This document shows, piece by piece, positions 1-64,000 of a stretch of DNA of 64,000 nucleotides (the stretch's first letter is position 1; the number at the start of each line of letters is the position of its first letter). The position numbers and the translations under genes were made by a program. The notes under the pieces are model-generated. The model did not search any database and was not told where the DNA came from. It was given only the letters and a program-made list of their open reading frames with translations. Source of the stretch: Celeribacter indicus (lineage in GTDB: Bacteria > Pseudomonadota > Alphaproteobacteria > Rhodobacterales > Rhodobacteraceae); contig NZ_CP004393.1 in the NCBI RefSeq assembly GCF_000819565.1, positions 3,782,001-3,846,000 of the forward strand. The letters are read 5' to 3'.

Positions 1-258
1 CAGGGCCAGGGCAAGGCCACCTATCCCAACGGCGATGTCTACGAGGGCGAATTCGTCTCCGGCAAGTCGAACGGGCGCGGCACGATCACCTATGCCGACG
101 GGCGCCAGGTGACGGGCGACTGGGTCGACGGCGCGCTGGTGAACGAGGTGGAGACACCCGCCGCGCAGGAGGGCGAGGCGGAGGCCGCGCCCGCGGAGGG
201 CGAGGCGGAACCGGAGCCCGCCCCGGAGGAGGATGCGGAGGCGGCCGCCGGGGACTGA
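1..258 (+). CDS. MORN-repeat protein, C-terminal part (cut by window edge)
   Basis: The reading frame is open from the first base and stops at a TGA at 256-258, so only the C-terminal 85 residues are present. The visible part holds about two MORN repeats (pattern YEGEF...G.GT.TYADG, then a G-W-x-x-G repeat) followed by an acidic, Ala/Glu/Pro-rich tail. MORN repeats are beta-hairpin units often linked to membrane lipid or protein contacts. No function can be given from this fragment. A strong terminator follows at 303-330. Confidence 0.8.
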   Translation, partial: QGQGKATYPNGDVYEGEFVSGKSNGRGTITYADGRQVTGDWVDGALVNEVETPAAQEGEAEAAPAEGEAEPEPAPEEDAEAAAGD

Positions 259-302
259 GTATTTCTCACAGCAAAAAGCCCTGGGCGGTCCGCACGGCGG
301 GG

Positions 303-330
303 AGGCGGTCGGGACACCGGCCGCCTTTTT
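303..330 (+). terminator. Rho-independent terminator after the MORN gene
   Basis: A 10-bp stem (303-312 with 317-326, one G-T wobble) closes a GACA tetraloop and is followed by a T-run at 326-330. It separates the MORN gene from the leucine leader region. Confidence 0.85.
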
Positions 331-385
331 CGTCTGCGGGCGGCGCGCCTCTGGCCGGGGAGGACGGAAAATTTCATTTTCGGGG

Positions 386-413
386 TTTTCAACGCAAGGC
401 CGCGCAGTATATT
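386..413 (+). promoter_or_regulatory. Candidate promoter for the leucine leader/leuA transcript
   Basis: TTTTCA at 386-391 and TATATT at 408-413 are separated by 16 bases and resemble -35 and -10 boxes. Transcription would then start near 420, almost on the ATG of the leader peptide at 422, so the leader mRNA could be leaderless. This is pattern matching only. Confidence 0.4.
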
Positions 414-421
414 CCACCCCC

Positions 422-508
422 ATGACGATCCGTGTTTCCCTCTCCGCTCTGCCCCGCTGCGCCCGCGCAGAGCGTCGTCATGGCCTTCTTCTCCTTAGCT
501 GCCTCTGA
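422..508 (+). CDS. leuL: Probable leucine leader peptide (attenuator) upstream of leuA
   Basis: A 28-codon open frame ends 79 bases before leuA. Its end encodes four leucines in a row (485-496: CTT CTT CTC CTT), then Ser-Cys-Leu and TGA. CTT is an uncommon leucine codon in such GC-rich DNA, which is what a leucine-sensing leader needs. The stop codon lies in the 5' arm of a perfect 9-bp inverted repeat (502-510/527-535). No Shine-Dalgarno is evident, and the candidate promoter would place the ATG at the very 5' end of the RNA, as in some alphaproteobacterial amino-acid leader peptides. The role is inferred from codon content, RNA structure and position; coding was not tested. Confidence 0.65.
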   Translation: MTIRVSLSALPRCARAERRHGLLLLSCL

Positions 509-535
509 GCGTGCCGCCGGCGCGAGGCTCAGAGG
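502..535 (+). promoter_or_regulatory. Attenuator hairpin between leader peptide and leuA
   Basis: The arms CCTCTGAGC (502-510) and GCTCAGAGG (527-535) pair perfectly across a GC-rich 16-base loop. The 5' arm covers the leader's stop codon, so a ribosome finishing or stalling on the Leu codons would change folding. No clear U-tract follows, so it may work with Rho or by translation control rather than as a classical terminator. Confidence 0.5.
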
Positions 536-587
536 TGACCGGATGCGCCGACCCCATACGCTAAGGACCTAAAGAGAGATTTCAGAG

Positions 588-2165
588 ATGACCGACACTT
601 CAGAACAGGACCGCGTCCTGATTTTCGACACGACGCTGCGCGACGGCGAGCAGTCCCCCGGCGCGACGATGAGCCATACCGAAAAGCTCGAGATCGCCGC
701 CCTGCTCGACGAGATGGGCGTCGACATCATCGAGGCGGGCTTCCCCATCGCCTCCGAGGGTGATTTCGAGGCGGTGAGCGAGATCGCGAAGAATGCGAAG
801 AATTCCGTGATCTGCGGCCTGTCGCGCGCGCAGATCCCCGATATCGAACGCGCCTGGGAGGCGGTGAAACACGCCCCCCGGCCGCGCATCCACACCTTCA
901 TCGGCACCTCGCCGCTGCACCGCGCCATTCCGAACCTCACGATGGACGAGATGGCCGAGCGCATCCACGAGACGGTGACCCATGCGCGCAACCTCTGCGA
1001 GGATGTGCAGTGGTCGCCGATGGACGCGACGCGGACCGAGCACGACTACCTCTGCCGCGTCGTCGAGATCGCCATCAGGGCCGGCGCCACGACGATCAAC
1101 ATTCCCGACACGGTGGGCTACACCGCGCCGCGCGAGAGCGCCGAACTCATCCGCATGCTGATCGAGCGGGTGCCGGGTGCGGATACCGTGATCTTCTCGA
1201 CCCATTGCCACAACGACCTGGGCATGGCGACGGCGAACTCGCTGGCGGCGGTCGAGGCCGGCGCGCGGCAGATCGAATGCACGATCAACGGGCTGGGCGA
1301 GCGCGCGGGCAACACCGCGCTCGAGGAGGTGGTGATGGCGCTGCGCGTGCGCAACGACATCATGCCCTTCGCCACCGGCATCGACACGACGAAGATCATG
1401 AACATCTCCCGCCGCGTTTCGCAGGTGTCCGGCTTCCCGGTGCAATACAACAAGGCGATCGTCGGCAAGAACGCCTTCGCCCATGAAAGCGGCATCCACC
1501 AGGACGGGATGCTGAAGAATTCCGAGACCTTCGAGATCATGCGCCCGCAGGACATCGGCCTGTCCGGCACCTCCCTGCCGCTGGGCAAGCATTCCGGGCG
1601 CGCCGCGCTGCGCGCGAAGCTCCGGGACATGGGCTACGAGATGGGCGACAACCAGCTCAAGGACGTTTTCGTCCGGTTCAAGTCCCTCGCCGACCGCAAG
1701 AAGGAAGTCTATGACGACGACCTCATCGCGCTGTTGCGCGACGCGGGCGCGGCCGACCAGAACGAGCGCATCAAGGTGAAATTCCTGCGCGTCGTCTGCG
1801 GCACGGAGGCGCCGCAATCAGCCGACCTGATCCTCGAGATCGACGGTGTCGAGACGCGCGAGACCTGCCAGGGCGACGGACCGGTGGATGCGACCTTCAA
1901 GGCGATCAAGGCGCTTTTCCCGACCACGGCGCGGTTGCAGCTCTATCAGGTGCATGCGGTGACCGAGGGCACCGACGCGCAGGCCACCGTTTCCGTGCGG
2001 CTCGAGGAGGACGGGAAGATCGTCACCGGCCAGTCCTCCGACACGGATACGGTCGTCGCCTCCGCGAAGGCTTATGTCAACGCGCTGAACCGCCTGCTGG
2101 TGCGGCGCGAGAAATCGGCCCCGGATTCGGATGTGAAGACGGTGAAATACACCGATACGGTCTGA
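588..2165 (+). CDS. leuA: 2-isopropylmalate synthase
   Basis: LeuA condenses acetyl-CoA with 2-oxoisovalerate, the first committed step of leucine synthesis in the cytoplasm. The 525-residue product has the usual length. Visible hallmarks are the N-terminal DTTLRDGEQSPG motif, the metal-binding HCHNDLG motif in the TIM barrel, and a C-terminal LeuA regulatory (leucine-binding) region from about residue 390. The ATG at 588 has a GAGAGA ribosome site and starts the conserved sequence at once. Besides feedback by leucine on the enzyme, the upstream leucine-rich leader suggests attenuation. It stands alone, with a hairpin downstream at 2194-2217. Confidence 0.97.
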   Translation: MTDTSEQDRVLIFDTTLRDGEQSPGATMSHTEKLEIAALLDEMGVDIIEAGFPIASEGDFEAVSEIAKNAKNSVICGLSRAQIPDIERAWEAVKHAPRPRIHTFIGTSPLHRAIPNLTMDEMAERIHETVTHARNLCEDVQWSPMDATRTEHDYLCRVVEIAIRAGATTINIPDTVGYTAPRESAELIRMLIERVPGADTVIFSTHCHNDLGMATANSLAAVEAGARQIECTINGLGERAGNTALEEVVMALRVRNDIMPFATGIDTTKIMNISRRVSQVSGFPVQYNKAIVGKNAFAHESGIHQDGMLKNSETFEIMRPQDIGLSGTSLPLGKHSGRAALRAKLRDMGYEMGDNQLKDVFVRFKSLADRKKEVYDDDLIALLRDAGAADQNERIKVKFLRVVCGTEAPQSADLILEIDGVETRETCQGDGPVDATFKAIKALFPTTARLQLYQVHAVTEGTDAQATVSVRLEEDGKIVTGQSSDTDTVVASAKAYVNALNRLLVRREKSAPDSDVKTVKYTDTV

Positions 2166-2193
2166 TTTCGGAACTTGTCCGATTCGAACGGAA

Positions 2194-2217
2194 AAGGCGC
2201 TCCTTCGGGGGCGTCTT
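2194..2217 (+). terminator. Probable terminator after leuA
   Basis: A 10-bp stem (2194-2203 with 2208-2217, including wobbles) closes a stable TTCG loop. Only a short T stretch follows, so termination may be incomplete. Confidence 0.6.
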
Positions 2218-2343
2218 GCCGTTTATTTATACGAAAGCTGCAAAATCCGGGAGCGGAGACGGGGCCGCGGCGGGCCGGCTTGGCGAGACTTCGCCACAGC
2301 GCGGCCACGCGCCCCTTTTCCACACCCCCGCCACCCCCTATAA

Positions 2344-3438
<1,095 letters not shown>

Positions 3439-3491
3439 GGCTGCCTGCCGCCGCGCGCGGCACCGGCCGACCTGATCCGGGAAAGACGGAC

Positions 3492-4430
3492 GTGGCCAGA
3501 GACAGAGGCAATGCGGAGACCTATGTCCGCCCGATCCAGCGCCTGCTGGCCGGGATCTTTCTTCTGCTGTGCATCGGGATCTTCGTGCTCTGGCGCATCG
3601 ACAGCCCGCGGGTGGAGCGGATGCGCGCCCAGCTCGTCGACCGGGTCGTCCCCTCCTTCGAATGGGCGCTCGTGCCGGTGACGAAGACGATCGGCATGCT
3701 CGAGAACTTCCAGAGCTACCAGCGCCTCTACGAGCAGAACCAGGAGCTGCGCAACGAGTTGCGGCAGATGCAGGCGTGGAAGGAAGCCGCGCTCCAGCTC
3801 GAGCAGAAGAACGCCAAGCTGCTCGATCTCAACAACGTGCGGCTCGACCCGAAATACACCTATGTGACGGGGGTGGTGACCGCCGACAGCGGCTCCCCCT
3901 TCCGCCAGTCCGTGCTGATGAACGTCGGCGCGCGCGACGGGATCCGCGACGGATGGGCGACGATGGACGGGATCGGGCTCGTCGGCCGGATCTCCGGCGT
4001 CGGCGAGACCTCCTCGCGCGTGATCCTGCTGACCGATTCGAACTCGCGCCTGCCGGTGACGATCCAGCCTTCCGGCCAGCGCGCGATCCTCTCGGGCGAC
4101 AACACCGCGCGCCCGCCGCTCGAATTCATCGAGAGCCCCGAACTGGTGCGCCCCGGCGACCGGGTCGTTTCCTCGGGCGACGGCGGCGTCTTTCCCGCGG
4201 ACATCCTCATCGGGCAGGTGGCGATGGGGCCGGACCGGCGGCTCCGGGTGATCCTCGCCGCGGATTACGAGCGGCTCGACTACCTGCGCGTGCTGCGCAC
4301 CCATGTCAGCGAACAGATCACCGATCCCGGCGGGCTGATCCTGCCGGAGCGGCCGCTCACCCCCTTCGTCGAAACCGAACCGGCCGGGCCGGACCGGACC
4401 GCCGGGGAGGAAGGGGCGGCCGATGGTTGA
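3492..4430 (+). CDS. mreC: Rod shape-determining protein MreC
   Basis: MreC is the bitopic periplasmic scaffold of the elongasome and activates PBP2-RodA. The start is GTG at 3492, 53 bases after mreB, giving 312 residues. A short basic N-terminus precedes one membrane helix (about 17-34), a coiled coil (about 66-114) and the beta-rich MreC domain to about 285. The last 25 residues are Pro/Glu/Gly-rich and probably disordered. Its end overlaps mreD by 8 bases, so translation is likely coupled. Confidence 0.95.
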   Translation: MARDRGNAETYVRPIQRLLAGIFLLLCIGIFVLWRIDSPRVERMRAQLVDRVVPSFEWALVPVTKTIGMLENFQSYQRLYEQNQELRNELRQMQAWKEAALQLEQKNAKLLDLNNVRLDPKYTYVTGVVTADSGSPFRQSVLMNVGARDGIRDGWATMDGIGLVGRISGVGETSSRVILLTDSNSRLPVTIQPSGQRAILSGDNTARPPLEFIESPELVRPGDRVVSSGDGGVFPADILIGQVAMGPDRRLRVILAADYERLDYLRVLRTHVSEQITDPGGLILPERPLTPFVETEPAGPDRTAGEEGAADG

Positions 4431-4962
4431 TCCGCGCACCCTGCGCCGCTGGAGCTATCGGGCGGGCTTTCTCGCGCTGTCGGCCATTGTCGTCTTCGTC
4501 TACCTGCTGCCGGTGCGCGTCGGCTCCGGCCACTGGCCGGGGCCGGACCTGCTGCTGGGCTTCGCCTTCGCCTGGGTGCTGCGCCGGCCCGACTACGTGC
4601 CGGTCTGGCTCGTCGCCACCGTCATGCTGACCGCGGATTTCATCTTCCTGCGCCCGCCTGGCCTGTGGTCCGCGCTCACCATCCTCGGGCTCGAATTCCT
4701 CCGCCGCCGGGAGGCCACCTCGCGCGACATGCCCTTCGCCGTGGAATGGGCCATGGTTGCGGGCGTCATGCTCGCCATGGCGGTGCTCTACCGCCTCGCG
4801 CTTGGCACATTCATGGTCGACCGCACCTCGCTGGGCCTCACGATCCTCGGACAGATCTCGACCCTGCTCGCCTATCCTGTCATTGTCCTGTTTTCCCGCT
4901 CGGTGCTCGGAATCACCAAGATCTCGCCCGCCGAGGCCGATGAGATGAGGTATGTGCGATGA
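4423..4962 (+). CDS. mreD: Rod shape-determining membrane protein MreD
   Basis: MreD is a small polytopic inner-membrane partner of MreC and RodA. The 179-residue product is hydrophobic, with about five or six predicted helices beginning near residue 15. Sequence conservation in this family is low, so the call leans on length, hydrophobicity and its place between mreC (8-base overlap) and mrdA (ATGA overlap). Confidence 0.92.
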   Translation: MVDPRTLRRWSYRAGFLALSAIVVFVYLLPVRVGSGHWPGPDLLLGFAFAWVLRRPDYVPVWLVATVMLTADFIFLRPPGLWSALTILGLEFLRRREATSRDMPFAVEWAMVAGVMLAMAVLYRLALGTFMVDRTSLGLTILGQISTLLAYPVIVLFSRSVLGITKISPAEADEMRYVR

Positions 4963-6878
4963 GACGTTCCCCGCAGGAAACCGCGACCTCCGCCCGCAGG
5001 ATCTCCCGCCGCGCGCTGTTCCTCGGCGGTGCCCAGGTCGCCTTCATGGGGGTGCTTGGCCTGCGCATGCGCTACATGCAGGTCGACCAGGCCGACCAGT
5101 TCCGCCTCCTGGCCGAGGAGAACCGGATCAAGATGCGGCTCCTGCCCCCCGCCCGCGGCCTGATCTACGACCGCAACGGCGCGCTTCTCGCGGAGAACGA
5201 ACAGACCTTCCGCATCGTGATCCGCAAGGAAGACGCCAGCGAACTCGACCAGGTCCTCGTCGAACTCGAACGCCTCATCGGCCTGCCGCCCGAGGAGCAG
5301 GAGCGCGTGCGCGACGAACTGCGCAAGGCCGGGCCCTCCGCCCCCGTGACGATCGCGGACCGGCTGAGCTGGGAAGCCTTCTCCGCCGTCTCCGCCAACG
5401 GCCCCGCCCTGCCGGGCGTCACGCCGGAGGTGGGCCTGTCGCGCCACTACCCGCAGCAGGGCGATTTCGCCCATCTCGTCGGCTATGTCGGCCCGGTCTC
5501 CGATTACGACCTGTCGAAGATGGAGACGATCGACCCGCTCTACCGCATCCCGAAATTCCAGCTCGGCAAATCCGGCGTCGAAAGCCAGCTCGAGGAGGTG
5601 CTGCGCGGCAAGGCGGGCACCCTGCGCGTCGAACAGAACGCCCATGGCCGGATCATCCGCGAACTCGACCGCCGCGAGGGCGATCCCGGCGCCAACCTCC
5701 AGCTCACGCTCGACCTGAAGATGCAGGAATTCGTCCAGGCCCGGCTCGGCGGCGACAGCGCCTCCGCCGTCATCCTCGACGTGGAGACGGGCGACATCCT
5801 CGCCGCCGGTTCGACCCCGGCCTTCGATCCGAACCTCTTCGTGCGCGGCATCTCCGTCGCCGCCTACAAGGAACTGCTCGAAAACGACCACCGGCCGCTG
5901 CCCTCGAAGGCGGTGCAGGGCGCCTATCCGCCCGGCTCCACCTTCAAGATGGTGACCGCCCTGGCCGCGCTCGAGGCCGGCGTGGTCACGCCCGACGAAA
6001 CCGTGCGCTGCCTCGGCCATACCGAGGTCGGCGGACGCCGCTTTCACTGCTGGAAACGGGTCGGGCACGGCAACCTCAACCTCGTCGGCTCGCTGCGCCA
6101 TTCCTGCGACGTCTATTACTACGAGATGGCCCAGCGCACCGGCATCGACAATATCGCCGCGATGGGCCGCCGGCTCGGCCTCGGGCAGACCTATGACATT
6201 CCCCTGCCCGGCATGAACACCGGACTCATGCCCGACAAGGAATGGAAACTGTCCAAGCGCGGCGCCGAATGGGTCGTGGGCGACAGCCTCAACGCGGCCA
6301 TCGGCCAGGGATTCGTGCTCGCCACCCCGCTTCAGCTCGCGGTGATGACCGCGCGGATCGCGACCAACCGCGAAATCCAGCCGAGGCTCCTGAAATCCGT
6401 CGACGGCGTCGAGCAGCCGGTGAAGGGCGGCGGACCGCTCGGCCTCAACGAGAACCAGCTCCGCGCCGTGCGCCAGGGCATGTTCGAGGTGCTGAACTCC
6501 AACCGCGGCACCGCCTATGCCTCGCGCGTCGCCGACGACGCGATGCGCATGGCGGGCAAGACCGGCACCTCCCAGGTCCGCTCCACCGTCGTCGACAACA
6601 AGAACGTGCCCTGGGACCAGCGCGACCACGCGCTCTTCGTCGCCTTCGCCCCGATGGAACGCCCGCGCTACGCCGTCTCCGTGATCGTCGAACATGGCGG
6701 CGGCGGCTCCGCCGTGGCGGCCCCGGTGGCGCGCGACCTGATGCTCTACGCGCTGCACGGGGCGGTGCCGCCCCTCTCCGCCTATCCCAGGGCAGACCAG
6801 AACGCGGTGAGCGAACGCTTCCGCGCCCTGCCCCTGCGCGACCGGATCGCGGACGGCACGGAGAAGAGCCGCGCATGA
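4959..6878 (+). CDS. mrdA: Penicillin-binding protein 2 (elongasome transpeptidase)
   Basis: PBP2 cross-links peptidoglycan during rod elongation, working with RodA and activated by MreC. The 639-residue class B PBP has an Arg-rich cytoplasmic N-terminus, one membrane anchor near residues 20-38, a dimerisation/pedestal domain, then the transpeptidase domain. All three active-site motifs are present: S327-T-F-K330, S382-C-D (in place of SxN, usual for PBP2) and K534-T-G. The start overlaps the mreD stop as ATGA and the stop overlaps the rodA start in the same way. Confidence 0.97.
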   Translation: MRRSPQETATSARRISRRALFLGGAQVAFMGVLGLRMRYMQVDQADQFRLLAEENRIKMRLLPPARGLIYDRNGALLAENEQTFRIVIRKEDASELDQVLVELERLIGLPPEEQERVRDELRKAGPSAPVTIADRLSWEAFSAVSANGPALPGVTPEVGLSRHYPQQGDFAHLVGYVGPVSDYDLSKMETIDPLYRIPKFQLGKSGVESQLEEVLRGKAGTLRVEQNAHGRIIRELDRREGDPGANLQLTLDLKMQEFVQARLGGDSASAVILDVETGDILAAGSTPAFDPNLFVRGISVAAYKELLENDHRPLPSKAVQGAYPPGSTFKMVTALAALEAGVVTPDETVRCLGHTEVGGRRFHCWKRVGHGNLNLVGSLRHSCDVYYYEMAQRTGIDNIAAMGRRLGLGQTYDIPLPGMNTGLMPDKEWKLSKRGAEWVVGDSLNAAIGQGFVLATPLQLAVMTARIATNREIQPRLLKSVDGVEQPVKGGGPLGLNENQLRAVRQGMFEVLNSNRGTAYASRVADDAMRMAGKTGTSQVRSTVVDNKNVPWDQRDHALFVAFAPMERPRYAVSVIVEHGGGGSAVAAPVARDLMLYALHGAVPPLSAYPRADQNAVSERFRALPLRDRIADGTEKSRA

Positions 6879-8023
6879 GCTACCTCGAAAGCAATCTCAA
6901 GACCATCCCGACCGGGCTGCGAAAGGTGCTCTACGTCAACTGGCCGCTCGTGCTGCTGCTCGCGGCGGTGGCCGCCGTCGGCTTCCTGATGCTCTATTCG
7001 AACGCGGGCGGCTCGTTCCAGCCTTGGGCCGAACCGCAGATGAAGCGTTTCGCGGTCGGCATGATCGCCATGCTGATGATCGGCATGGTGCCGATCTGGT
7101 TCTGGCGCAACATCGCGGGCGTGGCCTATATCGGCTCCTTCCTCCTGCTGGTCTTCGTCGAATTCTTCGGGGAGGTCGGCATGGGCGCACAGCGCTGGAT
7201 CGACCTCGGCCCGCTGAGCCTCCAGCCCTCCGAACTCATGAAGATCTCGCTCGTGATGCTGCTCGCGGCCTATTACGACTGGCTCCCGGTCGAAAAGGCC
7301 TCCCGCCCGCTCTGGGTGCTCATCCCGGTGCTCCTGATCCTTCTGCCCACCGTCCTCGTGCTCAAGCAGCCCGACCTCGGCACGGCCATCCTCCTCATGG
7401 CCGGGGGCGCGATCGTGATGTTCGCCGCCGGCGTGTCCTGGTGGTATTTCGGCGTGGTGATCGCGATGGGCATCGGCGCCGTGACCACCGTCCTCTCCTC
7501 GCGCGGGACGCCCTGGCAGCTCCTGAAGGATTACCAGTTCCGCCGGATCGACACCTTCCTCGATCCCTCCTCCGACCCGCTCGGCGCGGGCTATCACATC
7601 ACCCAGTCGAAGATCGCCCTCGGCTCCGGCGGCTGGACCGGCCGCGGCTTCATGCAGGGCACCCAGTCGAAGCTCAACTTCCTGCCGGAGAAGCACACCG
7701 ACTTCATCTTCACCACCCTGGCGGAGGAATTCGGCTTCGTCGGCGGGATCTCCCTGCTCGCGCTCTATGCCGGCATCATCGTCTTCTGCCTGGTCTCGGC
7801 GATGAACAACAAGGACCGCTTCGGCGCGCTCGTCACGATCGGGATCGCGACGACCTTCTTCCTGTTCTTCGCGGTCAACATGTCGATGGTGATGGGCCTC
7901 GCCCCCGTCGTCGGCGTGCCGCTGCCGCTCGTCTCCTACGGCGGCTCGGCGATGATCGTGCTGCTCGCGGCTTTCGGCATCGTCCAGTCGGCGCATATCC
8001 ACAAGCCGCGGGGCAGGCGGTGA
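6875..8023 (+). CDS. rodA: SEDS peptidoglycan polymerase RodA
   Basis: RodA polymerises glycan strands from lipid II and partners PBP2. The ATG at 6875 overlaps the mrdA stop (ATGA) and gives 382 residues, normal for the family; the same frame is open much further upstream but only as a shadow of mrdA. The protein has about ten membrane helices. The conserved SEDS loop LPEKHTDFIF, carrying the catalytic Asp, and the late VGVPLPLVSYGG segment are intact. It is followed by a GTGA overlap with the next gene. Confidence 0.96.
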   Translation: MSYLESNLKTIPTGLRKVLYVNWPLVLLLAAVAAVGFLMLYSNAGGSFQPWAEPQMKRFAVGMIAMLMIGMVPIWFWRNIAGVAYIGSFLLLVFVEFFGEVGMGAQRWIDLGPLSLQPSELMKISLVMLLAAYYDWLPVEKASRPLWVLIPVLLILLPTVLVLKQPDLGTAILLMAGGAIVMFAAGVSWWYFGVVIAMGIGAVTTVLSSRGTPWQLLKDYQFRRIDTFLDPSSDPLGAGYHITQSKIALGSGGWTGRGFMQGTQSKLNFLPEKHTDFIFTTLAEEFGFVGGISLLALYAGIIVFCLVSAMNNKDRFGALVTIGIATTFFLFFAVNMSMVMGLAPVVGVPLPLVSYGGSAMIVLLAAFGIVQSAHIHKPRGRR

Positions 8024-8955
8024 GCCCCACCGTCCTCTTCTCCGCCCCCGACCGGCTCTGGCCCGCCTACGCGACCGCCCTGCCCGCCGCCCTCGCCCGT
8101 GCAGGGATCGCGGGCGCGCGGCTGACCCGCGAGGCCGCGCCGGACACGGTCGACTACATCGTCTACGCGCCGAACGATGCGCTGCGGGATTTCACTCCCT
8201 TCACCCGGACGAAGGCGGTGCTGTCGCTCTGGGCCGGCGTCGAGAAGATCGCCGCCGACCCGACGCTGACCCAACCGCTCTGCCGCATGGTGGAGCCGGG
8301 GCTCGCGCTCGGGATGCGCGACTATGTCGTCGGCCATGTGATGCGCTACCACCTCGGCACTGACCGCTACGTCGCCGGCCCCCGCGACACCTGGGAGCGG
8401 GTCGTGCCCCCGCTCGCCCGCGACCGCAAGGTGACTGTCCTCGGCCTCGGCGAACTCGGCGCGACCTGTGCCGCGGCGCTCGCGGGTCTCGGCTTCCGGG
8501 TCACGGGCTGGTCGAGACGCCCGAAGGATCTGCCCGGCATCGCCTGCCTCGCAGGCCCCGACGCCCTCTCCGCGGCGCTCGGAGCGGCGGAGATCCTCGT
8601 GCTGCTGTTGCCCGACACAAGTCCGACGCGAAGCATACTGAATGCCGACAGGCTCGCGGCGCTTCCGCAGGGCGCGTGCCTCGTCAATCCCGGACGCGGC
8701 ACGCTGGTCGACGACGACGCCCTCCTCGCCGCGCTCGACAGCGGCCATGTGGCCCATGCGACGCTCGACGTCTTCCGCACCGAGCCCCTGCCCCCCGGCC
8801 ATCGCTACTGGTCGCACCCGCGCGTCACCGTCACGCCGCATGTCGCCGCCGACACCCGGCCCGACACCGCTTCGGACGTCATCGCGGAAAACATCCGCCG
8901 CGGCGAGGCCGGAGAGCCCTTCCTGCATCTCGTGGACCGGGCGGCAGGCTACTGA
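8020..8955 (+). CDS. D-2-hydroxyacid dehydrogenase, glyoxylate/hydroxypyruvate reductase A type
   Basis: Enzymes of this family reduce glyoxylate or hydroxypyruvate with NAD(P)H. The GTG at 8020 overlaps the rodA stop as GTGA and gives 311 residues, close to GhrA. The Rossmann motif LGLGELG lies near residue 143, the substrate-binding Arg in NPGRGTLVDDDAL near 225, the catalytic Glu in the FRTEPLP segment and the catalytic His in VTPHVAA near 272. It is the last gene of the mre operon. Why a central-metabolism reductase is translationally coupled to rodA is not evident from the sequence. Confidence 0.88.
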   Translation: MSPTVLFSAPDRLWPAYATALPAALARAGIAGARLTREAAPDTVDYIVYAPNDALRDFTPFTRTKAVLSLWAGVEKIAADPTLTQPLCRMVEPGLALGMRDYVVGHVMRYHLGTDRYVAGPRDTWERVVPPLARDRKVTVLGLGELGATCAAALAGLGFRVTGWSRRPKDLPGIACLAGPDALSAALGAAEILVLLLPDTSPTRSILNADRLAALPQGACLVNPGRGTLVDDDALLAALDSGHVAHATLDVFRTEPLPPGHRYWSHPRVTVTPHVAADTRPDTASDVIAENIRRGEAGEPFLHLVDRAAGY

Positions 8956-8990
8956 CGCCACAGGCCTTTTTGCTGCTGAAAATACTCACG

Positions 8991-9779
8991 TCACCGCAGT
9001 TTCGGCGGCGCATCCGGATCCATGCCGGGCGCGGCGGGCCCGGTGGAAACCGGCTCCGGCGCCGGCAGGTCGAAGCGCAGCCCGTAGCGCGCGAGCGGCG
9101 CGCAGAGCGGATCGGAGGCCCGGAAGAAGGCCACGTCCAGCGCCCCCGCTTCCACGCCCGAAAAGATCAGCGCCTCGGAAACGAGCCGCGCCAGCGCCTG
9201 TTCCGAGCCCGGCACCTGGTCGACGAAGGCCAGAAGGTGCGAGCGCACCCCGTCCTCATAGGCGACGCCCGCGAGATAGGCGAGTTTCGCCAGCCCCCCA
9301 GCAATGGCGAGCTTCTGGTCGAGCGCGACCACCAGCGCCTCCGGCAGCCCGTGCGGCGGAAAGATCTCCTCGGCGCGGCCATGCGCCTCCGCCGGCGCAG
9401 TGCCGAGCGTCGCGTGCAGCCAGTCGACCGCCTGCGCCGGCAGGAGCATTTCGGAGGGCGCGACCGAGAGGTTCAGCCCGAGGCCGAAGCCCGAGCCCGC
9501 AAGCATCCCGGCAAGCACCCGCCCCGACATTGCCGCATAGGGCGCGCCGCCGGCGAACTCCGCCAGCCGCTGCTCGCGGTCGAAGGCCAGCACGAAGCTG
9601 TCCTCCTCCACCGGAAAGACCCGCGGGGTGATCGGGCCGTCGCCCGCGTGTTCCTCCTCGAGCAGCAGGAACCATTCGCCATCCGCCACGCGCTCGAAAT
9701 ACCTCAGCCGCGCGGTATCGTCCCCCGGCGCAGCCTCCATCGCCGCATGGGCGCGGTCGATCGGCGTCTCCTCTGTCAT
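8991..9779 (-). CDS. SseB-family protein
   Basis: The start ATG at 9779 overlaps the stop of the upstream glycosylase gene (ATGA), giving 262 residues; a longer open frame upstream is only antisense to that gene. The N-terminal half resembles the SseB N-terminal domain (acidic start, WFLLLEEE and a VEEDSFVLAFD segment). The C-terminal half fits an SseB C-terminal-like region, and a proline-rich tail ends the protein. Biochemical function is not established; in enterobacteria SseB was linked to enhanced serine sensitivity. Confidence 0.75.
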   Translation of the reverse strand: MTEETPIDRAHAAMEAAPGDDTARLRYFERVADGEWFLLLEEEHAGDGPITPRVFPVEEDSFVLAFDREQRLAEFAGGAPYAAMSGRVLAGMLAGSGFGLGLNLSVAPSEMLLPAQAVDWLHATLGTAPAEAHGRAEEIFPPHGLPEALVVALDQKLAIAGGLAKLAYLAGVAYEDGVRSHLLAFVDQVPGSEQALARLVSEALIFSGVEAGALDVAFFRASDPLCAPLARYGLRFDLPAPEPVSTGPAAPGMDPDAPPKLR

Positions 9780-10354
9780 AGCAGCTCCTTCACGCGGGCG
9801 CGCAGCACGGGCAGGCAGTCCGCCTCGAACCACGGGTTTTTCCTCAGCCATCCCGTATTGCGCCAGGACGGGTGAGGCAAGGGAAAGACGCGCGGCGCGT
9901 GATCGCGCCAGCCGGCCACCGCCGCGGTGAGGCTGCCCCTGTGCCCGAGGTGATACCGGATCGCGTGCAACCCGACGGGCAGGATCAGCTCGACCTGTCC
10001 GAGCTCCGCCATCACCCGGTCGTGCCATGTCGCCCGGCAGAGCGGCGGCGGCGGGATGTCCGCGCCTTTCGCATCATATCCCGGAAAGCAGAAGCCCATG
10101 GGCACGATGGCGATCCGGTCGCGGTCGTAGAAGGTTTCCGCGTCGATCCCGAGCCACTCGCGCAACCGCTCGCCCGAGGCGTCGGTGAAGGGGCGGCCGC
10201 TCTCGTGCACCCGCGCCCCCGGCGCCTGACCGGCGATGAGGATGCGCGCGCCGGGACGGAACCAGACCACGGGTCGCGGGGCATGGCCGGTCCGGGTCGC
10301 GGCGAAACGCGCAGTGCAGAGGCGGCAGGCCCGGATGTCGTCGACGAGACTCAT
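9776..10354 (-). CDS. Uracil-DNA glycosylase family protein
   Basis: The 192-residue product has motifs of the uracil-DNA glycosylase superfamily: GQAPGARVHESGRPFTD (motif 1, near residue 42) and HPSWRN near 160 (motif 2 type His-Pro-Ser). Members of the superfamily remove uracil or related bases from DNA. The N-terminal CRLC pair is present, but I do not see a full four-Cys iron-sulfur set as in families 4 and 5, so the subfamily is open. It is transcribed with the SseB gene and divergently from nhaA across 186 bases. Confidence 0.78.
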   Translation of the reverse strand: MSLVDDIRACRLCTARFAATRTGHAPRPVVWFRPGARILIAGQAPGARVHESGRPFTDASGERLREWLGIDAETFYDRDRIAIVPMGFCFPGYDAKGADIPPPPLCRATWHDRVMAELGQVELILPVGLHAIRYHLGHRGSLTAAVAGWRDHAPRVFPLPHPSWRNTGWLRKNPWFEADCLPVLRARVKELL

Positions 10355-10540
10355 GGCGCCTCAATACCCGCCCTGCGGGAAAGGACAACCGCGGCGGCAT
10401 CGGAACCCGATCAATTCTTGCTGAAACCCCGCGCAGACACGAAGAAAATCCGCTCCGCCCAGGCTCCCCTCGCTTGCCCTGCCCGACCCCATGCACTATT
10501 CCCCCCGAAAGATTGAACAAGCAGGGACCGGAGGGCAGGC

Positions 10541-11821
10541 ATGTATCGAGTCTGGAATTTCATCTCCAACTATTCGCTTCTCCTCATTTTCGGCGCGATC
10601 AGCGCGCTGATCTGGGCGAATGTTGACGCACAGTCCTATCATGCCTTCGTCGAGTTTCCGCTCGCCGAAAACTTCTTCATCGGCCATCCCCATGCCGACG
10701 AGGCCGGCCATGTCCACCGCACTCTGACCATGCACTACCTGTTCAACGACGTGCTCATGGCCTTCTTCTTCGCCATCGCCGCGAAGGAGGTCTGGGAGGC
10801 AGTGATCCTCAGGAACGGCAGCCTGCGCGGCAAGAAGGCGGCGACGCCGCTCATCGCCACCGCGGGCGGCATGATCGGCCCGATCGCCGTCTACCTCGGC
10901 CTCGCGCTGGTCCTGGGCTCGGACACGTTCGACGCCGTGAAACACGGCTGGGCCGTGCCCACCGCGACCGACATCGCGTTCTCCTATCTCGTCGGCCGCG
11001 TGGTCTTCGGCGCGGGTCATCCGGCGGTGCGCTTCCTGCTGCTCCTCGCGATCGCGGACGATGCGGCGGGGCTCGTGATCCTCGCGATCTTCTATCCCAC
11101 CGGCGAGCTGGCGCCGGAATGGCTGCTCCTGTCGCTCGGCGTGGCGGCGCTCGTCTTCGTTCTGGTCAACTGGCTGCCGCGCAAGCTCGATGCCGGCAAC
11201 CAGTTGCGCCCGAATTCCACCTGGGTGCGCAAGAACCTCTCCTTCTGGCCCTATCTGATCGCCGGCTGCATTTCCTGGTACGGGTTCATGCGGGCGGGCA
11301 TCCACCCGGCGCTCGGGCTTCTGCCGATCGTGCCGACGATCCCCCATGCCGACCGCGCCTTCGGGATCTTCGCGGAGGCCGAAGAACATCTGTCGGACCT
11401 TCTCAACGACATCGAGCACAAGCTGAAAATGCCGGTGGAGGTCATCCTCTTCTTCTTCGGGCTGCTGAATGCGGGCGTCGAGTTCAACGCGATCGGCGAG
11501 CCGACCTGGCTCGTGCTGGCGGGCCTGCTGATCGGCAAGCCGGTCGGGATCCTGCTCATGGGCATGCTCGCGGCGCATGTGCTGCGGCTCGGGCTGCCCA
11601 AGGGGATGCGCACGATCGACCTGCTGGTGATCGGCTGCGTCGCCGCCATCGGCTTCACCGTCTCGCTCTTCATCGCCTCCGTCGCCTTCGACGCGGGCAC
11701 CATGCTCGGCGAGACCCCGGTGCAGGCCGCGGCGAAGATGGGCGCGCTCTTCTCCTTCGCGGCGGCGATCGTCTCCATCGTGGCGGGGAAACTGTGTCGC
11801 GTCCAGAAACGGCACCACTAG
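10541..11821 (+). CDS. nhaA: Na+/H+ antiporter NhaA
   Basis: NhaA expels Na+ in exchange for H+ at the inner membrane, controlling cytoplasmic pH and sodium. The 426-residue polytopic protein carries the paired ion-binding aspartates D173-D174 in IADDAAGLVILAIFY, matching D163-D164 of the E. coli enzyme. The ATG at 10541 has GGAGGG seven bases upstream. It is a single-gene unit. About 40 residues after the first helix (histidine-rich GHPHADEAGHVHR) form a longer loop than in E. coli NhaA. Confidence 0.93.
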   Translation: MYRVWNFISNYSLLLIFGAISALIWANVDAQSYHAFVEFPLAENFFIGHPHADEAGHVHRTLTMHYLFNDVLMAFFFAIAAKEVWEAVILRNGSLRGKKAATPLIATAGGMIGPIAVYLGLALVLGSDTFDAVKHGWAVPTATDIAFSYLVGRVVFGAGHPAVRFLLLLAIADDAAGLVILAIFYPTGELAPEWLLLSLGVAALVFVLVNWLPRKLDAGNQLRPNSTWVRKNLSFWPYLIAGCISWYGFMRAGIHPALGLLPIVPTIPHADRAFGIFAEAEEHLSDLLNDIEHKLKMPVEVILFFFGLLNAGVEFNAIGEPTWLVLAGLLIGKPVGILLMGMLAAHVLRLGLPKGMRTIDLLVIGCVAAIGFTVSLFIASVAFDAGTMLGETPVQAAAKMGALFSFAAAIVSIVAGKLCRVQKRHH

Positions 11822-11849
11822 ATCCCCTCCGGGGTGCACTGTATGCGCG

Positions 11850-11880
11850 ATGAGGCCAAATCCACGCGATCGGGCCTCAT
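11850..11880. repeat. Perfect 8-bp inverted repeat after nhaA
   Basis: ATGAGGCC (11850-11857) pairs with GGCCTCAT (11873-11880) across 15 bases. There is no T-run. It may help end nhaA transcription or be part of the control region of the next gene. Confidence 0.4.
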
Positions 11881-11892
11881 TGTGGCCACAAT
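11879..11892. promoter_or_regulatory. 14-bp perfect palindrome (operator candidate)
   Basis: ATTGTGGCCACAAT is a perfect palindrome about 120 bases upstream of the kpsT-like gene. Its two-fold symmetry suits a dimeric DNA-binding protein, but I do not recognise the regulator. Confidence 0.45.
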
Positions 11893-12014
11893 TGCACGTT
11901 CTGAGATGGATTTAGGGGGGAAGCGACGACATAATGCCGTCTGAAAGGCAGACTATGTAAAGACCCTTCGGCAGACCCGCGCGCGGGGATCAGGCAGTTT
12001 CAGGGCAGAGACCG

Positions 12015-12668
12015 ATGCTCGAGTTCGACAATGTCAGCAAGTCCTTCTGGACCGGGAAACAGCGCAAGGTGATCCTTGACCGCGCCTCTTTTCGCATCGA
12101 ACTCGGCAATTCGCTCGGCATCCTCGCCCCGAACGGCGCGGGCAAGACGACGATCATCAACATGATGTCGGGCCTCGAGAAGCCTGACGAGGGAGAGATC
12201 CGCCGCGGCTGCCGCGTGTCCTTTCCGCTCGGGTTCATGGGCGGGCTCATCGGCAAGCACACGGCGCGCGAGAACGTCCGTTTCATCGCGGAACTCTACG
12301 ATCTCGATCCGGATTATGTCGAGGCGTTCTGCCGCTGGCTCTGCGATCTCGAGGAATATTTCGAGATGCCGGTCTCGACCTTTTCGGCGGGGATGCGCTC
12401 GCGGCTGTCCTTCGCGCTGCTGCTCGCGCTCGATTTCGATATCTATCTCATTGACGAGGGGATGCCGTCGACCGCGGACGTGAACTTCAACCGCAAGGCC
12501 GGCGGGATCCTGCGCGAGCGGCTCGAACGGTCGACCGTCGTCGTGGTATCGCACCAGGCGGCGACGCTCGAGAAATTCTGCCGCTCGGCCGCGGTGCTGC
12601 GCAACGGAAAGTTGCACATGTTCGACACTCTGGAAGAGGCGAAAGCACTTTATGACTACCAAGGTTAA
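12015..12668 (+). CDS. kpsT: Capsular polysaccharide export ABC transporter ATPase (KpsT-like)
   Basis: KpsT-type ATPases drive export of capsule or lipid-linked polysaccharide through an ABC-2 permease. The 217-residue size is typical. The Walker A is A38-P-N-G-A-G-K44-T-T (Ala in place of the usual first Gly), the signature is TFSAGMRSRL, Walker B is IYLIDEG and the H-loop is VSHQ. Its stop overlaps the kpsE-like start by 17 bases. No KpsM permease or outer-membrane KpsD partner lies next to it, so the rest of the export system must be elsewhere. Confidence 0.88.
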   Translation: MLEFDNVSKSFWTGKQRKVILDRASFRIELGNSLGILAPNGAGKTTIINMMSGLEKPDEGEIRRGCRVSFPLGFMGGLIGKHTARENVRFIAELYDLDPDYVEAFCRWLCDLEEYFEMPVSTFSAGMRSRLSFALLLALDFDIYLIDEGMPSTADVNFNRKAGGILRERLERSTVVVVSHQAATLEKFCRSAAVLRNGKLHMFDTLEEAKALYDYQG

Positions 12669-14460
12669 AGCGCAGAAGTTTCGTGTCCGCCGTGCCCCGC
12701 GTGCCGCCAGCGCCTCCGCCGCGCCGGAGGCCGGTGCCGATGCGCCGCTCCCGCGCGGGGAGAACGGCCCGCGGCAGGAGCGTCCCGCCGCCCCCGACCC
12801 CGACCGCCTTTTCGACAACGACGCGGGGGCGGACGGGTTCGGCGATGCGCCCTTTCCCGGCTCCGCCGCCGCGGAAGGCGCCGAGGATAGCGCGGCCCCG
12901 GAACAGGACACCGCCCCGCGCAGGCGCGGACGCGGCGCCGTCGCCAAAACGCTCGACGCCCCCGAGACGGAGGAGGCGAAGACCGGCGACGTGACGCCCG
13001 CCGACGAAACCGGCATCGACGCCGAGATCGACGAGATCCGCCGCGAGGGCCTGACCGGGCGGCAGCTCCGCATGGCGCGGCGCGTCGCGAAGAAGCACGG
13101 GATCGCGGCGACCTCGGATTTCGATGCGGTCCGGCTGCTGCGCAAGCAGGGGATCGACCCGTTCCAGCGCGCCGCCATGCTCGAGCTCGTCTCGACGGAG
13201 GGGGCACCGCAGTCGCGTGCGCTCACCACCACCCCCGGACCGGCGCTGCCGAAGACGGTGGACCCGGCGCCGAAGCTGCCCTCGCCCGACATCCTCGACC
13301 GGCTCAGCCGCGATTCGGAGATCTCCGCGATCCAGCAGGACATCGCCCGGCGCCGCCGGCGCAAGATGCTGCTTCTCGTGGCCCGGCTCGCCGTCTTCGT
13401 CGGGATTCCGACGCTCCTTGCCGGCATCTATTTCTACACCATCGCCTCGCCCATGTACGCGACCAAGTCCGCCTTCGTCATCCAGCAGGCCGAGGCGCCG
13501 AGCATGGGCGGCGGCGGGCTCGGTGGGCTTCTGTCGGGCACCTCCTTCGCCACCTCGCAGGACTCGATCGCGGTGCAGGATTTCCTCAACTCGCGCGATG
13601 CGATGCTGCGGCTCGACGCCGACGCGGGGTTCAAGGCGCATTTCTCCTCCGAGGCCATCGACGCGATCCAGCGCCTGCCGGAAAACCCGACCAACGAACA
13701 GGCCTACAAGGTCTATCGCAACAAGATCAGCATCGGCTACGACCCGACCGAGGGGCTGTTGCGCATGGAGGTGATCGCGGCCGATCCCGAGACCTCGCAG
13801 CGCTTCTCCGAACTGCTCATCGACTATGCCGAGGAACAGGTGGACCACCTGACCCAGAGGCTGCGCGAGGACCAGATGAAGGGCGCGCGCGACAGTCTCG
13901 ACGATGCCGAACAGAAGATGACCGACGCGCAGGAGCGCGTGGTCGCGCTTCAGGAACAGCTCGGCATCATCTCCCCCGATGCCGAAACCGCCTCGATCAT
14001 GGGCCAGGTCTCCTCCTTCGAGACCCAGTTGCAGCAGAAGCGGCTCGAATTGCAGCAGCTCCTCGACAACCCGCGCCCGAACCAGGCGCGCGTGGATGGG
14101 GCGCAGGGCGACATCCGGCGGCTCGAGGCGCTGATCGCCAACCTGCGCTCGCAGCTGACGCAGGCGCAGGGCAGCTCCAACTCGCTCGCCCGCGTCAGTG
14201 CCGAGCTGCGCATGGCGGAGGTCGATCTCGCCACCCGGCAGGCGATGGCGCAGCAGGCGATCCAGTCGCTCGAGGCCGCCCGGATCGAGGCCAACCGCCA
14301 GGTGCGCTACCTGTCGCTTTCTTCCCGCCCGGTCGCCCCGGACGAACCCACCTATCCGCGCAAGTTCGAGAACACGATGCTCTCGCTGCTGATCTTCGCG
14401 GGCATCTATCTCATGGCCTCCCTGACCGCCGCCGTGCTGCGCGAGCAGGTCTCCTCCTGA
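12652..14460 (+). CDS. kpsE: Capsule export inner-membrane protein (KpsE/CtrB-like polysaccharide co-polymerase)
   Basis: KpsE-type proteins span the periplasm and link the ABC exporter to the outer-membrane channel. The product has 602 residues, longer than the roughly 380 of E. coli KpsE, because of about 235 extra N-terminal residues rich in Ala/Pro/charged residues and probably disordered, with a helical segment at about 120-165. Membrane helix 1 is near 238-262, a long coiled-coil periplasmic region runs to about 560, and helix 2 is at about 575-597. The proline-rich SSRPVAPDEPTYPRKFEN segment before helix 2 is typical of the family. It overlaps kpsT and is the last gene of the unit. Confidence 0.85.
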   Translation: MTTKVKAQKFRVRRAPRAASASAAPEAGADAPLPRGENGPRQERPAAPDPDRLFDNDAGADGFGDAPFPGSAAAEGAEDSAAPEQDTAPRRRGRGAVAKTLDAPETEEAKTGDVTPADETGIDAEIDEIRREGLTGRQLRMARRVAKKHGIAATSDFDAVRLLRKQGIDPFQRAAMLELVSTEGAPQSRALTTTPGPALPKTVDPAPKLPSPDILDRLSRDSEISAIQQDIARRRRRKMLLLVARLAVFVGIPTLLAGIYFYTIASPMYATKSAFVIQQAEAPSMGGGGLGGLLSGTSFATSQDSIAVQDFLNSRDAMLRLDADAGFKAHFSSEAIDAIQRLPENPTNEQAYKVYRNKISIGYDPTEGLLRMEVIAADPETSQRFSELLIDYAEEQVDHLTQRLREDQMKGARDSLDDAEQKMTDAQERVVALQEQLGIISPDAETASIMGQVSSFETQLQQKRLELQQLLDNPRPNQARVDGAQGDIRRLEALIANLRSQLTQAQGSSNSLARVSAELRMAEVDLATRQAMAQQAIQSLEAARIEANRQVRYLSLSSRPVAPDEPTYPRKFENTMLSLLIFAGIYLMASLTAAVLREQVSS

Positions 14461-14605
14461 GCTCGGCAGGGGCGGCCGACACCGCCCGCCCCGCCCCGTT
14501 TCCCGCCGCCGACGGACCCCGCGCCCGGCAGGTCTCCGCCGGTGGAATATTTCGCGAAAAAGGGCTTGCGCCCCGCGCGCACTCGGTCTAATTAGCCCCC
14601 CACGT

Positions 14606-14680
14606 TGGGGTGTAGCCAAGTGGTAAGGCAACGGTTTTTGGTACCGCGTACCGTAGGTTCGAATCCTACCACCCCAGCCA
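14606..14680 (+). tRNA. tRNA-Gln (anticodon TTG), CCA encoded
   Basis: The cloverleaf is clear: acceptor TGGGGTG (14606-14612) with CACCCCA (14670-14676), D arm GCC...GGC, anticodon loop TTTTGGT with anticodon TTG, T arm GTAGG-TTCGAAT-CCTAC, discriminator G and encoded CCA at 14678-14680. The first anticodon-stem pair (27-43) is an A-C mismatch; the other four pairs are intact. Confidence 0.95.
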
Positions 14681-15237
14681 CATTTCCCGGAAGGCGCAGC
14701 ACAGGACATCCCGGCGGCAGGCGGACCGGGAATGGCGTTCCCGGAGGCTCCGCTGACCTGCTGTAGCCGACAGGTGGCGAACTCGCCACAAGGCTCGGGA
14801 ACGGAAGGGAGTCCGGCTCCCCGAGCCGACAGCCGGCCCTTTGCCCTTTCGCATCACGACCGCCCTTTCGGGTGCCGCCGCCTCTCCACCCGGCCTGCCC
14901 GCGCGGCGTGGCCCGGCGCCTGTCCGGGCTTGTCCATGGGCGCGGCGGATGATCCATGTCGCCTTCTCCATCCGACCTGTTCATGCCGTCTGCGCGCGTC
15001 GGCCCCTACGCGCGTCTTGCACCGCCGGGAATATCGGGCACGTTCACGAGGATCGCACGCACGCCGCGCATCCCCGCCCCCGCCTCGTCGTCACCGATCC
15101 GGGCGCCGGCCGCGGGATTTCGGCGACCCCGCAAGGGCCCGCGGGACAGGTCCGGTGTCTCCCGCCCCCAGGATCGCCCGCGCCCGGCTGGCAGACAAGC
15201 CCGATTGCCCTCATCCCGTGGCGTGGTATTGCAGGTC
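14681..15237. other. 557-base gap between tRNA-Gln and the Na/Pi gene; no gene recognised
   Basis: Open frames here lack a recognisable protein and look like GC-driven frames. The first 150 bases hold several inverted repeats, including GTGGCGA-AC-TCGCCAC and an 8-bp stem GGCTCGGG (14792-14799) with CCCGAGCC (14820-14827). The rest shows nothing I can name. It could hold the promoter of the following gene. Confidence 0.5.
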
Positions 15238-16857
15238 ATGATCCGCGAAACGCTCTCCGCATTCGGCGGCATCGGCATGTTTCTTGTCGGGATGCTGCTT
15301 CTGACCTCCGGCCTCAAGGGGCTCGCGGGGGGACAGACGCGTGCGCTGCTCGTCCGGTTCACCCGCACACCGCTCAGCGGGGCGATCACGGGGGCGCTGA
15401 CCACGGCCGTGGTCCAGTCCTCCAGCGTCACCACCGTCGCGGCTGTCGGCTTCGTCGCCTCCGGCATGCTCACCTTCTCACAGGCCCTCGGGATCATCTT
15501 CGGCGCGAATATCGGCACGACGATCACCGGCTGGCTCGTGGCGACGCTCGGTTTCAAGCTCGATCTCGGCGAACTGGCGCTGCCGCTGATCCTTGCCGGC
15601 GCGCTCCTCCAGCTGTCGGGCCGGGCGCGGCTCGTGCTGCTGGGGCAGGCCGTGACGGGGTTCAGCCTCCTGTTCGTCGGGATCGACTATCTCAAGGACG
15701 GTCTCGCCGCCTTCAGCGGCGTGCTCACGCCCTCGGATTTTCCGCCCGACACGATCATCGGCCGGCTCGAACTCGTCGCGATCGGCATCGCGATCACCCT
15801 CGTGACCCAATCCTCGAGCGCGGGCGTCGCGACCGCGCTCGCCGCACTCGGCGCCGGGGCGATCAATTTCCCGCAGGCCGCGGCGCTCGTCATCGGCATG
15901 AATGTCGGCACGACCTTCACCGCGCTTCTCGCGACGGTCGGCGGCGGGACGATGGCGCGGCGGACCGGCCTTGCCCATGTGCTCTTCAACCTGATGACCG
16001 GCCTCATCGCATTTTTCCTTCTCGGCCCGTTCACCGCCGTCGCGGCGCCGTGGATCGCGGAGGGAAGCGGGCAGATCGCGCTCGTCGGGTTTCACAGCTT
16101 CTTCAACGGGGCCGGCGTCGCCCTCATGCTGCCGGTCACGCGCCAGTTCGCGCGGCTGGTGGAATGGCTCGTCCCCGAGCGCGGCTCACCCCTGACCCGA
16201 GGGCTCGACCCCGCCGTTCTGGGCGTCCCGAACATCGCCGCGGAGCTTGCCGTGGCGACGCTCGCGCGGCTGAACACGGCGGTCTGCGACCATCTCTGCC
16301 GCAGTCTCGGCGCCGATCTCCCGCCCGATGCGAGACTTCCCGCCCGCGCGGAGATCGAGGCCGCCCTGATCGAGCTGCGCGACTATCTCGACCGCATCAG
16401 GCTTCCCGCCGACCGTCCCGATCTCGCGGCGACGGTCGCGGAATGCTTTCACGCGCTCGATCATCTGCTGCGGCTCCTCTACCGGTGCGACCAGAGGCGC
16501 CGGATCTCCGCGCTCGGCGACACGCCGCGCCTGCGCCGCCTGCGCGGTCTCATCGTGTCCGCGGCGGCGCGGCAGGCGCGGTCCCCGGACGATCCGGCAA
16601 CGGAGGAGATGCTCGACCGGCTCCGGCGGCTTCTTCACGATCAGCGCAAACATCCCCGCGACCGGATCGTCGAGGATGCCGTCTTCGGACGGATCTCAGA
16701 CGAGATCGCGCTCGCCCGGCTCGACGCGCTCCGGTGGCTCCACCGCGTCGCCTATCATCTCTGGCGCATCCGCCTTCACCAGAACGCGATCGCAACTCCC
16801 CGGACGGAAGCGGTCCCGCAGGAGAAGGAAACGCGCGTCGACGTGGCGCTCGACTGA
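15238..16857 (+). CDS. Na/Pi cotransporter family protein with PhoU-like domain
   Basis: Proteins of this type (NptA/YjbB-like) move phosphate with sodium across the inner membrane. The ATG at 15238 with GCAGGT upstream begins the conserved membrane region; the longer open frame upstream has no family similarity. The 539-residue product has two internal repeats, each with the QSSS signature (TAVVQSSSVTT near residue 55 and VTQSSSAGVAT near 185), followed by a helical PhoU-like C-terminal domain from about 340. Whether it imports or exports phosphate cannot be told from sequence. Confidence 0.9.
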   Translation: MIRETLSAFGGIGMFLVGMLLLTSGLKGLAGGQTRALLVRFTRTPLSGAITGALTTAVVQSSSVTTVAAVGFVASGMLTFSQALGIIFGANIGTTITGWLVATLGFKLDLGELALPLILAGALLQLSGRARLVLLGQAVTGFSLLFVGIDYLKDGLAAFSGVLTPSDFPPDTIIGRLELVAIGIAITLVTQSSSAGVATALAALGAGAINFPQAAALVIGMNVGTTFTALLATVGGGTMARRTGLAHVLFNLMTGLIAFFLLGPFTAVAAPWIAEGSGQIALVGFHSFFNGAGVALMLPVTRQFARLVEWLVPERGSPLTRGLDPAVLGVPNIAAELAVATLARLNTAVCDHLCRSLGADLPPDARLPARAEIEAALIELRDYLDRIRLPADRPDLAATVAECFHALDHLLRLLYRCDQRRRISALGDTPRLRRLRGLIVSAAARQARSPDDPATEEMLDRLRRLLHDQRKHPRDRIVEDAVFGRISDEIALARLDALRWLHRVAYHLWRIRLHQNAIATPRTEAVPQEKETRVDVALD

Positions 16858-16873
16858 CGCCCCGCGCCCCGCG

Positions 16874-17188
16874 CTAGCGCAGTGCGGCATGGTCCTGCAA
16901 CGCATGCCCGTTCATGGTGATCCGCTCGACGAGCCTGCGCGCCCGCGATCCGCGGACCTCCCTTCGGGCGAGCCCCCGCCCCGCGCCGAAATCGCGCGCC
17001 CCGAAGAGGCAACGCAGCTCCTCGATCCCGTCCGGGTGCAGCGTTCTGAGCGCCTCCGGGCCGAAATGGAGGCTTTCGGCCTCGACCCCTTCGGCAAGGA
17101 CGATCTCGTGGCGCGCGAAGGCGATGTGCCAGTATTCGAGGGGCGTTCCGCTGGCCGACTGGGCGATGCCCGCACACCCGCAGAGGTC
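16874..17188 (-). pseudogene. C-terminal fragment of a Hint-domain protein
   Basis: Reading the minus strand, the last about 105 codons match the end of bacterial Hint (Hedgehog/intein-type) proteins: PLEYWHIAFARHEIVLAEG, then ESLHFGPEALRTL and a basic end. The N-terminal Hint core and any upstream domain are missing; at about 17187 the sequence turns into an OmpA-domain gene on the other strand. I take it as a truncated remnant. A short chance start upstream (near 17305) could still allow translation. Confidence 0.65.
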
Positions 17189-17516
17189 CTTCGCCTCGGG
17201 CTCTGCCGAGCTGTCGGCGGACGCCCGCGCGGTCATGGAACGTATCGCAACCGCCAGCAACCGCCCCGACCGCCAGATCGTCGTCACCGGCCATACCGAC
17301 GACATTCCCCTTGCCGGCGGCCCCTATGGCGACAACCTCGGCCTCGCCGCGGCCCGCGCCGGCGCGGTGACACGCGCCCTCGTCTCCCGCGGCGTCGACC
17401 CCGCCAGCGTGCTGACCGCAAGCCGCGGCGAAAGCAGCCCGATCGCGGACAACACGACAGAGGAGGGCCGCGCCAGAAACCGGCGGATCGAGATCGACAT
17501 CACCTATGCCCGGTGA
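17187..17516 (+). pseudogene. OmpA-type peptidoglycan-binding domain fragment
   Basis: From about 17187 to the TGA at 17514-17516 the frame encodes one OmpA/MotB C-terminal domain: F-x-x-G-S-A-E-L-S at the start, VVTGHTDDIPL, a DNLGLAAARA segment (usual N-x-x-L-S-x-x-R-A), and NRRIEIDI near the end. The domain looks whole, but its N-terminal part (signal, membrane helix or barrel) is missing because the frame upstream is antisense to the Hint fragment. It is probably a truncated gene left by a rearrangement. Confidence 0.65.
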
Positions 17517-17586
17517 GATCGGAGAGGTCCGCGGAGCGGATCATCCCCCCAAGATCTCCGCCACCGGGCGGTCCGGCGTGCGAAAT

Positions 17587-18459
17587 TCAGACCGCGTAGC
17601 GCTGTTCCAGTTCGTCGAAGAGATCCTTGCGCACCATGCGCTGACGTTCGAGGAAGCTCGCGACCGGGCCGTCCTCGTCCATCCGGCCGTTTTCCCTGAG
17701 CTGGCCCAGGGCCTTCTGCATGCCGTGGACCGCGGCCTGCAACGCCACATTGGCATAGAGGATGAGCGAAAAGCCCATCTCCCCCAGTTCCGAAGCGTCG
17801 AGGATCGGCGTCCTGCCCCCGACCACGAGGTTGACCAGCTGCGGCGTGTCCTTCAGCGCGGCGGGGATGCCCCGCAATTCCTCCACGCTCTGCGGCGCCT
17901 CGACGAAGGTGATGTCCGCCCCGTCCTCGACGAAGGCCGCGGCGCGGTCCAGCGCCTCGTTATACCCGTCGGTGGCGCGCGCGTCGGTCCGCGCCACGAT
18001 CAGCATGTTTTCGTCCTGGCGCGCATCCACCGCCGCGCGGATGCGCGAGCGCGCCTCGTCGAGCGGCACGACCTCCTTGCCCGAGAAATGCCCGCAGCGC
18101 TTGGGCGTCTTCTGGTCCTCGAGCTGCACCGCGCTTGCCCCGGCGCGCTCCAGCGTGCGGATGGTGTGGCGCACGTTCAGCGCATTGCCGAAGCCGTTGT
18201 CGGCATCGACCACGATCGGCAGCTCGGTCGCGTCCCGGATGGTCGAGGTGTGCTGCGCGATCTCGGTCAGGTTCACGAACCCCAGGTCCGGCATGCCGAG
18301 ATAGGTATTGGTCAGTCCCGCGCCGGAGAGATAGACCGCCTCGAACCCCTGGTCCTCGATGATCCGCGCCGCCAGCGCATTGGCCGCACCGGGCATCAAT
18401 ACAGGGCCTCCGGTCAGGAGACGGTGTTTGAAAGTGCGATTGATCTCGTGATTGAGCAT
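17587..18459 (-). CDS. Isocitrate lyase/PEP mutase superfamily C-C lyase (2,3-dimethylmalate lyase-like)
   Basis: This 290-residue TIM-barrel enzyme belongs to the ICL/PEP-mutase superfamily. The active-site loop reads K120-R-C-G-H124; the Cys is the hallmark of C-C lyases (isocitrate, 2-methylisocitrate, dimethylmalate lyases) rather than phosphonate mutases. Metal-binding VDADNGFG follows the family pattern. The ATG at 18459 is preceded by a purine-rich GAGAAG; a start further upstream would overlap the prpF-like gene. It follows that gene by 16 bases and lies in the same operon as the GntR gene. Substrate is inferred only: a branched malate or isocitrate analogue. Confidence 0.85.
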   Translation of the reverse strand: MLNHEINRTFKHRLLTGGPVLMPGAANALAARIIEDQGFEAVYLSGAGLTNTYLGMPDLGFVNLTEIAQHTSTIRDATELPIVVDADNGFGNALNVRHTIRTLERAGASAVQLEDQKTPKRCGHFSGKEVVPLDEARSRIRAAVDARQDENMLIVARTDARATDGYNEALDRAAAFVEDGADITFVEAPQSVEELRGIPAALKDTPQLVNLVVGGRTPILDASELGEMGFSLILYANVALQAAVHGMQKALGQLRENGRMDEDGPVASFLERQRMVRKDLFDELEQRYAV

Positions 18460-18475
18460 GGATTCTTCTCTTTCT

Positions 18476-19645
18476 TCATGCGGTGGGGGCGGAAGGTGAA
18501 AGGCGGTCTGCCGGGACATGGACCTGCCCTTCCATCAGGCGCCTCTGGGTTCGAAGGATGCGGGCGGAAGCGATCTTCCCGTCATCCGGGTCGCGCGTCG
18601 CACCGACGGTGACGATCCCGCTCGGGGTGCCGATCCGCAAATTCAGCGGATCCGCCCCTTCCGAGACACATCCGGCCACCACCGTTTCCCCGGTCAGTGC
18701 GGCGCTGGCCAGCGCCAGCGCGCCGGTGATCGGCACGGCACGGTGGGCCTGTCCCGCGGAGATCATGCGGATCTGCAAGTCCTGCGTCGCGGCGGCATGG
18801 CATTCCCCGGACAGGTCGGCATAGTCAGCGGCCGGCCCCACCATCGCCACCTTCGGCGTGGCGATGCGGCGCGCGGCGGCGTCGCGATCCGGCGTCAGCC
18901 CCATCGCGACGGAGGCGCGCTGGCGGATCTCCTCGAGCCGCGCCATCAGCGCGTCGTCCGCGTCGATCTCCTCCGGGTGGACACAGGTATTCCCGCCCAC
19001 ATCCGCCGCCGCCACGAAGACGGAGGGTACGGCGGCGTCGATCATCGTCACCCGCACCGAACGCCCGTCCGACAGCTCCAGCCGGTCCACGGGATGCCCG
19101 CTCGGCAGCGCGCCCCGCCCGAACGTGTCCGAGGGATCGAGGAAATCGAGCGCCACCGGCGCCCCCGTCCCGTGCACGCCCGGAATGGCGAAATCGCCGC
19201 TGACCTCGGCCTCTCCCTCCGCGACGGGGAAGCGCGACACGATGACCTTGCCGGAATTGGTGTTGTGGATCCTCACCACGGCCTCGCCGTCCCGCGGCCC
19301 GGCGACCAGCCCCTCGTCATAGGCGAAAGGCCCCATGGCGGAGCTCATGTTGCCGCAGTTGCCGCTGAAATCCACCGTCTCGTCCACGACCCCCACCTGC
19401 GCGAAGGTGTAGTCGATATCCGCGTCGGGCCGCGTGGACGGGCCGATCACGCAGATCTTGCTGAGAGAGGAAATCCCGCCCCCCATGCCGTCGAGCTGAC
19501 GCTTGTGCGGATCGGGACTGCCGAGAATGGCGGCGAAGAGTGCGGGCCAGTCCGCCTCCTCCGCGGGCAGGTCGGACCGTTTCAGGACGACGGCCTTGGA
19601 CGTGCCGCCGCGCATGAACACGGCGGGGATACGATGCTGTTTCAT
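18476..19645 (-). CDS. PrpF-family isomerase (methylaconitate/methylitaconate/oxalomesaconate type)
   Basis: PrpF-family enzymes shift a double bond in unsaturated di- or tricarboxylates (2-methylaconitate, 3-methylitaconate, 4-oxalomesaconate). The 389-residue product starts with RIPAVFMRGGTSK and carries the family's catalytic Lys region (SLSKICVIG, near 63) and the SGNC97GNM Cys motif. The ATG at 19645 overlaps the GntR stop (ATGA). Paired with the lyase downstream, it recalls the methylitaconate isomerase plus dimethylmalate lyase steps of anaerobic nicotinate breakdown, but the actual substrate here is unknown. Confidence 0.87.
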   Translation of the reverse strand: MKQHRIPAVFMRGGTSKAVVLKRSDLPAEEADWPALFAAILGSPDPHKRQLDGMGGGISSLSKICVIGPSTRPDADIDYTFAQVGVVDETVDFSGNCGNMSSAMGPFAYDEGLVAGPRDGEAVVRIHNTNSGKVIVSRFPVAEGEAEVSGDFAIPGVHGTGAPVALDFLDPSDTFGRGALPSGHPVDRLELSDGRSVRVTMIDAAVPSVFVAAADVGGNTCVHPEEIDADDALMARLEEIRQRASVAMGLTPDRDAAARRIATPKVAMVGPAADYADLSGECHAAATQDLQIRMISAGQAHRAVPITGALALASAALTGETVVAGCVSEGADPLNLRIGTPSGIVTVGATRDPDDGKIASARILRTQRRLMEGQVHVPADRLSPSAPTA

Positions 19646-20328
19646 GTGCGATCTTCCTCCGTCTCGGACAGCTGCGCTTCCAGCGCCGTCCAGCTGTTGC
19701 GGATGTGACGGCGCATCAGCAGGCCGGCGACTTCCGGGTCGCCGTCCGCGATCGCCGCCGCGATCCGTTCGTGTTCGCGCAGGGCCTCGGCCCCGCGCCC
19801 CCTCACGTTGCGATGCTTGACCCGCAGAAGCGCGAGCTGGGGATAGAGATCCCGCGACAGGTAGCGCTCGAGGATCGGATTCGCGGCCATCTCCGCAATC
19901 ACCAGGTGGAAATCCCGGTCTCCGCCGGTCTGGAGATAGGCCCCGTCGGGACGCGCCCGGATCTCCCCCGCGTGCTGGCCGAGAAGGTCCCTCAGGCGGC
20001 GCGCCGTCTCGGCACCCGCCTTTTGCGCGGCCAGCATCGCCACCTCGCCCTCGAGTGCCGCGCGCACCTCGTAGAGCGCCTGCGCATCCTCGCGCCCGAT
20101 GACGCGCACGCGCGCCCCGCTGTTGGGCACGATGGTCACAATGCCGATCTCGTTCAGGAGATTGAGAGCCGCGCGCACCGGTCCGCGGCTCACATCGAAC
20201 CGCTCGGCCAGGGCAACCTCTCCCAGCCGCGTGCCGGGCGCCAGGCGCCCGTCGAGAATGTCCCTGCGCAGTTCGGATGCGAGTCGCTCAGAGACGAGGC
20301 CGCGCGAATCTTCCTGTTTTGTTGACAA
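19642..20328 (-). CDS. GntR-family (FCD/FadR-type) transcriptional regulator
   Basis: The product has an N-terminal winged helix (about residues 10-75, with LAERFDVSRGPVRAAL) and an FCD ligand domain (D-x-x-F-H near 140, and H-x-x-I near 190). I chose a TTG start at 20328 because GGAGG lies six bases upstream; the frame also runs to an ATG at 20442 but that would add a leader crossing the promoter region. The 228-residue product is normal for the family. It heads the minus-strand operon and faces the tctCBA operon; two FadR-type operators lie in between. Confidence 0.88.
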   Translation of the reverse strand: MSTKQEDSRGLVSERLASELRRDILDGRLAPGTRLGEVALAERFDVSRGPVRAALNLLNEIGIVTIVPNSGARVRVIGREDAQALYEVRAALEGEVAMLAAQKAGAETARRLRDLLGQHAGEIRARPDGAYLQTGGDRDFHLVIAEMAANPILERYLSRDLYPQLALLRVKHRNVRGRGAEALREHERIAAAIADGDPEVAGLLMRRHIRNSWTALEAQLSETEEDRT

Positions 20329-20363
20329 TCCAAGCCTCCAAACACTCCGGCACGTCCGGGAGT

Positions 20364-20374
20364 TTGCCTTACAA
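20364..20374. promoter_or_regulatory. GntR/FadR-type operator 1 (10 of 11)
   Basis: TTGCCTTACAA matches TNGTNNNACNA except for one base. On the minus strand it lies about where transcription of the GntR gene would start (TTGACA at 20407-20412 as -35), so it could serve autoregulation. Confidence 0.45.
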
Positions 20375-20426
20375 TTTCCCTCAAAATACAGAATAGAAAG
20401 GACATGTGTCAACGAATTCCCCGCTA

Positions 20427-20454
20427 TTGACAAAAAAACCATCGAAACGATAAC
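20427..20454 (+). promoter_or_regulatory. Candidate promoter of tctCBA
   Basis: A perfect -35 TTGACA at 20427-20432 is followed, after 16 bases, by GATAAC at 20449-20454. The predicted start near 20461 falls inside operator 2. Confidence 0.55.
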
Positions 20455-20458
20455 AAGT

Positions 20459-20471
20459 ATTGTAATACAAT
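20459..20471. promoter_or_regulatory. GntR/FadR-type operator 2 (perfect)
   Basis: ATTGTAATACAAT is a perfect 5-3-5 dyad whose core TTGTAATACAA fits TNGTNNNACNA exactly. It overlaps the predicted start of the tctCBA transcript, as expected for a repressor. Confidence 0.6.
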
Positions 20472-20504
20472 TTTAGTCGCAGATCTCAGGGAGGAACCTC
20501 GATC

Positions 20505-21494
20505 ATGAAAAGACGTCTGTTTACCGCCGGCCTGCTCGGCCTGTCGCTGGCCACCGCGCTGACGCCGCTCGCCGCGGCCGCGCAGGACAACTGGCCGCCG
20601 CGCAAGATCACCTTCGTCGTCGCGCTCGGACCGGGCGGCTCGGCGGACCGCACCGCCCGCGCGCTCGCCCAGCGCCTCCAGGACGAGATCGGCGTGCCGA
20701 TTTCGGTCATCAACCAGGAAGGCGGCGGCGGGCATGTCGGCCACACCTATTTCACGCAGATGCCGACCGACGGGAGCTATTTCCTCGCGAGCTCGATTCA
20801 CCCCTATATCACCAACGCCATCCTGCGGTTCGACGCGGATTACACGCTCGACGATTTCGCCTTCATCAACGGCCAGTGGAACGACTACGACCTGTTCGCG
20901 GTCAATGCCGACACGCCCTATACCACGCTCGCCGAGTTCATGGCCGCGGCCGCGGAGAATCCCGGCACGCTGAAGGTCTCGGTCGTCCCCGGCTCGACCG
21001 GCGCGATCAACCTGGAGCTGGCGCTCGAAGCCTTCGGCCTCGACGGGAGCGCCGTCCGCGTCGTGACCTACGAATCCGGCGGCGCTGCGCGCACGGCCGT
21101 GGCCGGCGGCCAGGTGGACATGACGGTGCTCGCCGCCGACGGCACCCTGTCGATCGAGGAATATGTGCGTCCGCTGGCCATCGCCGCCGACGCGCAGGAT
21201 CCGAACTGGGACGCGCCCACGCTCAACGCGGCGCTGGCCGATGCCGGCCATGAAAGCGTGCCGGTGCTCGCCGGCTCGATGCGCGGCCTTGCCGCCCATG
21301 CCGCCTTCAAGGAAGAGCACCCGGAAGCCTTTCAGCAGATGGTCGACGCCTACAAGGCGGTGCTCGAGGACGAGGAGTTCGTCGCCTCCCTCCAGGCGCA
21401 GGAAATCGGCACGGAATGGCTCGGGCCGGAACGGACCACCGAGATCATCCAGTCCAACTTCGACATCCTGAAGCGTTTCGAGACGCAGGAGTGA
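20505..21494 (+). CDS. tctC: TctC-type substrate-binding protein of a tripartite tricarboxylate transporter
   Basis: The periplasmic binding protein captures carboxylates for the TctAB membrane unit. The 329-residue precursor has a Sec signal (two Arg after Met-Lys, hydrophobic core to about 20, cleavage near AAAAQ, residue 26-27). The mature part has the TctC fold hallmarks: WPPRKITFVVALGPGGSADRTAR near the start and VVPGSTGAINLELAL near 165. GGAGG-like bases precede the ATG. It is the first gene of the operon and faces the GntR operon. Confidence 0.93.
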   Translation: MKRRLFTAGLLGLSLATALTPLAAAAQDNWPPRKITFVVALGPGGSADRTARALAQRLQDEIGVPISVINQEGGGGHVGHTYFTQMPTDGSYFLASSIHPYITNAILRFDADYTLDDFAFINGQWNDYDLFAVNADTPYTTLAEFMAAAAENPGTLKVSVVPGSTGAINLELALEAFGLDGSAVRVVTYESGGAARTAVAGGQVDMTVLAADGTLSIEEYVRPLAIAADAQDPNWDAPTLNAALADAGHESVPVLAGSMRGLAAHAAFKEEHPEAFQQMVDAYKAVLEDEEFVASLQAQEIGTEWLGPERTTEIIQSNFDILKRFETQE

Positions 21495-21560
21495 TCCGGC
21501 CGGCGCGGAGGCTCGCCCTCCGCGCCACCCACAGCACACGCCAAACGGGGAGGACACCAG

Positions 21561-22001
21561 GTGACCCGCAAATTTTCCGCATCCCATGCCGTCTTGCTCG
21601 GCCTCATGCTGAGCATCGCAGGGTTCATCACATGGAGCGCCGTTTCCGCCTCCTCCCGCCTCAACAACCTGATCGTCGTCGTCCCGGTCGCCATCGCCAT
21701 GGCCGTCCTGACGCTGGTGATCGTGATCGCCGCCTTCCGCAGGCCAGCCGCGGAGGCAACGGAAGACACCGGCTCCGTCCGGGGCGATCTCATGCTGCTC
21801 GCGGGCTTCGCCGTATTCTGCCTTGCCCTGACCGGGATCGGCTTCGACGTCGCGACCTTCCTCTTCATCTGGGGCGGCGTGGTGATGAGCGGCGGCAAGG
21901 GCTGGTGGCAACCGCCGCTCTTCGCCGCGCTGTTCACCATCCTTCTCGTCAAGGGGTTCGGCTCCCTCTTCCCCTACCCCATGCTGACGCTGGTGCTCTG
22001 A
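21561..22001 (+). CDS. tctB: TctB-type small permease subunit
   Basis: TctB is the small four-helix subunit of the tricarboxylate transporter. The GTG start at 21561 (GGGGAGGAC upstream) gives 146 residues with four hydrophobic segments, separated by a short charged loop near residue 60-75. Its sequence is poorly conserved; the call rests on length, topology and position between tctC and tctA, one base before the tctA ATG. Confidence 0.9.
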   Translation: MTRKFSASHAVLLGLMLSIAGFITWSAVSASSRLNNLIVVVPVAIAMAVLTLVIVIAAFRRPAAEATEDTGSVRGDLMLLAGFAVFCLALTGIGFDVATFLFIWGGVVMSGGKGWWQPPLFAALFTILLVKGFGSLFPYPMLTLVL

Positions 22002-22002
22002 C

Positions 22003-23517
22003 ATGATCGACCAATTTGCCATGATGCAGGCCATCGACCTGCTGTTCAGCAGCCTTTCCCCTTGGCTCTGGGTCATTCCCGGCCTCCTGATCGGACTCAT
22101 CTTCGGCTCGATCCCCGGCCTCCAGATTTCCATGGCCATGGCCGTCTTCCTTCCGGTCACCTTCGGCATGGACTTCCTCCAGGCGATGCTCTTCCTGACC
22201 TCGATCTTCACCGGTGGCGCCTATGGCGGCGGGGTGACGGCGATCCTGATGAACATTCCCGGCTCGTCCTCCTCCATCGCGACCGCCTTCGACGGTTATC
22301 CGATGGCCCGGCAGGGCAAGCACAACGAGGCGCTCGGCCTCGGGCTTGCCGCCTCCGTCATCGGCACCTTCGTCGGATATGTCCTGCTGCTGATGCTGAT
22401 CGAGCCGCTGGCCGCCTTCGTGCTCAAGATCGGCCCTTCGGAAATGGTCATCGTCGTGCTCTGGGGCCTCACCCTGATCGCCACGCTGAACGAGTCGAGC
22501 CTCGCCAAGGGGCTGATGGCCGGCACCTTCGGCCTGATGCTCAGCCAGATCGGCATGTCCACCACCGGCATCATGCGCACCACCGTGGGCAACCCGCACC
22601 TGCTCGACGGCATCCCGGTGGTGCCGGCGATGATCGGCATCTTCGCCGCCTCCGAGCTTCTGCGCCTGCGCGGCAACAGCTATCTCGTGCAGGACGAAAG
22701 CCAGCGGGACATCTCCATTCCGAAGATCCTGAAAGGCGTCGGGCAGACCTTCCGCTATCCGGCGGTGCTGATCCGCGGTAGCCTGATCGGCGCGGTGATC
22801 GGCGCGATCCCCGGCGTGGGCTCCTCCGTCGCCAACCTCGTCTCCTACGGCGAGGCCCGGCGCAGCTCGAAAACCCCCGAAGCCTTCGGCAAGGGCGCCC
22901 CCGAAGGGCTGATCGCCGCGGAATCGGCCAACAGCAGTTCCGAGGGCGGCTCGATGACCGCGCTTCTCGCGCTCGGCATTCCGGGCGGTGCGGCGACGGC
23001 GGTCCTGCTGGCCGCCTTTTCCTTCCACAACATCATCGGCGGGCCATCCTTCATCCGCAACCAGACCGACATCGTCTATTCGATCATCCTCGGCAACCTT
23101 GGGCAGGTCGTGCTGCTGGCGGTGATCGGCCTGCTGATGCTGAGGATCCTCGGCATGGTGGTGCGGGTCCCGCTGGCCTATCTCGTACCGAGCGTGCTGG
23201 CCATGTGCGCCTGGGGCGGGTATGGGATCACCGGAACCGTCGCCGGACCGCTCACCGTCGCCGCCTTCTCCGGGCTGGGATGGCTGATGCGCCGCAGCGA
23301 CTATCCGGTCGCGGCAACGGTCATCGGCCTGCTGCTCGGCCGCATGATGGAAGGAGAACTGGTGCGCACGCTGCAAATCTCGAACGGGCATCCGCTCGCC
23401 TATCTGATGGAACGTCCCATCGCCCTGACCCTCTTCGTCATCATGCTGCTGGTGCTTGTCGGCGCGCCGCTTCTCAAGTCGCTGCGCCGGCGCAAGACCG
23501 CGCGGCCGGAGGGGTGA
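22003..23517 (+). CDS. tctA: TctA-type large permease subunit
   Basis: TctA is the main membrane channel of the transporter. The 504 residues match family length, with about 11-12 helices and the conserved GLLIGLIFGSIPGL segment near residue 30 and PGVGSSVANLVSYGEA near 275 (proline-glycine-rich re-entrant motifs of both halves). The ATG at 22003 starts one base after the tctB stop. Confidence 0.95.
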   Translation: MIDQFAMMQAIDLLFSSLSPWLWVIPGLLIGLIFGSIPGLQISMAMAVFLPVTFGMDFLQAMLFLTSIFTGGAYGGGVTAILMNIPGSSSSIATAFDGYPMARQGKHNEALGLGLAASVIGTFVGYVLLLMLIEPLAAFVLKIGPSEMVIVVLWGLTLIATLNESSLAKGLMAGTFGLMLSQIGMSTTGIMRTTVGNPHLLDGIPVVPAMIGIFAASELLRLRGNSYLVQDESQRDISIPKILKGVGQTFRYPAVLIRGSLIGAVIGAIPGVGSSVANLVSYGEARRSSKTPEAFGKGAPEGLIAAESANSSSEGGSMTALLALGIPGGAATAVLLAAFSFHNIIGGPSFIRNQTDIVYSIILGNLGQVVLLAVIGLLMLRILGMVVRVPLAYLVPSVLAMCAWGGYGITGTVAGPLTVAAFSGLGWLMRRSDYPVAATVIGLLLGRMMEGELVRTLQISNGHPLAYLMERPIALTLFVIMLLVLVGAPLLKSLRRRKTARPEG

Positions 23518-23519
23518 GC

Positions 23520-24578
23520 ATGTCCCTTTCCCCCGTCCGCCGCGGCGCCCTGACCATGGCCATCGGCGCAGCGGGCGGGCTCACGTTCAACCTGCTGTCC
23601 CTGCCCCTGCCCTGGGTGCTGGGAAGCCTGACGGCCACCGCCCTGACCGCGCAGGCCACGGAATTCCGCTCCGGCCTTCCCTCCAACTGGCGCAGCTATG
23701 CCATGGTGGCGATCGGAACGATGCTCGGCACCGGCTTCACGCAGGAGGTGGTCGCCCAGTCCGGCCGCTGGGGCGCGAGCCTGCTCGCCATGTCGCTCCT
23801 GTCTCTGGCCTTCGCGCTCTTCGCCTATGGCGTCTTCCGCCGCTGGGGCAACATGGACCGCACCACGGCGATGTTCGCCGCGATGCCCGGCGGGCTGTCG
23901 GTGGTCACCATGCTGGCCGAAGAGCACAAGACCGAGGTGAACCGCGTCGTCCTCTGCCACAGCGCGAGGCTCATCGTCCTTCTCGTCACGGCACCCATCG
24001 TGATCCAGCAGATCTCCGGCATCGACCTCGCCGCCGCCAACCGCACCGCCTTCCACGGCGCCGAGGCGCTCGACCCGCTGCGCCACGGGCTTCTGGCCCT
24101 TGCCGCGGTGGGAAGCTGGTTCGTCGCCTCGCGCGTCCGCCTTCCGTCGGGAATGCTGCTGGTGCCCCTGCTCGTCTCGGCGCTGCTGCATGCGACCGGG
24201 CTCGTGACGGTGCATGTCCCGCCGCTGCTGTCGATCCTCGCACAGGTGGTCATCGGCTCCGGCGTGGGGGCGCGCTTCGCCAATTACACGCTGCGCCAGA
24301 TCGTCCGGGACGGCTGGCTCGCCGCCCTCGTCGGCATCGTCCTCGCGCTGGGATCGCTCGCCGGGGCCAGCGTGGTCGCGCCGCTCACCGGCGTCGGGAC
24401 CGCGCCGCTCTTCCTGTCCTACCTGCCGGGCGGCGCGCCGGAACTGGGGGTCGTGGCCCTGGCCCTGATGATCGACCCGGCGATGGTCGCGGCGCATCAC
24501 GTCCTGCGGGTATTCCTGATCGTCGCCGCCCTTCCCGCCCTTGCCGGCCGCCTCGCGGCGGCGAACGATCCCGGCTGA
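23520..24578 (+). CDS. AbrB-family membrane protein (PF05145 type)
   Basis: The 352-residue polytopic protein has two homologous halves, each with a G-x-x-LG(S/T) helix start (PWVLGSLTA near 35; PSGMLLVPLLVSALLHATG near 225) and MPGG or LPGGAPELGV loops, typical of AbrB-duplication proteins. These occur beside tripartite carboxylate transporters in many proteobacteria; their role is not settled. The ATG at 23520 follows the tctA stop by two bases; the longer frame upstream is antisense-like shadow within tctA. Confidence 0.85.
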   Translation: MSLSPVRRGALTMAIGAAGGLTFNLLSLPLPWVLGSLTATALTAQATEFRSGLPSNWRSYAMVAIGTMLGTGFTQEVVAQSGRWGASLLAMSLLSLAFALFAYGVFRRWGNMDRTTAMFAAMPGGLSVVTMLAEEHKTEVNRVVLCHSARLIVLLVTAPIVIQQISGIDLAAANRTAFHGAEALDPLRHGLLALAAVGSWFVASRVRLPSGMLLVPLLVSALLHATGLVTVHVPPLLSILAQVVIGSGVGARFANYTLRQIVRDGWLAALVGIVLALGSLAGASVVAPLTGVGTAPLFLSYLPGGAPELGVVALALMIDPAMVAAHHVLRVFLIVAALPALAGRLAAANDPG

Positions 24579-24594
24579 TCCGGTCTGCCGGCGC

Positions 24595-25512
24595 CTATGG
24601 CCGACGCCAGTTGACCTCGGCACTGCGGATGTAGTCCGCGACGATGGGGGACAGGGTCTCGAGGATCAGCGCGAAATCCTCCTCGGGCAATGCCCGGCGC
24701 GCCATCAGGTAGAGCGTGCGGGTGATGCAGGGATCGGCGATCGGCGCCCAGGCGAAACGCCCCTCCGTGAGGGCTTCCACGAACAGGCCGCGCGGGACGA
24801 TGGCGAAACAGCCCTGAGAGAGGATGACCTCGCGTTTGAGATTGACGGAATCCACCTCGAGCACGACCTGAAGCTCGACATTTTCCTGATGCGCCATCTT
24901 GTCGAGGAGGCGCCGCGTGATCTGCTTCGGGCTGTCCATCACCATGGGAAAGGCCCCGAGCGCGCGAAAGCTGACGGCTTCTTCCCCGCCGCCCAGCCGT
25001 CCCGGAGGGCCGACCAGAATGAGGTCGTCATGAGCGAGGACGGCACTTGGCCGGGTCGCGTCCGGCACCGGATCGTAGGTCAGGGCGAGATCGAGGTCTC
25101 CGCTCCTGATATGGGCCGCCAGGTCCGAGGACAGTCCTTCGTGAAGCGCCAGCGTGACCGCCTCCTGGCTCGCGAGGGCCCGCAGCAGCGGCGGCACCAG
25201 CAACTTTCCCGGCGTGGGCGGCGTGCCGAGGCTCAGCCTCCGGCGGGGAACCTCCGCAAAGGCGCGCATGGCCTGCCGCATCTCCTCCATCTGGCGCAGG
25301 ACCCGGTCGGTCCGGCCGAGGAGTTCCTTTCCCGCGGCGGTCAGCTCCATGCCCCGGCTGCGGCGATGGAAGAGGCGCACGCCCAGATCCGCCTCCAGTT
25401 CGCGGATCTGGAGCCCCAGCGCCGGCTGGGACACATTCAGCCGTTGCGCCGCGGATGTCTGGCTTCCGCACCGGGCGACCTCGGCAAAATAGCGAAGTTG
25501 CTTGAGATTCAT
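24595..25512 (-). CDS. LysR-family transcriptional regulator
   Basis: The 305-residue protein has the LysR helix-turn-helix at residues 1-60 (MNLKQLRYFAEV, SQPALGLQIRELEADLGVRLFHR) and a two-lobed effector domain. It is convergent with the tct operon (16 bases apart) and divergent from the amidohydrolase gene, with a LysR-type dyad between the two starts. It therefore most likely controls the amidohydrolase/TAXI-TRAP operon. Confidence 0.93.
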   Translation of the reverse strand: MNLKQLRYFAEVARCGSQTSAAQRLNVSQPALGLQIRELEADLGVRLFHRRSRGMELTAAGKELLGRTDRVLRQMEEMRQAMRAFAEVPRRRLSLGTPPTPGKLLVPPLLRALASQEAVTLALHEGLSSDLAAHIRSGDLDLALTYDPVPDATRPSAVLAHDDLILVGPPGRLGGGEEAVSFRALGAFPMVMDSPKQITRRLLDKMAHQENVELQVVLEVDSVNLKREVILSQGCFAIVPRGLFVEALTEGRFAWAPIADPCITRTLYLMARRALPEEDFALILETLSPIVADYIRSAEVNWRRP

Positions 25513-25537
25513 CCGCGGCTCCTCCTGCCTTCTCCGG

Positions 25538-25559
25538 ATAAGATAGAAGTATTTCTTAT
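25538..25559. promoter_or_regulatory. LysR-type operator between regulator and amidohydrolase gene
   Basis: ATAAGA and TCTTAT face each other across ten AT-rich bases (25538-25559), matching the ATA...TAT, T-N11-A pattern of LysR activator sites. It lies 26 bases from the lysR start and about 80 from the amidohydrolase start. Confidence 0.55.
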
Positions 25560-25640
25560 ATCATTAAGAGGCAAACGGTCTTTGTCACATTTCCCCTGGC
25601 TTCGTAGCCTTGCCTGGAACGATCTCAAGGAGGACAAAGA

Positions 25641-26654
25641 GTGAGATACATCGACGCCTTCAACCATTTCTTTCCCAAACCGTTGTGGGACAAGATGCAG
25701 ACCTCCGAAGGGACGATCCGCGATATCGGCCAGAGGATGCGGGGCATTCCGGCGATCTACGATCTGGAAGAACGCTTCCGCGTGATGGACCAGTTCGACG
25801 ATTACACCCAGATACTTTCGCTGGGCATGCCGCCGCTCGAAAGCCTCGGCGCCCCGGCGGAGACGGAGGAATATGCGCGTCTGGCCAACGATGGCATGGC
25901 CGACCTGGTCGACCGTCATCCCGACCGCTTCGCCGGGTTCATCGCCTCGCTGCCGATGAATTCCCCCAATGCCGCGGTCGAGGCGGAACGGGCCTTCACC
26001 GATCTGGGCGCCAACGGGTTGCAGATCCATACCAACGTGAACGGCCGCGCGCTCGACAACGACGAATATTTCGCGGTTTTCGAGATGGCGGAAAGGCATG
26101 GCAAGCCGGTGCTCCTGCACCCGTCGCGCGGTTCCAACATGCCGGACTACATCGACGAGGAGAAATCCAAATACGAGATCTGGTGGACCTTCGGCTGGCC
26201 TTACGAAACCAGCGCGGCCATGGCGCGGCTGGTGTTCTCGGGCATGATGGACCGGTTGCCGGACCTGAAGGTGCTGGGGCACCATCTCGGCGCCATGGTC
26301 CCCTATTTCGAGGGGCGCGTCGGGCCGGGGATGGACCAGCTCGGCAAACGCACAACCGACGAGGATCTGAGCCTCGTGCTCAAGAGCCTCAAGAAGCGCC
26401 CGCTGGACTATTTCAAGGATTTCTACGCCGACACCGCCGTGTTCGGTTCGCGGGCCGCGACGCTTTGCGGGCTGGAATTCTACGGCGAGGACAAGGTGCT
26501 CTTCGCCTCGGACAGCCCGTTCGATCCGGAACGCGGGCCGGGCTATATCCGTGACACGATCAAGGTTCTGGAATCCATCGAGATGTCTCCGGAAGCCCGC
26601 GAAAAGATCTCCTATCGCAACGCACAGGATTTTTTCGGGCTGAAGAAGGACTGA
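25641..26654 (+). CDS. Amidohydrolase-family protein (Amidohydrolase_2/ACMSD-like decarboxylase group)
   Basis: The 337-residue TIM-barrel protein starts at GTG 25641 with AGGAGG upstream. Family residues include a His in LLHPSRG (near 157), the His pair in VLGHHLGAM (near 215) and the Asp in FASDSPFD (near 294). The N-terminal H-x-H metal motif is altered: the sequence is DAFNHFFP, with Phe in place of the first His. Relatives act as decarboxylases or hydrolases on aromatic or muconate-type acids. The gene is followed by a TAXI-TRAP importer, suggesting catabolism of an imported acid; the substrate is unknown. Confidence 0.82.
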   Translation: MRYIDAFNHFFPKPLWDKMQTSEGTIRDIGQRMRGIPAIYDLEERFRVMDQFDDYTQILSLGMPPLESLGAPAETEEYARLANDGMADLVDRHPDRFAGFIASLPMNSPNAAVEAERAFTDLGANGLQIHTNVNGRALDNDEYFAVFEMAERHGKPVLLHPSRGSNMPDYIDEEKSKYEIWWTFGWPYETSAAMARLVFSGMMDRLPDLKVLGHHLGAMVPYFEGRVGPGMDQLGKRTTDEDLSLVLKSLKKRPLDYFKDFYADTAVFGSRAATLCGLEFYGEDKVLFASDSPFDPERGPGYIRDTIKVLESIEMSPEAREKISYRNAQDFFGLKKD

Positions 26655-26720
26655 TACCGCAGGGTCAGGCAGCCGGACACCTGCTGCCTGACCACCAAAT
26701 CGCATCACAGGGAGGAGAAG

Positions 26721-27662
26721 ATGCTCAAGATCACGGGATTGGTGGCCGGACTGGCCATGTCTCTGGCCACGGCGGCTTCGGCACAGGTTCTCAGTGTCGG
26801 GACGACCGAAGGCGGCGCGGTGGCGCAGCTCGGCGCGGCCGTGTCGAACGTCGTGTCGTCACAGTCGGACCATCAGATGCGTCCGCAGGCAATGGCCGGG
26901 ACACAGCAATACATGACGGGCGTGGATATGGGCCGGATCGACTTCGGCATTTCCAATTCCATGCAATATTACATGGGCGTCACGGGCACGATGCTGTCGG
27001 AAGGGCAGCCGCATGAGAATCTCCGCATCGTCGCCACCCTCGCGCCCTTTGTGCAAGGTGTGATCGTCTCCAACGAAAGCGGCGTGAGCACCGTGGCCGA
27101 GCTGAAAGGAAAACGCATTCCGTCCGGCTACAACGCCTCTCCGCTGTTCGAATATTTCTGGGACGCCTTTCTGGCCGGGTCGGGAATGAGCCGCGACGAT
27201 GTCACGGGCGTCCCTGTCACCTCGCTGCCCAACAGCTGGCAGGCTTTCCGGGAGGGGCAGGTGGATGCGGTGATCGCGGCCGCCGGCTCCGCCGCGGTTC
27301 GGGAAATGGATGCAACGATCGACGGCGGGATCCGCTATGTCCCGCTGGAGCCGGACGAGGAGATGATGGCCGCTCTCCCGAAAACCCGGATCGAGGTGGT
27401 GGAACCGGCCGAGGGGCTGGACGGGATCGAGGAACCGACGGGGCTGCATGTCTACGAAACCGTCCTTTTCGCGCATAAGGATGTGCCGGAGGATGTCGTC
27501 TACGCCGTGACCCGTGCACTGGCCGAAAACGAGGCGGCACTTCATGCCTCCGGTCCGCTCTGGGCAGACTACAGCACGGAACGGCTTCACACGGATTTCG
27601 GCATGGACTACCACCCCGGCGCGCTGCGCTATTACGAGGAGGCCGGGCTCGACGCTCGGTGA
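26721..27662 (+). CDS. TAXI-family TRAP transporter solute-binding protein
   Basis: The 313-residue precursor has a signal peptide cut after about residue 21 (ATAASA) and the TAXI-type start LSVGTTEGGAVAQLGAA. TAXI proteins pair with fused DctQM permeases, as here. GGGAGGAG lies before the ATG. It follows the amidohydrolase by 66 bases and precedes the permease by 134, with a hairpin between. Confidence 0.9.
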   Translation: MLKITGLVAGLAMSLATAASAQVLSVGTTEGGAVAQLGAAVSNVVSSQSDHQMRPQAMAGTQQYMTGVDMGRIDFGISNSMQYYMGVTGTMLSEGQPHENLRIVATLAPFVQGVIVSNESGVSTVAELKGKRIPSGYNASPLFEYFWDAFLAGSGMSRDDVTGVPVTSLPNSWQAFREGQVDAVIAAAGSAAVREMDATIDGGIRYVPLEPDEEMMAALPKTRIEVVEPAEGLDGIEEPTGLHVYETVLFAHKDVPEDVVYAVTRALAENEAALHASGPLWADYSTERLHTDFGMDYHPGALRYYEEAGLDAR

Positions 27663-27674
27663 ACCTGCCACGTG

Positions 27675-27697
27675 TCCGCCCCGGACAGGGGCGGGCG
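27675..27697 (+). repeat. Hairpin between TAXI binding protein and permease genes
   Basis: GTCCGCCCC (27675-27683) and GGGGCGGGC (27689-27697) form a 9-bp stem with one wobble and a 5-base loop. Such hairpins often raise binding-protein mRNA over permease mRNA. Confidence 0.5.
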
Positions 27698-27796
27698 CGA
27701 GATGACGACGGACGCGGGAGACGCCCGGTTGAGCGTCAGCAACGAAAACTCCCCGATGTCCGCGCTTCCCTTCCTGCACACGGACAGGACACGCAC

Positions 27797-29686
27797 ATGC
27801 ACATTATGTCAAAGCCGGTCACGGCGCTGGACCGGGCCCTCGGTCTCGGCATCACTTTCTTCGCCCTCGTTCTCGGGGGAAATATCGCCTCCCGTTTCGG
27901 GGTCTCCGTCTTTCAGGAACAGCTCCTGTTCCTCATCCTGGGCTGCGCCATCGGATCGTCCTACATATCGACACCGAAGCAGGTCTATCCGCGCTGGGTC
28001 GACTTCCTTCTGGCCGCTGCCGGACTCGGGATCTGCCTCTGGACCGCCTGGCGCTATCCGCTGATCTCCACCAATTTCTTCCGCTACGAACAGGAAATCT
28101 CCTGGATCGGCATGGGGCTGATCCCGCTCCTGCTCGAGGCGTTGAGACGCAAGGCGGGGTTCAGCCTCGTTGCGGTGGTGCTGGTCTTCCTCGTCTACGC
28201 GCTTCTGGCCGACAAGGTGCCGGGCGCTCTGGGCGGGCGGGCCAGCCCGCTGGACGAACTGCTGGGATATCTCACCATCGACTCAACCGCGATGATGAGC
28301 TCGCCGATCAAGATCGTGGCAACCATCGTGGTCATCTACATCCTGTTCGGAGCGGTCTTGCAGGCGACGGGCGGGGCGCATTGGTTCACCGACCTCGCCA
28401 CAGCCCTCGTCGGTCGCCGTCGCGGCGGCGCGGCCAAGATGGCGATCGTCTCCTCCGCCCTGTTCGGCTCCATTTCCGGCAGTGCCGTGGCCAATGTCGC
28501 CTCCACCGGCGTCATCACCATTCCGCTGATGAAACGGGGCGGGTACAGCCCCCGCATGGCCGCCTCTCTGGAGGCGGTGGCTTCCACCGGCGGACAGCTC
28601 ATGCCCCCGGTCATGGGGGCTGCGGCCTTCCTCATGGCGGAGCTGTTGCAGACCTCCTATGCGACCGTCGTGGTCGCCGCGATCATCCCTTCCTTCCTCT
28701 TCTTCCTTGCCGTGCTCGTGCAGGCCGATCTCGAGGCCGGGGTGAAACGCATTCCGCCCGTGCCCGAGGAGATGATCCCGCGGCTTGCCGATGTTCTCCG
28801 CGCGGGATGGTATTTTCCGTTGCCCTTCGCGGTGCTGATCTGGCTTCTGTTCAGCGAGAACAAATCCCCGACGGAGGCCGCGTTCTGGGCCATCGTGGCG
28901 GTCATCGCCTTCAACCTGGTCTTCGGGTACAAGGGACAGCGGGTCCGGGCGCGAGAGCTCTGGGAGGCCCTCCTGACCACCGGCCGGGGATCGGTGGAGA
29001 TCGTGCTGATCGGGGCCATCGCCGGGATCGTGATCGGCGTCCTCCAGACGACGGGCCTCGGGTTCGGCCTGACTTACCTGCTCGTCAGCCTCGGACAGAA
29101 CAGCCTCCTGCTGTTGCTGCTGGCGACGGCCGTCGTGTGCATCCTCCTCGGCATGGGGATGCCCACCACCGGCATCTACCTGTTGGTGGCAACGCTGGCG
29201 GCCCCGCCGCTGTTGCAACTCGACGTGATGCCGATCGCCGCGCATTTCTTCATCTTCTATTTCGGAATGATGTCGATGATCTCGCCGCCGGTCGCCGTGG
29301 CCGCCTTCGCCGCCGCAAGCATTTCCGGGGCAAGTGCGATGCAGACCGCGCTGACCTCGGTGCGCGTGGGCTGGCCGGCCTTCATCGTGCCGTTCCTCTT
29401 CGTCTTCTCGCCCTCGCTGCTGATGCAGGGGGACTGGCCGGGGATCGTTCTGGCGGTGGCGTCGGCCTCGGCGGGCATCTTTCTGGTGTCCGTCGCGATG
29501 GTCGGCTTCTGTCGCGCCCGGCTCGGGGTCGCGGAACGCCTCTGGGTCGCGGCGGCGGGTCTGATGTTGCTGATCCCGGCGGACGTGGGAGCATTCGGCC
29601 TCTGGATCGAACTGGCGGGGCTGGTGCTCGGGGCTGTCTGGGTCTGGCGTCGGTTCGGCCTGCCGCAAAAGGCGCCCGCGCACTGA
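27797..29686 (+). CDS. TRAP transporter fused permease (DctQM)
   Basis: The ATG at 27797 gives 629 residues; the open frame upstream has no similarity. The N-terminal about 160 residues are the four-helix DctQ part, the rest the DctM channel with FGSISGSAVANVASTG near 230 and LLGMGMPTTGIYLLV near 450. It imports the TAXI ligand with a sodium or proton gradient. A strong terminator ends the operon. Confidence 0.93.
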   Translation: MHIMSKPVTALDRALGLGITFFALVLGGNIASRFGVSVFQEQLLFLILGCAIGSSYISTPKQVYPRWVDFLLAAAGLGICLWTAWRYPLISTNFFRYEQEISWIGMGLIPLLLEALRRKAGFSLVAVVLVFLVYALLADKVPGALGGRASPLDELLGYLTIDSTAMMSSPIKIVATIVVIYILFGAVLQATGGAHWFTDLATALVGRRRGGAAKMAIVSSALFGSISGSAVANVASTGVITIPLMKRGGYSPRMAASLEAVASTGGQLMPPVMGAAAFLMAELLQTSYATVVVAAIIPSFLFFLAVLVQADLEAGVKRIPPVPEEMIPRLADVLRAGWYFPLPFAVLIWLLFSENKSPTEAAFWAIVAVIAFNLVFGYKGQRVRARELWEALLTTGRGSVEIVLIGAIAGIVIGVLQTTGLGFGLTYLLVSLGQNSLLLLLLATAVVCILLGMGMPTTGIYLLVATLAAPPLLQLDVMPIAAHFFIFYFGMMSMISPPVAVAAFAAASISGASAMQTALTSVRVGWPAFIVPFLFVFSPSLLMQGDWPGIVLAVASASAGIFLVSVAMVGFCRARLGVAERLWVAAAGLMLLIPADVGAFGLWIELAGLVLGAVWVWRRFGLPQKAPAH

Positions 29687-29704
29687 TCCTGTCCACCATG
29701 ACAC

Positions 29705-29738
29705 AAAAGCCCCCGGTTCGCAGGAACCGGGGGCTTTT
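29705..29738. terminator. Bidirectional terminator between convergent genes
   Basis: A perfect 15-bp stem (29705-29719 with 29724-29738) closes a 4-base loop, with a T-run on one end and an A-run on the other. It can stop the TRAP permease transcript and the convergent monooxygenase transcript. Confidence 0.93.
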
Positions 29739-29758
29739 CGTGTCCGGCGGCCGACAGG

Positions 29759-31399
29759 TCAGAGGTGATGCCGTCCCATTCCCTCGACCGGATAGCCGGT
29801 GGCCAGAAGCGCCAGTGTCATCGGCTCCTGCGGCAGGGCATTGCCACGCCACACGATGTGAAGATCGGGGCGCAGCAGGAACAGGTCCCGGCCATAAAGC
29901 TCGCGCAGTTTCGGGTCCGGCAGGTCGACCACCCGGAACGGCGCTCCGATCCGCTTGAACGCGGCAGCAAGTTCGCTCACCGCATCGGTCTTGTCGGAGA
30001 ACCGGACAAGGGAATAGCCGCGGTCGAATCCGTCGTTGATCGACTGTCCGGGAGCGAGCCAGACATGCGGCATCCGCACGCCTGTCCAGGCGGTCGGGTT
30101 GTAGCTGCGGAACAGATGCTCCGGCCCGCCGGGCTCGTCCCAGATCACCGGGCTGTCCACATAGCGATAGCCAAGCTCGGCGCCGATCATTTCGTTGGTC
30201 TTGCGCTGTTCGACGTCTGCAACCTGCGCAAGATTGTCCCGCAGGGCCTGCCCCTCCGCCGTGTCGTCGTTGAAGCCGGGTCGCCATTGCCCGCGCCATT
30301 TGCGGCGGCCTTGCGAGGCATAGCGTGACGCGCCGATGTTGCGGTCGCCGATCTGGCGGCGCTCGACCTCGTAGGAGCGCAACAGGTTCGGCCCGGCCCA
30401 GCCCTGAAGCGTCGCGGCCAGTTTCCACGACAGGTCGATGGCATCCCCCACGCCGGTGTTCATGCCGAGGCCGCCGGTCGGGATCACCAGATGGACGGCA
30501 TCCCCGGCGAGGAAAACCCGACCGTGCCCGTAGCGGTCGGCCAGCAGCAGGTTCTGTTTCCATTCCCCGACATAGAGCATGTCGTAATCGACATCCGCGC
30601 CCACGACCTTTTCGAACTGGCTGGCCATTGCCGCGTCGCTTTCGACGACGGCGTGCAGGGTCCAGTGTTTGGTCGAGTCCTGCATGATGAGGAAGGAGGC
30701 CTGATTGTCCGCGACATGGTAATGCCGCCCGTGTCCCGGCCCCTCGCCCAGCGGAAGACGGTCGAACAGATCGTCGCAACGGTAGAGCGCCTGACGCAGT
30801 TGCATCAGGTTGCCTTCACCACGCAGACGAATACCGAGCGTCTTGCGCACCGGGCTCGCGCCGCCGTCACAGCCGACCATATAGTCGGAGCGCAGTTCGT
30901 AGGTGTGTCCGTCCCCACGGCGCAAGGTGGTGACGACGGAGCGGGCATCCTGTTTGAAATCGACGAATTCCGTATCGTAGGCCAGGGTGACCGTGGGCAG
31001 TTTCTCCGCCACGGATTTCAGCAGCGGCTCCACGGTATACTGGGAAATCAACTGATACGGCTCGGCCGGCTCGGACGTATCCTCCGAGGCTTCACAAATG
31101 GCGCGGGCCTCGTTCACCGATGGATATTCCAGATGCAGCAGGGGCTTTTCCGTCATCTTCGTGACGACGAACACGTCCATCGGCACATCGCCATCCAGCC
31201 CCGCCTCCCTTATCCGTTCGGCCAATCCCATACGCCGGAAAATTTCCATGGTGCGGGCATTGCAGCGTTCCATCTTCGGCAGGAATTCCGGCTGCGGTTT
31301 CTTTTCGACCAATGTGCATGTGATGCCTTGCAGACCGAGATCGACCGCGAGGGTCAGCCCCACGGGCCCCGCCCCGACAATGGTGACTTGGGTGTCCAT
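29759..31399 (-). CDS. FAD-dependent aromatic hydroxylase (MhpA/PheA-type monooxygenase)
   Basis: This 546-residue flavoprotein belongs to the class A aromatic hydroxylases. It has the N-terminal FAD motif G9-A-G-P-V-G14, the DG motif (YMVGCDGGASPVRKTLG near 180) and the GD motif (RVFLAGDAVH near 300). The C-terminal thioredoxin-like region fits the 3-(3-hydroxyphenyl)propionate or phenol hydroxylase group. The likely reaction is ring hydroxylation with NAD(P)H and O2; substrate is not deducible. It is divergent from an IclR gene, the usual regulator of such pathways. Confidence 0.88.
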   Translation of the reverse strand: MDTQVTIVGAGPVGLTLAVDLGLQGITCTLVEKKPQPEFLPKMERCNARTMEIFRRMGLAERIREAGLDGDVPMDVFVVTKMTEKPLLHLEYPSVNEARAICEASEDTSEPAEPYQLISQYTVEPLLKSVAEKLPTVTLAYDTEFVDFKQDARSVVTTLRRGDGHTYELRSDYMVGCDGGASPVRKTLGIRLRGEGNLMQLRQALYRCDDLFDRLPLGEGPGHGRHYHVADNQASFLIMQDSTKHWTLHAVVESDAAMASQFEKVVGADVDYDMLYVGEWKQNLLLADRYGHGRVFLAGDAVHLVIPTGGLGMNTGVGDAIDLSWKLAATLQGWAGPNLLRSYEVERRQIGDRNIGASRYASQGRRKWRGQWRPGFNDDTAEGQALRDNLAQVADVEQRKTNEMIGAELGYRYVDSPVIWDEPGGPEHLFRSYNPTAWTGVRMPHVWLAPGQSINDGFDRGYSLVRFSDKTDAVSELAAAFKRIGAPFRVVDLPDPKLRELYGRDLFLLRPDLHIVWRGNALPQEPMTLALLATGYPVEGMGRHHL

Positions 31400-31575
31400 T
31401 CTTTTCTCCCTTGGTTCTCCTTCACAGGATCAAGGGCTACGGAGGGCTGTCGCCCAAGTCAACAAATTATCTCACATTGTAGGATTTCTATAAAAACAGG
31501 CTCCCGGACTTGGCACCTTCCCTCCCCTCTCCTACTGTCCCGCGAGGGACCGCAGGCGGAGACACGGGACGCGAC

Positions 31576-32355
31576 ATGCAGAGCCACGAAAAACTCTTGG
31601 GCATTCTGGACCTTTTCGACGAGGAACGCCCGGAATGGGAGTTCGACGCGATGCTCGGCCGCTTGGGGTTCAGCCGCTCGACCCTCTACCGCTATCTCAA
31701 GGTCCTGACCGATGCGGGATTGCTGTCTTCCTTTCCGGGACGCGGCTACAGTCTCGGCCCGCGGATCATCCAGATGGACTATCAGATCATCGTCAGCGAC
31801 CCCCTGATCCGCGCAGCGCGCCCGGTGATGCAGGCATTGACCGGAGAATATCGCAGCGTGGGCCTGCTCTGCCGCCGGTATCGTCAGGGGGTGCTCTGCG
31901 TCCATCAGGAAAGCAGCACCGACGAGGTGCGCTCCAATTTCGAACGGGGCCGGTCGCGGCCGTTGCTGAAGGGCGCGGCGTCGCAGGTCATCCTCGCCCA
32001 TCTTTCCCCCTATCAGCTTTCGCGTCTTTACGAGGAATCTCCCGCCGCTTTCGCCGAGGCCGGGCTCGGTGAGAGCCTGTCCGCGGTCCGCGCCAGGCTC
32101 AAGGAGATGCGGCACAGGGGCTGGCATCACACCGTCGCGGCGGTGACCCCCGGCGTGACCGGTGTCGCGACCGCGCTGTTCGATGCGCAGGACGAGGTGA
32201 CGGGCAGTCTGAGCCTGACCTTTCCGCGGACGGACCTGCGCGACGAGGAGATCGCGGAGATCGGGCGGCGGCTTTCCGATGCGGCGGGGCGGGTCGGCAT
32301 GGCACTCCGCGAGGAGCCACGACCTGCGAAGGATACCCCCGTCCCGCGCCGGTGA
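31576..32355 (+). CDS. IclR-family transcriptional regulator
   Basis: The ATG at 31576 gives 259 residues starting right at the winged helix (MQSHEKLLGILDLF, then FSRSTLYRYLKVLTDAGLL), followed by the IclR effector domain. The frame is open to an earlier ATG at 31510, but that leader is unlike the family. It is divergent from the FAD monooxygenase across 176 bases that include an AT-rich stretch (about 31460-31500); I could not define an operator. Confidence 0.9.
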   Translation: MQSHEKLLGILDLFDEERPEWEFDAMLGRLGFSRSTLYRYLKVLTDAGLLSSFPGRGYSLGPRIIQMDYQIIVSDPLIRAARPVMQALTGEYRSVGLLCRRYRQGVLCVHQESSTDEVRSNFERGRSRPLLKGAASQVILAHLSPYQLSRLYEESPAAFAEAGLGESLSAVRARLKEMRHRGWHHTVAAVTPGVTGVATALFDAQDEVTGSLSLTFPRTDLRDEEIAEIGRRLSDAAGRVGMALREEPRPAKDTPVPRR

Positions 32356-32664
32356 GACACCGCACCGGCCTCACCCCGGACCGCGAGGCCGGCCAGGGAA
32401 CCGCATCACTCGGCGCATTCATGTCGGGAGTTCATGAGTGCGTTCAACTTTCCCCGGATTATCCGGAGGGTCCGACTGCGCTAGGATCGGGACCACGACT
32501 CCTGCCGCATCCGCTCCGCAGGGCGCTTTCCGCCGGTGCCGGGGCGAGACTGGACCGCGCAAGGGATCCGGGACCGGTTCCCGTCCGGCGGGGCGGCATG
32601 GACCTCCGTCCGGTCGCGCGACAGCGCATGCGGCGCGAAGAAACCTCAAACGAAAGATGATCGA
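32356..32664. other. 309-base gap between iclR and aldo/keto reductase
   Basis: An 8-bp perfect stem (CCGGCCTC 32365-32372 with GAGGCCGG 32385-32392) follows the iclR stop and may help end its transcript; there is no T-run. The rest has no gene I can support. A TTCATG direct repeat lies near 32420-32435. Confidence 0.45.
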
Positions 32665-33525
32665 ATGATTCTGGAAGAGAGCTTTACACTGTCCAACGGT
32701 GTCGAAATCCCGAAACTGGGGCTCGGCACCTGGATGATCGACGACAGCAAGGTCGCCGAGGCCGTGAAGGCCGCGACCGCCATGGGCTACCGCCACGTCG
32801 ACACCGCGCAGGCCTATGCGAACGAACGCGGCGTGGGCGAAGGCATTCGTACCTCCGGCGTGGCCCGCGACGAGCTATTCGTGACGACCAAGCTGGAGGC
32901 CGGTATCAAGGACTATGCCAATGCGAAGACCGCGATCGACGGCTCGCTCGAAACCCTCGGGCTGGATCACATCGACCTGATGATCATTCACAGCCCGCAA
33001 CCCTGGGGTGAATTCGGCAGCGACGACCGCTTCTTCGAAGGCAACCTCGAGGCGTGGCGTGCGCTGGAAGAAGCCTATCAGGCCGGCAAGCTCCGCGCGA
33101 TCGGCGTGTCCAACTTCCAGCAGGCCGATCTCGACAACCTGCTCGGGAACGTGTCCGTGAAGCCGATGCTCAACCAGATCCTCGCCCATATCAGCAACAC
33201 GCCCTTCGAGCTTATCGACTACACGAAGAGCAAGGGCATGGTGGTGGAAGCCTATTCCCCGGTCGGACACGGCAAGATCCTGAACAACCCGGAGATCGGG
33301 GCGATGGCGGAGAAATACGGCGTCGGCGTCCCGCAGCTCGGCATCCGCTACTGCCTGCAACTCGGCCTGCTGCCGCTGCCCAAGACGGCAAACCCCGACC
33401 ATATGCGCAGCAATGCCGCCGTCGACTTCGAAATCTCGGAGACGGATATGGAGACGCTGAAGGCCGTCGAGCCGATCCGGGATTACGGCGACGCAAGCGT
33501 GTTCCCCGTCTACGCCAAGAACTGA
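32665..33525 (+). CDS. Aldo/keto reductase
   Basis: The 286-residue product is a (beta/alpha)8 NADPH-dependent carbonyl reductase. The catalytic tetrad is complete: D46, Y51, K76 and H109 (HVDTAQAY, TTKLE, IIHSP). The late LPKTANPDHMRSN segment fits the NADPH phosphate-binding loop. I chose the ATG at 32665, which leads straight into the conserved start; upstream frame is unsupported. It is related to 2,5-diketogluconate reductase-type enzymes; substrate unknown. It is a single-gene unit followed by a hairpin. Confidence 0.92.
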   Translation: MILEESFTLSNGVEIPKLGLGTWMIDDSKVAEAVKAATAMGYRHVDTAQAYANERGVGEGIRTSGVARDELFVTTKLEAGIKDYANAKTAIDGSLETLGLDHIDLMIIHSPQPWGEFGSDDRFFEGNLEAWRALEEAYQAGKLRAIGVSNFQQADLDNLLGNVSVKPMLNQILAHISNTPFELIDYTKSKGMVVEAYSPVGHGKILNNPEIGAMAEKYGVGVPQLGIRYCLQLGLLPLPKTANPDHMRSNAAVDFEISETDMETLKAVEPIRDYGDASVFPVYAKN

Positions 33526-33531
33526 TCCGCC

Positions 33532-33561
33532 AGCCGCCGGCCCCGCTCCCGGCCGGCGGCT
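33532..33561. terminator. Hairpin after the aldo/keto reductase gene
   Basis: AGCCGCCGGCC (33532-33542) and GGCCGGCGGCT (33551-33561) pair perfectly over 11 bp with an 8-base loop. No T-run follows, so it may be a transcript-end stabiliser rather than a full terminator. Confidence 0.55.
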
Positions 33562-33754
33562 CATGCGGCCCGGCGCGCCCTCGCGGTTCGCCGGGAGGCG
33601 GCGTTGTCATGGGCCGCGATCCGCACCGGGTTTTCCGCCGTGACGCAAGGCAATCGGCGAAAAACGGCTGACGCCCACAACCCAAGCTTGTGCGACCTTT
33701 TCGCTCTGCCATTATGGACTTTGCGGATCCCTGCCATTTCCGGGAGCTGGAAGC

Positions 33755-34492
33755 ATGCATTTCCATAAGAAGCAGATTGAAGCAGACGGATTCGAGGTCA
33801 GCCCGGCCCTTGATGTCAAATTGAAAAGGCGCGGCTCCGGTCCGCAGGTCCGAACCGCCGAAAAACGCAGTTTCATAAGCCACGAAGGCGATGTCGCCAC
33901 CTTTCTCCTGCTCTTGCTGGACGGCTGGGTCGCCCTCACCAAGGCGCTTCCGGACGGGGAGACGCAGATCATCGACCTGCTTCTTCCCGGCGATTCCGCG
34001 CTGATCGCCGCGCAGCGCGCTCCGATCTCCGCCTGCTCGGTCGAAGCCCTGACCCATGCGAAATTCGTAACCCTCGGCGAGGAGATTCTCGGCGGAACCG
34101 ATGCGGAGGATGCGGCGATCCGCCGGCGACTGGTCGCGACGCTGTCGACGGCCCAGGCGCGCGTCGCGGAGCATCTTCTCAGGTCGGGACGGGGCAGCGC
34201 CGCCAGCCGCATCGCCTATGCCCTCCTGGAACTCTACGTCAGGCTTCAGGCCGTGGGGATGACGTGGGAGACCTCCTTCGCCCTGCCGATGACCCAGCAG
34301 GACATCGGCCAGTTCACGGGGCTGTCGAACGTTCACGTCTGCCGGACGCTGCGGCGTTTCGAGCAGGACGGGATCGTCGCGCATCGCCACGGGACGGATA
34401 TCGCGCTCCACGACATCCATGCGCTTTGCACGCTGGCCGGCGTCAACCTGGACCAGTTGCGGAGCAAGATCCTGATAAGGGGCGCGTTCTGA
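33755..34492 (+). CDS. Crp/Fnr-family transcriptional regulator
   Basis: The 245-residue protein has an N-terminal cyclic-nucleotide-binding-type beta roll (FISHEGDVATFLLLLLDGWVA, then G-E-T-Q-I-I-D-L-L-L-P-G-D) and a C-terminal winged helix (MTQQDIGQFTGLSNVHVCRTLRRF). It has no N-terminal Cys cluster, so it is not an oxygen-sensing FNR of the [4Fe-4S] kind. It is convergent with the arc-atp operon, 81 bases from the end of atpG, and a role in controlling that operon is possible but unproven. Confidence 0.88.
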   Translation: MHFHKKQIEADGFEVSPALDVKLKRRGSGPQVRTAEKRSFISHEGDVATFLLLLLDGWVALTKALPDGETQIIDLLLPGDSALIAAQRAPISACSVEALTHAKFVTLGEEILGGTDAEDAAIRRRLVATLSTAQARVAEHLLRSGRGSAASRIAYALLELYVRLQAVGMTWETSFALPMTQQDIGQFTGLSNVHVCRTLRRFEQDGIVAHRHGTDIALHDIHALCTLAGVNLDQLRSKILIRGAF

Positions 34493-34531
34493 CGCGGTGG
34501 CGCCATCCGCGGCGGATCATGAACGGGCCAA

Positions 34532-34560
34532 GTCCGTCCTTCCCGCCTGCGCCGACGGAC
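34532..34560. terminator. Hairpin between convergent atpG and Crp/Fnr gene
   Basis: GTCCGTC (34532-34538) pairs with GACGGAC (34554-34560) across 15 bases, in the 81-base convergent gap. It is a modest hairpin without T-runs. Confidence 0.4.
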
Positions 34561-34573
34561 GCCGATGCCTCTG

Positions 34574-35500
34574 TCACCCGGTCCCGTCCTCCCCGGCCGA
34601 CGGGTCCGCGGGCGGCTCCCCCTGCCGGCGCTTGTCACGGTCCTTCAGCGCCTCGAACCCGATCACCACGTCGAGAAGTTCCGTCGTGATCTCGCTTTGC
34701 CGCACCGACCGTGTCTCCGCCGTCAGCTCTTCCAGCCGTTCGTCGACCGATTGTTCGGCCTGTTGCATGCGCGCGAGCCGGGAGGCATTCTCGGTCACGA
34801 GCGCCTCGGCGGCGGCGCGGAAGATCTCGGCGAACAGGTAGCTGCGGATCAGCGCGGCCAGCAGGGCGTCGGGCGTCAGGGTCAAATGCGGCAGGCTCCG
34901 CGATGTCCAGGGCCGCACGGCGAGCTCGGCCATCAGTTCGGGATCGAGCGGCAACAGGCGGCGGGAGACCGGCGCCTGCTGGCCATGCGCCGCGCGCTGC
35001 ATGAACACCAGAGACACCGCGATGTCACCGGGCGCGGCCTCATGGCGCATCGCGTCGAGCCGGGTGATGAGACGGCCGGCAAGCCGCCCCAAACCGTCGG
35101 CCGTCGCCGGCGGAAACAGCGTCGCCGCAACACCGAGCCCCTGCCCCGCCAGCGCATCCTCCAACTGTGCCCCGACGCAGATCAGGCGGGAGGCCTCGAC
35201 AGTCCGGTCGACCTCTGCGGCGATCAGCTCGTTGTAATTGCCGCAGAGCCCGTGATCCGAGCCGAAGGCGATGACGACGGGCGCGCCGGCGGGCGCCCGG
35301 TCCCGCGGCAGCGGACCGTTGCGGTGCAGGAAGGCATGGAACCCGTCCAGCACGGTGTTCCGATAGGCTTCGATGGCGGTGGCGGCCTGTTCGTAGGGAA
35401 GCGCATTGATGGCCGACATGGTCTTCATCGTCCGCACGATGCCCCGGATGGAGTGCAGGGTTTCGGTGTGGTGGGCGAGAACCTCAAGTGACTGCGCCAC
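34574..35500 (-). CDS. atpG: N-ATPase gamma subunit
   Basis: The gamma subunit is the central rotor stalk. I chose GTG at 35500 because GAGGGGG lies about seven bases upstream and the protein then begins at the usual place (coiled coil with [17 protein letters not shown]); an ATG at 35524 is the alternative. The 308-residue product has the N- and C-terminal long helices ([29 protein letters not shown]) but diverges from ordinary F-type gamma in the middle, as N-ATPase gamma does. It overlaps atpA by 17 bases and is the last gene of the operon. Confidence 0.9.
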
Positions 35501-37010
35501 GGTCCGCCCCCTCGACCGCCGCACGCGCCCGCGCCAGGACTCGCGCCCGGTCCTCCTCCGTCAGTTTTTCGTTCTCCGCGATCCGGACGCCGAGGCCCGC
35601 GTCGTCCTCCTCCATCGCCGCGCGGATCGCCGCCATCGCCCCTGTCATGGTCGCCTCGTCCATCCCGTCGAACAGGCCGTCCATCGCCACCACGAGCACC
35701 GCAAGCTGGACCGGCGCCGCCACCGGATCGCGTTCGGGCTGCCGCAGGGCCGCGCGCACCGCCGCGCCGCGTTTGAGGCGGGCCCTGGTCTGGTCGTCCA
35801 GCCGCGTGCCGAAGCGGGCGAAATCCTCGAGCTCCTCGAATTGCGACAGGGTGACCCGCAGGTTGCCCGCCACCTCGCGGAAGGCACGCGACTGCGCCTT
35901 GCCGCCGACGCGCGACACGGAGACGCCGAGATCGACCGCAGGGAACTGGTTCTTGCGCACGAGCCGCGGCGACAGGTAGATCTGCCCGTCGGTGATGGAG
36001 ATGAGATTGGTCGGAATATAGGCCGAGAGGTTTTCCGCCTGCGTCTGGACGATCGGCAGGGCCGTGATGGAGCCGCCGCCCACGCGTTCGGCAAACTGGC
36101 CCGCCCGCTCGAGAAGCCGCGCATGGACATAGAAGATGTCGCCGGGAAAGGCCTCACGACCGGGCGGACGGCGCAGCAGGAGCGACAGCTCGCGATACGC
36201 ATGGGCATGATGCGTCAGGTCGTCCATCACCACGAGCACGTCGCGGCCCTGTGCGGCAAAGGCTTCGGCGACCGACATCGCCCCGTAGGGCGCGATATAG
36301 GCGAGGCCCGGCGCATCCTCGTCTCCGGCGGCGATCACGACGGTGCTGTCCATCACCTGCCCGGCACGCAGGGCCGCGATCACCTTCGCCACCGCATCGC
36401 CGCGCTGGCCGATGGCGCAATAGATGCAGATCACGCCGGTGTCGCGCTGGTTCAGGATCGTGTCGACCGCGACAGAGGTCTTGCCGGTCTGGCGGTCACC
36501 GATGATGAGCTGGCGCTGGCCGAGCCCCACCGGCACAGCCGCATCCACCGCCTTCACCCCCGTGGCAAGCGGGCGCGAGACCGCGGATCTGTCCAGGATC
36601 AGGGGCGCCTCCGCCTCGATCGGCTGCCGGACGGCGGCCTCCACCGGCCCCCTGTCGTCGCGCGGCCGGCCGAGCGGATCGACCACGCGGCCAAGAAGCG
36701 CCGGGCCGACCGGGACGCTCACCACCTCGCCGGTGCGGTGCACGGTCTCGCCGAGCGCGACCTCCTCGGACGGGCCGAGCAACACCACCCCCAGCCGCTC
36801 CGGCTCGAGATCGAACACGATCCCGCGGACGCCGGAGGCGAATTCGAGCAATTCGTCCGACAGCGCCCGCGCGAGCCCGGTCACGATGGCAATGCCGTCG
36901 CCCACCTCCGCCACGCGACCGATCTCGCTGAGCTTCGGCGGCGGCGCCGGGCTGTCGAGCAGCGCCTTCAGGAGCGCCTCGGTGTCGGCCATGGGCGTTT
37001 CAGGCGACAT
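35484..37010 (-). CDS. atpA: N-ATPase alpha subunit
   Basis: The alpha subunit holds the non-catalytic nucleotide sites of the F1-like head. The 508-residue product has a complete Walker A (G171-D-R-Q-T-G-K177-T), the IYCAIGQR segment and the alpha-specific [14 protein letters not shown] motif. The N-terminus is close to ordinary AtpA ([18 protein letters not shown]). It overlaps atpF by 11 bases and atpG by 17, consistent with coupled translation. Confidence 0.96.
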
Positions 37011-37767
37011 CGGCCCGTCCCTTCCTTGCGGCCGGACCGGAGCCCTGATCGAGAAGATCCTCCAGCCCGTCGAGATAGCTGTCCACCGTCCAGGCGACCT
37101 GCGCCCCGCCGAGACGGAGCGTCAGGCCGGGCGCCGTCGCGGGATCGGTGCGAAATTCGACGGCGACGCCGGGCAGCCGGGCGCTCAGGTCGCTGTCGAG
37201 GGTCTGGCGCACGTCCGGCGGCAGCGGATCGCGGGTCGTCACCACGGCGGTGCGGCTGCTGCCCGCCGCCTTGCGCAGGTGCTCGGCCATGTCGTCGAAC
37301 CGGTCGGCGGCATGGGCCACGATCCGCTGCTCCAGCGTCTCGCCCGCCAGATCGGCCAGCGCCTTGCGGGTCAGGGCGAGGAGGGCGGAGGCACCGCGCC
37401 GGTGCAGATCCGCGGTGTAGCGCCGCGCCTCCTCGGCGCGCTGGCTCTCGCGCTCGGCCTGTTCCCTTGCCACGCGCTTGCGGGCCTCGGCCAGTATCGC
37501 GTCGCGTTCCGCCTCGGCACGGCCGCGCGCCTCCTCGATCGTCTGCGCCTCGCTTGCGCCCAGGGCCGCGACCTTGGCTTCGTATTCGGCGCGGACGGCC
37601 TCGGCCGCCTCGCGGATCTTCGCGGCCTCGCCCATGCGGGCGGCGATCCCGTTCTCGCGCGCGTCGATGCCGTCGAGGATCGGACGGTAGAGAAAGCGTT
37701 TCAGCAACCAGACCAGAACCAGAAAGTTGACAATCTGTGCCGCGACCGTGATCCAGTCGATCGACAT
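37000..37767 (-). CDS. atpF: N-ATPase b subunit with delta-like C-terminal part
   Basis: The b subunit is the stator. At 255 residues it is about 90 longer than ordinary b. One N-terminal membrane helix (about 5-22) is followed by a long charged coiled coil (about 25-140) and a C-terminal domain with delta-like features (LAARLPGV..., [26 protein letters not shown]). The operon has no separate delta (atpH) gene, which is normal for N-ATPases; the extra domain probably does that job. Confidence 0.9.
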
Positions 37768-37771
37768 GATC

Positions 37772-38056
37772 CTAGCTGCCCACGCCGCTCGCCGCGGCGA
37801 TCGCGTTCCAGAAGGGGTTCGCGAAGACCAGGATCATGGCCACGACGAAACAGTAGATCGCGGTGGATTCGATCATCGCCAGGCTGACGAAGAGCGTCCG
37901 GGAGATGGTCGAGGCCGCGTCGGGCTGCTGTGCGATGGCGTTGAGCGCGGTGGAGGCGGCGCGTCCTTCGCCCAGCGCCGGCCCGAGCGCGCCGAAGGAA
38001 ACGGTCATCCCGGCGGTAAAGATGGAAATGGCGGCGACGAGGGAAAGATCTGTCAT
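37772..38056 (-). CDS. atpE: N-ATPase c subunit (rotor ring)
   Basis: The 94-residue two-helix hairpin forms the membrane rotor. Helix 2 has the ion-binding E63-S-T-x-x-Y68, the ligand set of sodium-type c subunits. In helix 1, the position equal to the Gln of the Ilyobacter sodium site (GPGVGQG) is E30 (GPALGEG), so each site has two carboxylates. The loop AQQPDAA is in place of the usual R-Q-P. Ion specificity is therefore ambiguous. The ATG at 38056 overlaps the atpB stop (ATGA). Confidence 0.95.
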   Translation of the reverse strand: MTDLSLVAAISIFTAGMTVSFGALGPALGEGRAASTALNAIAQQPDAASTISRTLFVSLAMIESTAIYCFVVAMILVFANPFWNAIAAASGVGS

Positions 38057-38757
38057 GTCTGGTCCTTTGCAGGTTCCGGGGTGTCTCGGTCCGGCGGGGC
38101 GGCCGTGGCCGACGAGATGTAGACGGTGGCGAGGATGGCGAAGATATAGGCCTGGATGATGCCGGTCAGCAGGCCCAGCATGTCCATCACCACCGGGAAG
38201 AAGAACGGGGCGACGCCGAGGAGGATCGCTGCGATCACCGCCCCGCTCATGATATTGCCGTAGAGCCGGATGGCCAGGGAAATCCCCCGAGAGAATTCGC
38301 TGATGACGTTGAACGGCAGCATGACGACCGAGGGCTCGACATAGGTCGCGAGATATCCGCCGAGCCCGCGGCTGGAGATGCCGAAGATCGGCACCGCCAC
38401 CAGCACCGACAGCGCCAGCGCCGCGGTGGTGGACAGCGAGGCGGTGGGTGGATCGAAGCCCGGCACCACCATCAGCAGGTTCGAGGTGACGATGAACAGG
38501 AACAGCGTGCCGCTGAAATACAGCAGCCGCCGGTCGGGCGCCTGCGAGATCTCGGCGATCTGGCCCTCGATCCCGCGCACGATCACCTCGAGCGCGGTAC
38601 GCCACCGGCTCGGCGGCACCTCGGGGCGCAGGTTGCGCGTGACTAGCCAGGAGACGGCGGTCAGCAGCGCCATGATGAGCCAGGTGTTGAAGATGGTCTT
38701 GTTGATGGCAAGGGCGCCGATCGCGAAGACGATGGTGTCGTCCGGGGTCAGTTCCAT
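38053..38757 (-). CDS. atpB: N-ATPase a subunit
   Basis: The a subunit provides the ion half-channels. The 234-residue product begins at the ATG at 38757, overlapping atpR by 10 bases, and has about five or six helices. The essential Arg is R164 in SLAIRLYGNIMSG. The proline-rich C-terminal tail after residue 220 is variable. Its length is typical for the N-type. Confidence 0.94.
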   Translation of the reverse strand: MELTPDDTIVFAIGALAINKTIFNTWLIMALLTAVSWLVTRNLRPEVPPSRWRTALEVIVRGIEGQIAEISQAPDRRLLYFSGTLFLFIVTSNLLMVVPGFDPPTASLSTTAALALSVLVAVPIFGISSRGLGGYLATYVEPSVVMLPFNVISEFSRGISLAIRLYGNIMSGAVIAAILLGVAPFFFPVVMDMLGLLTGIIQAYIFAILATVYISSATAAPPDRDTPEPAKDQT

Positions 38758-39053
38758 CCGGGCGCGTCCTTCTCTGCACGCGGCGGGCGGGCGAGCGCGA
38801 CGGCGAGGAAACGCACCGCGACAAAGGCCAGCGCGAAGGCGGCGAGCACCGCCGCGCCGGCCTGCGCCACCAGCCAGCCTGCCGCCAGAAGCGCTGCGAT
38901 CCTGAGGCCCGCGCTCGTCACAAGCACCGGCACCGGACGGCGCGCCCGGAGCGCGAGCCGCATGCCGAGGGCGAGACCGGCGAAGAACAGCACGCCTGCC
39001 ACCGCGCCGCCGAGGGCGCCGAGCCCGACGAGCGTCCAGTCGAGGTCGATCAT
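38748..39053 (-). CDS. atpR: N-ATPase AtpR subunit
   Basis: AtpR is a small membrane protein found only in N-ATPase operons. This 101-residue version has three predicted helices with conserved Arg residues between them (MRLALRARRPVPVLV, LRIAALLAAGWLV). It was proposed to interact with the c subunit's extra carboxylate; that is from the literature as I recall it, not visible here. It overlaps atpQ (ATGA) and atpB. Confidence 0.88.
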   Translation of the reverse strand: MIDLDWTLVGLGALGGAVAGVLFFAGLALGMRLALRARRPVPVLVTSAGLRIAALLAAGWLVAQAGAAVLAAFALAFVAVRFLAVALARPPRAEKDAPGWN

Positions 39054-39333
39054 TTGCCGTCTCCTTCCTTGCCGATCCACCCCCAGGCGATGACTGCGCC
39101 GAGCACCACCCCGCCGACAATCAGCGCAAGCGTCCAGGAAAACCCCTGCGGCGCCACCCGGTCGAGCCACAGCCCGAGGAAGGCGCCGCCGACCGCGGGC
39201 ACCGCGATCGACCAGCCGATCATGCCGAACGTGCCGATCCCCCGCAGCGGACTGGGACCCGGATTGTCGCGGGCGGCCTTCATGCGGCGGGCGCGATTGC
39301 CGATGTCCTCCGGAGACCTGTCGCGTTCTTCGG

Positions 39334-39337
<4 letters not shown>
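39050..39337 (-). CDS. atpQ: N-ATPase AtpQ subunit (AtpI/MgtC-like small membrane protein)
   Basis: AtpQ replaces AtpI in N-ATPase operons. The 95-residue product has a charged N-terminus (to about 38) and two helices (WSIAVPAVGGAFLGLWL; WTLALIVGGVVLGAVIAWGW), like AtpI, which helps c-ring assembly. Starts and stops overlap by four bases on both sides. Confidence 0.9.
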
Positions 39338-42051
<2,714 letters not shown>

Positions 42052-42052
42052 C

Positions 42053-43054
42053 TCAGCCTCCCAGCGTGGCGACGAGCACCGCCTTGATCGTGTGCATCCG
42101 GTTCTCTGCCTGATCGAAGACGATCGAGGCGGGGCTCTCGAAGACCTCGTCGGTCACTTCCATCGCCTCGAGCCCGTAGTCGTCGCGGATCTGCGCGCCG
42201 ATCTCGGTCTCGGCATTGTGAAAGGCCGGAAGGCAATGCATGAACCGGGTGCGCGGGTTGCCGGTCTTCGCCATCAGCTCCGCATTGACCTGATAGGGCG
42301 TCAGGAGCTCGATCCGCTCGGCCCATTTCTCCTTCGCCTCCCCCATCGAGAGCCAGACATCGGTATAGATGAAGTCGACGCCCTGAACCGCGGCCTCCAC
42401 GTCCGCGGTGATCGTGATCCGCGCGCCGGTCTCCCCGGCGATGGCGGCAGCCTCCTCCCGGATGGCCTCCTCCGGCCAGAGGCTCCGGGGCGCGCAGAGC
42501 CGCACCTCCATGCCCATCTTGGCCCCGCCGATCAGAAGGCTGTCGCCCATGTTGTTGCCCGCGTCACCGATGAAGCAAAAGGAGACTTCGCGCAGCGGCT
42601 TGTCGGAATGTTCCTGCATGGTCAGGAAATCCGCGAGGATCTGGGTCGGATGGAATTCGTCCGTGAGCCCGTTGTAGACCGGCACGCCCGCGTGATCGGC
42701 CAGCTCCTGCACGATCTTCTGGCCGAAACCGCGATACTCGATGGCATCATAGATCCGCCCGAGCACGCGGGCCGTGTCCCTGACCGTTTCCTTCCTGCCG
42801 ATATGGCTGCCGGACGGGCCGAGATAGGTCACGGTGGCACCCTGGTCATGGGCGGCCACCTCGAAGCCGACGCGGGTGCGCGTACTGTCCTTCTCGAAGA
42901 TCAGCGCGATCTCCTTGCCCTTCAGGCCGGGCTGTTCGGTGCCGGCGTATTTCGCCGCCTTGAGATCGGAGGCGAGCTTCAGCAGGAAGGCGATCTCGGC
43001 GGGGGTGAAATCGCGCAGGCTCAGGAAGTGGCGGTTCTTCAGGTTGAAGGACAT
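42053..43054 (-). CDS. arcB: Ornithine carbamoyltransferase, catabolic
   Basis: ArcB splits citrulline with phosphate into ornithine and carbamoyl phosphate. The 333-residue product has the carbamoyl-phosphate site S57-T-R-T-R61, [10 protein letters not shown] near 135 and FMHCLPAFH near 270. Being between arcA and arcC argues for the catabolic enzyme and not the biosynthetic ArgF; the length is also that of catabolic forms. Confidence 0.95.
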
Positions 43055-43066
43055 GTCATGCTCCTG

Positions 43067-44296
43067 TCACACGGGGCCGCGCATCGTCGGGCAGCTCATG
43101 CAATGGCCGCCGCCCCGGCCCCGGCCAAGCTCGGCGCCGGGGATTGCCAGCACCTCGATCCCCTCGGCCCGGAGCGCGGCATTGGTGTCGTCGTTGCGGT
43201 CGTATCCAATCACCACGCCGGGGCGCAGGGCAAGGACATTGTTCCCGTCGTTCCATTGCTCGCGCGCCCGCTCCTCCTCGGTCTCGCCGCCCGTCGGCAC
43301 GATCCGGAGCCGCTTGTAGCCGAGAATTTCCGCGACGATCTCGAAGATCGGCCGCGGGTCCTCCCGGAACGACAGCGGCGCATCGCCCTCGCCGGGGCGG
43401 ATGTCGTAACAGACCAGTTCATCCGCGACCTCCTTGAAGGTCGTCACCACATCGTCGCCGCAGAGGGTGAAGACCGTGTCGAGGTGCATCGCCGCGCGGG
43501 ACTTCGGGATCCGGAAGGCGACCACACGGTCCACCACCTCCCCGGCGAACAGGGCCTCGGACAGTTGCCCGACGCCCTGCGGCGAGGACCGCTCTCCCAT
43601 CCCGACCAGCACCGTGCGGCGTCCCACCGGCATGATGTCGCCGCCCTCGAGCGTCGCGAGACCGTGGTCCTTCGTCGGGTCGCCCCAGTGGATCCTCACC
43701 CGTCCCGCGAATTTCGGGTGGAACCTGTAGATCGCGGTGTTGAGCAGGGTCTCCGGGCGCCGCGCGCTCCAGTGCATCGGATTGACGACGACTCCATCAT
43801 GGATCCATGCGGAATTGTCGCGGGTGAACAGCGCGTTGGGCAGGGGCGGCAGAATGAACCCGTGATAGCCCAGGTAGCTGCCGAAGAGGCCCGCCGGACG
43901 GAACGGAAGATCCTCCACCGTCAGCCCGCCCAGAAGGTATTCCGCCAATGTCGCCCCCGGCAACTCGTCCATCCAGGCGCGGAGGTCTTTGCGCATGCCG
44001 ACGCCGATCTGGTCCGGCGTGATCCGGTGATCGAGGATCCAGGCCCGGCCTTCGGGCCGCTCCAGCGTCTCCGCCAGAAGCGTGTTCACGTCCAGCACCT
44101 CGACGCCTTCCTCCCGCATCAGGCCGGCGAAGACATCGTGATCCTTCTGCGCCTGCTTGACCCAGAAGACATCGTCGAACAGCAGGTCCTGACAGTTCGC
44201 GGGCGTCAGCCGGCGGTGGGCGAGACCGGGCCGGCACACGATCACCTGCCGCAGCGTTCCGGTCTCCGAATGGACTCCGAGAATGTGCTCGGTCAT
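43067..44296 (-). CDS. arcA: Arginine deiminase
   Basis: ArcA hydrolyses arginine to citrulline and NH3. The 409-residue product has [10 protein letters not shown] and the catalytic GGGHC399MSCP motif with the nucleophilic Cys, plus the [12 protein letters not shown] segment. The ATG at 44296 follows the transporter gene by 15 bases. Ammonia release protects against acid, as known for the pathway. Confidence 0.97.
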
Positions 44297-44311
44297 GGTC
44301 TTTTCCTTCGG

Positions 44312-45757
44312 TCAGAGGAGAGCCGCCACGCTCAGCGCCGCGCTGACGAAGACGACCAGAAGCAGCAGGAGCGGCCAGATGAAGACGAGCCAGCGTTCGT
44401 AGGGCACCCGGCCGATCGCCAGCCCCCCGACCACGACCGCATAGGTCGGGGCGATGAGGTTGGTGATGCCGATGGCCGTCTGGAAGGCCGTCACGGCAAG
44501 CTCGCGCCCGACCCCCGCGAAATCCGAGAGCGGCGCGAAGATCGGCATCGACAGGACCGCGAGGCCGGAGGTCGAGGGCACGACGAAGCTCAGCAGCCCC
44601 TCGATCCAGAACAGCGCGTTCACATAGGCGATGTCGGACATGCCGCTGATCCTGTCCTCGAAATAGTGGAGGATCGTGGCGGAGATCATGCCCTTGTCCA
44701 TGATCACGACGATCCCGCGGGCAAGGCCGATGACCAGCGCCACCCCCAGCAGGTCGCGCGCGCCGTCGACGAAGGCGGAGGTCATCTTCTTTTCCCCCAT
44801 CCAGCCGAGGATACCGACGACGATGGCGGAGCCGAGGAACAGCGCCGACATCTCGGCCATCCACCAGCCCTGCGAGGACACGCCCCAGATCATCACCACG
44901 AAGGTGAGCGCGAAGACGATGAGGACGATCTTCTGCCTGCCGCTCAGGACCGCCTCGCGCGCCGCCTCGTGGCCCTTGAGGAAATGCGCCTCGTTCTCCG
45001 CCTTGCGCTCCGCCACGACCGATCTGTCGGGCGCCTCGCGCACGCGTTCGGCATAGCGCATCACGAACACCACCGCGATCAGCCAGCTCACGGCAAGGAT
45101 GACGAGGCGCAGGCCCATGCCGCGGGTGAACGGGATCCCGGCCGCGTCCGAGGCGATGGCCGTCGAGAAGGGGTTGATGGTCGAGCCGAGCACGCCCACG
45201 CCCGCGCCCAGCATGATGATCGCCACGCCGGTGACCGCATCATAGCCCGCCGCGATCGCCACCGGGATCAGCAGCGGATAGAAGGCGAGCGTCTCCTCGG
45301 CCATGCCATAGGTCGTGCCGCCGAGGGCAAACAGCGCCATCAGCGCGGGGATCATCCATTTTTCCCGCCCCTTCAGCCCGCCGATCGCGCGTTCGATGCC
45401 GGCGCTCACGGCGCCCGTGGCATTCACCACGCCAAGGAAGCCCCCGATCACCAGCACGAAGAGCGACACGTCGATCGCATTCGCCACATATTCGGCGGGA
45501 TCGTAGAAGCCCGCGATCGGTGCCATCAGCACATCGAGCAGCCCCTGCGGATCCGGCTCCACCGTGTGATAGGTGCCGGGCACCGGCGCCTCCTGGCCCA
45601 GCGCCTCGTCCATCACCTGATCGTATTGCCCTGCGGGCATGATCCAGGTCAGCACCGCCATGAGGACGATCAGGAGGAACAGGATCGTATAGGCCGTGGG
45701 AAAGCGCGAGGCCCTCACGCGTTCGGGATCGGGCGCGGTATCGTGTTCGGACGGCAT
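44312..45757 (-). CDS. YfcC-family membrane transporter, probable arginine/ornithine exchanger of the ADI operon (arcD role)
   Basis: I chose the ATG at 45757, with GGGAG about eight bases upstream; a longer frame to 45889 would run through the promoter. The 481-residue protein has about 12 helices, starts FPTAYTILFLLIVLMAVLTWIMPAGQYDQ-like (split here for length), and has the YfcC/DcuC-type GVLGSTINPFSTAIASDAAG motif. The family includes basic amino-acid exchangers. Its position as first gene before arcA, where arcD lies in Pseudomonas, supports arginine/ornithine exchange; this is inference. Confidence 0.85.
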   Translation of the reverse strand: MPSEHDTAPDPERVRASRFPTAYTILFLLIVLMAVLTWIMPAGQYDQVMDEALGQEAPVPGTYHTVEPDPQGLLDVLMAPIAGFYDPAEYVANAIDVSLFVLVIGGFLGVVNATGAVSAGIERAIGGLKGREKWMIPALMALFALGGTTYGMAEETLAFYPLLIPVAIAAGYDAVTGVAIIMLGAGVGVLGSTINPFSTAIASDAAGIPFTRGMGLRLVILAVSWLIAVVFVMRYAERVREAPDRSVVAERKAENEAHFLKGHEAAREAVLSGRQKIVLIVFALTFVVMIWGVSSQGWWMAEMSALFLGSAIVVGILGWMGEKKMTSAFVDGARDLLGVALVIGLARGIVVIMDKGMISATILHYFEDRISGMSDIAYVNALFWIEGLLSFVVPSTSGLAVLSMPIFAPLSDFAGVGRELAVTAFQTAIGITNLIAPTYAVVVGGLAIGRVPYERWLVFIWPLLLLLVVFVSAALSVAALL

Positions 45758-45848
45758 GGCAAATCTCCCGGCAAAGGCGGGCGGTCGCCCGCGGATATCG
45801 GAGGACTCCAGGGCGTCAGGCCGGCGTCGTCCTCGTCTATGCCGCAAA

Positions 45849-45854
45849 ATTAGG
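45849..45854 (-). promoter_or_regulatory. Candidate -10 box of the arc-atp operon
   Basis: On the minus strand the bases read CCTAAT (4 of 6 to TATAAT). The distance to the Fnr-like box centre (about 29 bases) is that of class II Fnr promoters, placing the start near 45842 and leaving a leader of about 85 bases. Confidence 0.45.
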
Positions 45855-45875
45855 CTGACTGTGAACGGGGATGCA

Positions 45876-45889
45876 TTAACCTGCATCAA
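45876..45889 (-). promoter_or_regulatory. Fnr/Anr-like box upstream of the arc-atp operon
   Basis: TTGATGCAGGTTAA on the minus strand matches 8 of 10 defined bases of TTGATNNNNATCAA: one half perfect, the other with two changes. Its centre would lie near -41.5 from the predicted start. Arc operons are Anr/Fnr-activated in Pseudomonas. Confidence 0.55.
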
Positions 45890-45902
45890 GTCTTCCGCCT
45901 CC

Positions 45903-45926
45903 GCCGGGAGCCGCGGGGCTCCCGGC
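45903..45926. terminator. GC-rich hairpin after the first TRAP operon
   Basis: GCCGGGAGCC (45903-45912) pairs perfectly with GGCTCCCGGC (45917-45926) around a 4-base loop. It lies 60-80 bases beyond the dctM stop on the minus strand. There is no T-run, so it may stabilise the end or act with Rho. Confidence 0.5.
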
Positions 45927-45985
45927 TTCGCCAGCCGCCCCCACCCGCCGCACAGCAGGTGGAAGAGTGCCGTCTCGGGAGGATG

Positions 45986-47287
45986 TCAGAACCTGAGACC
46001 GGGCAGCCAGAGGGCGATCTGGGGGAACAGCAGCAGAAGGACGATCCCCACCAGCATCGGAATGACGAAGGCGACGGCACCCCTCGCCGTATCCGAGATG
46101 GACAGGTCGGGCACCACCGTGCGCAGCACGAACAGGTTCAGCCCGACCGGCGGCGTGATCGCGGCGATCTCGATCTGGATGGTGACGATCACGCCGAACC
46201 AGATCGGGTCGTAGCCGAGGCCCACGATCGTATCGAGGAAGATCGGAACGACGATCACCAGGATGCTCAGCGGATCGAGGAACATGCCCATGATCAGCAG
46301 GAGGATGTTGATCATCACGATGATCATCCAGGGCGCCACGTCGAGGCCGGTCAGGTAGGTGGAGATGTCCTGCGGCACGCCGAGCCGGGTCAGAACGAAG
46401 GAACTGAACAGCCCGCCGATCAGCAGCAGCATGAACATGCCGGTGGTGCGGACGGTCTTTTGCAGCGCCTGGCTGAGCACGCCGCCCCTGAGCCGTCCCA
46501 TCGCCAGCGCCACGAGGACCGCGGCGGCGGCGCCGAAGGCCCCGGTTTCGGACGGCGAGGCGATGCCGGCATAGAGCGCGCCGATGACCATCAGCGCGAT
46601 CAGCACGGTGGGCAGGGCCTCGGCGCTGGTACGCATCCGTTCGGAGAAGCTGACCCGGCGGACGATGGGCGGGGCCATCGACCTGTTCATCACCACCTGG
46701 AGGATGACGGTGGCCGAGAGCAGCGTCGCCATCATCAGCCCCGGCAGGATGCCGGCGAGGAACAGCCCGCCGATCGAGGTTTCGGTGATCACCCCGAACA
46801 GGATCATCGGCACCGACGGCGGGATCAGGATCCCCAGCGTGCCGCCCGCCGCCGTGGCGCCGGCGGCAAGGCTGCGCGCGTATCCGTGCTTGATCATCTC
46901 GGGCACGGCCATCGAGCCGATCGTCGCCGCGGTGATCGGGCTCGAACCGCAGACCGACGCGAAGCCGGCGCTGGCGGCGATGGTGCCGATGGCCAGCCCG
47001 CCGGGCAATCGCCGGAGCCAGATCGCCGCGGCCCGGAAAAGCGCCGCGCCCAGGCCCGAGATGGCGATCACCTCGCCCATCAGCACGAAGAGCGGGACGA
47101 TGACCAGAACGAAGCTCCAGGTCTGGGAATAGGCGATGTTGGCGATCTGCACGACCGCGCGCGGCGAGACGAAGACCGCCGTGCCCAGAATGCCGATGAG
47201 CCCCATGCTGACCGCCACGGGGATGCGCAGCGACAGCAGGAAGACGAGTGCGCCGATGAAGGCGCCGAACCATAGCAAGGCTTCCAT
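45986..47287 (-). CDS. TRAP transporter large permease (DctM), operon 1
   Basis: The 433-residue protein has the DctM fold of about 12 helices with GFASVCGSSPITAATIGSMAVPEM near 112-135 and GTLGILIPPSVPMILFGV near 153 (shown here as landmarks in pieces: SSPITAATIG, ILIPPSVPMILFG). It forms the channel of a sodium-coupled carboxylate importer with the two genes upstream. It starts nine bases after the dctQ stop. Confidence 0.94.
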   Translation of the reverse strand: MEALLWFGAFIGALVFLLSLRIPVAVSMGLIGILGTAVFVSPRAVVQIANIAYSQTWSFVLVIVPLFVLMGEVIAISGLGAALFRAAAIWLRRLPGGLAIGTIAASAGFASVCGSSPITAATIGSMAVPEMIKHGYARSLAAGATAAGGTLGILIPPSVPMILFGVITETSIGGLFLAGILPGLMMATLLSATVILQVVMNRSMAPPIVRRVSFSERMRTSAEALPTVLIALMVIGALYAGIASPSETGAFGAAAAVLVALAMGRLRGGVLSQALQKTVRTTGMFMLLLIGGLFSSFVLTRLGVPQDISTYLTGLDVAPWMIIVMINILLLIMGMFLDPLSILVIVVPIFLDTIVGLGYDPIWFGVIVTIQIEIAAITPPVGLNLFVLRTVVPDLSISDTARGAVAFVIPMLVGIVLLLLFPQIALWLPGLRF

Positions 47288-47296
47288 CTTGATCCT

Positions 47297-47824
47297 TTAA
47301 TCTTGCTGGGGGTGCCCGCGGAACTGCCGCTGCGCCTCGAAAAGTTGCAGGAGCGCGGTCAGCAGGAACTGGATCAGTCCGATCGGACCGATGATCTGGA
47401 TCCACTTGAGCTGAACCGGAACCACGGCATTGGCCAGCCGGCCGTCGGCGAAGGAGCGCGCCGTGAGCTGCCAGAGATACCAGCAGAAGATGGCCCCGAA
47501 GACGATGCAGGCGAGCGCCGCCACATGGTCCAGGTATCGCCTTGCGGATTGTGGAACGAGTTCCTCGAACAATTCCACCGTGACATGCTGGCCGGATTGC
47601 AGCGCCGGGGCGAAGGACAGGAAGACGACGTAGACAAAGGCGATCTGGGCATAGTCATGCGCCCACATCTGCGGCGTGCCGAAGGTCCGCGCGAGCGTCG
47701 CCGCCACGACGATGATGCCGATTGCGGCGACGAGGATGCAGGCAAGGGCGGTAAAGAGGGCGTTCACCCCCTCCACCACGCTCTTGAAGAGCCGAAAGGC
47801 CCCGGAAGGTTGCGTCTCGACCAT
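47297..47824 (-). CDS. TRAP transporter small permease (DctQ), operon 1
   Basis: The 175-residue protein has four predicted helices, starting near residue 20, and the WAHDYAQIAFVYVVFLSFAPALQ-type region (helix 2, around residue 52) of DctQ proteins. It lies between dctP (12-base gap) and dctM. Confidence 0.9.
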   Translation of the reverse strand: MVETQPSGAFRLFKSVVEGVNALFTALACILVAAIGIIVVAATLARTFGTPQMWAHDYAQIAFVYVVFLSFAPALQSGQHVTVELFEELVPQSARRYLDHVAALACIVFGAIFCWYLWQLTARSFADGRLANAVVPVQLKWIQIIGPIGLIQFLLTALLQLFEAQRQFRGHPQQD

Positions 47825-47836
47825 CTCGCGTCCCGC

Positions 47837-48820
47837 CTATCGACCGAGGGAATAGAGGGTTTCGACCAGTTCGGTCCCGACCTCGTCCCTTTCGGGGACC
47901 TCCGCCATGGCTTCCCGGAACACCGGGTCCCAGCGGTCCAGCAGGGTGGCGAGTTCGTCATCGCCGACCTTGTGGTAGGTGGCGAGTTCCGCGATCTGGT
48001 CCGCCTCCTTCGCGCTGACTTCGCGCAGGATCGTCGTTCCCTTGACCGTCATCTCATCGGAAATCTCCTGCACGAGCTGTTTCTGCTCGTCGCTCAAGTC
48101 CTCCCAGACATCCATGCCCACGATGGTGACAAGGGAGTTTCCGGCAAAGCCGTAGTCCGAAAAATACGGCGCGACTTCGTAGAGGGAGCTCGACAGGTAG
48201 ATGGAGGAGGAGATCACGGCGCAGTCGATCGTCTTGTTCTGAAGCGCGGTGTAGATATCCGCGGCCGGCAGCGCGACCGGGCTTGCACCGGCGGCTTCGG
48301 CCTGCTTGGCCTGCCACCGGCCGGCAGTCCGGACCTTCTTGCCCTGCCATCCGTCCACGGTGTCGAGGATCTCGCTGGTGCAGGCCATGCCGCCGCCGAA
48401 GGCAGGCATGGCCCACAGGGCCTTCACATCGTACTGCGCCAGCAGCTTCTCGATCGCCGGCATGATCGTGAGCATCGCCTCCTCGGCAGGCGGATCGTTG
48501 ATCGGCACGCTCAGGTTCAGCTCGAGATAGCCGAAGGCGGGGATCGTGCCCGCCATGGACGAGGCCACCCCCATCGCCGCCGGCACCACACTGTCGGCGA
48601 CGGCATCCAGCGTTTCAGGAATGGCGACCAGCGCCCCGTTGAGAACCGGCTCGAAAGTCACCTCGCCGCCGGTCGCCTCGGCCACGGCCTCCGCCCATTC
48701 GATCCCAATGGCGGAGATTTCGCTGCCGCCATTGAACGGCAGGGAATATTTCATGTCCGCCGCCACGGCCTGCGACCCGAAAAGGCACGCGACCAGCGCG
48801 CTTGCAGTCAGTTTGTTCAT
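47837..48820 (-). CDS. TRAP transporter substrate-binding protein (DctP), operon 1
   Basis: The 327-residue precursor has a Sec signal cut after about residue 20 (GSQAVA). The mature protein has the DctP fold, with the conserved region KKVRTAGRWQAKQAEAAGASPVALPAADIYTAL in which the Arg that binds the ligand carboxylate is expected (split view: VRTAGRWQ, PVALPAADIY). The substrate is unknown. It is divergent from a LysR gene across 342 bases. Confidence 0.92.
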   Translation of the reverse strand: MNKLTASALVACLFGSQAVAADMKYSLPFNGGSEISAIGIEWAEAVAEATGGEVTFEPVLNGALVAIPETLDAVADSVVPAAMGVASSMAGTIPAFGYLELNLSVPINDPPAEEAMLTIMPAIEKLLAQYDVKALWAMPAFGGGMACTSEILDTVDGWQGKKVRTAGRWQAKQAEAAGASPVALPAADIYTALQNKTIDCAVISSSIYLSSSLYEVAPYFSDYGFAGNSLVTIVGMDVWEDLSDEQKQLVQEISDEMTVKGTTILREVSAKEADQIAELATYHKVGDDELATLLDRWDPVFREAMAEVPERDEVGTELVETLYSLGR

Positions 48821-49162
48821 TCCGGCTTCCTCCCTTTTTCCATTATGCGACCCCGTCCTCCTCGACGGGGCATCCGATCCGGGCGGCGCGGGCCGCCCCG
48901 TCGCAGAGTTCCGGTTCGGGGGATGACGCGCCGGGCTTCCCGGCCGTCGGCGACCGCCTGAACATCGCGACGGCGTCCGCGGAAGCGGACGGCGACATGG
49001 CAGCGTTCAGGAGGGTGTGCGTATTTTCGGAGACCTGCTCCTCTTCTCGCGGCCGAACCGTCCGCGCCTCCCTCTCCCGATCTTGCTCATAAAATGAATC
49101 CATGCAAATTGATATTCTATGGCACCTTTATGTCCTGAATGAATATCATGGGGGAGAAGACG
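48821..49162. other. 342-base divergent control region between dctP and lysR
   Basis: No gene is supported. A 7-bp hairpin (CCCCGTC 48851-48857 with GACGGGG 48864-48870) lies near dctP. Close to lysR an 8-bp inverted repeat TGATATTC (49110-49117) and GAATATCA (49141-49148) sits in AT-rich DNA and is a candidate site for the LysR protein. Confidence 0.5.
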
Positions 49163-50119
49163 ATGAACGGGCTGAACAACCTCGATCTCAATCTTCTGAA
49201 ACTGTTCGACGCCATCTATCGGGAGCGGAGCGTTTCGGCGGCGGCCGACAGGCTCAACATGACGCAGCCCGCCGCGTCCAACGCCCTGAACCGGCTGCGA
49301 CAGGCGCTCGGCGACCAGCTCTTCGTGCGGACACGCAGCGGGATGGAGCCGACCTTGCTTGCGCAGTCCATCGCCGGCCCGGTTCAGCAGGGGCTGAAGG
49401 AGATAGGGGCCTCGATCCTCGAGGGCATGTCCTTCTGCCCGGAGGAGTCCGAACGAAGCTTCACGATGCTGGCGACCGATGTCGGGGAGGAGACCTATAT
49501 CGCCGCGCTGATGAAAATCCTCGAGACCTCGGCGCCGAATATCGACATCAGGGTTCTCGAGGCACCGCTGGAGGATTACGAGAACCTGCTCGAATTCGGC
49601 TATGCCGATTTCGCCATCGGCCGATTGGAAATCTCCGACAGGTTCATGAGGGAGCATATCGCGAGTTGCTGCTATTCGGTGCTGCTTTGCGCGCAATATG
49701 CCGAGGAGATCGGCGTGGCCGAGGACAGCGTCATCCCCTATGAGCTGTATCTTTCGCTTCGGCATGTGAACGTGCTGACGCGGGCGACCCCGGCCAATCG
49801 CCATCCGGTCGACATGGCCCTGCGGCAGATGAACGGCCAGAGAAGGGTCGTTCTGACCCTGCCGCACGCCTCGGTTCTGTCGGGGATCCTGCCCGGCACG
49901 ACGCTGGTCGCGACCGTTCCGGGACCGGCGATCGAGCCGCTTCGTGCGCGGGCCAATCTCGTGCAGGCCCGGCTGCCGTTCGAGACGGAGATGCTGCACG
50001 TCCTCCTAGTCTGGCACCGACGTCAGCAACTGGACAAGGGCCATAGCTGGATGCGGGACCAGTTCCGGGCCATGCCGATGACCTCCTGGGATCTGTCGGA
50101 CATGCGCGCCACCGGATGA
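49163..50119 (+). CDS. LysR-family transcriptional regulator (NodD/PcpR-like branch)
   Basis: I chose the ATG at 49163, because GGGGGAGAA ends a few bases upstream and the protein then begins MNGLNNLDLNLLKLFDAIY like the family; an ATG at 49139 is possible. The 318-residue protein has the N-terminal helix-turn-helix (AADRLNMTQPAASNALNRLR). It lies between divergent TRAP operon 1 and the co-directional TPP-enzyme gene; a perfect T-N11-A site in front of the latter suggests that as target. Confidence 0.92.
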   Translation: MNGLNNLDLNLLKLFDAIYRERSVSAAADRLNMTQPAASNALNRLRQALGDQLFVRTRSGMEPTLLAQSIAGPVQQGLKEIGASILEGMSFCPEESERSFTMLATDVGEETYIAALMKILETSAPNIDIRVLEAPLEDYENLLEFGYADFAIGRLEISDRFMREHIASCCYSVLLCAQYAEEIGVAEDSVIPYELYLSLRHVNVLTRATPANRHPVDMALRQMNGQRRVVLTLPHASVLSGILPGTTLVATVPGPAIEPLRARANLVQARLPFETEMLHVLLVWHRRQQLDKGHSWMRDQFRAMPMTSWDLSDMRATG

Positions 50120-50146
50120 CGGATCCATCATTCATCCAGGTGATTT

Positions 50147-50165
50147 TTGACCTCCCATAAATCAA
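50147..50165. promoter_or_regulatory. LysR-type TTGA-N11-TCAA site upstream of the TPP enzyme
   Basis: TTGA (50147-50150) and TCAA (50162-50165) are separated by exactly 11 bases, the classical LysR half-site spacing. It lies about 130 bases before the TPP-enzyme ATG and 28 after the lysR stop. Confidence 0.55.
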
Positions 50166-50294
50166 TTTGAGAAACGGACGGCTCCGGGAGTAGCCTCCCC
50201 GAGGGCGCGCTCCCGACCGCGGGCGCCCCTGTCCCTCGGGGCGGGAGCCGCGGCCCGGACGCGCCGTTCGGATTGTTCGGGAGGAGATTGTCCA

Positions 50295-52019
50295 ATGGGA
50301 CACACTGGGAAAACTGAGCGGGACATGGTGCCGGCCCGCGGCGCGGATGCGGTCTTTACCGGGGCCGATCTCGTGGTCGATACGCTCGTCAGGCTGGGCG
50401 CGGAGAAGGTCTTCAACATCGTCGGCCTCGGCATGCTCGGACTCGGGCGGGCGTTCCTCAACCGGCGCAACGAGATCGGCTATGTCGGCCATCTCAATGA
50501 GACCAACCTGAGCCTGATGGCGCAGGGCTATGCCCGGCAGACCGGCAAGCCCACGTTCTGCATCGTGTACCACTCGTCGGGCACGGCGCTCGCCATGATG
50601 TCGCTCACGACGGCCTGGGCCGACAACGTGCCGATGGTGCTCGTGTCGACCACCGGCGCGCGCATGACGAGCGGCCGCGATCAATATGCCGCGACGCCCC
50701 GGTCCCTGACCGAGATGAGCACGCAATACAGCAAGTGGACCTACGATATCACCACGCCCGAGCGTATTCCGGAAATCCTTGCGCGGGCCTGGGAAATCGC
50801 CTCGACGCCGCCGATGGGACCGGTCCATATCTCGATCCCCTCGGATCTCTACGACGTCGAGTTGAGCGGCCCCCTGCCGCGGGAGGATTTTTCCCGGCTG
50901 CAATGTTACAGCGATCCCTGCGCGGAGGAGGCCGGACTTGCCGCCGCCGCCGCGCTGCTGCGCGACGCGCAGCGCCCGGTCCTGCTCTGTGGCAGCGAGG
51001 TCGGCCGGCTGCGCACCGTGGAGGAAATGGTCGCCCTGGCAGAGGCGCTCGGCGCGCCGGTGATCTCGGAACAGGATCCGTCCTTCCTCGGCTTCCCGAC
51101 CAGCCATCCGCAATATGTCGGGACGCCGGCGGCGAACAAGGCGCTTTTGCAGGAGGCCGATGCGGCGCTCGCCATCGGCTATGAATTCACTGAAAAGGGG
51201 GATTTCGGCGAAAAGCCGATCCTGCCTTCCTCCGCCCGGCTCGTGACCCTGTCGGCGGATCCGATGCTTCTGGCCAAGCAGCTCTGGCCGGATCTCGCGC
51301 TGCTCGGACATCCGGGACCGAGCCTGCGGCGCCTCGCAGAATTGCTCGAGGCGCAGCCGGTCGCGGCGGATGCGAAGGCGCGGCATCTCGGGCGCTGCGC
51401 GGCGCAGCGCGAAATCCGTGCGGCGGCCGTCGCGGAGGCGGAGGCAATGCCGGGCGATCAGTCTCCCCTGCCGCAGAAAAAGCTCCTTCGGGAGGTTTAT
51501 GGCCGTTGCGGCAAGGACTGGATCGTCATCCAGGCCGGCAGCACGCTCGGCTGGCATGTCGACACGATGTATGAATTCGACGATCCGCTGAATTTCCACG
51601 CCGTGTCCGGCAAGGCCAGTGCCCAGGGCTGGGGCGCGCCGGCGGCGATGGGGATCCAGATGGGCGCGCCGGACCGCCGTGTGGTGGCGCTGCTCGGCGA
51701 CGGGAACCTGATGTTCAGCGCCACCTGCATCTGGGGCGCCGCGCAGCACGATCTGCCCGTGGTGTTCATCGTCAACAACAACCAGGGCTGGCTCTGCGTC
51801 CCGGACGGGATGGACGCCGTCTATGGCACCAGTACGGAAAGCGCCGCGCGGGATGCGATGGCCTGGACCTGGGGCGGCGCGCCGATCGACTACACCGGCT
51901 TCGCGCGCAGTCTCGGGCTCGAGGCGGAACGGGTCACGACCGCGGACGAACTCGGCGCCAGCCTGGAGAAGGCCAAGGCGAGCAACCGGCCCTGGCTGAT
52001 CGAGGTGATCGGGGAATAG
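50295..52019 (+). CDS. Thiamine diphosphate-dependent enzyme (acetolactate synthase/benzoylformate decarboxylase type), substrate unknown
   Basis: The 574-residue product has the three domains of 2-oxoacid decarboxylase/carboligase-type TPP enzymes. The catalytic Glu is E69 (N-E-T, where relatives have H-E); the Mg/TPP motif G-D-G-N...N-N-N is LLGDGNLMF to IVNNNQGW near 460-490. The central domain (RPVLLCGSEVGRL near 215) is of the NAD/FAD-fold type. It is not the sulfoacetaldehyde acetyltransferase Xsc or IlvB by motif. Its neighbours (TRAP importers, aminotransferase, Lrp regulator) suggest it acts on a 2-oxo acid made by transamination; this is inference. Confidence 0.82.
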   Translation: MGHTGKTERDMVPARGADAVFTGADLVVDTLVRLGAEKVFNIVGLGMLGLGRAFLNRRNEIGYVGHLNETNLSLMAQGYARQTGKPTFCIVYHSSGTALAMMSLTTAWADNVPMVLVSTTGARMTSGRDQYAATPRSLTEMSTQYSKWTYDITTPERIPEILARAWEIASTPPMGPVHISIPSDLYDVELSGPLPREDFSRLQCYSDPCAEEAGLAAAAALLRDAQRPVLLCGSEVGRLRTVEEMVALAEALGAPVISEQDPSFLGFPTSHPQYVGTPAANKALLQEADAALAIGYEFTEKGDFGEKPILPSSARLVTLSADPMLLAKQLWPDLALLGHPGPSLRRLAELLEAQPVAADAKARHLGRCAAQREIRAAAVAEAEAMPGDQSPLPQKKLLREVYGRCGKDWIVIQAGSTLGWHVDTMYEFDDPLNFHAVSGKASAQGWGAPAAMGIQMGAPDRRVVALLGDGNLMFSATCIWGAAQHDLPVVFIVNNNQGWLCVPDGMDAVYGTSTESAARDAMAWTWGGAPIDYTGFARSLGLEAERVTTADELGASLEKAKASNRPWLIEVIGE

Positions 52020-52070
52020 ATCCCGCGTTACCGCCGGGCGGTCCCGTGATCCGGGCCGCCCGGCGAAAGC

Positions 52071-53369
52071 TCAGTAATCGAGCAGGAGGCGCGGCAGGGC
52101 AAGCGACAGATCGGGCAGGAAGGTCACGATCACCGTCATCGGCAGATGGCAGCACAGCAGCGCCCGGATCGTCGGTCCGGCCACCTCCCTCACCGAGCTC
52201 CGCCCCACCGAGACGGCGACGAACAGCAGCGGCGCGCAGGGCGGCGATACGTTGCCGAGCCCAAGGTTGGTTCCGACGATTGCCGCAAAGTGGATCGGGT
52301 CCACTCCCGCCTGCGTCGCCAGCGGCATGAGGATGACAGCGGCCAGAATCGAGCCGGAGACATCGTCGACCAGCATCCCCATCACCAGCATCACGAGGTT
52401 GATGAGCAACAGGACCACGTAGCGGTTTTGCGAGAGATCGGCGATCCCCGCCGCGATGGACGCCGGAAGCCCCTCCAGGATCATCAGCCGGCTCAGGTTG
52501 AAGAGGAAAAAGATGATGATGACGAAACTGCCGGTCTGCACCACGGCATCGAACAGCGTCCGGCCCAGTTCCTTCACCGTCAGACCGCGATAGACGAAGA
52601 TCCCGACGGGCACGGCATAGAGGATGGAGATCGCCGCCGCCTCGGTCGGCGTCGTCAGCCCCGAATAGATCCCGCCGAGGATGATCGGCGGCAGCGCCAG
52701 CGCGAAGGCTCCCTTGCGCAGAGCACCGACCACGTCGGTCGCGCGCACGCGGTATTCGACAGCCGCTTTCGGATCTTCGGGGAATTTCCGCACGACGCGC
52801 CAGTTGTAGATGCAGTAGACCCCGGCAAGCAAAATGCCGGGCACCACCGTGGACAGGAAGCAGGCGGCGACCGACAGGTTCGCCGTCATCGCGAAGACGA
52901 TCATCGGAATGCTCGGCGGGATCATCAGGGCGAGGACGGAGGAACATCCGACCAGGGCGGTGGCGTAGGATCTCGGATAGCCGGCGGCCTCCATGCGCGG
53001 GATCATGATCGACCCCACGCCGGCGATTGCCGCCGCACCGCTGCCGGAAATGGCACCGAACAGCGCACAGGAGATGACCGTGACCGCCCCGAACCCGCTG
53101 CGGCGCCCGCCGAGGAACACATCCACCACGCGGATCATCGCCTCGGATATGCCGCTGCGCGCCATCACCGTGCCGGAGATGATGAAGAGCGGCGCGGACA
53201 GGAGCGCATAGCTGCCGAGTTGCTGGAACGCCGAGGGCGCCAGATAGGCAAGATCCTGTCCCGCCGCGAGGGCGAAGACGATGACACCGGCGCCGACCGC
53301 GAAGGCGACGGGCACCTCGACGAGCAGGAGAACGACGATCAGGACGATCGAGAGGGAGGCGACGATCAT
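52071..53369 (-). CDS. TRAP transporter large permease (DctM), operon 2
   Basis: The ATG at 53369 gives 432 residues; the frame is open much further upstream but only antiparallel to dctQ. DctM landmarks are CALFGAISGSGAAAIAGVGS (near 83) and ALMIPPSIPMIVFA near 145. It overlaps the dctQ stop by four bases (ATGA) and is convergent with the TPP-enzyme gene, 51 bases apart. Confidence 0.94.
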   Translation of the reverse strand: MIVASLSIVLIVVLLLVEVPVAFAVGAGVIVFALAAGQDLAYLAPSAFQQLGSYALLSAPLFIISGTVMARSGISEAMIRVVDVFLGGRRSGFGAVTVISCALFGAISGSGAAAIAGVGSIMIPRMEAAGYPRSYATALVGCSSVLALMIPPSIPMIVFAMTANLSVAACFLSTVVPGILLAGVYCIYNWRVVRKFPEDPKAAVEYRVRATDVVGALRKGAFALALPPIILGGIYSGLTTPTEAAAISILYAVPVGIFVYRGLTVKELGRTLFDAVVQTGSFVIIIFFLFNLSRLMILEGLPASIAAGIADLSQNRYVVLLLINLVMLVMGMLVDDVSGSILAAVILMPLATQAGVDPIHFAAIVGTNLGLGNVSPPCAPLLFVAVSVGRSSVREVAGPTIRALLCCHLPMTVIVTFLPDLSLALPRLLLDY

Positions 53370-53878
53370 TCCGCACCTGCCGGATCGGCGGTCCGCCCCT
53401 GCACACGCCTCAGCGCCTCCACCAGGAACCACAGCACCATGACGGAAAAGGCGAGGGCGAAGCTCGCCGTCCAGAGCCATCTCGGCCATCCGAGATAGGG
53501 GCTGACCCGGCCGATCTGCGCCTGTCTCAGCGTGTAGGCGACGGAGGTCCAGGCATAGACCCCGCACACCGCGGCACAGACGAGCGACGCGCCCGCGCGC
53601 AGGATGCGCAGCCGGCCGTCGCCGGGATCGAGGCTGTTGAGGAAACCGCCTCGGACATGGGCATCCAGCCGCGTGGCGAAAGCCGCCCCGAGCGCGTAGA
53701 GCCAGAGCCCCGCCAGCACCGCCAGTTCCTCGAACCCGAGGAAGGGCGAGGTGAGGAAATAGCGCATCGCGGTCTGGACGATCATCAGCGCCGCGAGCGC
53801 GATGCCGGAAAAGACGGCCATGAGGCGCATGGCCGTCTCTCCGGCACGGATGAGGGAAGTGAAGTCGCGCATGTCCAT
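53366..53878 (-). CDS. TRAP transporter small permease (DctQ), operon 2
   Basis: The ATG at 53878 (Met-Asp-Met start) gives 170 residues with four helices. The conserved second-helix region reads FLGFEELAVLAGLWLYALGAA. The gap of 73 bases to dctP holds a perfect hairpin, so expression may be lower than that of dctP. Confidence 0.88.
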   Translation of the reverse strand: MDMRDFTSLIRAGETAMRLMAVFSGIALAALMIVQTAMRYFLTSPFLGFEELAVLAGLWLYALGAAFATRLDAHVRGGFLNSLDPGDGRLRILRAGASLVCAAVCGVYAWTSVAYTLRQAQIGRVSPYLGWPRWLWTASFALAFSVMVLWFLVEALRRVQGRTADPAGAE

Positions 53879-53896
53879 GCCCTGTGTTCTGGAGCC

Positions 53897-53942
53897 GGTC
53901 GCAGAGAGCCGCCGGCACCGGGCGAGACGGCTCTCTGCGACC
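53897..53942. repeat. Perfect 15-bp inverted repeat between dctP and dctQ
   Basis: GGTCGCAGAGAGCCG (53897-53911) and CGGCTCTCTGCGACC (53928-53942) pair perfectly with a 16-base loop, just after the dctP stop. There is no T-run on the minus strand. It probably partly terminates transcription or protects the dctP mRNA end. Confidence 0.75.
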
Positions 53943-53951
53943 TGTCGCCTT

Positions 53952-54983
53952 TTACTGAAGCCCCGCCGCCTCATTGACGCGGGCCAGGAGATCCGCGCCG
54001 AAGCTCTCCTCGGCATAGGGCCATTCGGCCGCCCGGACCGCCTGTTTCGCCTTGTCCATCTGCTCAGGCGTCAGGTCGACCACGGCAATGCCCGCGTCCC
54101 GGACCTTCGCCTCGTATTCCTCGTCGATCCCGATGGCCATGTCCCAGACATCCGCGAGTGTCCTGTCGACGGCCTCCTGGATCTGCGCGCGATCGGCATC
54201 GGGAAGACCGCTCCACCAGCTGTCGTTCACGAACCAGTAGGTCGCCTCGAAATATTCATTGGTCCGGATATAAGACCCGATGACATCGCGCATCTGCCAG
54301 ATCTCGGGAATGGGGGCGAAGGCCCTCGCATCGACGGTTCCGAGCTGCATCGCCGTATAGACCTCGGTGAAGGGGATCGGCACGGGGGAGAAGCCCATGG
54401 CCGTGTATTTCACCCGCGCGATCGGCAGGCCGGGAACACGCAGCTTCAGCCCCGCCGCGTCTTCCGGGAAATTCACAGGCACCGCGCTCTCGCCCTTGCG
54501 CATCGCGATGCCGCCGAAGCCGGTGGGCACGACGCCGAGGCTGCGCACGTCGAATTCCTGGAAGATGTCGTTGAGGACATCCTCCATCGGACCGCCCGCC
54601 CCGTAGAGTGTCCTGGCGCTTTCCCAGTCATCCGCGAGATAGCCCATGAAAATGACGTCCAGCCGCGGGTCGAGCGTGCTGTCCGGGCTGGTGAAGGCCA
54701 TGGGGATCACGCCCTCCATGACCTGCTCGTAGAGCGCTTCGAACCCGCCGAGATCGCCGCCGGGATGGTAGTCCACGGTGTATGTGCCGCCGGTCGTCTC
54801 CGCGAGATTCTCGATGAAGGCCTCGGACAGGCGATGATAGATGTGGTCGGTGGGCTGCGGATGCGCGAGCAGGATTTTCTCGGCCGCGGCCGGACCGGCG
54901 GACATCAGGCTGCCTGCGGACAGGCATGCCGTCAAAAACAGTGTTGCCACACCAGGCTTCGGGTTTTCCCTGAGCGTTGCCAT
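53952..54983 (-). CDS. TRAP transporter substrate-binding protein (DctP), operon 2
   Basis: The 343-residue precursor has a long signal peptide cut near residue 34 (GPAAA). Landmarks of the DctP fold are YTVDYHPGGDLGGFEALYEQV (near 70) and LKLRVPGLPIARVKYTAMG (near 175), with the ligand-binding Arg expected in LRVPGLP. It lies 45 bases after the aminotransferase stop, so the two may be co-transcribed. Substrate unknown; an amino acid or its oxo acid is plausible. Confidence 0.92.
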   Translation of the reverse strand: MATLRENPKPGVATLFLTACLSAGSLMSAGPAAAEKILLAHPQPTDHIYHRLSEAFIENLAETTGGTYTVDYHPGGDLGGFEALYEQVMEGVIPMAFTSPDSTLDPRLDVIFMGYLADDWESARTLYGAGGPMEDVLNDIFQEFDVRSLGVVPTGFGGIAMRKGESAVPVNFPEDAAGLKLRVPGLPIARVKYTAMGFSPVPIPFTEVYTAMQLGTVDARAFAPIPEIWQMRDVIGSYIRTNEYFEATYWFVNDSWWSGLPDADRAQIQEAVDRTLADVWDMAIGIDEEYEAKVRDAGIAVVDLTPEQMDKAKQAVRAAEWPYAEESFGADLLARVNEAAGLQ

Positions 54984-55028
54984 ATGTCGTCTCCTTTGCA
55001 GTTCAGCGTGAAAAGATGGGATCGGAAC

Positions 55029-56369
55029 TCATCGGCCCCGCGCAAGCGCAAGCTCGACATCGTCGAGAACCCGGCCGAGGCGCGTGAAGATCTCGTCCAC
55101 GTCCTCCCGGTTCGAATTGAGCGGTGGCGCGAAGGCCAGGGTGGGGCCGATCGCCCGGAGCAGGAGGCCATGCGCCCTGCCCCGCTCGGCGATGAACTCC
55201 GCCATCCGGTCGATCTCGGGCAGCGGCGTGCGGGTCGCCTTGTCCCCGGTCAGCTCGATGGCGCAGAGCATGCCGACGCCGCGCACGTCGCCGACGATGG
55301 CGCGCCCGGCCTCGCGCTCCGCGAGCGCCTGCATATAGGCCCCGGTCTCGCGGGCGCGCGCGACGACGTCCATTTCCTCATAGATATCCAGGACCTCGTT
55401 GGCGACCGCGGCCGCCACCGGGTGCGCGCAATAGGTGGCGCTATGCGCGAAATGGCCGACACGACCGGCCTGCACCAGCAAGGCATCGAAGATCCTGTCG
55501 TTGACGAGCACCGCCGAAATCGGCGCCATGCCCGCGGAGAGCGCCTTTGCACAGCTCAGCATGTCGGGTTTGAGGTCGTAGGTGGTCGATCCCCACATCT
55601 CCCCGGTGCGCGCAAAACCGCAGATCACCTCGTCCACGATGAAGAGGATGTCGTACTTGTGCAGGATATCCTGCACGCGGGCGAAGTAGCCTTCGGGCGG
55701 GGGAACGGCACCCCCCGCACCGAGAACCGGTTCCGCGATGAACCCGCCGATGGTCTCGGGGCCTTCCGCGAGGATCAGGTTCTCGAGTTCCTCGGCGAGC
55801 CGGGCGGAATAGTCTTCCTCGCTTTCCCCGTCCTCGTGGAAACGGTAGTAATGCGGCATCGAGACATGCAGGAAATCCTGGAGAGGCACACCGAAATCGC
55901 GGTGCATGTCGGGCTTGCCCGAGGCGCTGATCGAGGCGCAGGTGCTGCCGTGGTAGCCCATCTGCCGACCGATGATCTTGCGCTTTTCCGGCTTGCCGAG
56001 GATCGTGTGATAGTGCCACACGAGCTTGATCGCGACATCGTTCGCCTCTGATCCGGAGCACTGGAAGAGCGCCTTCGACATCGGCACGGGCGCCATCTCC
56101 ACCAGCCGTTCGGCCAGCCGGGCGCCCATCGGGTGCGTGTAATGCGCCTGTGTATGATAATATCCAAGCCGGCTCATCTGGTCATAGGCGGCACGGGCCA
56201 GCCGCTCCTGGCTGAAACCCAGCGAGGCGCACCAGAGACCGGAGGTCGCGTCGATGTATCCCTGCCCGTGCTCGTCATAGACCCATGCCCCCTCGCCGCG
56301 GTCGATCACGAACGGGCCCTGCCGGAGGTGTCGGGCCAGGTTCGTCTGGGGGTGGAGGAAGCTTGCCAC
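55029..56369 (-). CDS. Class III (omega-amino acid/pyruvate type) aminotransferase
   Basis: This 446-residue PLP enzyme has SGSEANDVAIKLVWHYH, GYHGST, the Asp of VDEVICGFARTG and the PLP Lys in SCAKALSAGMAP (near 283). Relatives transfer amino groups from omega-amino acids, taurine or diamines to pyruvate or 2-oxoglutarate. The start is GTG at 56369. It is divergent from an Lrp-type gene and followed by TRAP operon 2, suggesting use of an imported amine or amino acid. Confidence 0.92.
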   Translation of the reverse strand: MASFLHPQTNLARHLRQGPFVIDRGEGAWVYDEHGQGYIDATSGLWCASLGFSQERLARAAYDQMSRLGYYHTQAHYTHPMGARLAERLVEMAPVPMSKALFQCSGSEANDVAIKLVWHYHTILGKPEKRKIIGRQMGYHGSTCASISASGKPDMHRDFGVPLQDFLHVSMPHYYRFHEDGESEEDYSARLAEELENLILAEGPETIGGFIAEPVLGAGGAVPPPEGYFARVQDILHKYDILFIVDEVICGFARTGEMWGSTTYDLKPDMLSCAKALSAGMAPISAVLVNDRIFDALLVQAGRVGHFAHSATYCAHPVAAAVANEVLDIYEEMDVVARARETGAYMQALAEREAGRAIVGDVRGVGMLCAIELTGDKATRTPLPEIDRMAEFIAERGRAHGLLLRAIGPTLAFAPPLNSNREDVDEIFTRLGRVLDDVELALARGR

Positions 56370-56607
56370 GTCCGCGTCTTAGATCGAATTCGCCTGTATC
56401 TGCACTGTCCCGCTCCCCGCGTTTCCTGAACCGCCGCATATGCGTCACGAAGGGGCCGGCCCTGCCCAAAAATGTCGCTTGGGCGCGTCGACTCCGCTGT
56501 CGTGCAAGGGGAAAATATCATGGGTCCCTGCGGCAGATCTTGCCTGACCGCGCAACATCCTGCCAAATGAGAGCCTTGGTGAAAGATTCTGCCAACCGGG
56601 TCGCAGC

Positions 56608-57057
56608 ATGGACAGTTTTGATCAGAAAATCGTGCAAGAGTTGCAGCGGAACGGCCGCATCACCAATGCGGAACTCGCGGAAAAGATCGGGCTGTCGCAA
56701 TCGGCCTGCCTGCGGCGCACGAAGAATCTCGAGCATTCCGGCGTCATCCGCGGCTATTCGGCGATCGTCACGAAACCGGCCGATGACACGCCGCTGATGT
56801 TCGTGCAGATCACGCTCGACAAGCAATCCCGTGAGAATTTCCTGCGCTTCGACGAGAAGGTGCGAAAATGCAGCAGCGTCCTCGGCTGCTATCTCGTGAC
56901 CGGCCCCTTCGATTACCTGCTGATCCTCCGCCCGAACGATTTCGCGGATTTCAACGAGATCTTCCACCAGGAACTCTCCGCCCTCCCGGATGTCGCGCGC
57001 CGCATCTCCTATTCGGTGGTGCGGACGGTCGTCGGAGGGCGGGACCTGGTGAGTTGA
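56608..57057 (+). CDS. Lrp/AsnC-family transcriptional regulator
   Basis: The 149-residue protein has an N-terminal helix-turn-helix (FDQKIVQELQRNGRITNAELAEKIGLSQSACLRR, residues 4-37, in family form: ITNAELAEKIGLS) and a C-terminal RAM effector domain (VLGCYLVTGPFDYLLIL near 92). Lrp proteins often sense an amino acid and control the neighbouring gene; here the aminotransferase lies divergent across 238 bases. I saw no clear operator in that gap. Confidence 0.92.
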   Translation: MDSFDQKIVQELQRNGRITNAELAEKIGLSQSACLRRTKNLEHSGVIRGYSAIVTKPADDTPLMFVQITLDKQSRENFLRFDEKVRKCSSVLGCYLVTGPFDYLLILRPNDFADFNEIFHQELSALPDVARRISYSVVRTVVGGRDLVS

Positions 57058-57338
57058 GGCGGGGCTGCCGTCGCAGCAGAGGAAGGCGGCGAATGGCACC
57101 CGGTCCCGAAACAGCCCGGTCGTCACGCCGGCCAACAGCGGCACGGATGCCGGACGGGCCATATCGAGCGGGGATAAGGGAGACGCGCCATGCCACTTCG
57201 CGGCGCACGAAGGGAGGGCCCTCCGCCGGATCTGGAAGGGCCTGCCCCATGCTCCGCGGGGCTCCCGATAATCTGGCCTTCCCGGCCTGGACGTCGTGCG
57301 AATGAAGGACGGCGACAGGTCCGGGGCTTCACCTTCCT

Positions 57339-59336
57339 CTAATAGGTAAATGCCTTGTGCCAGGTCTTCTCGAAGACCTTATCGTCGCCCTCGAAGGCGA
57401 CATAACGCGCCTCCAGCACCAGCTTGCCGTCCTCCCAGAACACGTCGGAGCATGTTTCCGTCCGCACGTTCCAGTCGCCGCGGCGGAATGCCTGGGTGCC
57501 TTCGAACCGCGCTCGGGCCGAGGAGCCGTCACGCGGCATAACAACATAGCTGTGCCCTCCTGTCCCGCTGATGGTCAGCCCATCGATGCGCCAGGTCGGG
57601 CGCTTGCTTTTCGAGACCAGCCGGACCTCTCCCGAAGCCAGATCGGTGATCACCTCCCGGCAAACCGACCCCGAAGACAGGGTTTCGCTCGGCACCGGAC
57701 AGGCATGGACCGGCGGACCATATTCGGGCTGTTCGTGCAGGGTCTCCGGGGGCAGTCCCGGCAGATGGAAGGCCAATGTTCCCGGAGCGACGGTTACGGC
57801 ATTGAGCGCGGGCTCGGGCCATGCCATCGGCCAATAGCTCGTCGAAAGCGCCAACCGCAGGCGATTGCCGCGAGAAAATTCATGTGCCACACCCTTCATC
57901 GGGATCTCCGCCTCGAAACTTTCCCCCGGCGCGACCCCCGCAGGGCGTTTCAGCCGGCGCAGGGCAAATGTCACCCGCCCGGATGTCCCGTCGGGCAGCA
58001 CTTCGTTCAGACGCAGCACGATCAGGGCGCGGGGACCTTCGAAGGACAGCCGCACCTTCAGCACCGGGATCCCGACGAGAAAGAAACTTTCCTTGAGGGG
58101 GCGGGTCTGGAAACAGACGGACATCCCGTCGTCCGACCGCGCGTCCCCGGCGAATTCCGGTCCGTTGCCACCGCCATCGAGCGGGCACCATTCGCCGCCC
58201 CATGTTCCGAGCGACAGCGGACTGTCGATGAGAATGCTCTCTTCCGTCTCGCCAGGGGTTTCCGCGAAGGTCCGATCACGGGCATGGAGCACCTGGTCAG
58301 GCGCCTGCGGCGGCCAAGACGGCAGACAGATCCAGCGGCCCCCGATCCGGGGCGCGGATGTATCCGGTTCAGGATCCTTGCCAAGCCAAAGCCGAAGCAT
58401 CGGCTCCTCCATGATCCCGGTGTCCTCTCCCATCAGCCATTGCCTCCACCAGCGCATACATTCCTGCATGAAACCGATCTTCGGACCGGGCTGACCCCAG
58501 GTCGGGTACATATGTGTCCAAGGTCCGATCAGCGCCTTTTTCGGGCACGAGAGGTTCTCCATCAGGCGCAGGATCGGGTCCGTATAGCCGTCGACCCAGC
58601 CTCCGACGGCCCAGACGGCGCAGTCGATATCATCGTAATTCTCGCAGACGGAACCGTGCTTCCAGAATTCGTCCTGCTCCATATGAGCCATCCAGCGCGA
58701 AAGCGGCGGCTCTTCGATGCCCTCGAGGCGGTTCATCCAGATGTCGCGCCAGCATTCGCCCACATGCGCGGGATCCGCCGGGCGTCCGAGCTGGGCGAAA
58801 AGCCCATTGCCCCATTGCATGCCGTCGGACAGCAGCGCGCCTCCCATGAAGTGCACATCATCGGTATAGCGGTTGTCGGTGGAACAGGCGGTGATGATGG
58901 CTTTCAACGCCGGCGGTTTGCGGGCGGCGATCTGCAATGCCGCGAAACCGCCCCAGGAAATCCCGATCAGACCGACATTACCGTTGCACCAGTCCTGCGC
59001 CGCGAGCCAGGCAATGACCTCGCAGGCGTCGTCCTGCTCCTGCCTGAGGTATTCGTCGTGGAGCAATCCGTCCGAATTGCCCGAGCCCCGGATATCCACC
59101 CGCGCCGCTGCAATGCCGCTCTCGGCAAAATAGCCATGCATCATACTGTCGGCCAAGGCGGTGCCATCGCTTTGACGATAGGGAATCCACTCGAGGACCA
59201 GCGGCACCTTTTCTGCCAAGGGCGTCTGTGGCAACCAGAGCCGGGCATGCAAGATTGTGCCGTCCGACAGGGGGATCCTGATCTGCCGGTAGGGAGCCGG
59301 GGTATCGCTGGTCACGCTGACAGAATAATTCTGCAT
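57339..59336 (-). CDS. CocE/NonD-family hydrolase (X-Pro dipeptidyl-peptidase type)
   Basis: The ATG at 59336 (AGGA upstream) gives 665 residues; longer frame upstream is unsupported. The alpha/beta-hydrolase domain has G-I-S127-W-G-G with the nucleophilic Ser, RVDIRGSGNSDG (near 80), a catalytic His in IGPWTHMYP, and a C-terminal jelly-roll domain from about 440. The family includes cocaine esterase and glutaryl-7-ACA acylases as well as X-Pro peptidases. It has no signal peptide, so it acts in the cytoplasm, perhaps on a compound brought in by the peptide-type ABC transporter of the same operon. Confidence 0.87.
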   Translation of the reverse strand: MQNYSVSVTSDTPAPYRQIRIPLSDGTILHARLWLPQTPLAEKVPLVLEWIPYRQSDGTALADSMMHGYFAESGIAAARVDIRGSGNSDGLLHDEYLRQEQDDACEVIAWLAAQDWCNGNVGLIGISWGGFAALQIAARKPPALKAIITACSTDNRYTDDVHFMGGALLSDGMQWGNGLFAQLGRPADPAHVGECWRDIWMNRLEGIEEPPLSRWMAHMEQDEFWKHGSVCENYDDIDCAVWAVGGWVDGYTDPILRLMENLSCPKKALIGPWTHMYPTWGQPGPKIGFMQECMRWWRQWLMGEDTGIMEEPMLRLWLGKDPEPDTSAPRIGGRWICLPSWPPQAPDQVLHARDRTFAETPGETEESILIDSPLSLGTWGGEWCPLDGGGNGPEFAGDARSDDGMSVCFQTRPLKESFFLVGIPVLKVRLSFEGPRALIVLRLNEVLPDGTSGRVTFALRRLKRPAGVAPGESFEAEIPMKGVAHEFSRGNRLRLALSTSYWPMAWPEPALNAVTVAPGTLAFHLPGLPPETLHEQPEYGPPVHACPVPSETLSSGSVCREVITDLASGEVRLVSKSKRPTWRIDGLTISGTGGHSYVVMPRDGSSARARFEGTQAFRRGDWNVRTETCSDVFWEDGKLVLEARYVAFEGDDKVFEKTWHKAFTY

Positions 59337-59370
59337 CGGTGATGTCCTTTCGACGTTGGAAGCAAGAGTT

Positions 59371-60684
59371 TCACGGGACTGGCGGAATGGATCGTGCCGC
59401 AGCGTCGGCGGCGAGTTCCGGCACCTCGTGGTCATCGACGAGTTCCTCCTCCGGGTAACGCGCGCGGTGAAGCATCGCACCCAGAGCCGTGAGCGAACAC
59501 AGGAGCCCTCCTATGACGAAGACGGCGGACATACCTACGAGATTGGCGAGAGATCCCGCGAGCAGCGATCCGATCGGGACCGTGCCCAGCATCATCATCG
59601 AGTAGATCGCCATGACGCGACCGCGGAAACCAGGAGGGGAGAAATGTTGCAGCATCGTGTTGCTGGACAGGTTCTGCGACAGGATAGCGAACCCCATCGG
59701 AAGCGCGAGACATCCCGTGACCCACACCGTCCCGGACAGTCCCATTCCGATGAGGATGAGCCCCAGCAGGAAGGAGGAGAAGATTGGCCATCGCCGCATC
59801 CCCTCCAGACGGTCCGAGAATGTCAGCGTCAGTCCCGCAACCACCGCTCCGATTCCGGAGATGCTCATGAGCAATCCGGCGAGGCTTGCATCCGCCCCCA
59901 GCATGTCACCTGCCAAAACCGGCAGGAAGGAAAAATAGGGCACGGAGGTGAAACTGCAGATCCCGACGAGGACCAGAATGCGCGCGGTTTCGGCGTGGGA
60001 CCGGACAAAGGCGACGCCTTTGCGCATCTCCGCGATGAAATTGCCCCTTGCCTTCGGCTCCCGGCGAGGCAACTTCATCGTGGCCACGACGTAGAAGGGC
60101 GCAATGAAGGCCAGGGCCTTCAGCAGGAAGGCATAGCCCTCGCCGATCCAGGCCGCGACCACCCCGCCGATGGCCGGACCGATCAGACGCGCGGAATTGA
60201 ACAGCAGGGAGTTCAGAGCCAGGGCGTTCCTCAGGTCTGCCGGCGGCACGAGTTCAGCCACGAGCGCCTGGCGGGTCGGGCTGTCGAAGGCCTGGACGAT
60301 GCCGATCGCCGGCGTCAGGAGCAGCATGACGCCGATGGTGATCCTGTCGGCGATGGTGAGGCCCGCCAGCAGGGAGATCAGCGCGAAATTCAATCCGAGC
60401 AGGACGAGGAGCAGCTTCCGGCGGTCAACCCGGTCCACGATCGTCCCGGTAACCGGCCCAAGCAGGAAGGTCGGACCCAGGTCGCAGACCGTCAGCACCC
60501 CCAGCATGAAGGGCGAGGCCGAAAGACGCCACATAAGCCATCCAAGGGCTATGGAATGGACCCAACTGCCGACCACCATCGGGATCTGGGCAAGGAAGTA
60601 CCTGCGATAGGCGGAGTGCCGGAGGGCGCGCGAGGCCCGCTTCCACCGGTCGAGGGCCGGCGCGGAGGCTGAGGTGGCAGACAA
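59371..60684 (-). CDS. MFS transporter (enterobactin exporter EntS-like, MFS_3)
   Basis: I chose a TTG start at 60684 because AAGGAG lies six bases upstream and the protein then begins shortly before the conserved WKRASRALRHSAYRRYFLAQ region (YRRYFLAQ). The 437-residue product has about 12 helices and the MFS loop motif GTIVDRVDRRKLLL near 75. Members export small molecules. It lies between the binding protein (90 bases) and the CocE hydrolase (34 bases) in one operon. Confidence 0.85.
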   Translation of the reverse strand: MSATSASAPALDRWKRASRALRHSAYRRYFLAQIPMVVGSWVHSIALGWLMWRLSASPFMLGVLTVCDLGPTFLLGPVTGTIVDRVDRRKLLLVLLGLNFALISLLAGLTIADRITIGVMLLLTPAIGIVQAFDSPTRQALVAELVPPADLRNALALNSLLFNSARLIGPAIGGVVAAWIGEGYAFLLKALAFIAPFYVVATMKLPRREPKARGNFIAEMRKGVAFVRSHAETARILVLVGICSFTSVPYFSFLPVLAGDMLGADASLAGLLMSISGIGAVVAGLTLTFSDRLEGMRRWPIFSSFLLGLILIGMGLSGTVWVTGCLALPMGFAILSQNLSSNTMLQHFSPPGFRGRVMAIYSMMMLGTVPIGSLLAGSLANLVGMSAVFVIGGLLCSLTALGAMLHRARYPEEELVDDHEVPELAADAAARSIPPVP

Positions 60685-60774
60685 ATTTCGCTCCTTCCCG
60701 GCAAAAGCCCGGATTGCTCGGTTTCTCGGGGGCTGATGCTGGCGACGAGACCGTGCCGCCGGCAAGTATGCTGC

Positions 60775-62337
60775 TCACGCCGCACCAAAATCGCGCAGTA
60801 GCGCCCATTGGGCATCCGCCGAATAGGCCGGAGCCACGTCGGGGGCGAAGATCCAGGCATTGACGCCATGGTAGAGAAAGACGTAGGCGCCAGTTTCCTC
60901 CAGCTCGTCCTGGAGTTCCACGTAGATCTGTGCCCGCGACTCGGGATCCGTCTCCTCCGCGGCCCGCGCATTCTTCGCATCCCAGTCCTCCGAACAGGTC
61001 CGCTGGAAGTTCCAGACCCCGACCTGTGCGCAGGTGAACCATTCCGTGACCCAGCTCGGATCCGGCGCGGTCGTGAAGGTGGTGAAGAAGAGTTCGATCT
61101 CACGATGGCTTCCGCCTTCGTTATCCTGCTGCTGCGCGGTGAGCGTGGAGCTGTCCATCGCACGGATCTGCAGGATGATGCCCACCTTCGCAAGCTGCGC
61201 CTGGATGACCTGCGCGGCAATCATCAGATCCGGATCGCCGCCGAAGAACAGCGTCAGTGACAATCCTTCTGCCCCCGCCTCGGCCAGCAGCGCCCGTGAA
61301 GCCTCGGGGTCATGGCCATAGGTGTTTGTTTTGCGTGCCCCGAGCAGCGGCGGCGGCACCACGCCATAGGCGGGTGTCACCGCATCCCCAAACGTCGCCA
61401 GGACCACTTCCTGAGGGTCGATCGCCTGCTGGACCGCGCGGCGCACGCGCAGGTCCCGCAGCTTTTCGTTTTCGACATTCATGCCCAGCCATGTGTAGGC
61501 CAGCGCCGGTTTCACGACGATATTGTCGCCTTCCGAAGCGCGCGTCGCGATCGAGTTGACGGCAATCTGCGTAGTGTCGAGATCCCCTGCGTCGAACGCG
61601 GTCTCCGCGGAGGTCAGATCGTCGATGGGAAGCAGTTCGATCGTCTCGTAATGCGGTTCCGGCCCGCTCCAGCCGGGATTGCGCGTCAGGCGGATCAGTT
61701 CGCGCGGTCGCCATTCATCGATCTGGTAGGGTCCCGAGCAGGCCAGCGGATCGGTAGCGATGTTGGGCTCCCCCGACGCCTCCATCGCGGCCTTCGAAAT
61801 GATCAGCCCGGAGGCATGTGGCAGGGTCGAGGTAAAAAGCGGCGCGAAAGGACGCGTCAGGTGGATGATGCCCGAATAGCGGTCCGTCACCTCGACATGA
61901 TCGAGCGCGGCCCAGTCGGAGCCATAGACTGCGTTCACCTCCGGGTCGAGGAAACGCTCATAGGAAAACTTAACGTCCTCGGCGGTCATTTCGCCATGGT
62001 CCCCGGTGAACATGATGCCCGGACGCAGGGTGAAGCCGATATGCAGGGGATCGCTGTCGTCGATGCTTTCGGCGGCATCGAGCTCCCACGCCCATTCGTC
62101 GCCGGGGCTGTACCGCACGAGCCCCGAGAAGATCGCGAACATCACAGTCTCGTCATACCAGCCGCCGCGGGTCGCAGGATCGAGGCGTCGGATGTCGCCG
62201 TCGTTGCGGATGCGCAGGGTCGTGCCATCCTGTGCGATTGCGGCACCGGCCCCGATGAAGTTTCCGGCACTCAGGGCGAGACCGCCCGCTCCGAGCGCCT
62301 GCACCACCTGCCGTCGGTTCAGATTGAACTTGGTCAC
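60775..62337 (-). CDS. Peptide/nickel-type ABC transporter substrate-binding protein (SBP family 5)
   Basis: The GTG at 62337 overlaps the stop of the ATPase gene (GTGA) and gives 520 residues. The N-terminus is Tat-like, with N-R8-R9-Q-V-V, a weakly hydrophobic stretch and a cut near AIA-Q (about 35). The mature protein has the family-5 pattern (LRPGIMFTGDHGEMTAEDVKFSYERF; VRRAVQQAIDPQEVV; DPWW replaced by DPSWVTEW). It binds peptides or similar compounds outside the membrane. Permease genes are not in the window. Confidence 0.9.
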   Translation of the reverse strand: MTKFNLNRRQVVQALGAGGLALSAGNFIGAGAAIAQDGTTLRIRNDGDIRRLDPATRGGWYDETVMFAIFSGLVRYSPGDEWAWELDAAESIDDSDPLHIGFTLRPGIMFTGDHGEMTAEDVKFSYERFLDPEVNAVYGSDWAALDHVEVTDRYSGIIHLTRPFAPLFTSTLPHASGLIISKAAMEASGEPNIATDPLACSGPYQIDEWRPRELIRLTRNPGWSGPEPHYETIELLPIDDLTSAETAFDAGDLDTTQIAVNSIATRASEGDNIVVKPALAYTWLGMNVENEKLRDLRVRRAVQQAIDPQEVVLATFGDAVTPAYGVVPPPLLGARKTNTYGHDPEASRALLAEAGAEGLSLTLFFGGDPDLMIAAQVIQAQLAKVGIILQIRAMDSSTLTAQQQDNEGGSHREIELFFTTFTTAPDPSWVTEWFTCAQVGVWNFQRTCSEDWDAKNARAAEETDPESRAQIYVELQDELEETGAYVFLYHGVNAWIFAPDVAPAYSADAQWALLRDFGAA

Positions 62338-63389
62338 GTCGTCGTCTCCATGTCGGTAGATTTTCTCAGAAATTTTCCGGCCGCCGGGTCGGCGACGCCG
62401 ACCCCGGCAAGCACCTCCTCGGCGCGATGGCAGGTCACGTAATGCCCCGTCCCGATCGAGCGGCCCTGCGGGGCGGCGACGCGGCAGTGATCCGTGGCCA
62501 GCGGGCATCGTGTGTGGAACTCGCATCCGTCCGGCCGTGCCGCGAGGCTGGGGTTCTCGCCCGTGAGCGGCGCTGCGGTCTCGCGGGTAGCGCTGCGTGC
62601 CCTCAACAGGGCACGGGTGTAGGGATGGGCGGGATGTGCAAAAATGTCCTGCGATCGTCCGGTCTCCACGATCCGTCCCAGATACATGATGGCGATCCGG
62701 TCGGTGACATGGCGCGCGACCGCAAGGTTGTGCGTGATCATCAGAAAGCTGATGCCGAGGCGTGTCTGCAACTCGTTCAGAAGATTCAGGAGTTCGCCCT
62801 GCACCGACAGGTCGAGCCCCGCCGTTGGTTCGTCCGCGATCACCAATTCGGGATTCAGCGCCAGCGCGCGGGCGACCGTGGCGCGGCGCGCCTGACCGCC
62901 GGAGACCTGATGCGGGTAGCGGTCGGCGAATTCGGCGCCCAGCCCCACCTGGCGCAGAAGTTCGACGGCTTTCTCCCTGCGGCTTTTCCCCTCGAGCATC
63001 CGGTGGATCACCAAGGGCTCGGTCACCGACGTGCCGATCCGCATGCGCGGATCAAGCGCCGCCACCGGGTCCTGGAACATCAGCCCCACGTCCCGGCGCA
63101 TGCGGATCCAGCTCCGCCCGCGCTCGGTCGACATGGTATCCGCACCGATCCGGATCGTGCCGCCGGACACGGGAGCAAGGCCCACCGCCGCCCGCCCCAG
63201 CGTGGTTTTCCCGCTGCCGCTTTCGCCGATCAGGCCGACGGTTTCGCCCGGACGCACGGAGAGGCTTGTACCCGGCAGAATGGTGACCTCACGCGGGCCC
63301 CCGGCCAGCCGGCTAAGGAAAGAACCCGCCGGATAGCGGACCTCGAGATCGTTGATCTCCAGCAGGGGGATCGGCGTCTGGGTCATCAT
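62334..63389 (-). CDS. Oligopeptide-type ABC transporter ATPase (OppF/DppF-like)
   Basis: The ATG at 63389 overlaps the stop of the upstream ATPase (ATGA) and gives 351 residues. It has Walker A GESGSGKTT, signature VSGGQARRA (usual LSGGQ altered), Walker B LVIADEPTAGLD and the C-terminal Cys pattern CEFHTRCPLATDHC of Opp/Dpp ATPases, ahead of another Cys (VTCH). It powers import of the binding protein's ligand. Confidence 0.93.
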   Translation of the reverse strand: MMTQTPIPLLEINDLEVRYPAGSFLSRLAGGPREVTILPGTSLSVRPGETVGLIGESGSGKTTLGRAAVGLAPVSGGTIRIGADTMSTERGRSWIRMRRDVGLMFQDPVAALDPRMRIGTSVTEPLVIHRMLEGKSRREKAVELLRQVGLGAEFADRYPHQVSGGQARRATVARALALNPELVIADEPTAGLDLSVQGELLNLLNELQTRLGISFLMITHNLAVARHVTDRIAIMYLGRIVETGRSQDIFAHPAHPYTRALLRARSATRETAAPLTGENPSLAARPDGCEFHTRCPLATDHCRVAAPQGRSIGTGHYVTCHRAEEVLAGVGVADPAAGKFLRKSTDMETTT

Positions 63390-64000
63390 GCCGCTCCCAC
63401 CCGCAGACAGGCCGCGCAGCGTCCCTCTCCGAGCCGCCTGGGCTCGGGCATAACCGTGCGGCATTCGTCCAGGACCTCGACGCATCGCGGCGCGAAGACG
63501 CATCCTTCGGGCCGGCCGTCCGGCGGCGGCACGTTGCCGGGGATCGTCGGCAGGTTGCGTGTCACCTCGCTGATCTCCGCCGGATCGCAGGCCAGCAGCG
63601 CCTTGGTGTAGGGATGCTGTGGGGTGTCCATGACTTCCACGACGGATCCGGCTTCCACCATCTCTCCGGCATAGAGCACGGCAACCTTGTCGCACAGGCG
63701 CCGGACCACGCCCATGTCATGCGTGATAAAGACGACCGCCCCCTCCATCGCCTCGCGGGAGGCGCGGATCAGCTCTATGATCTGGTCCTCCGTTGTCGCG
63801 TCGAGCGCGGTCGTCGGCTCGTCTGCAATCAGCAGGTCGGGGCCGACGAGCAGCGCCGCCGCGATCGCGATCCGCTGCCGGATTCCGCCAGAGAGCTGAT
63901 GCGGAAACTGCTTCATCCGCAGGTCCGGATCGGACAGCCCCACCCTGCGCAGCATCTGCACGGCGCGATCCCAGCGGGCCTTCCGGTCGAGTTCGCTGCG
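63386..64000 (-). CDS. Oligopeptide-type ABC transporter ATPase (OppD/DppD-like), C-terminal part, cut by window edge
   Basis: The frame is open to the window's last base, so only the last 204 residues are seen. They contain the signature LSGGIRQRIAIA, Walker B LLIADEPTTALD, the H-loop FITHDMG and the C-terminal Cys region CVFAPRCVEVLDEC. It starts the part of an ABC operon seen here; upstream permease genes are expected beyond 64000. Confidence 0.93.
   Translation of the reverse strand, partial: RSELDRKARWDRAVQMLRRVGLSDPDLRMKQFPHQLSGGIRQRIAIAAALLVGPDLLIADEPTTALDATTEDQIIELIRASREAMEGAVVFITHDMGVVRRLCDKVAVLYAGEMVEAGSVVEVMDTPQHPYTKALLACDPAEISEVTRNLPTIPGNVPPPDGRPEGCVFAPRCVEVLDECRTVMPEPRRLGEGRCAACLRVGAA

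Follow-up and report, generated by a model that had tools for sequence, protein, structure and literature searches.

Why should a bacterium that has an ordinary ATP synthase carry a second, N-type ATPase, and why should the genes for this enzyme follow directly on those for arginine breakdown? Both questions are raised by a locus of Celeribacter indicus (NZ_CP004393.1), analysed here within a 64-kb window, the term used below for the whole stretch of DNA under study. According to the abstract of PMC5376962, what N-type ATPases do in the cell is largely unexplored. The reading we prefer, to which we give a probability of roughly 0.57, is that the locus is a low-oxygen module, where ATP made by carbamate kinase (ArcC) drives an ATP-hydrolysing, probably Na+-exporting N-ATPase.

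The arginine deiminase operon continues into an N-type ATPase operon

An earlier note on this DNA had described 13 same-strand genes separated by very short gaps, and re-reading of the ORFs and of the seven junction bases confirmed this in full. The order is arcD(yfcC)-arcABC-atpDCQRBEFAG with all 13 ORFs on the minus strand, the gaps in the arc part and at its junction with atpD are 15, 12, 1 and 7 bases, and seven of the eight atp junctions are overlaps, atpE and atpF being separated by 4 bases. At the arcC-atpD junction (41130..41136, minus strand), direct reading gave 7 bases separating the arcC stop codon from the ATG of atpD, and a scan of this junction found no promoter-like and no minus-strand terminator-like site, as expected from the note's view that there is no room for either; outside the junction, the same scan gave one promoter-like and six terminator-like sites, which is chance level. 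The arc and atp genes thus hold up as the single gene set that the note had called one module, and they would be expressed as one transcript.

The first gene (44312..45757, minus strand as are all genes of the operon) encodes a predicted ArcD-like arginine/ornithine antiporter of the YfcC type (Pfam DcuC PF03606, 404.5 bits); against the NCBIfam model 'putative basic amino acid antiporter YfcC', which has a cut-off of 500, it scored 310 bits. It is followed by arcA (arginine deiminase, 43067..44296; NF002381, 534 bits, cut-off 414; TIGR01078, 453 bits, cut-off 489), the sole arginine deiminase family match in the genome, by arcB (ornithine carbamoyltransferase, 42053..43054; TIGR00658, 424.6 bits, cut-off 280.85) and by arcC (carbamate kinase, the ATP-making step, 41137..42051; TIGR00746, 377.6 bits, cut-off 358.25). 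With ArcA, ArcB, ArcC and a predicted arginine/ornithine exchanger of the YfcC type, the arginine deiminase pathway appears complete. Arginine deiminase operons of the arcDABC type are found in Pseudomonas, and the arc loci of N-ATPase-free genomes from the family of C. indicus (L264-L285) encode the same pathway steps, mostly in the order arcD-A-B-C. However, none of these 22 loci is followed by an N-type operon, whereas the arc operon in the window continues into nine ATPase genes.

These nine are atpD (N-type beta, 39741..41129; best model TIGR03305, alternate F1F0 beta, 709.7 bits, cut-off 752), atpC (N-type epsilon, 39334..39744; TIGR03166, 109 bits, cut-off 100.1), atpQ (39050..39337; TIGR02230, 80.3 bits, cut-off 46.7), atpR (the N-ATPase marker subunit, 38748..39053; Pfam PF12966, 33 bits, cut-off 26; TIGR03165, 33.4 bits, cut-off 55.5), atpB (N-type a subunit, 38053..38757), atpE (N-type c subunit, 37772..38056; Pfam PF00137, 59.5 bits), atpF (fused b/delta type, 37000..37767; best model TIGR03321, 189.9 bits, cut-off 224.7), atpA (N-type alpha, 35484..37010; best model TIGR03324, 665.6 bits, cut-off 750.5) and atpG (N-type gamma with an uncertain GTG start, 34574..35524; best model TIGR03323, 202.5 bits, cut-off 282.35). 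For AtpA, AtpD, AtpG and AtpF the 'alternate F1F0' models were top-scoring, yet all four proteins stayed below the curated cut-offs. The N-type assignment is based on the single atpDCQRBEFAG cluster with beta and epsilon first, the presence of AtpR (PF12966 above cut-off), a glutamate in each of the two c-subunit helices, and the alignment of AtpB with four N-type AtpB sequences (the RLxGN arginine is invariant in all five). AtpD grouped with other N-type loci in a tree that covered only loci found by N-type AtpR or AtpB and no F-type beta. Judged by the F-type c subunit encoded at G000:C1:749461, it is also a second ATPase; a gene for the zeta inhibitor of the F-type enzyme is present as well.

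According to the available text of PMC5376962 and PMC9927469, the N-ATPases of Burkholderia pseudomallei, Aphanothece halophytica and Futiania mangrovii likewise have the atpDCQRBEFAG order with atpQ and atpR, two c-subunit glutamates and the position of a second enzyme beside the F-type one, but no arginine deiminase neighbour is named for them there; the window differs in its c-subunit motif ESTxxY and in having the ATPase genes as the downstream end of an arginine deiminase operon. Nor did our literature search, which did not reach the founding paper (Dibrova et al. 2010), find any description of a joint arc/N-ATPase operon, in line with the note, which knew of none; PMC3543383 has the term N-ATPase in its reference list only.

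Arc and N-ATPase genes have been joined more than once

A class-wide sample, taken by itself, would have suggested that the adjacency is near-unique: AtpR was found in 30 of 385 genomes, and an arc gene (arcC alone) lay near in one of the 28 loci fetched. This set excluded the window's own locus and two weak matches, one of them the second match of its genome, and some of its loci were cut by short contigs. That impression was overturned by a family-wide search of 394 genomes from 393 genera, and occurrence in one genome only, the outcome which the earlier note had set against its own proposal, is not the case, as many genera have the link. An N-type ATPase was present in 76 of the 394 genomes, arginine deiminase in 49 and both in 27, where chance would give about 9.5 (odds ratio 7.4, Fisher p = 1.4e-9, for genomes which are not independent). 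The two gene sets are at most 20 kb apart in 15 of these 27 genomes (chance expectation approximately 0.26, calculated from genome length) and split between contigs in a 16th, with the arc genes upstream of, divergent from or downstream of the atp genes. Arc-like matches occurred in 24 of 168 N-ATPase loci, a collection in which loci overlap in part and some places were entered twice; one of the 24 (L226), where the gene behind a Lutibacter ATPase is ArcD-like at 40%, was not accepted as linked. The operon is also carried by Marinobacter and Halomonas, and in one case it lies on a plasmid classed as conjugative. Genomes that share the tight junction include Ruegeria (Silicibacter) lacuscaerulensis ITI-1157, Marinobacter aromaticivorans D15-8P and Halomonas fontilapidosi CECT 7341. 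The coupling is optional, since 49 of the 76 N-ATPase genomes gave no arginine deiminase match and 11 of the 27 genomes with both have no link within 20 kb, one of these having the two 24.6 kb apart.

The trees reject a single joining of arc and atp. The arc-upstream, divergent and downstream N-ATPases fall into three separate clades in the AtpD tree, and with tested groups that were named after the first trees, a single ArcA clade was rejected both for the 24 linked copies given (p-AU 2e-56) and for the 15 arc-upstream copies given (p-AU 3e-49). Grouping of the window's AtpD and AtpA with the copies from its linked ArcA relatives was likewise rejected (p-AU 6e-75), and its nearest ArcA relative (L236) is unlinked to the N-ATPase of its genome. 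The window pairs an arc lineage with an atp lineage that are separate from each other elsewhere. Recurrent joining in different orders suggests that the pump works at low oxygen on ATP from fermentation.

Arginine would be one ATP source among several, as N-ATPases of the same clades have acetate kinase and phosphotransacetylase genes as neighbours in other genera. Polyhydroxybutyrate (PHB) genes also occur next to N-ATPases in the family. At least 14 of the 76 N-ATPase genomes have ackA within 20 kb, and at least 27 have arc or ackA. The slot before atpD varies by genus and may hold arc genes, phaC-pta-ackA, an SDR gene or an ABC transporter, and behind the arc genes of six of the 22 loci from genomes without an N-ATPase comes an SDR gene that shares 80% identity or more with one preceding atpD in a different locus. 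This variety, together with N-type AtpB on 14 plasmid records of nine genera (surroundings viewed in two of them), is what one would expect of a low-oxygen island in which arc, ackA/pta, PHB, Crp/Fnr and N-ATPase genes have a common regulator and move as a group, the pump being independent of its neighbours' ATP in particular; co-location could then stem from shared regulation and not from energy transfer. We regard such an island as possible but rather doubtful, because ATP-generating kinases were joined to the ATPase repeatedly and in three geometries.

A putative low-oxygen operator precedes the operon

An Fnr/Dnr-type palindrome (45876..45889; TTGAT-N4-GTTAA on the minus strand) lies 118-132 nt before the arcD start, and is by its sequence a putative low-oxygen operator at the front of the operon. 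It scores 8/10 against the strict Fnr consensus TTGAT-N4-ATCAA, and is the single match in the 64-kb window (0.08 expected) to the looser class TTRAY-N4-RTYAA, which was fixed only after the strict-consensus result had been seen; the available text of PMC5398030, consulted later than that, reports sites of this class from Dinoroseobacter shibae. Of 16 arc-upstream loci, 10 have the palindrome ahead of their first gene, and of 25 arc-free loci in the same clade, 13 have it ahead of atpD, with a background of 110 in 4800 random stretches. A second-clade control, which includes one locus (L118) placed elsewhere by the AtpD tree, had it in 5 of 19 loci, and it was absent from all four arc-downstream loci and from 30 other loci of their clade. 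Since it precedes only one of 18 arc operons without N-ATPase, the regulation seems tied to the pump, which also argues against the island described above. Left out of the counts per geometry and for N-ATPase-free arc loci were three near-duplicates (L167, L114, L265), two truncated loci (L162, L169) and L280, L284 and L285. The narrower TTGA-N6-TCAA, the form from the Rhodobacter FnrL literature, is not found before arcD in the window, and was present in 5 of 16 arc-upstream loci and in 3 of 18 arc loci from N-ATPase-free genomes, but in none of the four divergent and none of the four arc-downstream loci. One of the 11 tightly joined loci (L106) has a further palindrome before atpD.

A gene for a Crp/Fnr-family regulator (33755..34492, plus strand; Pfam HTH_Crp_2 and cNMP_binding) is convergent with atpG. 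Its product is FixK/FnrL-like but far below the cut-offs, and with so distant a likeness we do not claim it as the reader of the palindrome. Related genes are also found near other N-ATPases.

The c-subunit motif suggests Na+ as the probable ion

The c subunit of the window has ESTxxY and a carboxylate in helix 1, residues that match a Na+ site, and from this motif the exported ion would most likely be Na+. ESTxxY was present in all 18 arc-upstream c subunits compared (L169 left out) and in four of five divergent loci, the fifth sequence being cut off, while the five arc-downstream loci have ETTxxY instead. As it is common in arc-free relatives too (most arc-free N-type loci compared), the motif is no sign of an arc link; sequence comparison found it absent from the genome's own F-type c subunit. 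The N-ATPase of B. pseudomallei is proton-coupled and reported without the Na+ signature in the available text of PMC9927469, and for this enzyme a Na+ prediction from sequence once proved wrong (PMC5376962/PMC9927469, available text).

The earlier note's interpretation is partly supported. The single module, its recurrence and the putative low-oxygen operator agree with it, but its acid resistance through proton pumping was ranked down, because the c subunit carries ESTxxY. A broader stress role, with ammonia from arginine raising the pH and the ATPase expelling H+ (or Na+) independently of oxygen, would agree with the acid survival and salt tolerance proposed for N-ATPases in the available text of PMC5376962 and PMC9927469. 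Two relatives have an HdeD-like gene between arcC and atpD, which may keep an acid or stress role open, although the match is far below the curated cut-off despite the HdeD name in the plasmid record itself. Given a c-subunit motif for Na+ and not H+, and an operator of the low-oxygen class, we consider this role improbable. Still less probable is an N-ATPase that uses a Na+ gradient to make ATP, with arc as merely an extra ATP source in the operon: the catalytic and rotor residues look complete (judged by eye against known motifs) and synthesis is compatible with the sequence, but a genome with an ordinary F-type c subunit would gain little from a second synthase, and the available text of PMC5376962 and PMC9927469 treats N-ATPases as pumps.

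Proposed role of the joint operon

Under the preferred low-oxygen reading, a fall in oxygen would lead an Fnr/Dnr-type regulator to turn on one transcript. ArcD would swap arginine for ornithine, and ArcA, ArcB and ArcC would convert arginine to ornithine, ammonia, CO2 and one ATP, which the N-type ATPase made from the same message would hydrolyse, running as a pump and exporting ions, most likely Na+. Membrane potential, ion homeostasis and transport could thereby be kept up without respiration. The H+ ATP synthase may be a poor substitute because the Paracoccus enzyme is described as hydrolysing ATP hardly at all; deletion of zeta alone did not bring hydrolysis back there, so the block on F-type hydrolysis has other causes. 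This would offer a reason for a second ATPase beside the ordinary ATP synthase, and since N-ATPases are recurrently linked to substrate-level phosphorylation and to a putative low-oxygen operator, one specific function of theirs becomes directly testable.

We put at about even odds a wider proposal, namely that the N-ATPases of Rhodobacterales and marine gammaproteobacteria are fermentation-powered ion pumps to which arginine deiminase or phosphotransacetylase and acetate kinase were recruited on four or more occasions, with Fnr/Dnr control in many lineages, the reason being an ordinary ATP synthase that is locked against hydrolysis. If true, many marine aerobes would keep an ion gradient on arginine in anoxia, an ability mobile on plasmids, and the N-ATPase would gain a general task in cell physiology. 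A plasmid of Sulfitobacter sp. SK012 likewise has an N-ATPase (AtpB 75% identical) beside an ATP-making kinase, together with pta-ackA and PHB genes, but there the kinase is acetate kinase and the arrangement divergent, whereas in the window it is carbamate kinase within one operon.

Organisation of the operon in the window

The earlier note described thirteen genes on the minus strand (34574..45757), with gaps of 15, 12 and 1 bases in the arc part and 7 bases between arcC and atpD (41130-41136), and both positions and gaps were confirmed, as was the overlap of most atp genes (seven of the eight atp junctions, by 4 to 41 bases). Its statement that the arcC-atpD junction leaves no room for a promoter or terminator agrees with a sequence scan, which detected neither a promoter-like nor a minus-strand terminator-like site there. 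Family searches identified the genes as arcD-like (YfcC type, although scoring below the YfcC cut-off), arcA, arcB, arcC and the N-type set atpDCQRBEFAG. For the alpha, beta, gamma and b subunits the alternate-F1F0 models ranked best, yet all four scored below the curated cut-offs, and the enzyme was grouped with the N-ATPases because of its cluster order, AtpQ, AtpR and c subunit. The contig measures 4.5 Mb, and hence this copy of the operon is probably chromosomal. The TRAP transporter genes dctPQM (45986-48820) lie on the same strand 228 bases ahead of arcD, a convergent Crp/Fnr-family gene is found downstream of the operon, and for the F-type enzyme the genome has a c subunit gene of its own and a single zeta inhibitor gene.

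Linkage of arc and N-ATPase genes in other genomes

In a class-wide sample AtpR was present in 30 of 385 genomes, with an arc gene nearby in one of 28 fetched loci. In a family sample of 394 genomes from 393 genera, with the N-ATPase scored by its N-type AtpB, AtpB was found in 76 genomes, arginine deiminase in 49 and both in 27, versus about 9.5 expected if the two were independent. The two gene sets lay within 20 kb of each other on one contig in 15 of these 27 genomes, against a chance expectation of about 0.26 for genomes of about 4 Mb, and so the adjacency, which the earlier note knew from a single genome, is real, recurrent and strongly non-random. By geometry, the arc genes were upstream in the same direction in six of the linked genomes, divergent in four and downstream in the same direction in four, while in one they are separated by 15.5 kb that include phaB-phaC-pta-ackA. 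A sixteenth case (genome G740) is split between contigs, one showing the order atpG-arcDABC and the other holding atpD and atpB; in the remaining 11 the distance was 24.6 kb (G454) or the two sets were on different contigs. All 77 other N-ATPase places of the family search were fetched, some of them ending at contig ends.

Among the best 80 of 580 loci from a genome collection, the N-ATPase is preceded by arc genes in four Marinobacter, M. aromaticivorans being one of them (M. halodurans lacks this arrangement), and likewise in Halomonas fontilapidosi, Silicibacter lacuscaerulensis and two Roseovarius. Three Sulfitobacter loci share this arrangement, one without arcD nearby, one without arcB and one ending after arcC, and in a gammaproteobacterial MAG 5.5 kb of other genes separate the arc genes from the N-ATPase. 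In one Sulfitobacter locus (L171:5441-7617) arcA immediately precedes arcC, with arcB missing between them, and carbamoyl transfer is therefore encoded elsewhere or lost; in Roseovarius dicentrarchi arcA (L178:4934-5608) is spread over two frames, which may reflect a disrupted gene or an assembly error. Measured between match ends, and with the MAG excluded, the arc-to-atp gap was 30 bases or less in 12 of 18 arc-upstream loci. Two loci with looser junctions carry a gene for an HdeD-like membrane protein between arcC and atpD (L097:11865-12425 and L092:11217-11780), one of them together with an SDR gene. One such arc-hdeD-atp module is borne by pRA02 of Roseicitreum antarcticum (L286, NZ_CP061500.1), a 132 kb plasmid typed as conjugative, where it is followed by IS elements and a Crp/Fnr gene.

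Probable repeated assembly of the module

A quick AtpD tree of 153 rows placed loci with arc upstream, divergent or downstream in three separate clades, each also containing arc-free loci. Monophyly of the 24 linked copies (p-AU 2e-56) and of the 15 arc-upstream copies (p-AU 3e-49) was rejected in a carefully built ArcA tree with 43 rows, and an AtpD/AtpA tree forcing the window together with its linked ArcA relatives was likewise rejected (p-AU 6e-75), although these p-values are too favourable because the tested groups were named after the first trees had been seen. The arc-upstream ArcA copies form two groups, one with mostly tight junctions and one with loose junctions; the latter is near the divergent group in ArcA, and the two belong to different N-ATPase clades. 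The window ArcA clusters with Sulfitobacter, Silicibacter and the loci L104 and L106, and the copy closest to it of all (L236) is unlinked, while the window AtpD and AtpA cluster with L151, L092 and L091, among other loci. Taken together, the trees show four different pairings of an arc lineage with an atp lineage and a geometry. A further, separate joining in the window's own lineage would fit these trees best, although gene exchange within an existing operon could mimic a new joining.

A candidate Fnr/Dnr-type operator

The palindrome TTRAY-N4-RTYAA, a class of site reported for FnrL/DnrD of Dinoroseobacter shibae, a species whose ordinary atp operons are described as repressed under anoxia (PMC5398030), has its sole match within the 64-kb window at 45876-45889, ahead of arcD (0.08 expected). 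In a comparison that left out some rows, near-duplicate and truncated loci among them, a putative operator lay at most 350 nt from the first gene in 10 of 16 arc-upstream loci versus 110 of 4800 random stretches from the same loci; the counts were three of four for divergent loci, none of four for arc-downstream loci and one of 18 for arc operons without N-ATPase. Ahead of atpD the palindrome was present in 13 of 25 arc-free loci of the arc-upstream (first) clade versus one of 16 arc-upstream loci, in 5 of 19 arc-free loci of the second clade (one of the 19 being from another clade) and in none of 30 of the third. Within the first clade, therefore, the candidate operator tends to be located where the pump-bearing transcript would begin.

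Predicted ion specificity

The 18 arc-upstream c subunits compared have GEG in helix 1 and AMIESTAIY in helix 2, the divergent loci AEG and AMIESTAIY (one incomplete), the arc-downstream loci AMIETTAIY, and the F-type c subunit of the window genome AFAEALGIF. The motif ESTxxY is common to most arc-free N-type c subunits compared, and thus marks the ion rather than the neighbour. As it is missing from the proton-coupled c subunit of B. pseudomallei (PMC9927469), Na+ is favoured as the predicted ion of the window N-ATPase; the ProAD resource is reported to split 1807 N-type enzymes almost evenly between H+ and Na+ (PMC11738941).

Possible function and other neighbours of N-ATPases

Arginine/ornithine exchange generates no ion gradient, and a cell earning ATP from arginine alone would need another enzyme to convert ATP into one. 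An N-ATPase, with 17 ions per turn reported for the B. pseudomallei ring (PMC5376962), would be suited to making a gradient from arginine-derived ATP. We infer functional coupling of the arc pathway and the N-ATPase, and their recurrent linkage points to a testable function for the latter. The earlier note knew of no described joint operon, and literature searches on N-ATPase with arginine deiminase or carbamate kinase and on alternate F1F0 ATPase with arginine, not covering Dibrova et al. 2010, found no paper; the joint operon was likewise absent from the results listed in broader searches. The arc pathway and the N-ATPase are each already known; what looks new, Dibrova et al. 2010 aside, is their union in one operon, the repeated assembly of this operon and its link to substrate-level phosphorylation.

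The arc-free N-ATPases of these clades adjoin genes for acetate kinase, bifunctional phosphotransacetylase, PHB synthase, SDR enzymes and Crp/Fnr regulators, and what the N-ATPase neighbours have in common is respiration-free ATP production. Acetate kinase, present in 262 of the 394 family genomes overall, lies within 20 kb of the N-ATPase in at least 14 of the 76 genomes that have this enzyme; when arc genes are counted as well, the figure rises to at least 27 of 76. On a plasmid of Sulfitobacter sp. SK012, acsA, ackA, pta, fabI and an alpha/beta hydrolase-type gene (PhaC-like by position) are divergent from the N-ATPase, with universal stress protein and formate/nitrite transporter genes behind it. 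The 22 arc loci of N-ATPase-free genomes contained no atpA, atpB, atpD or atpG except for a 25% AtpD-like match in L279, taken as a distant paralogue. Six of them (L266, L268, L270, L272, L273 and L274) have an SDR dehydrogenase gene after arcC that is at least 80% identical to the one preceding atpD in L098. At L059:10915-11922, where arcA, arcB and arcD are absent from the fetched 20 kb, a carbamate kinase gene stands immediately ahead of an N-type atpD and an acetate kinase gene is oriented divergently, and this locus is a minimal kinase-pump pairing.
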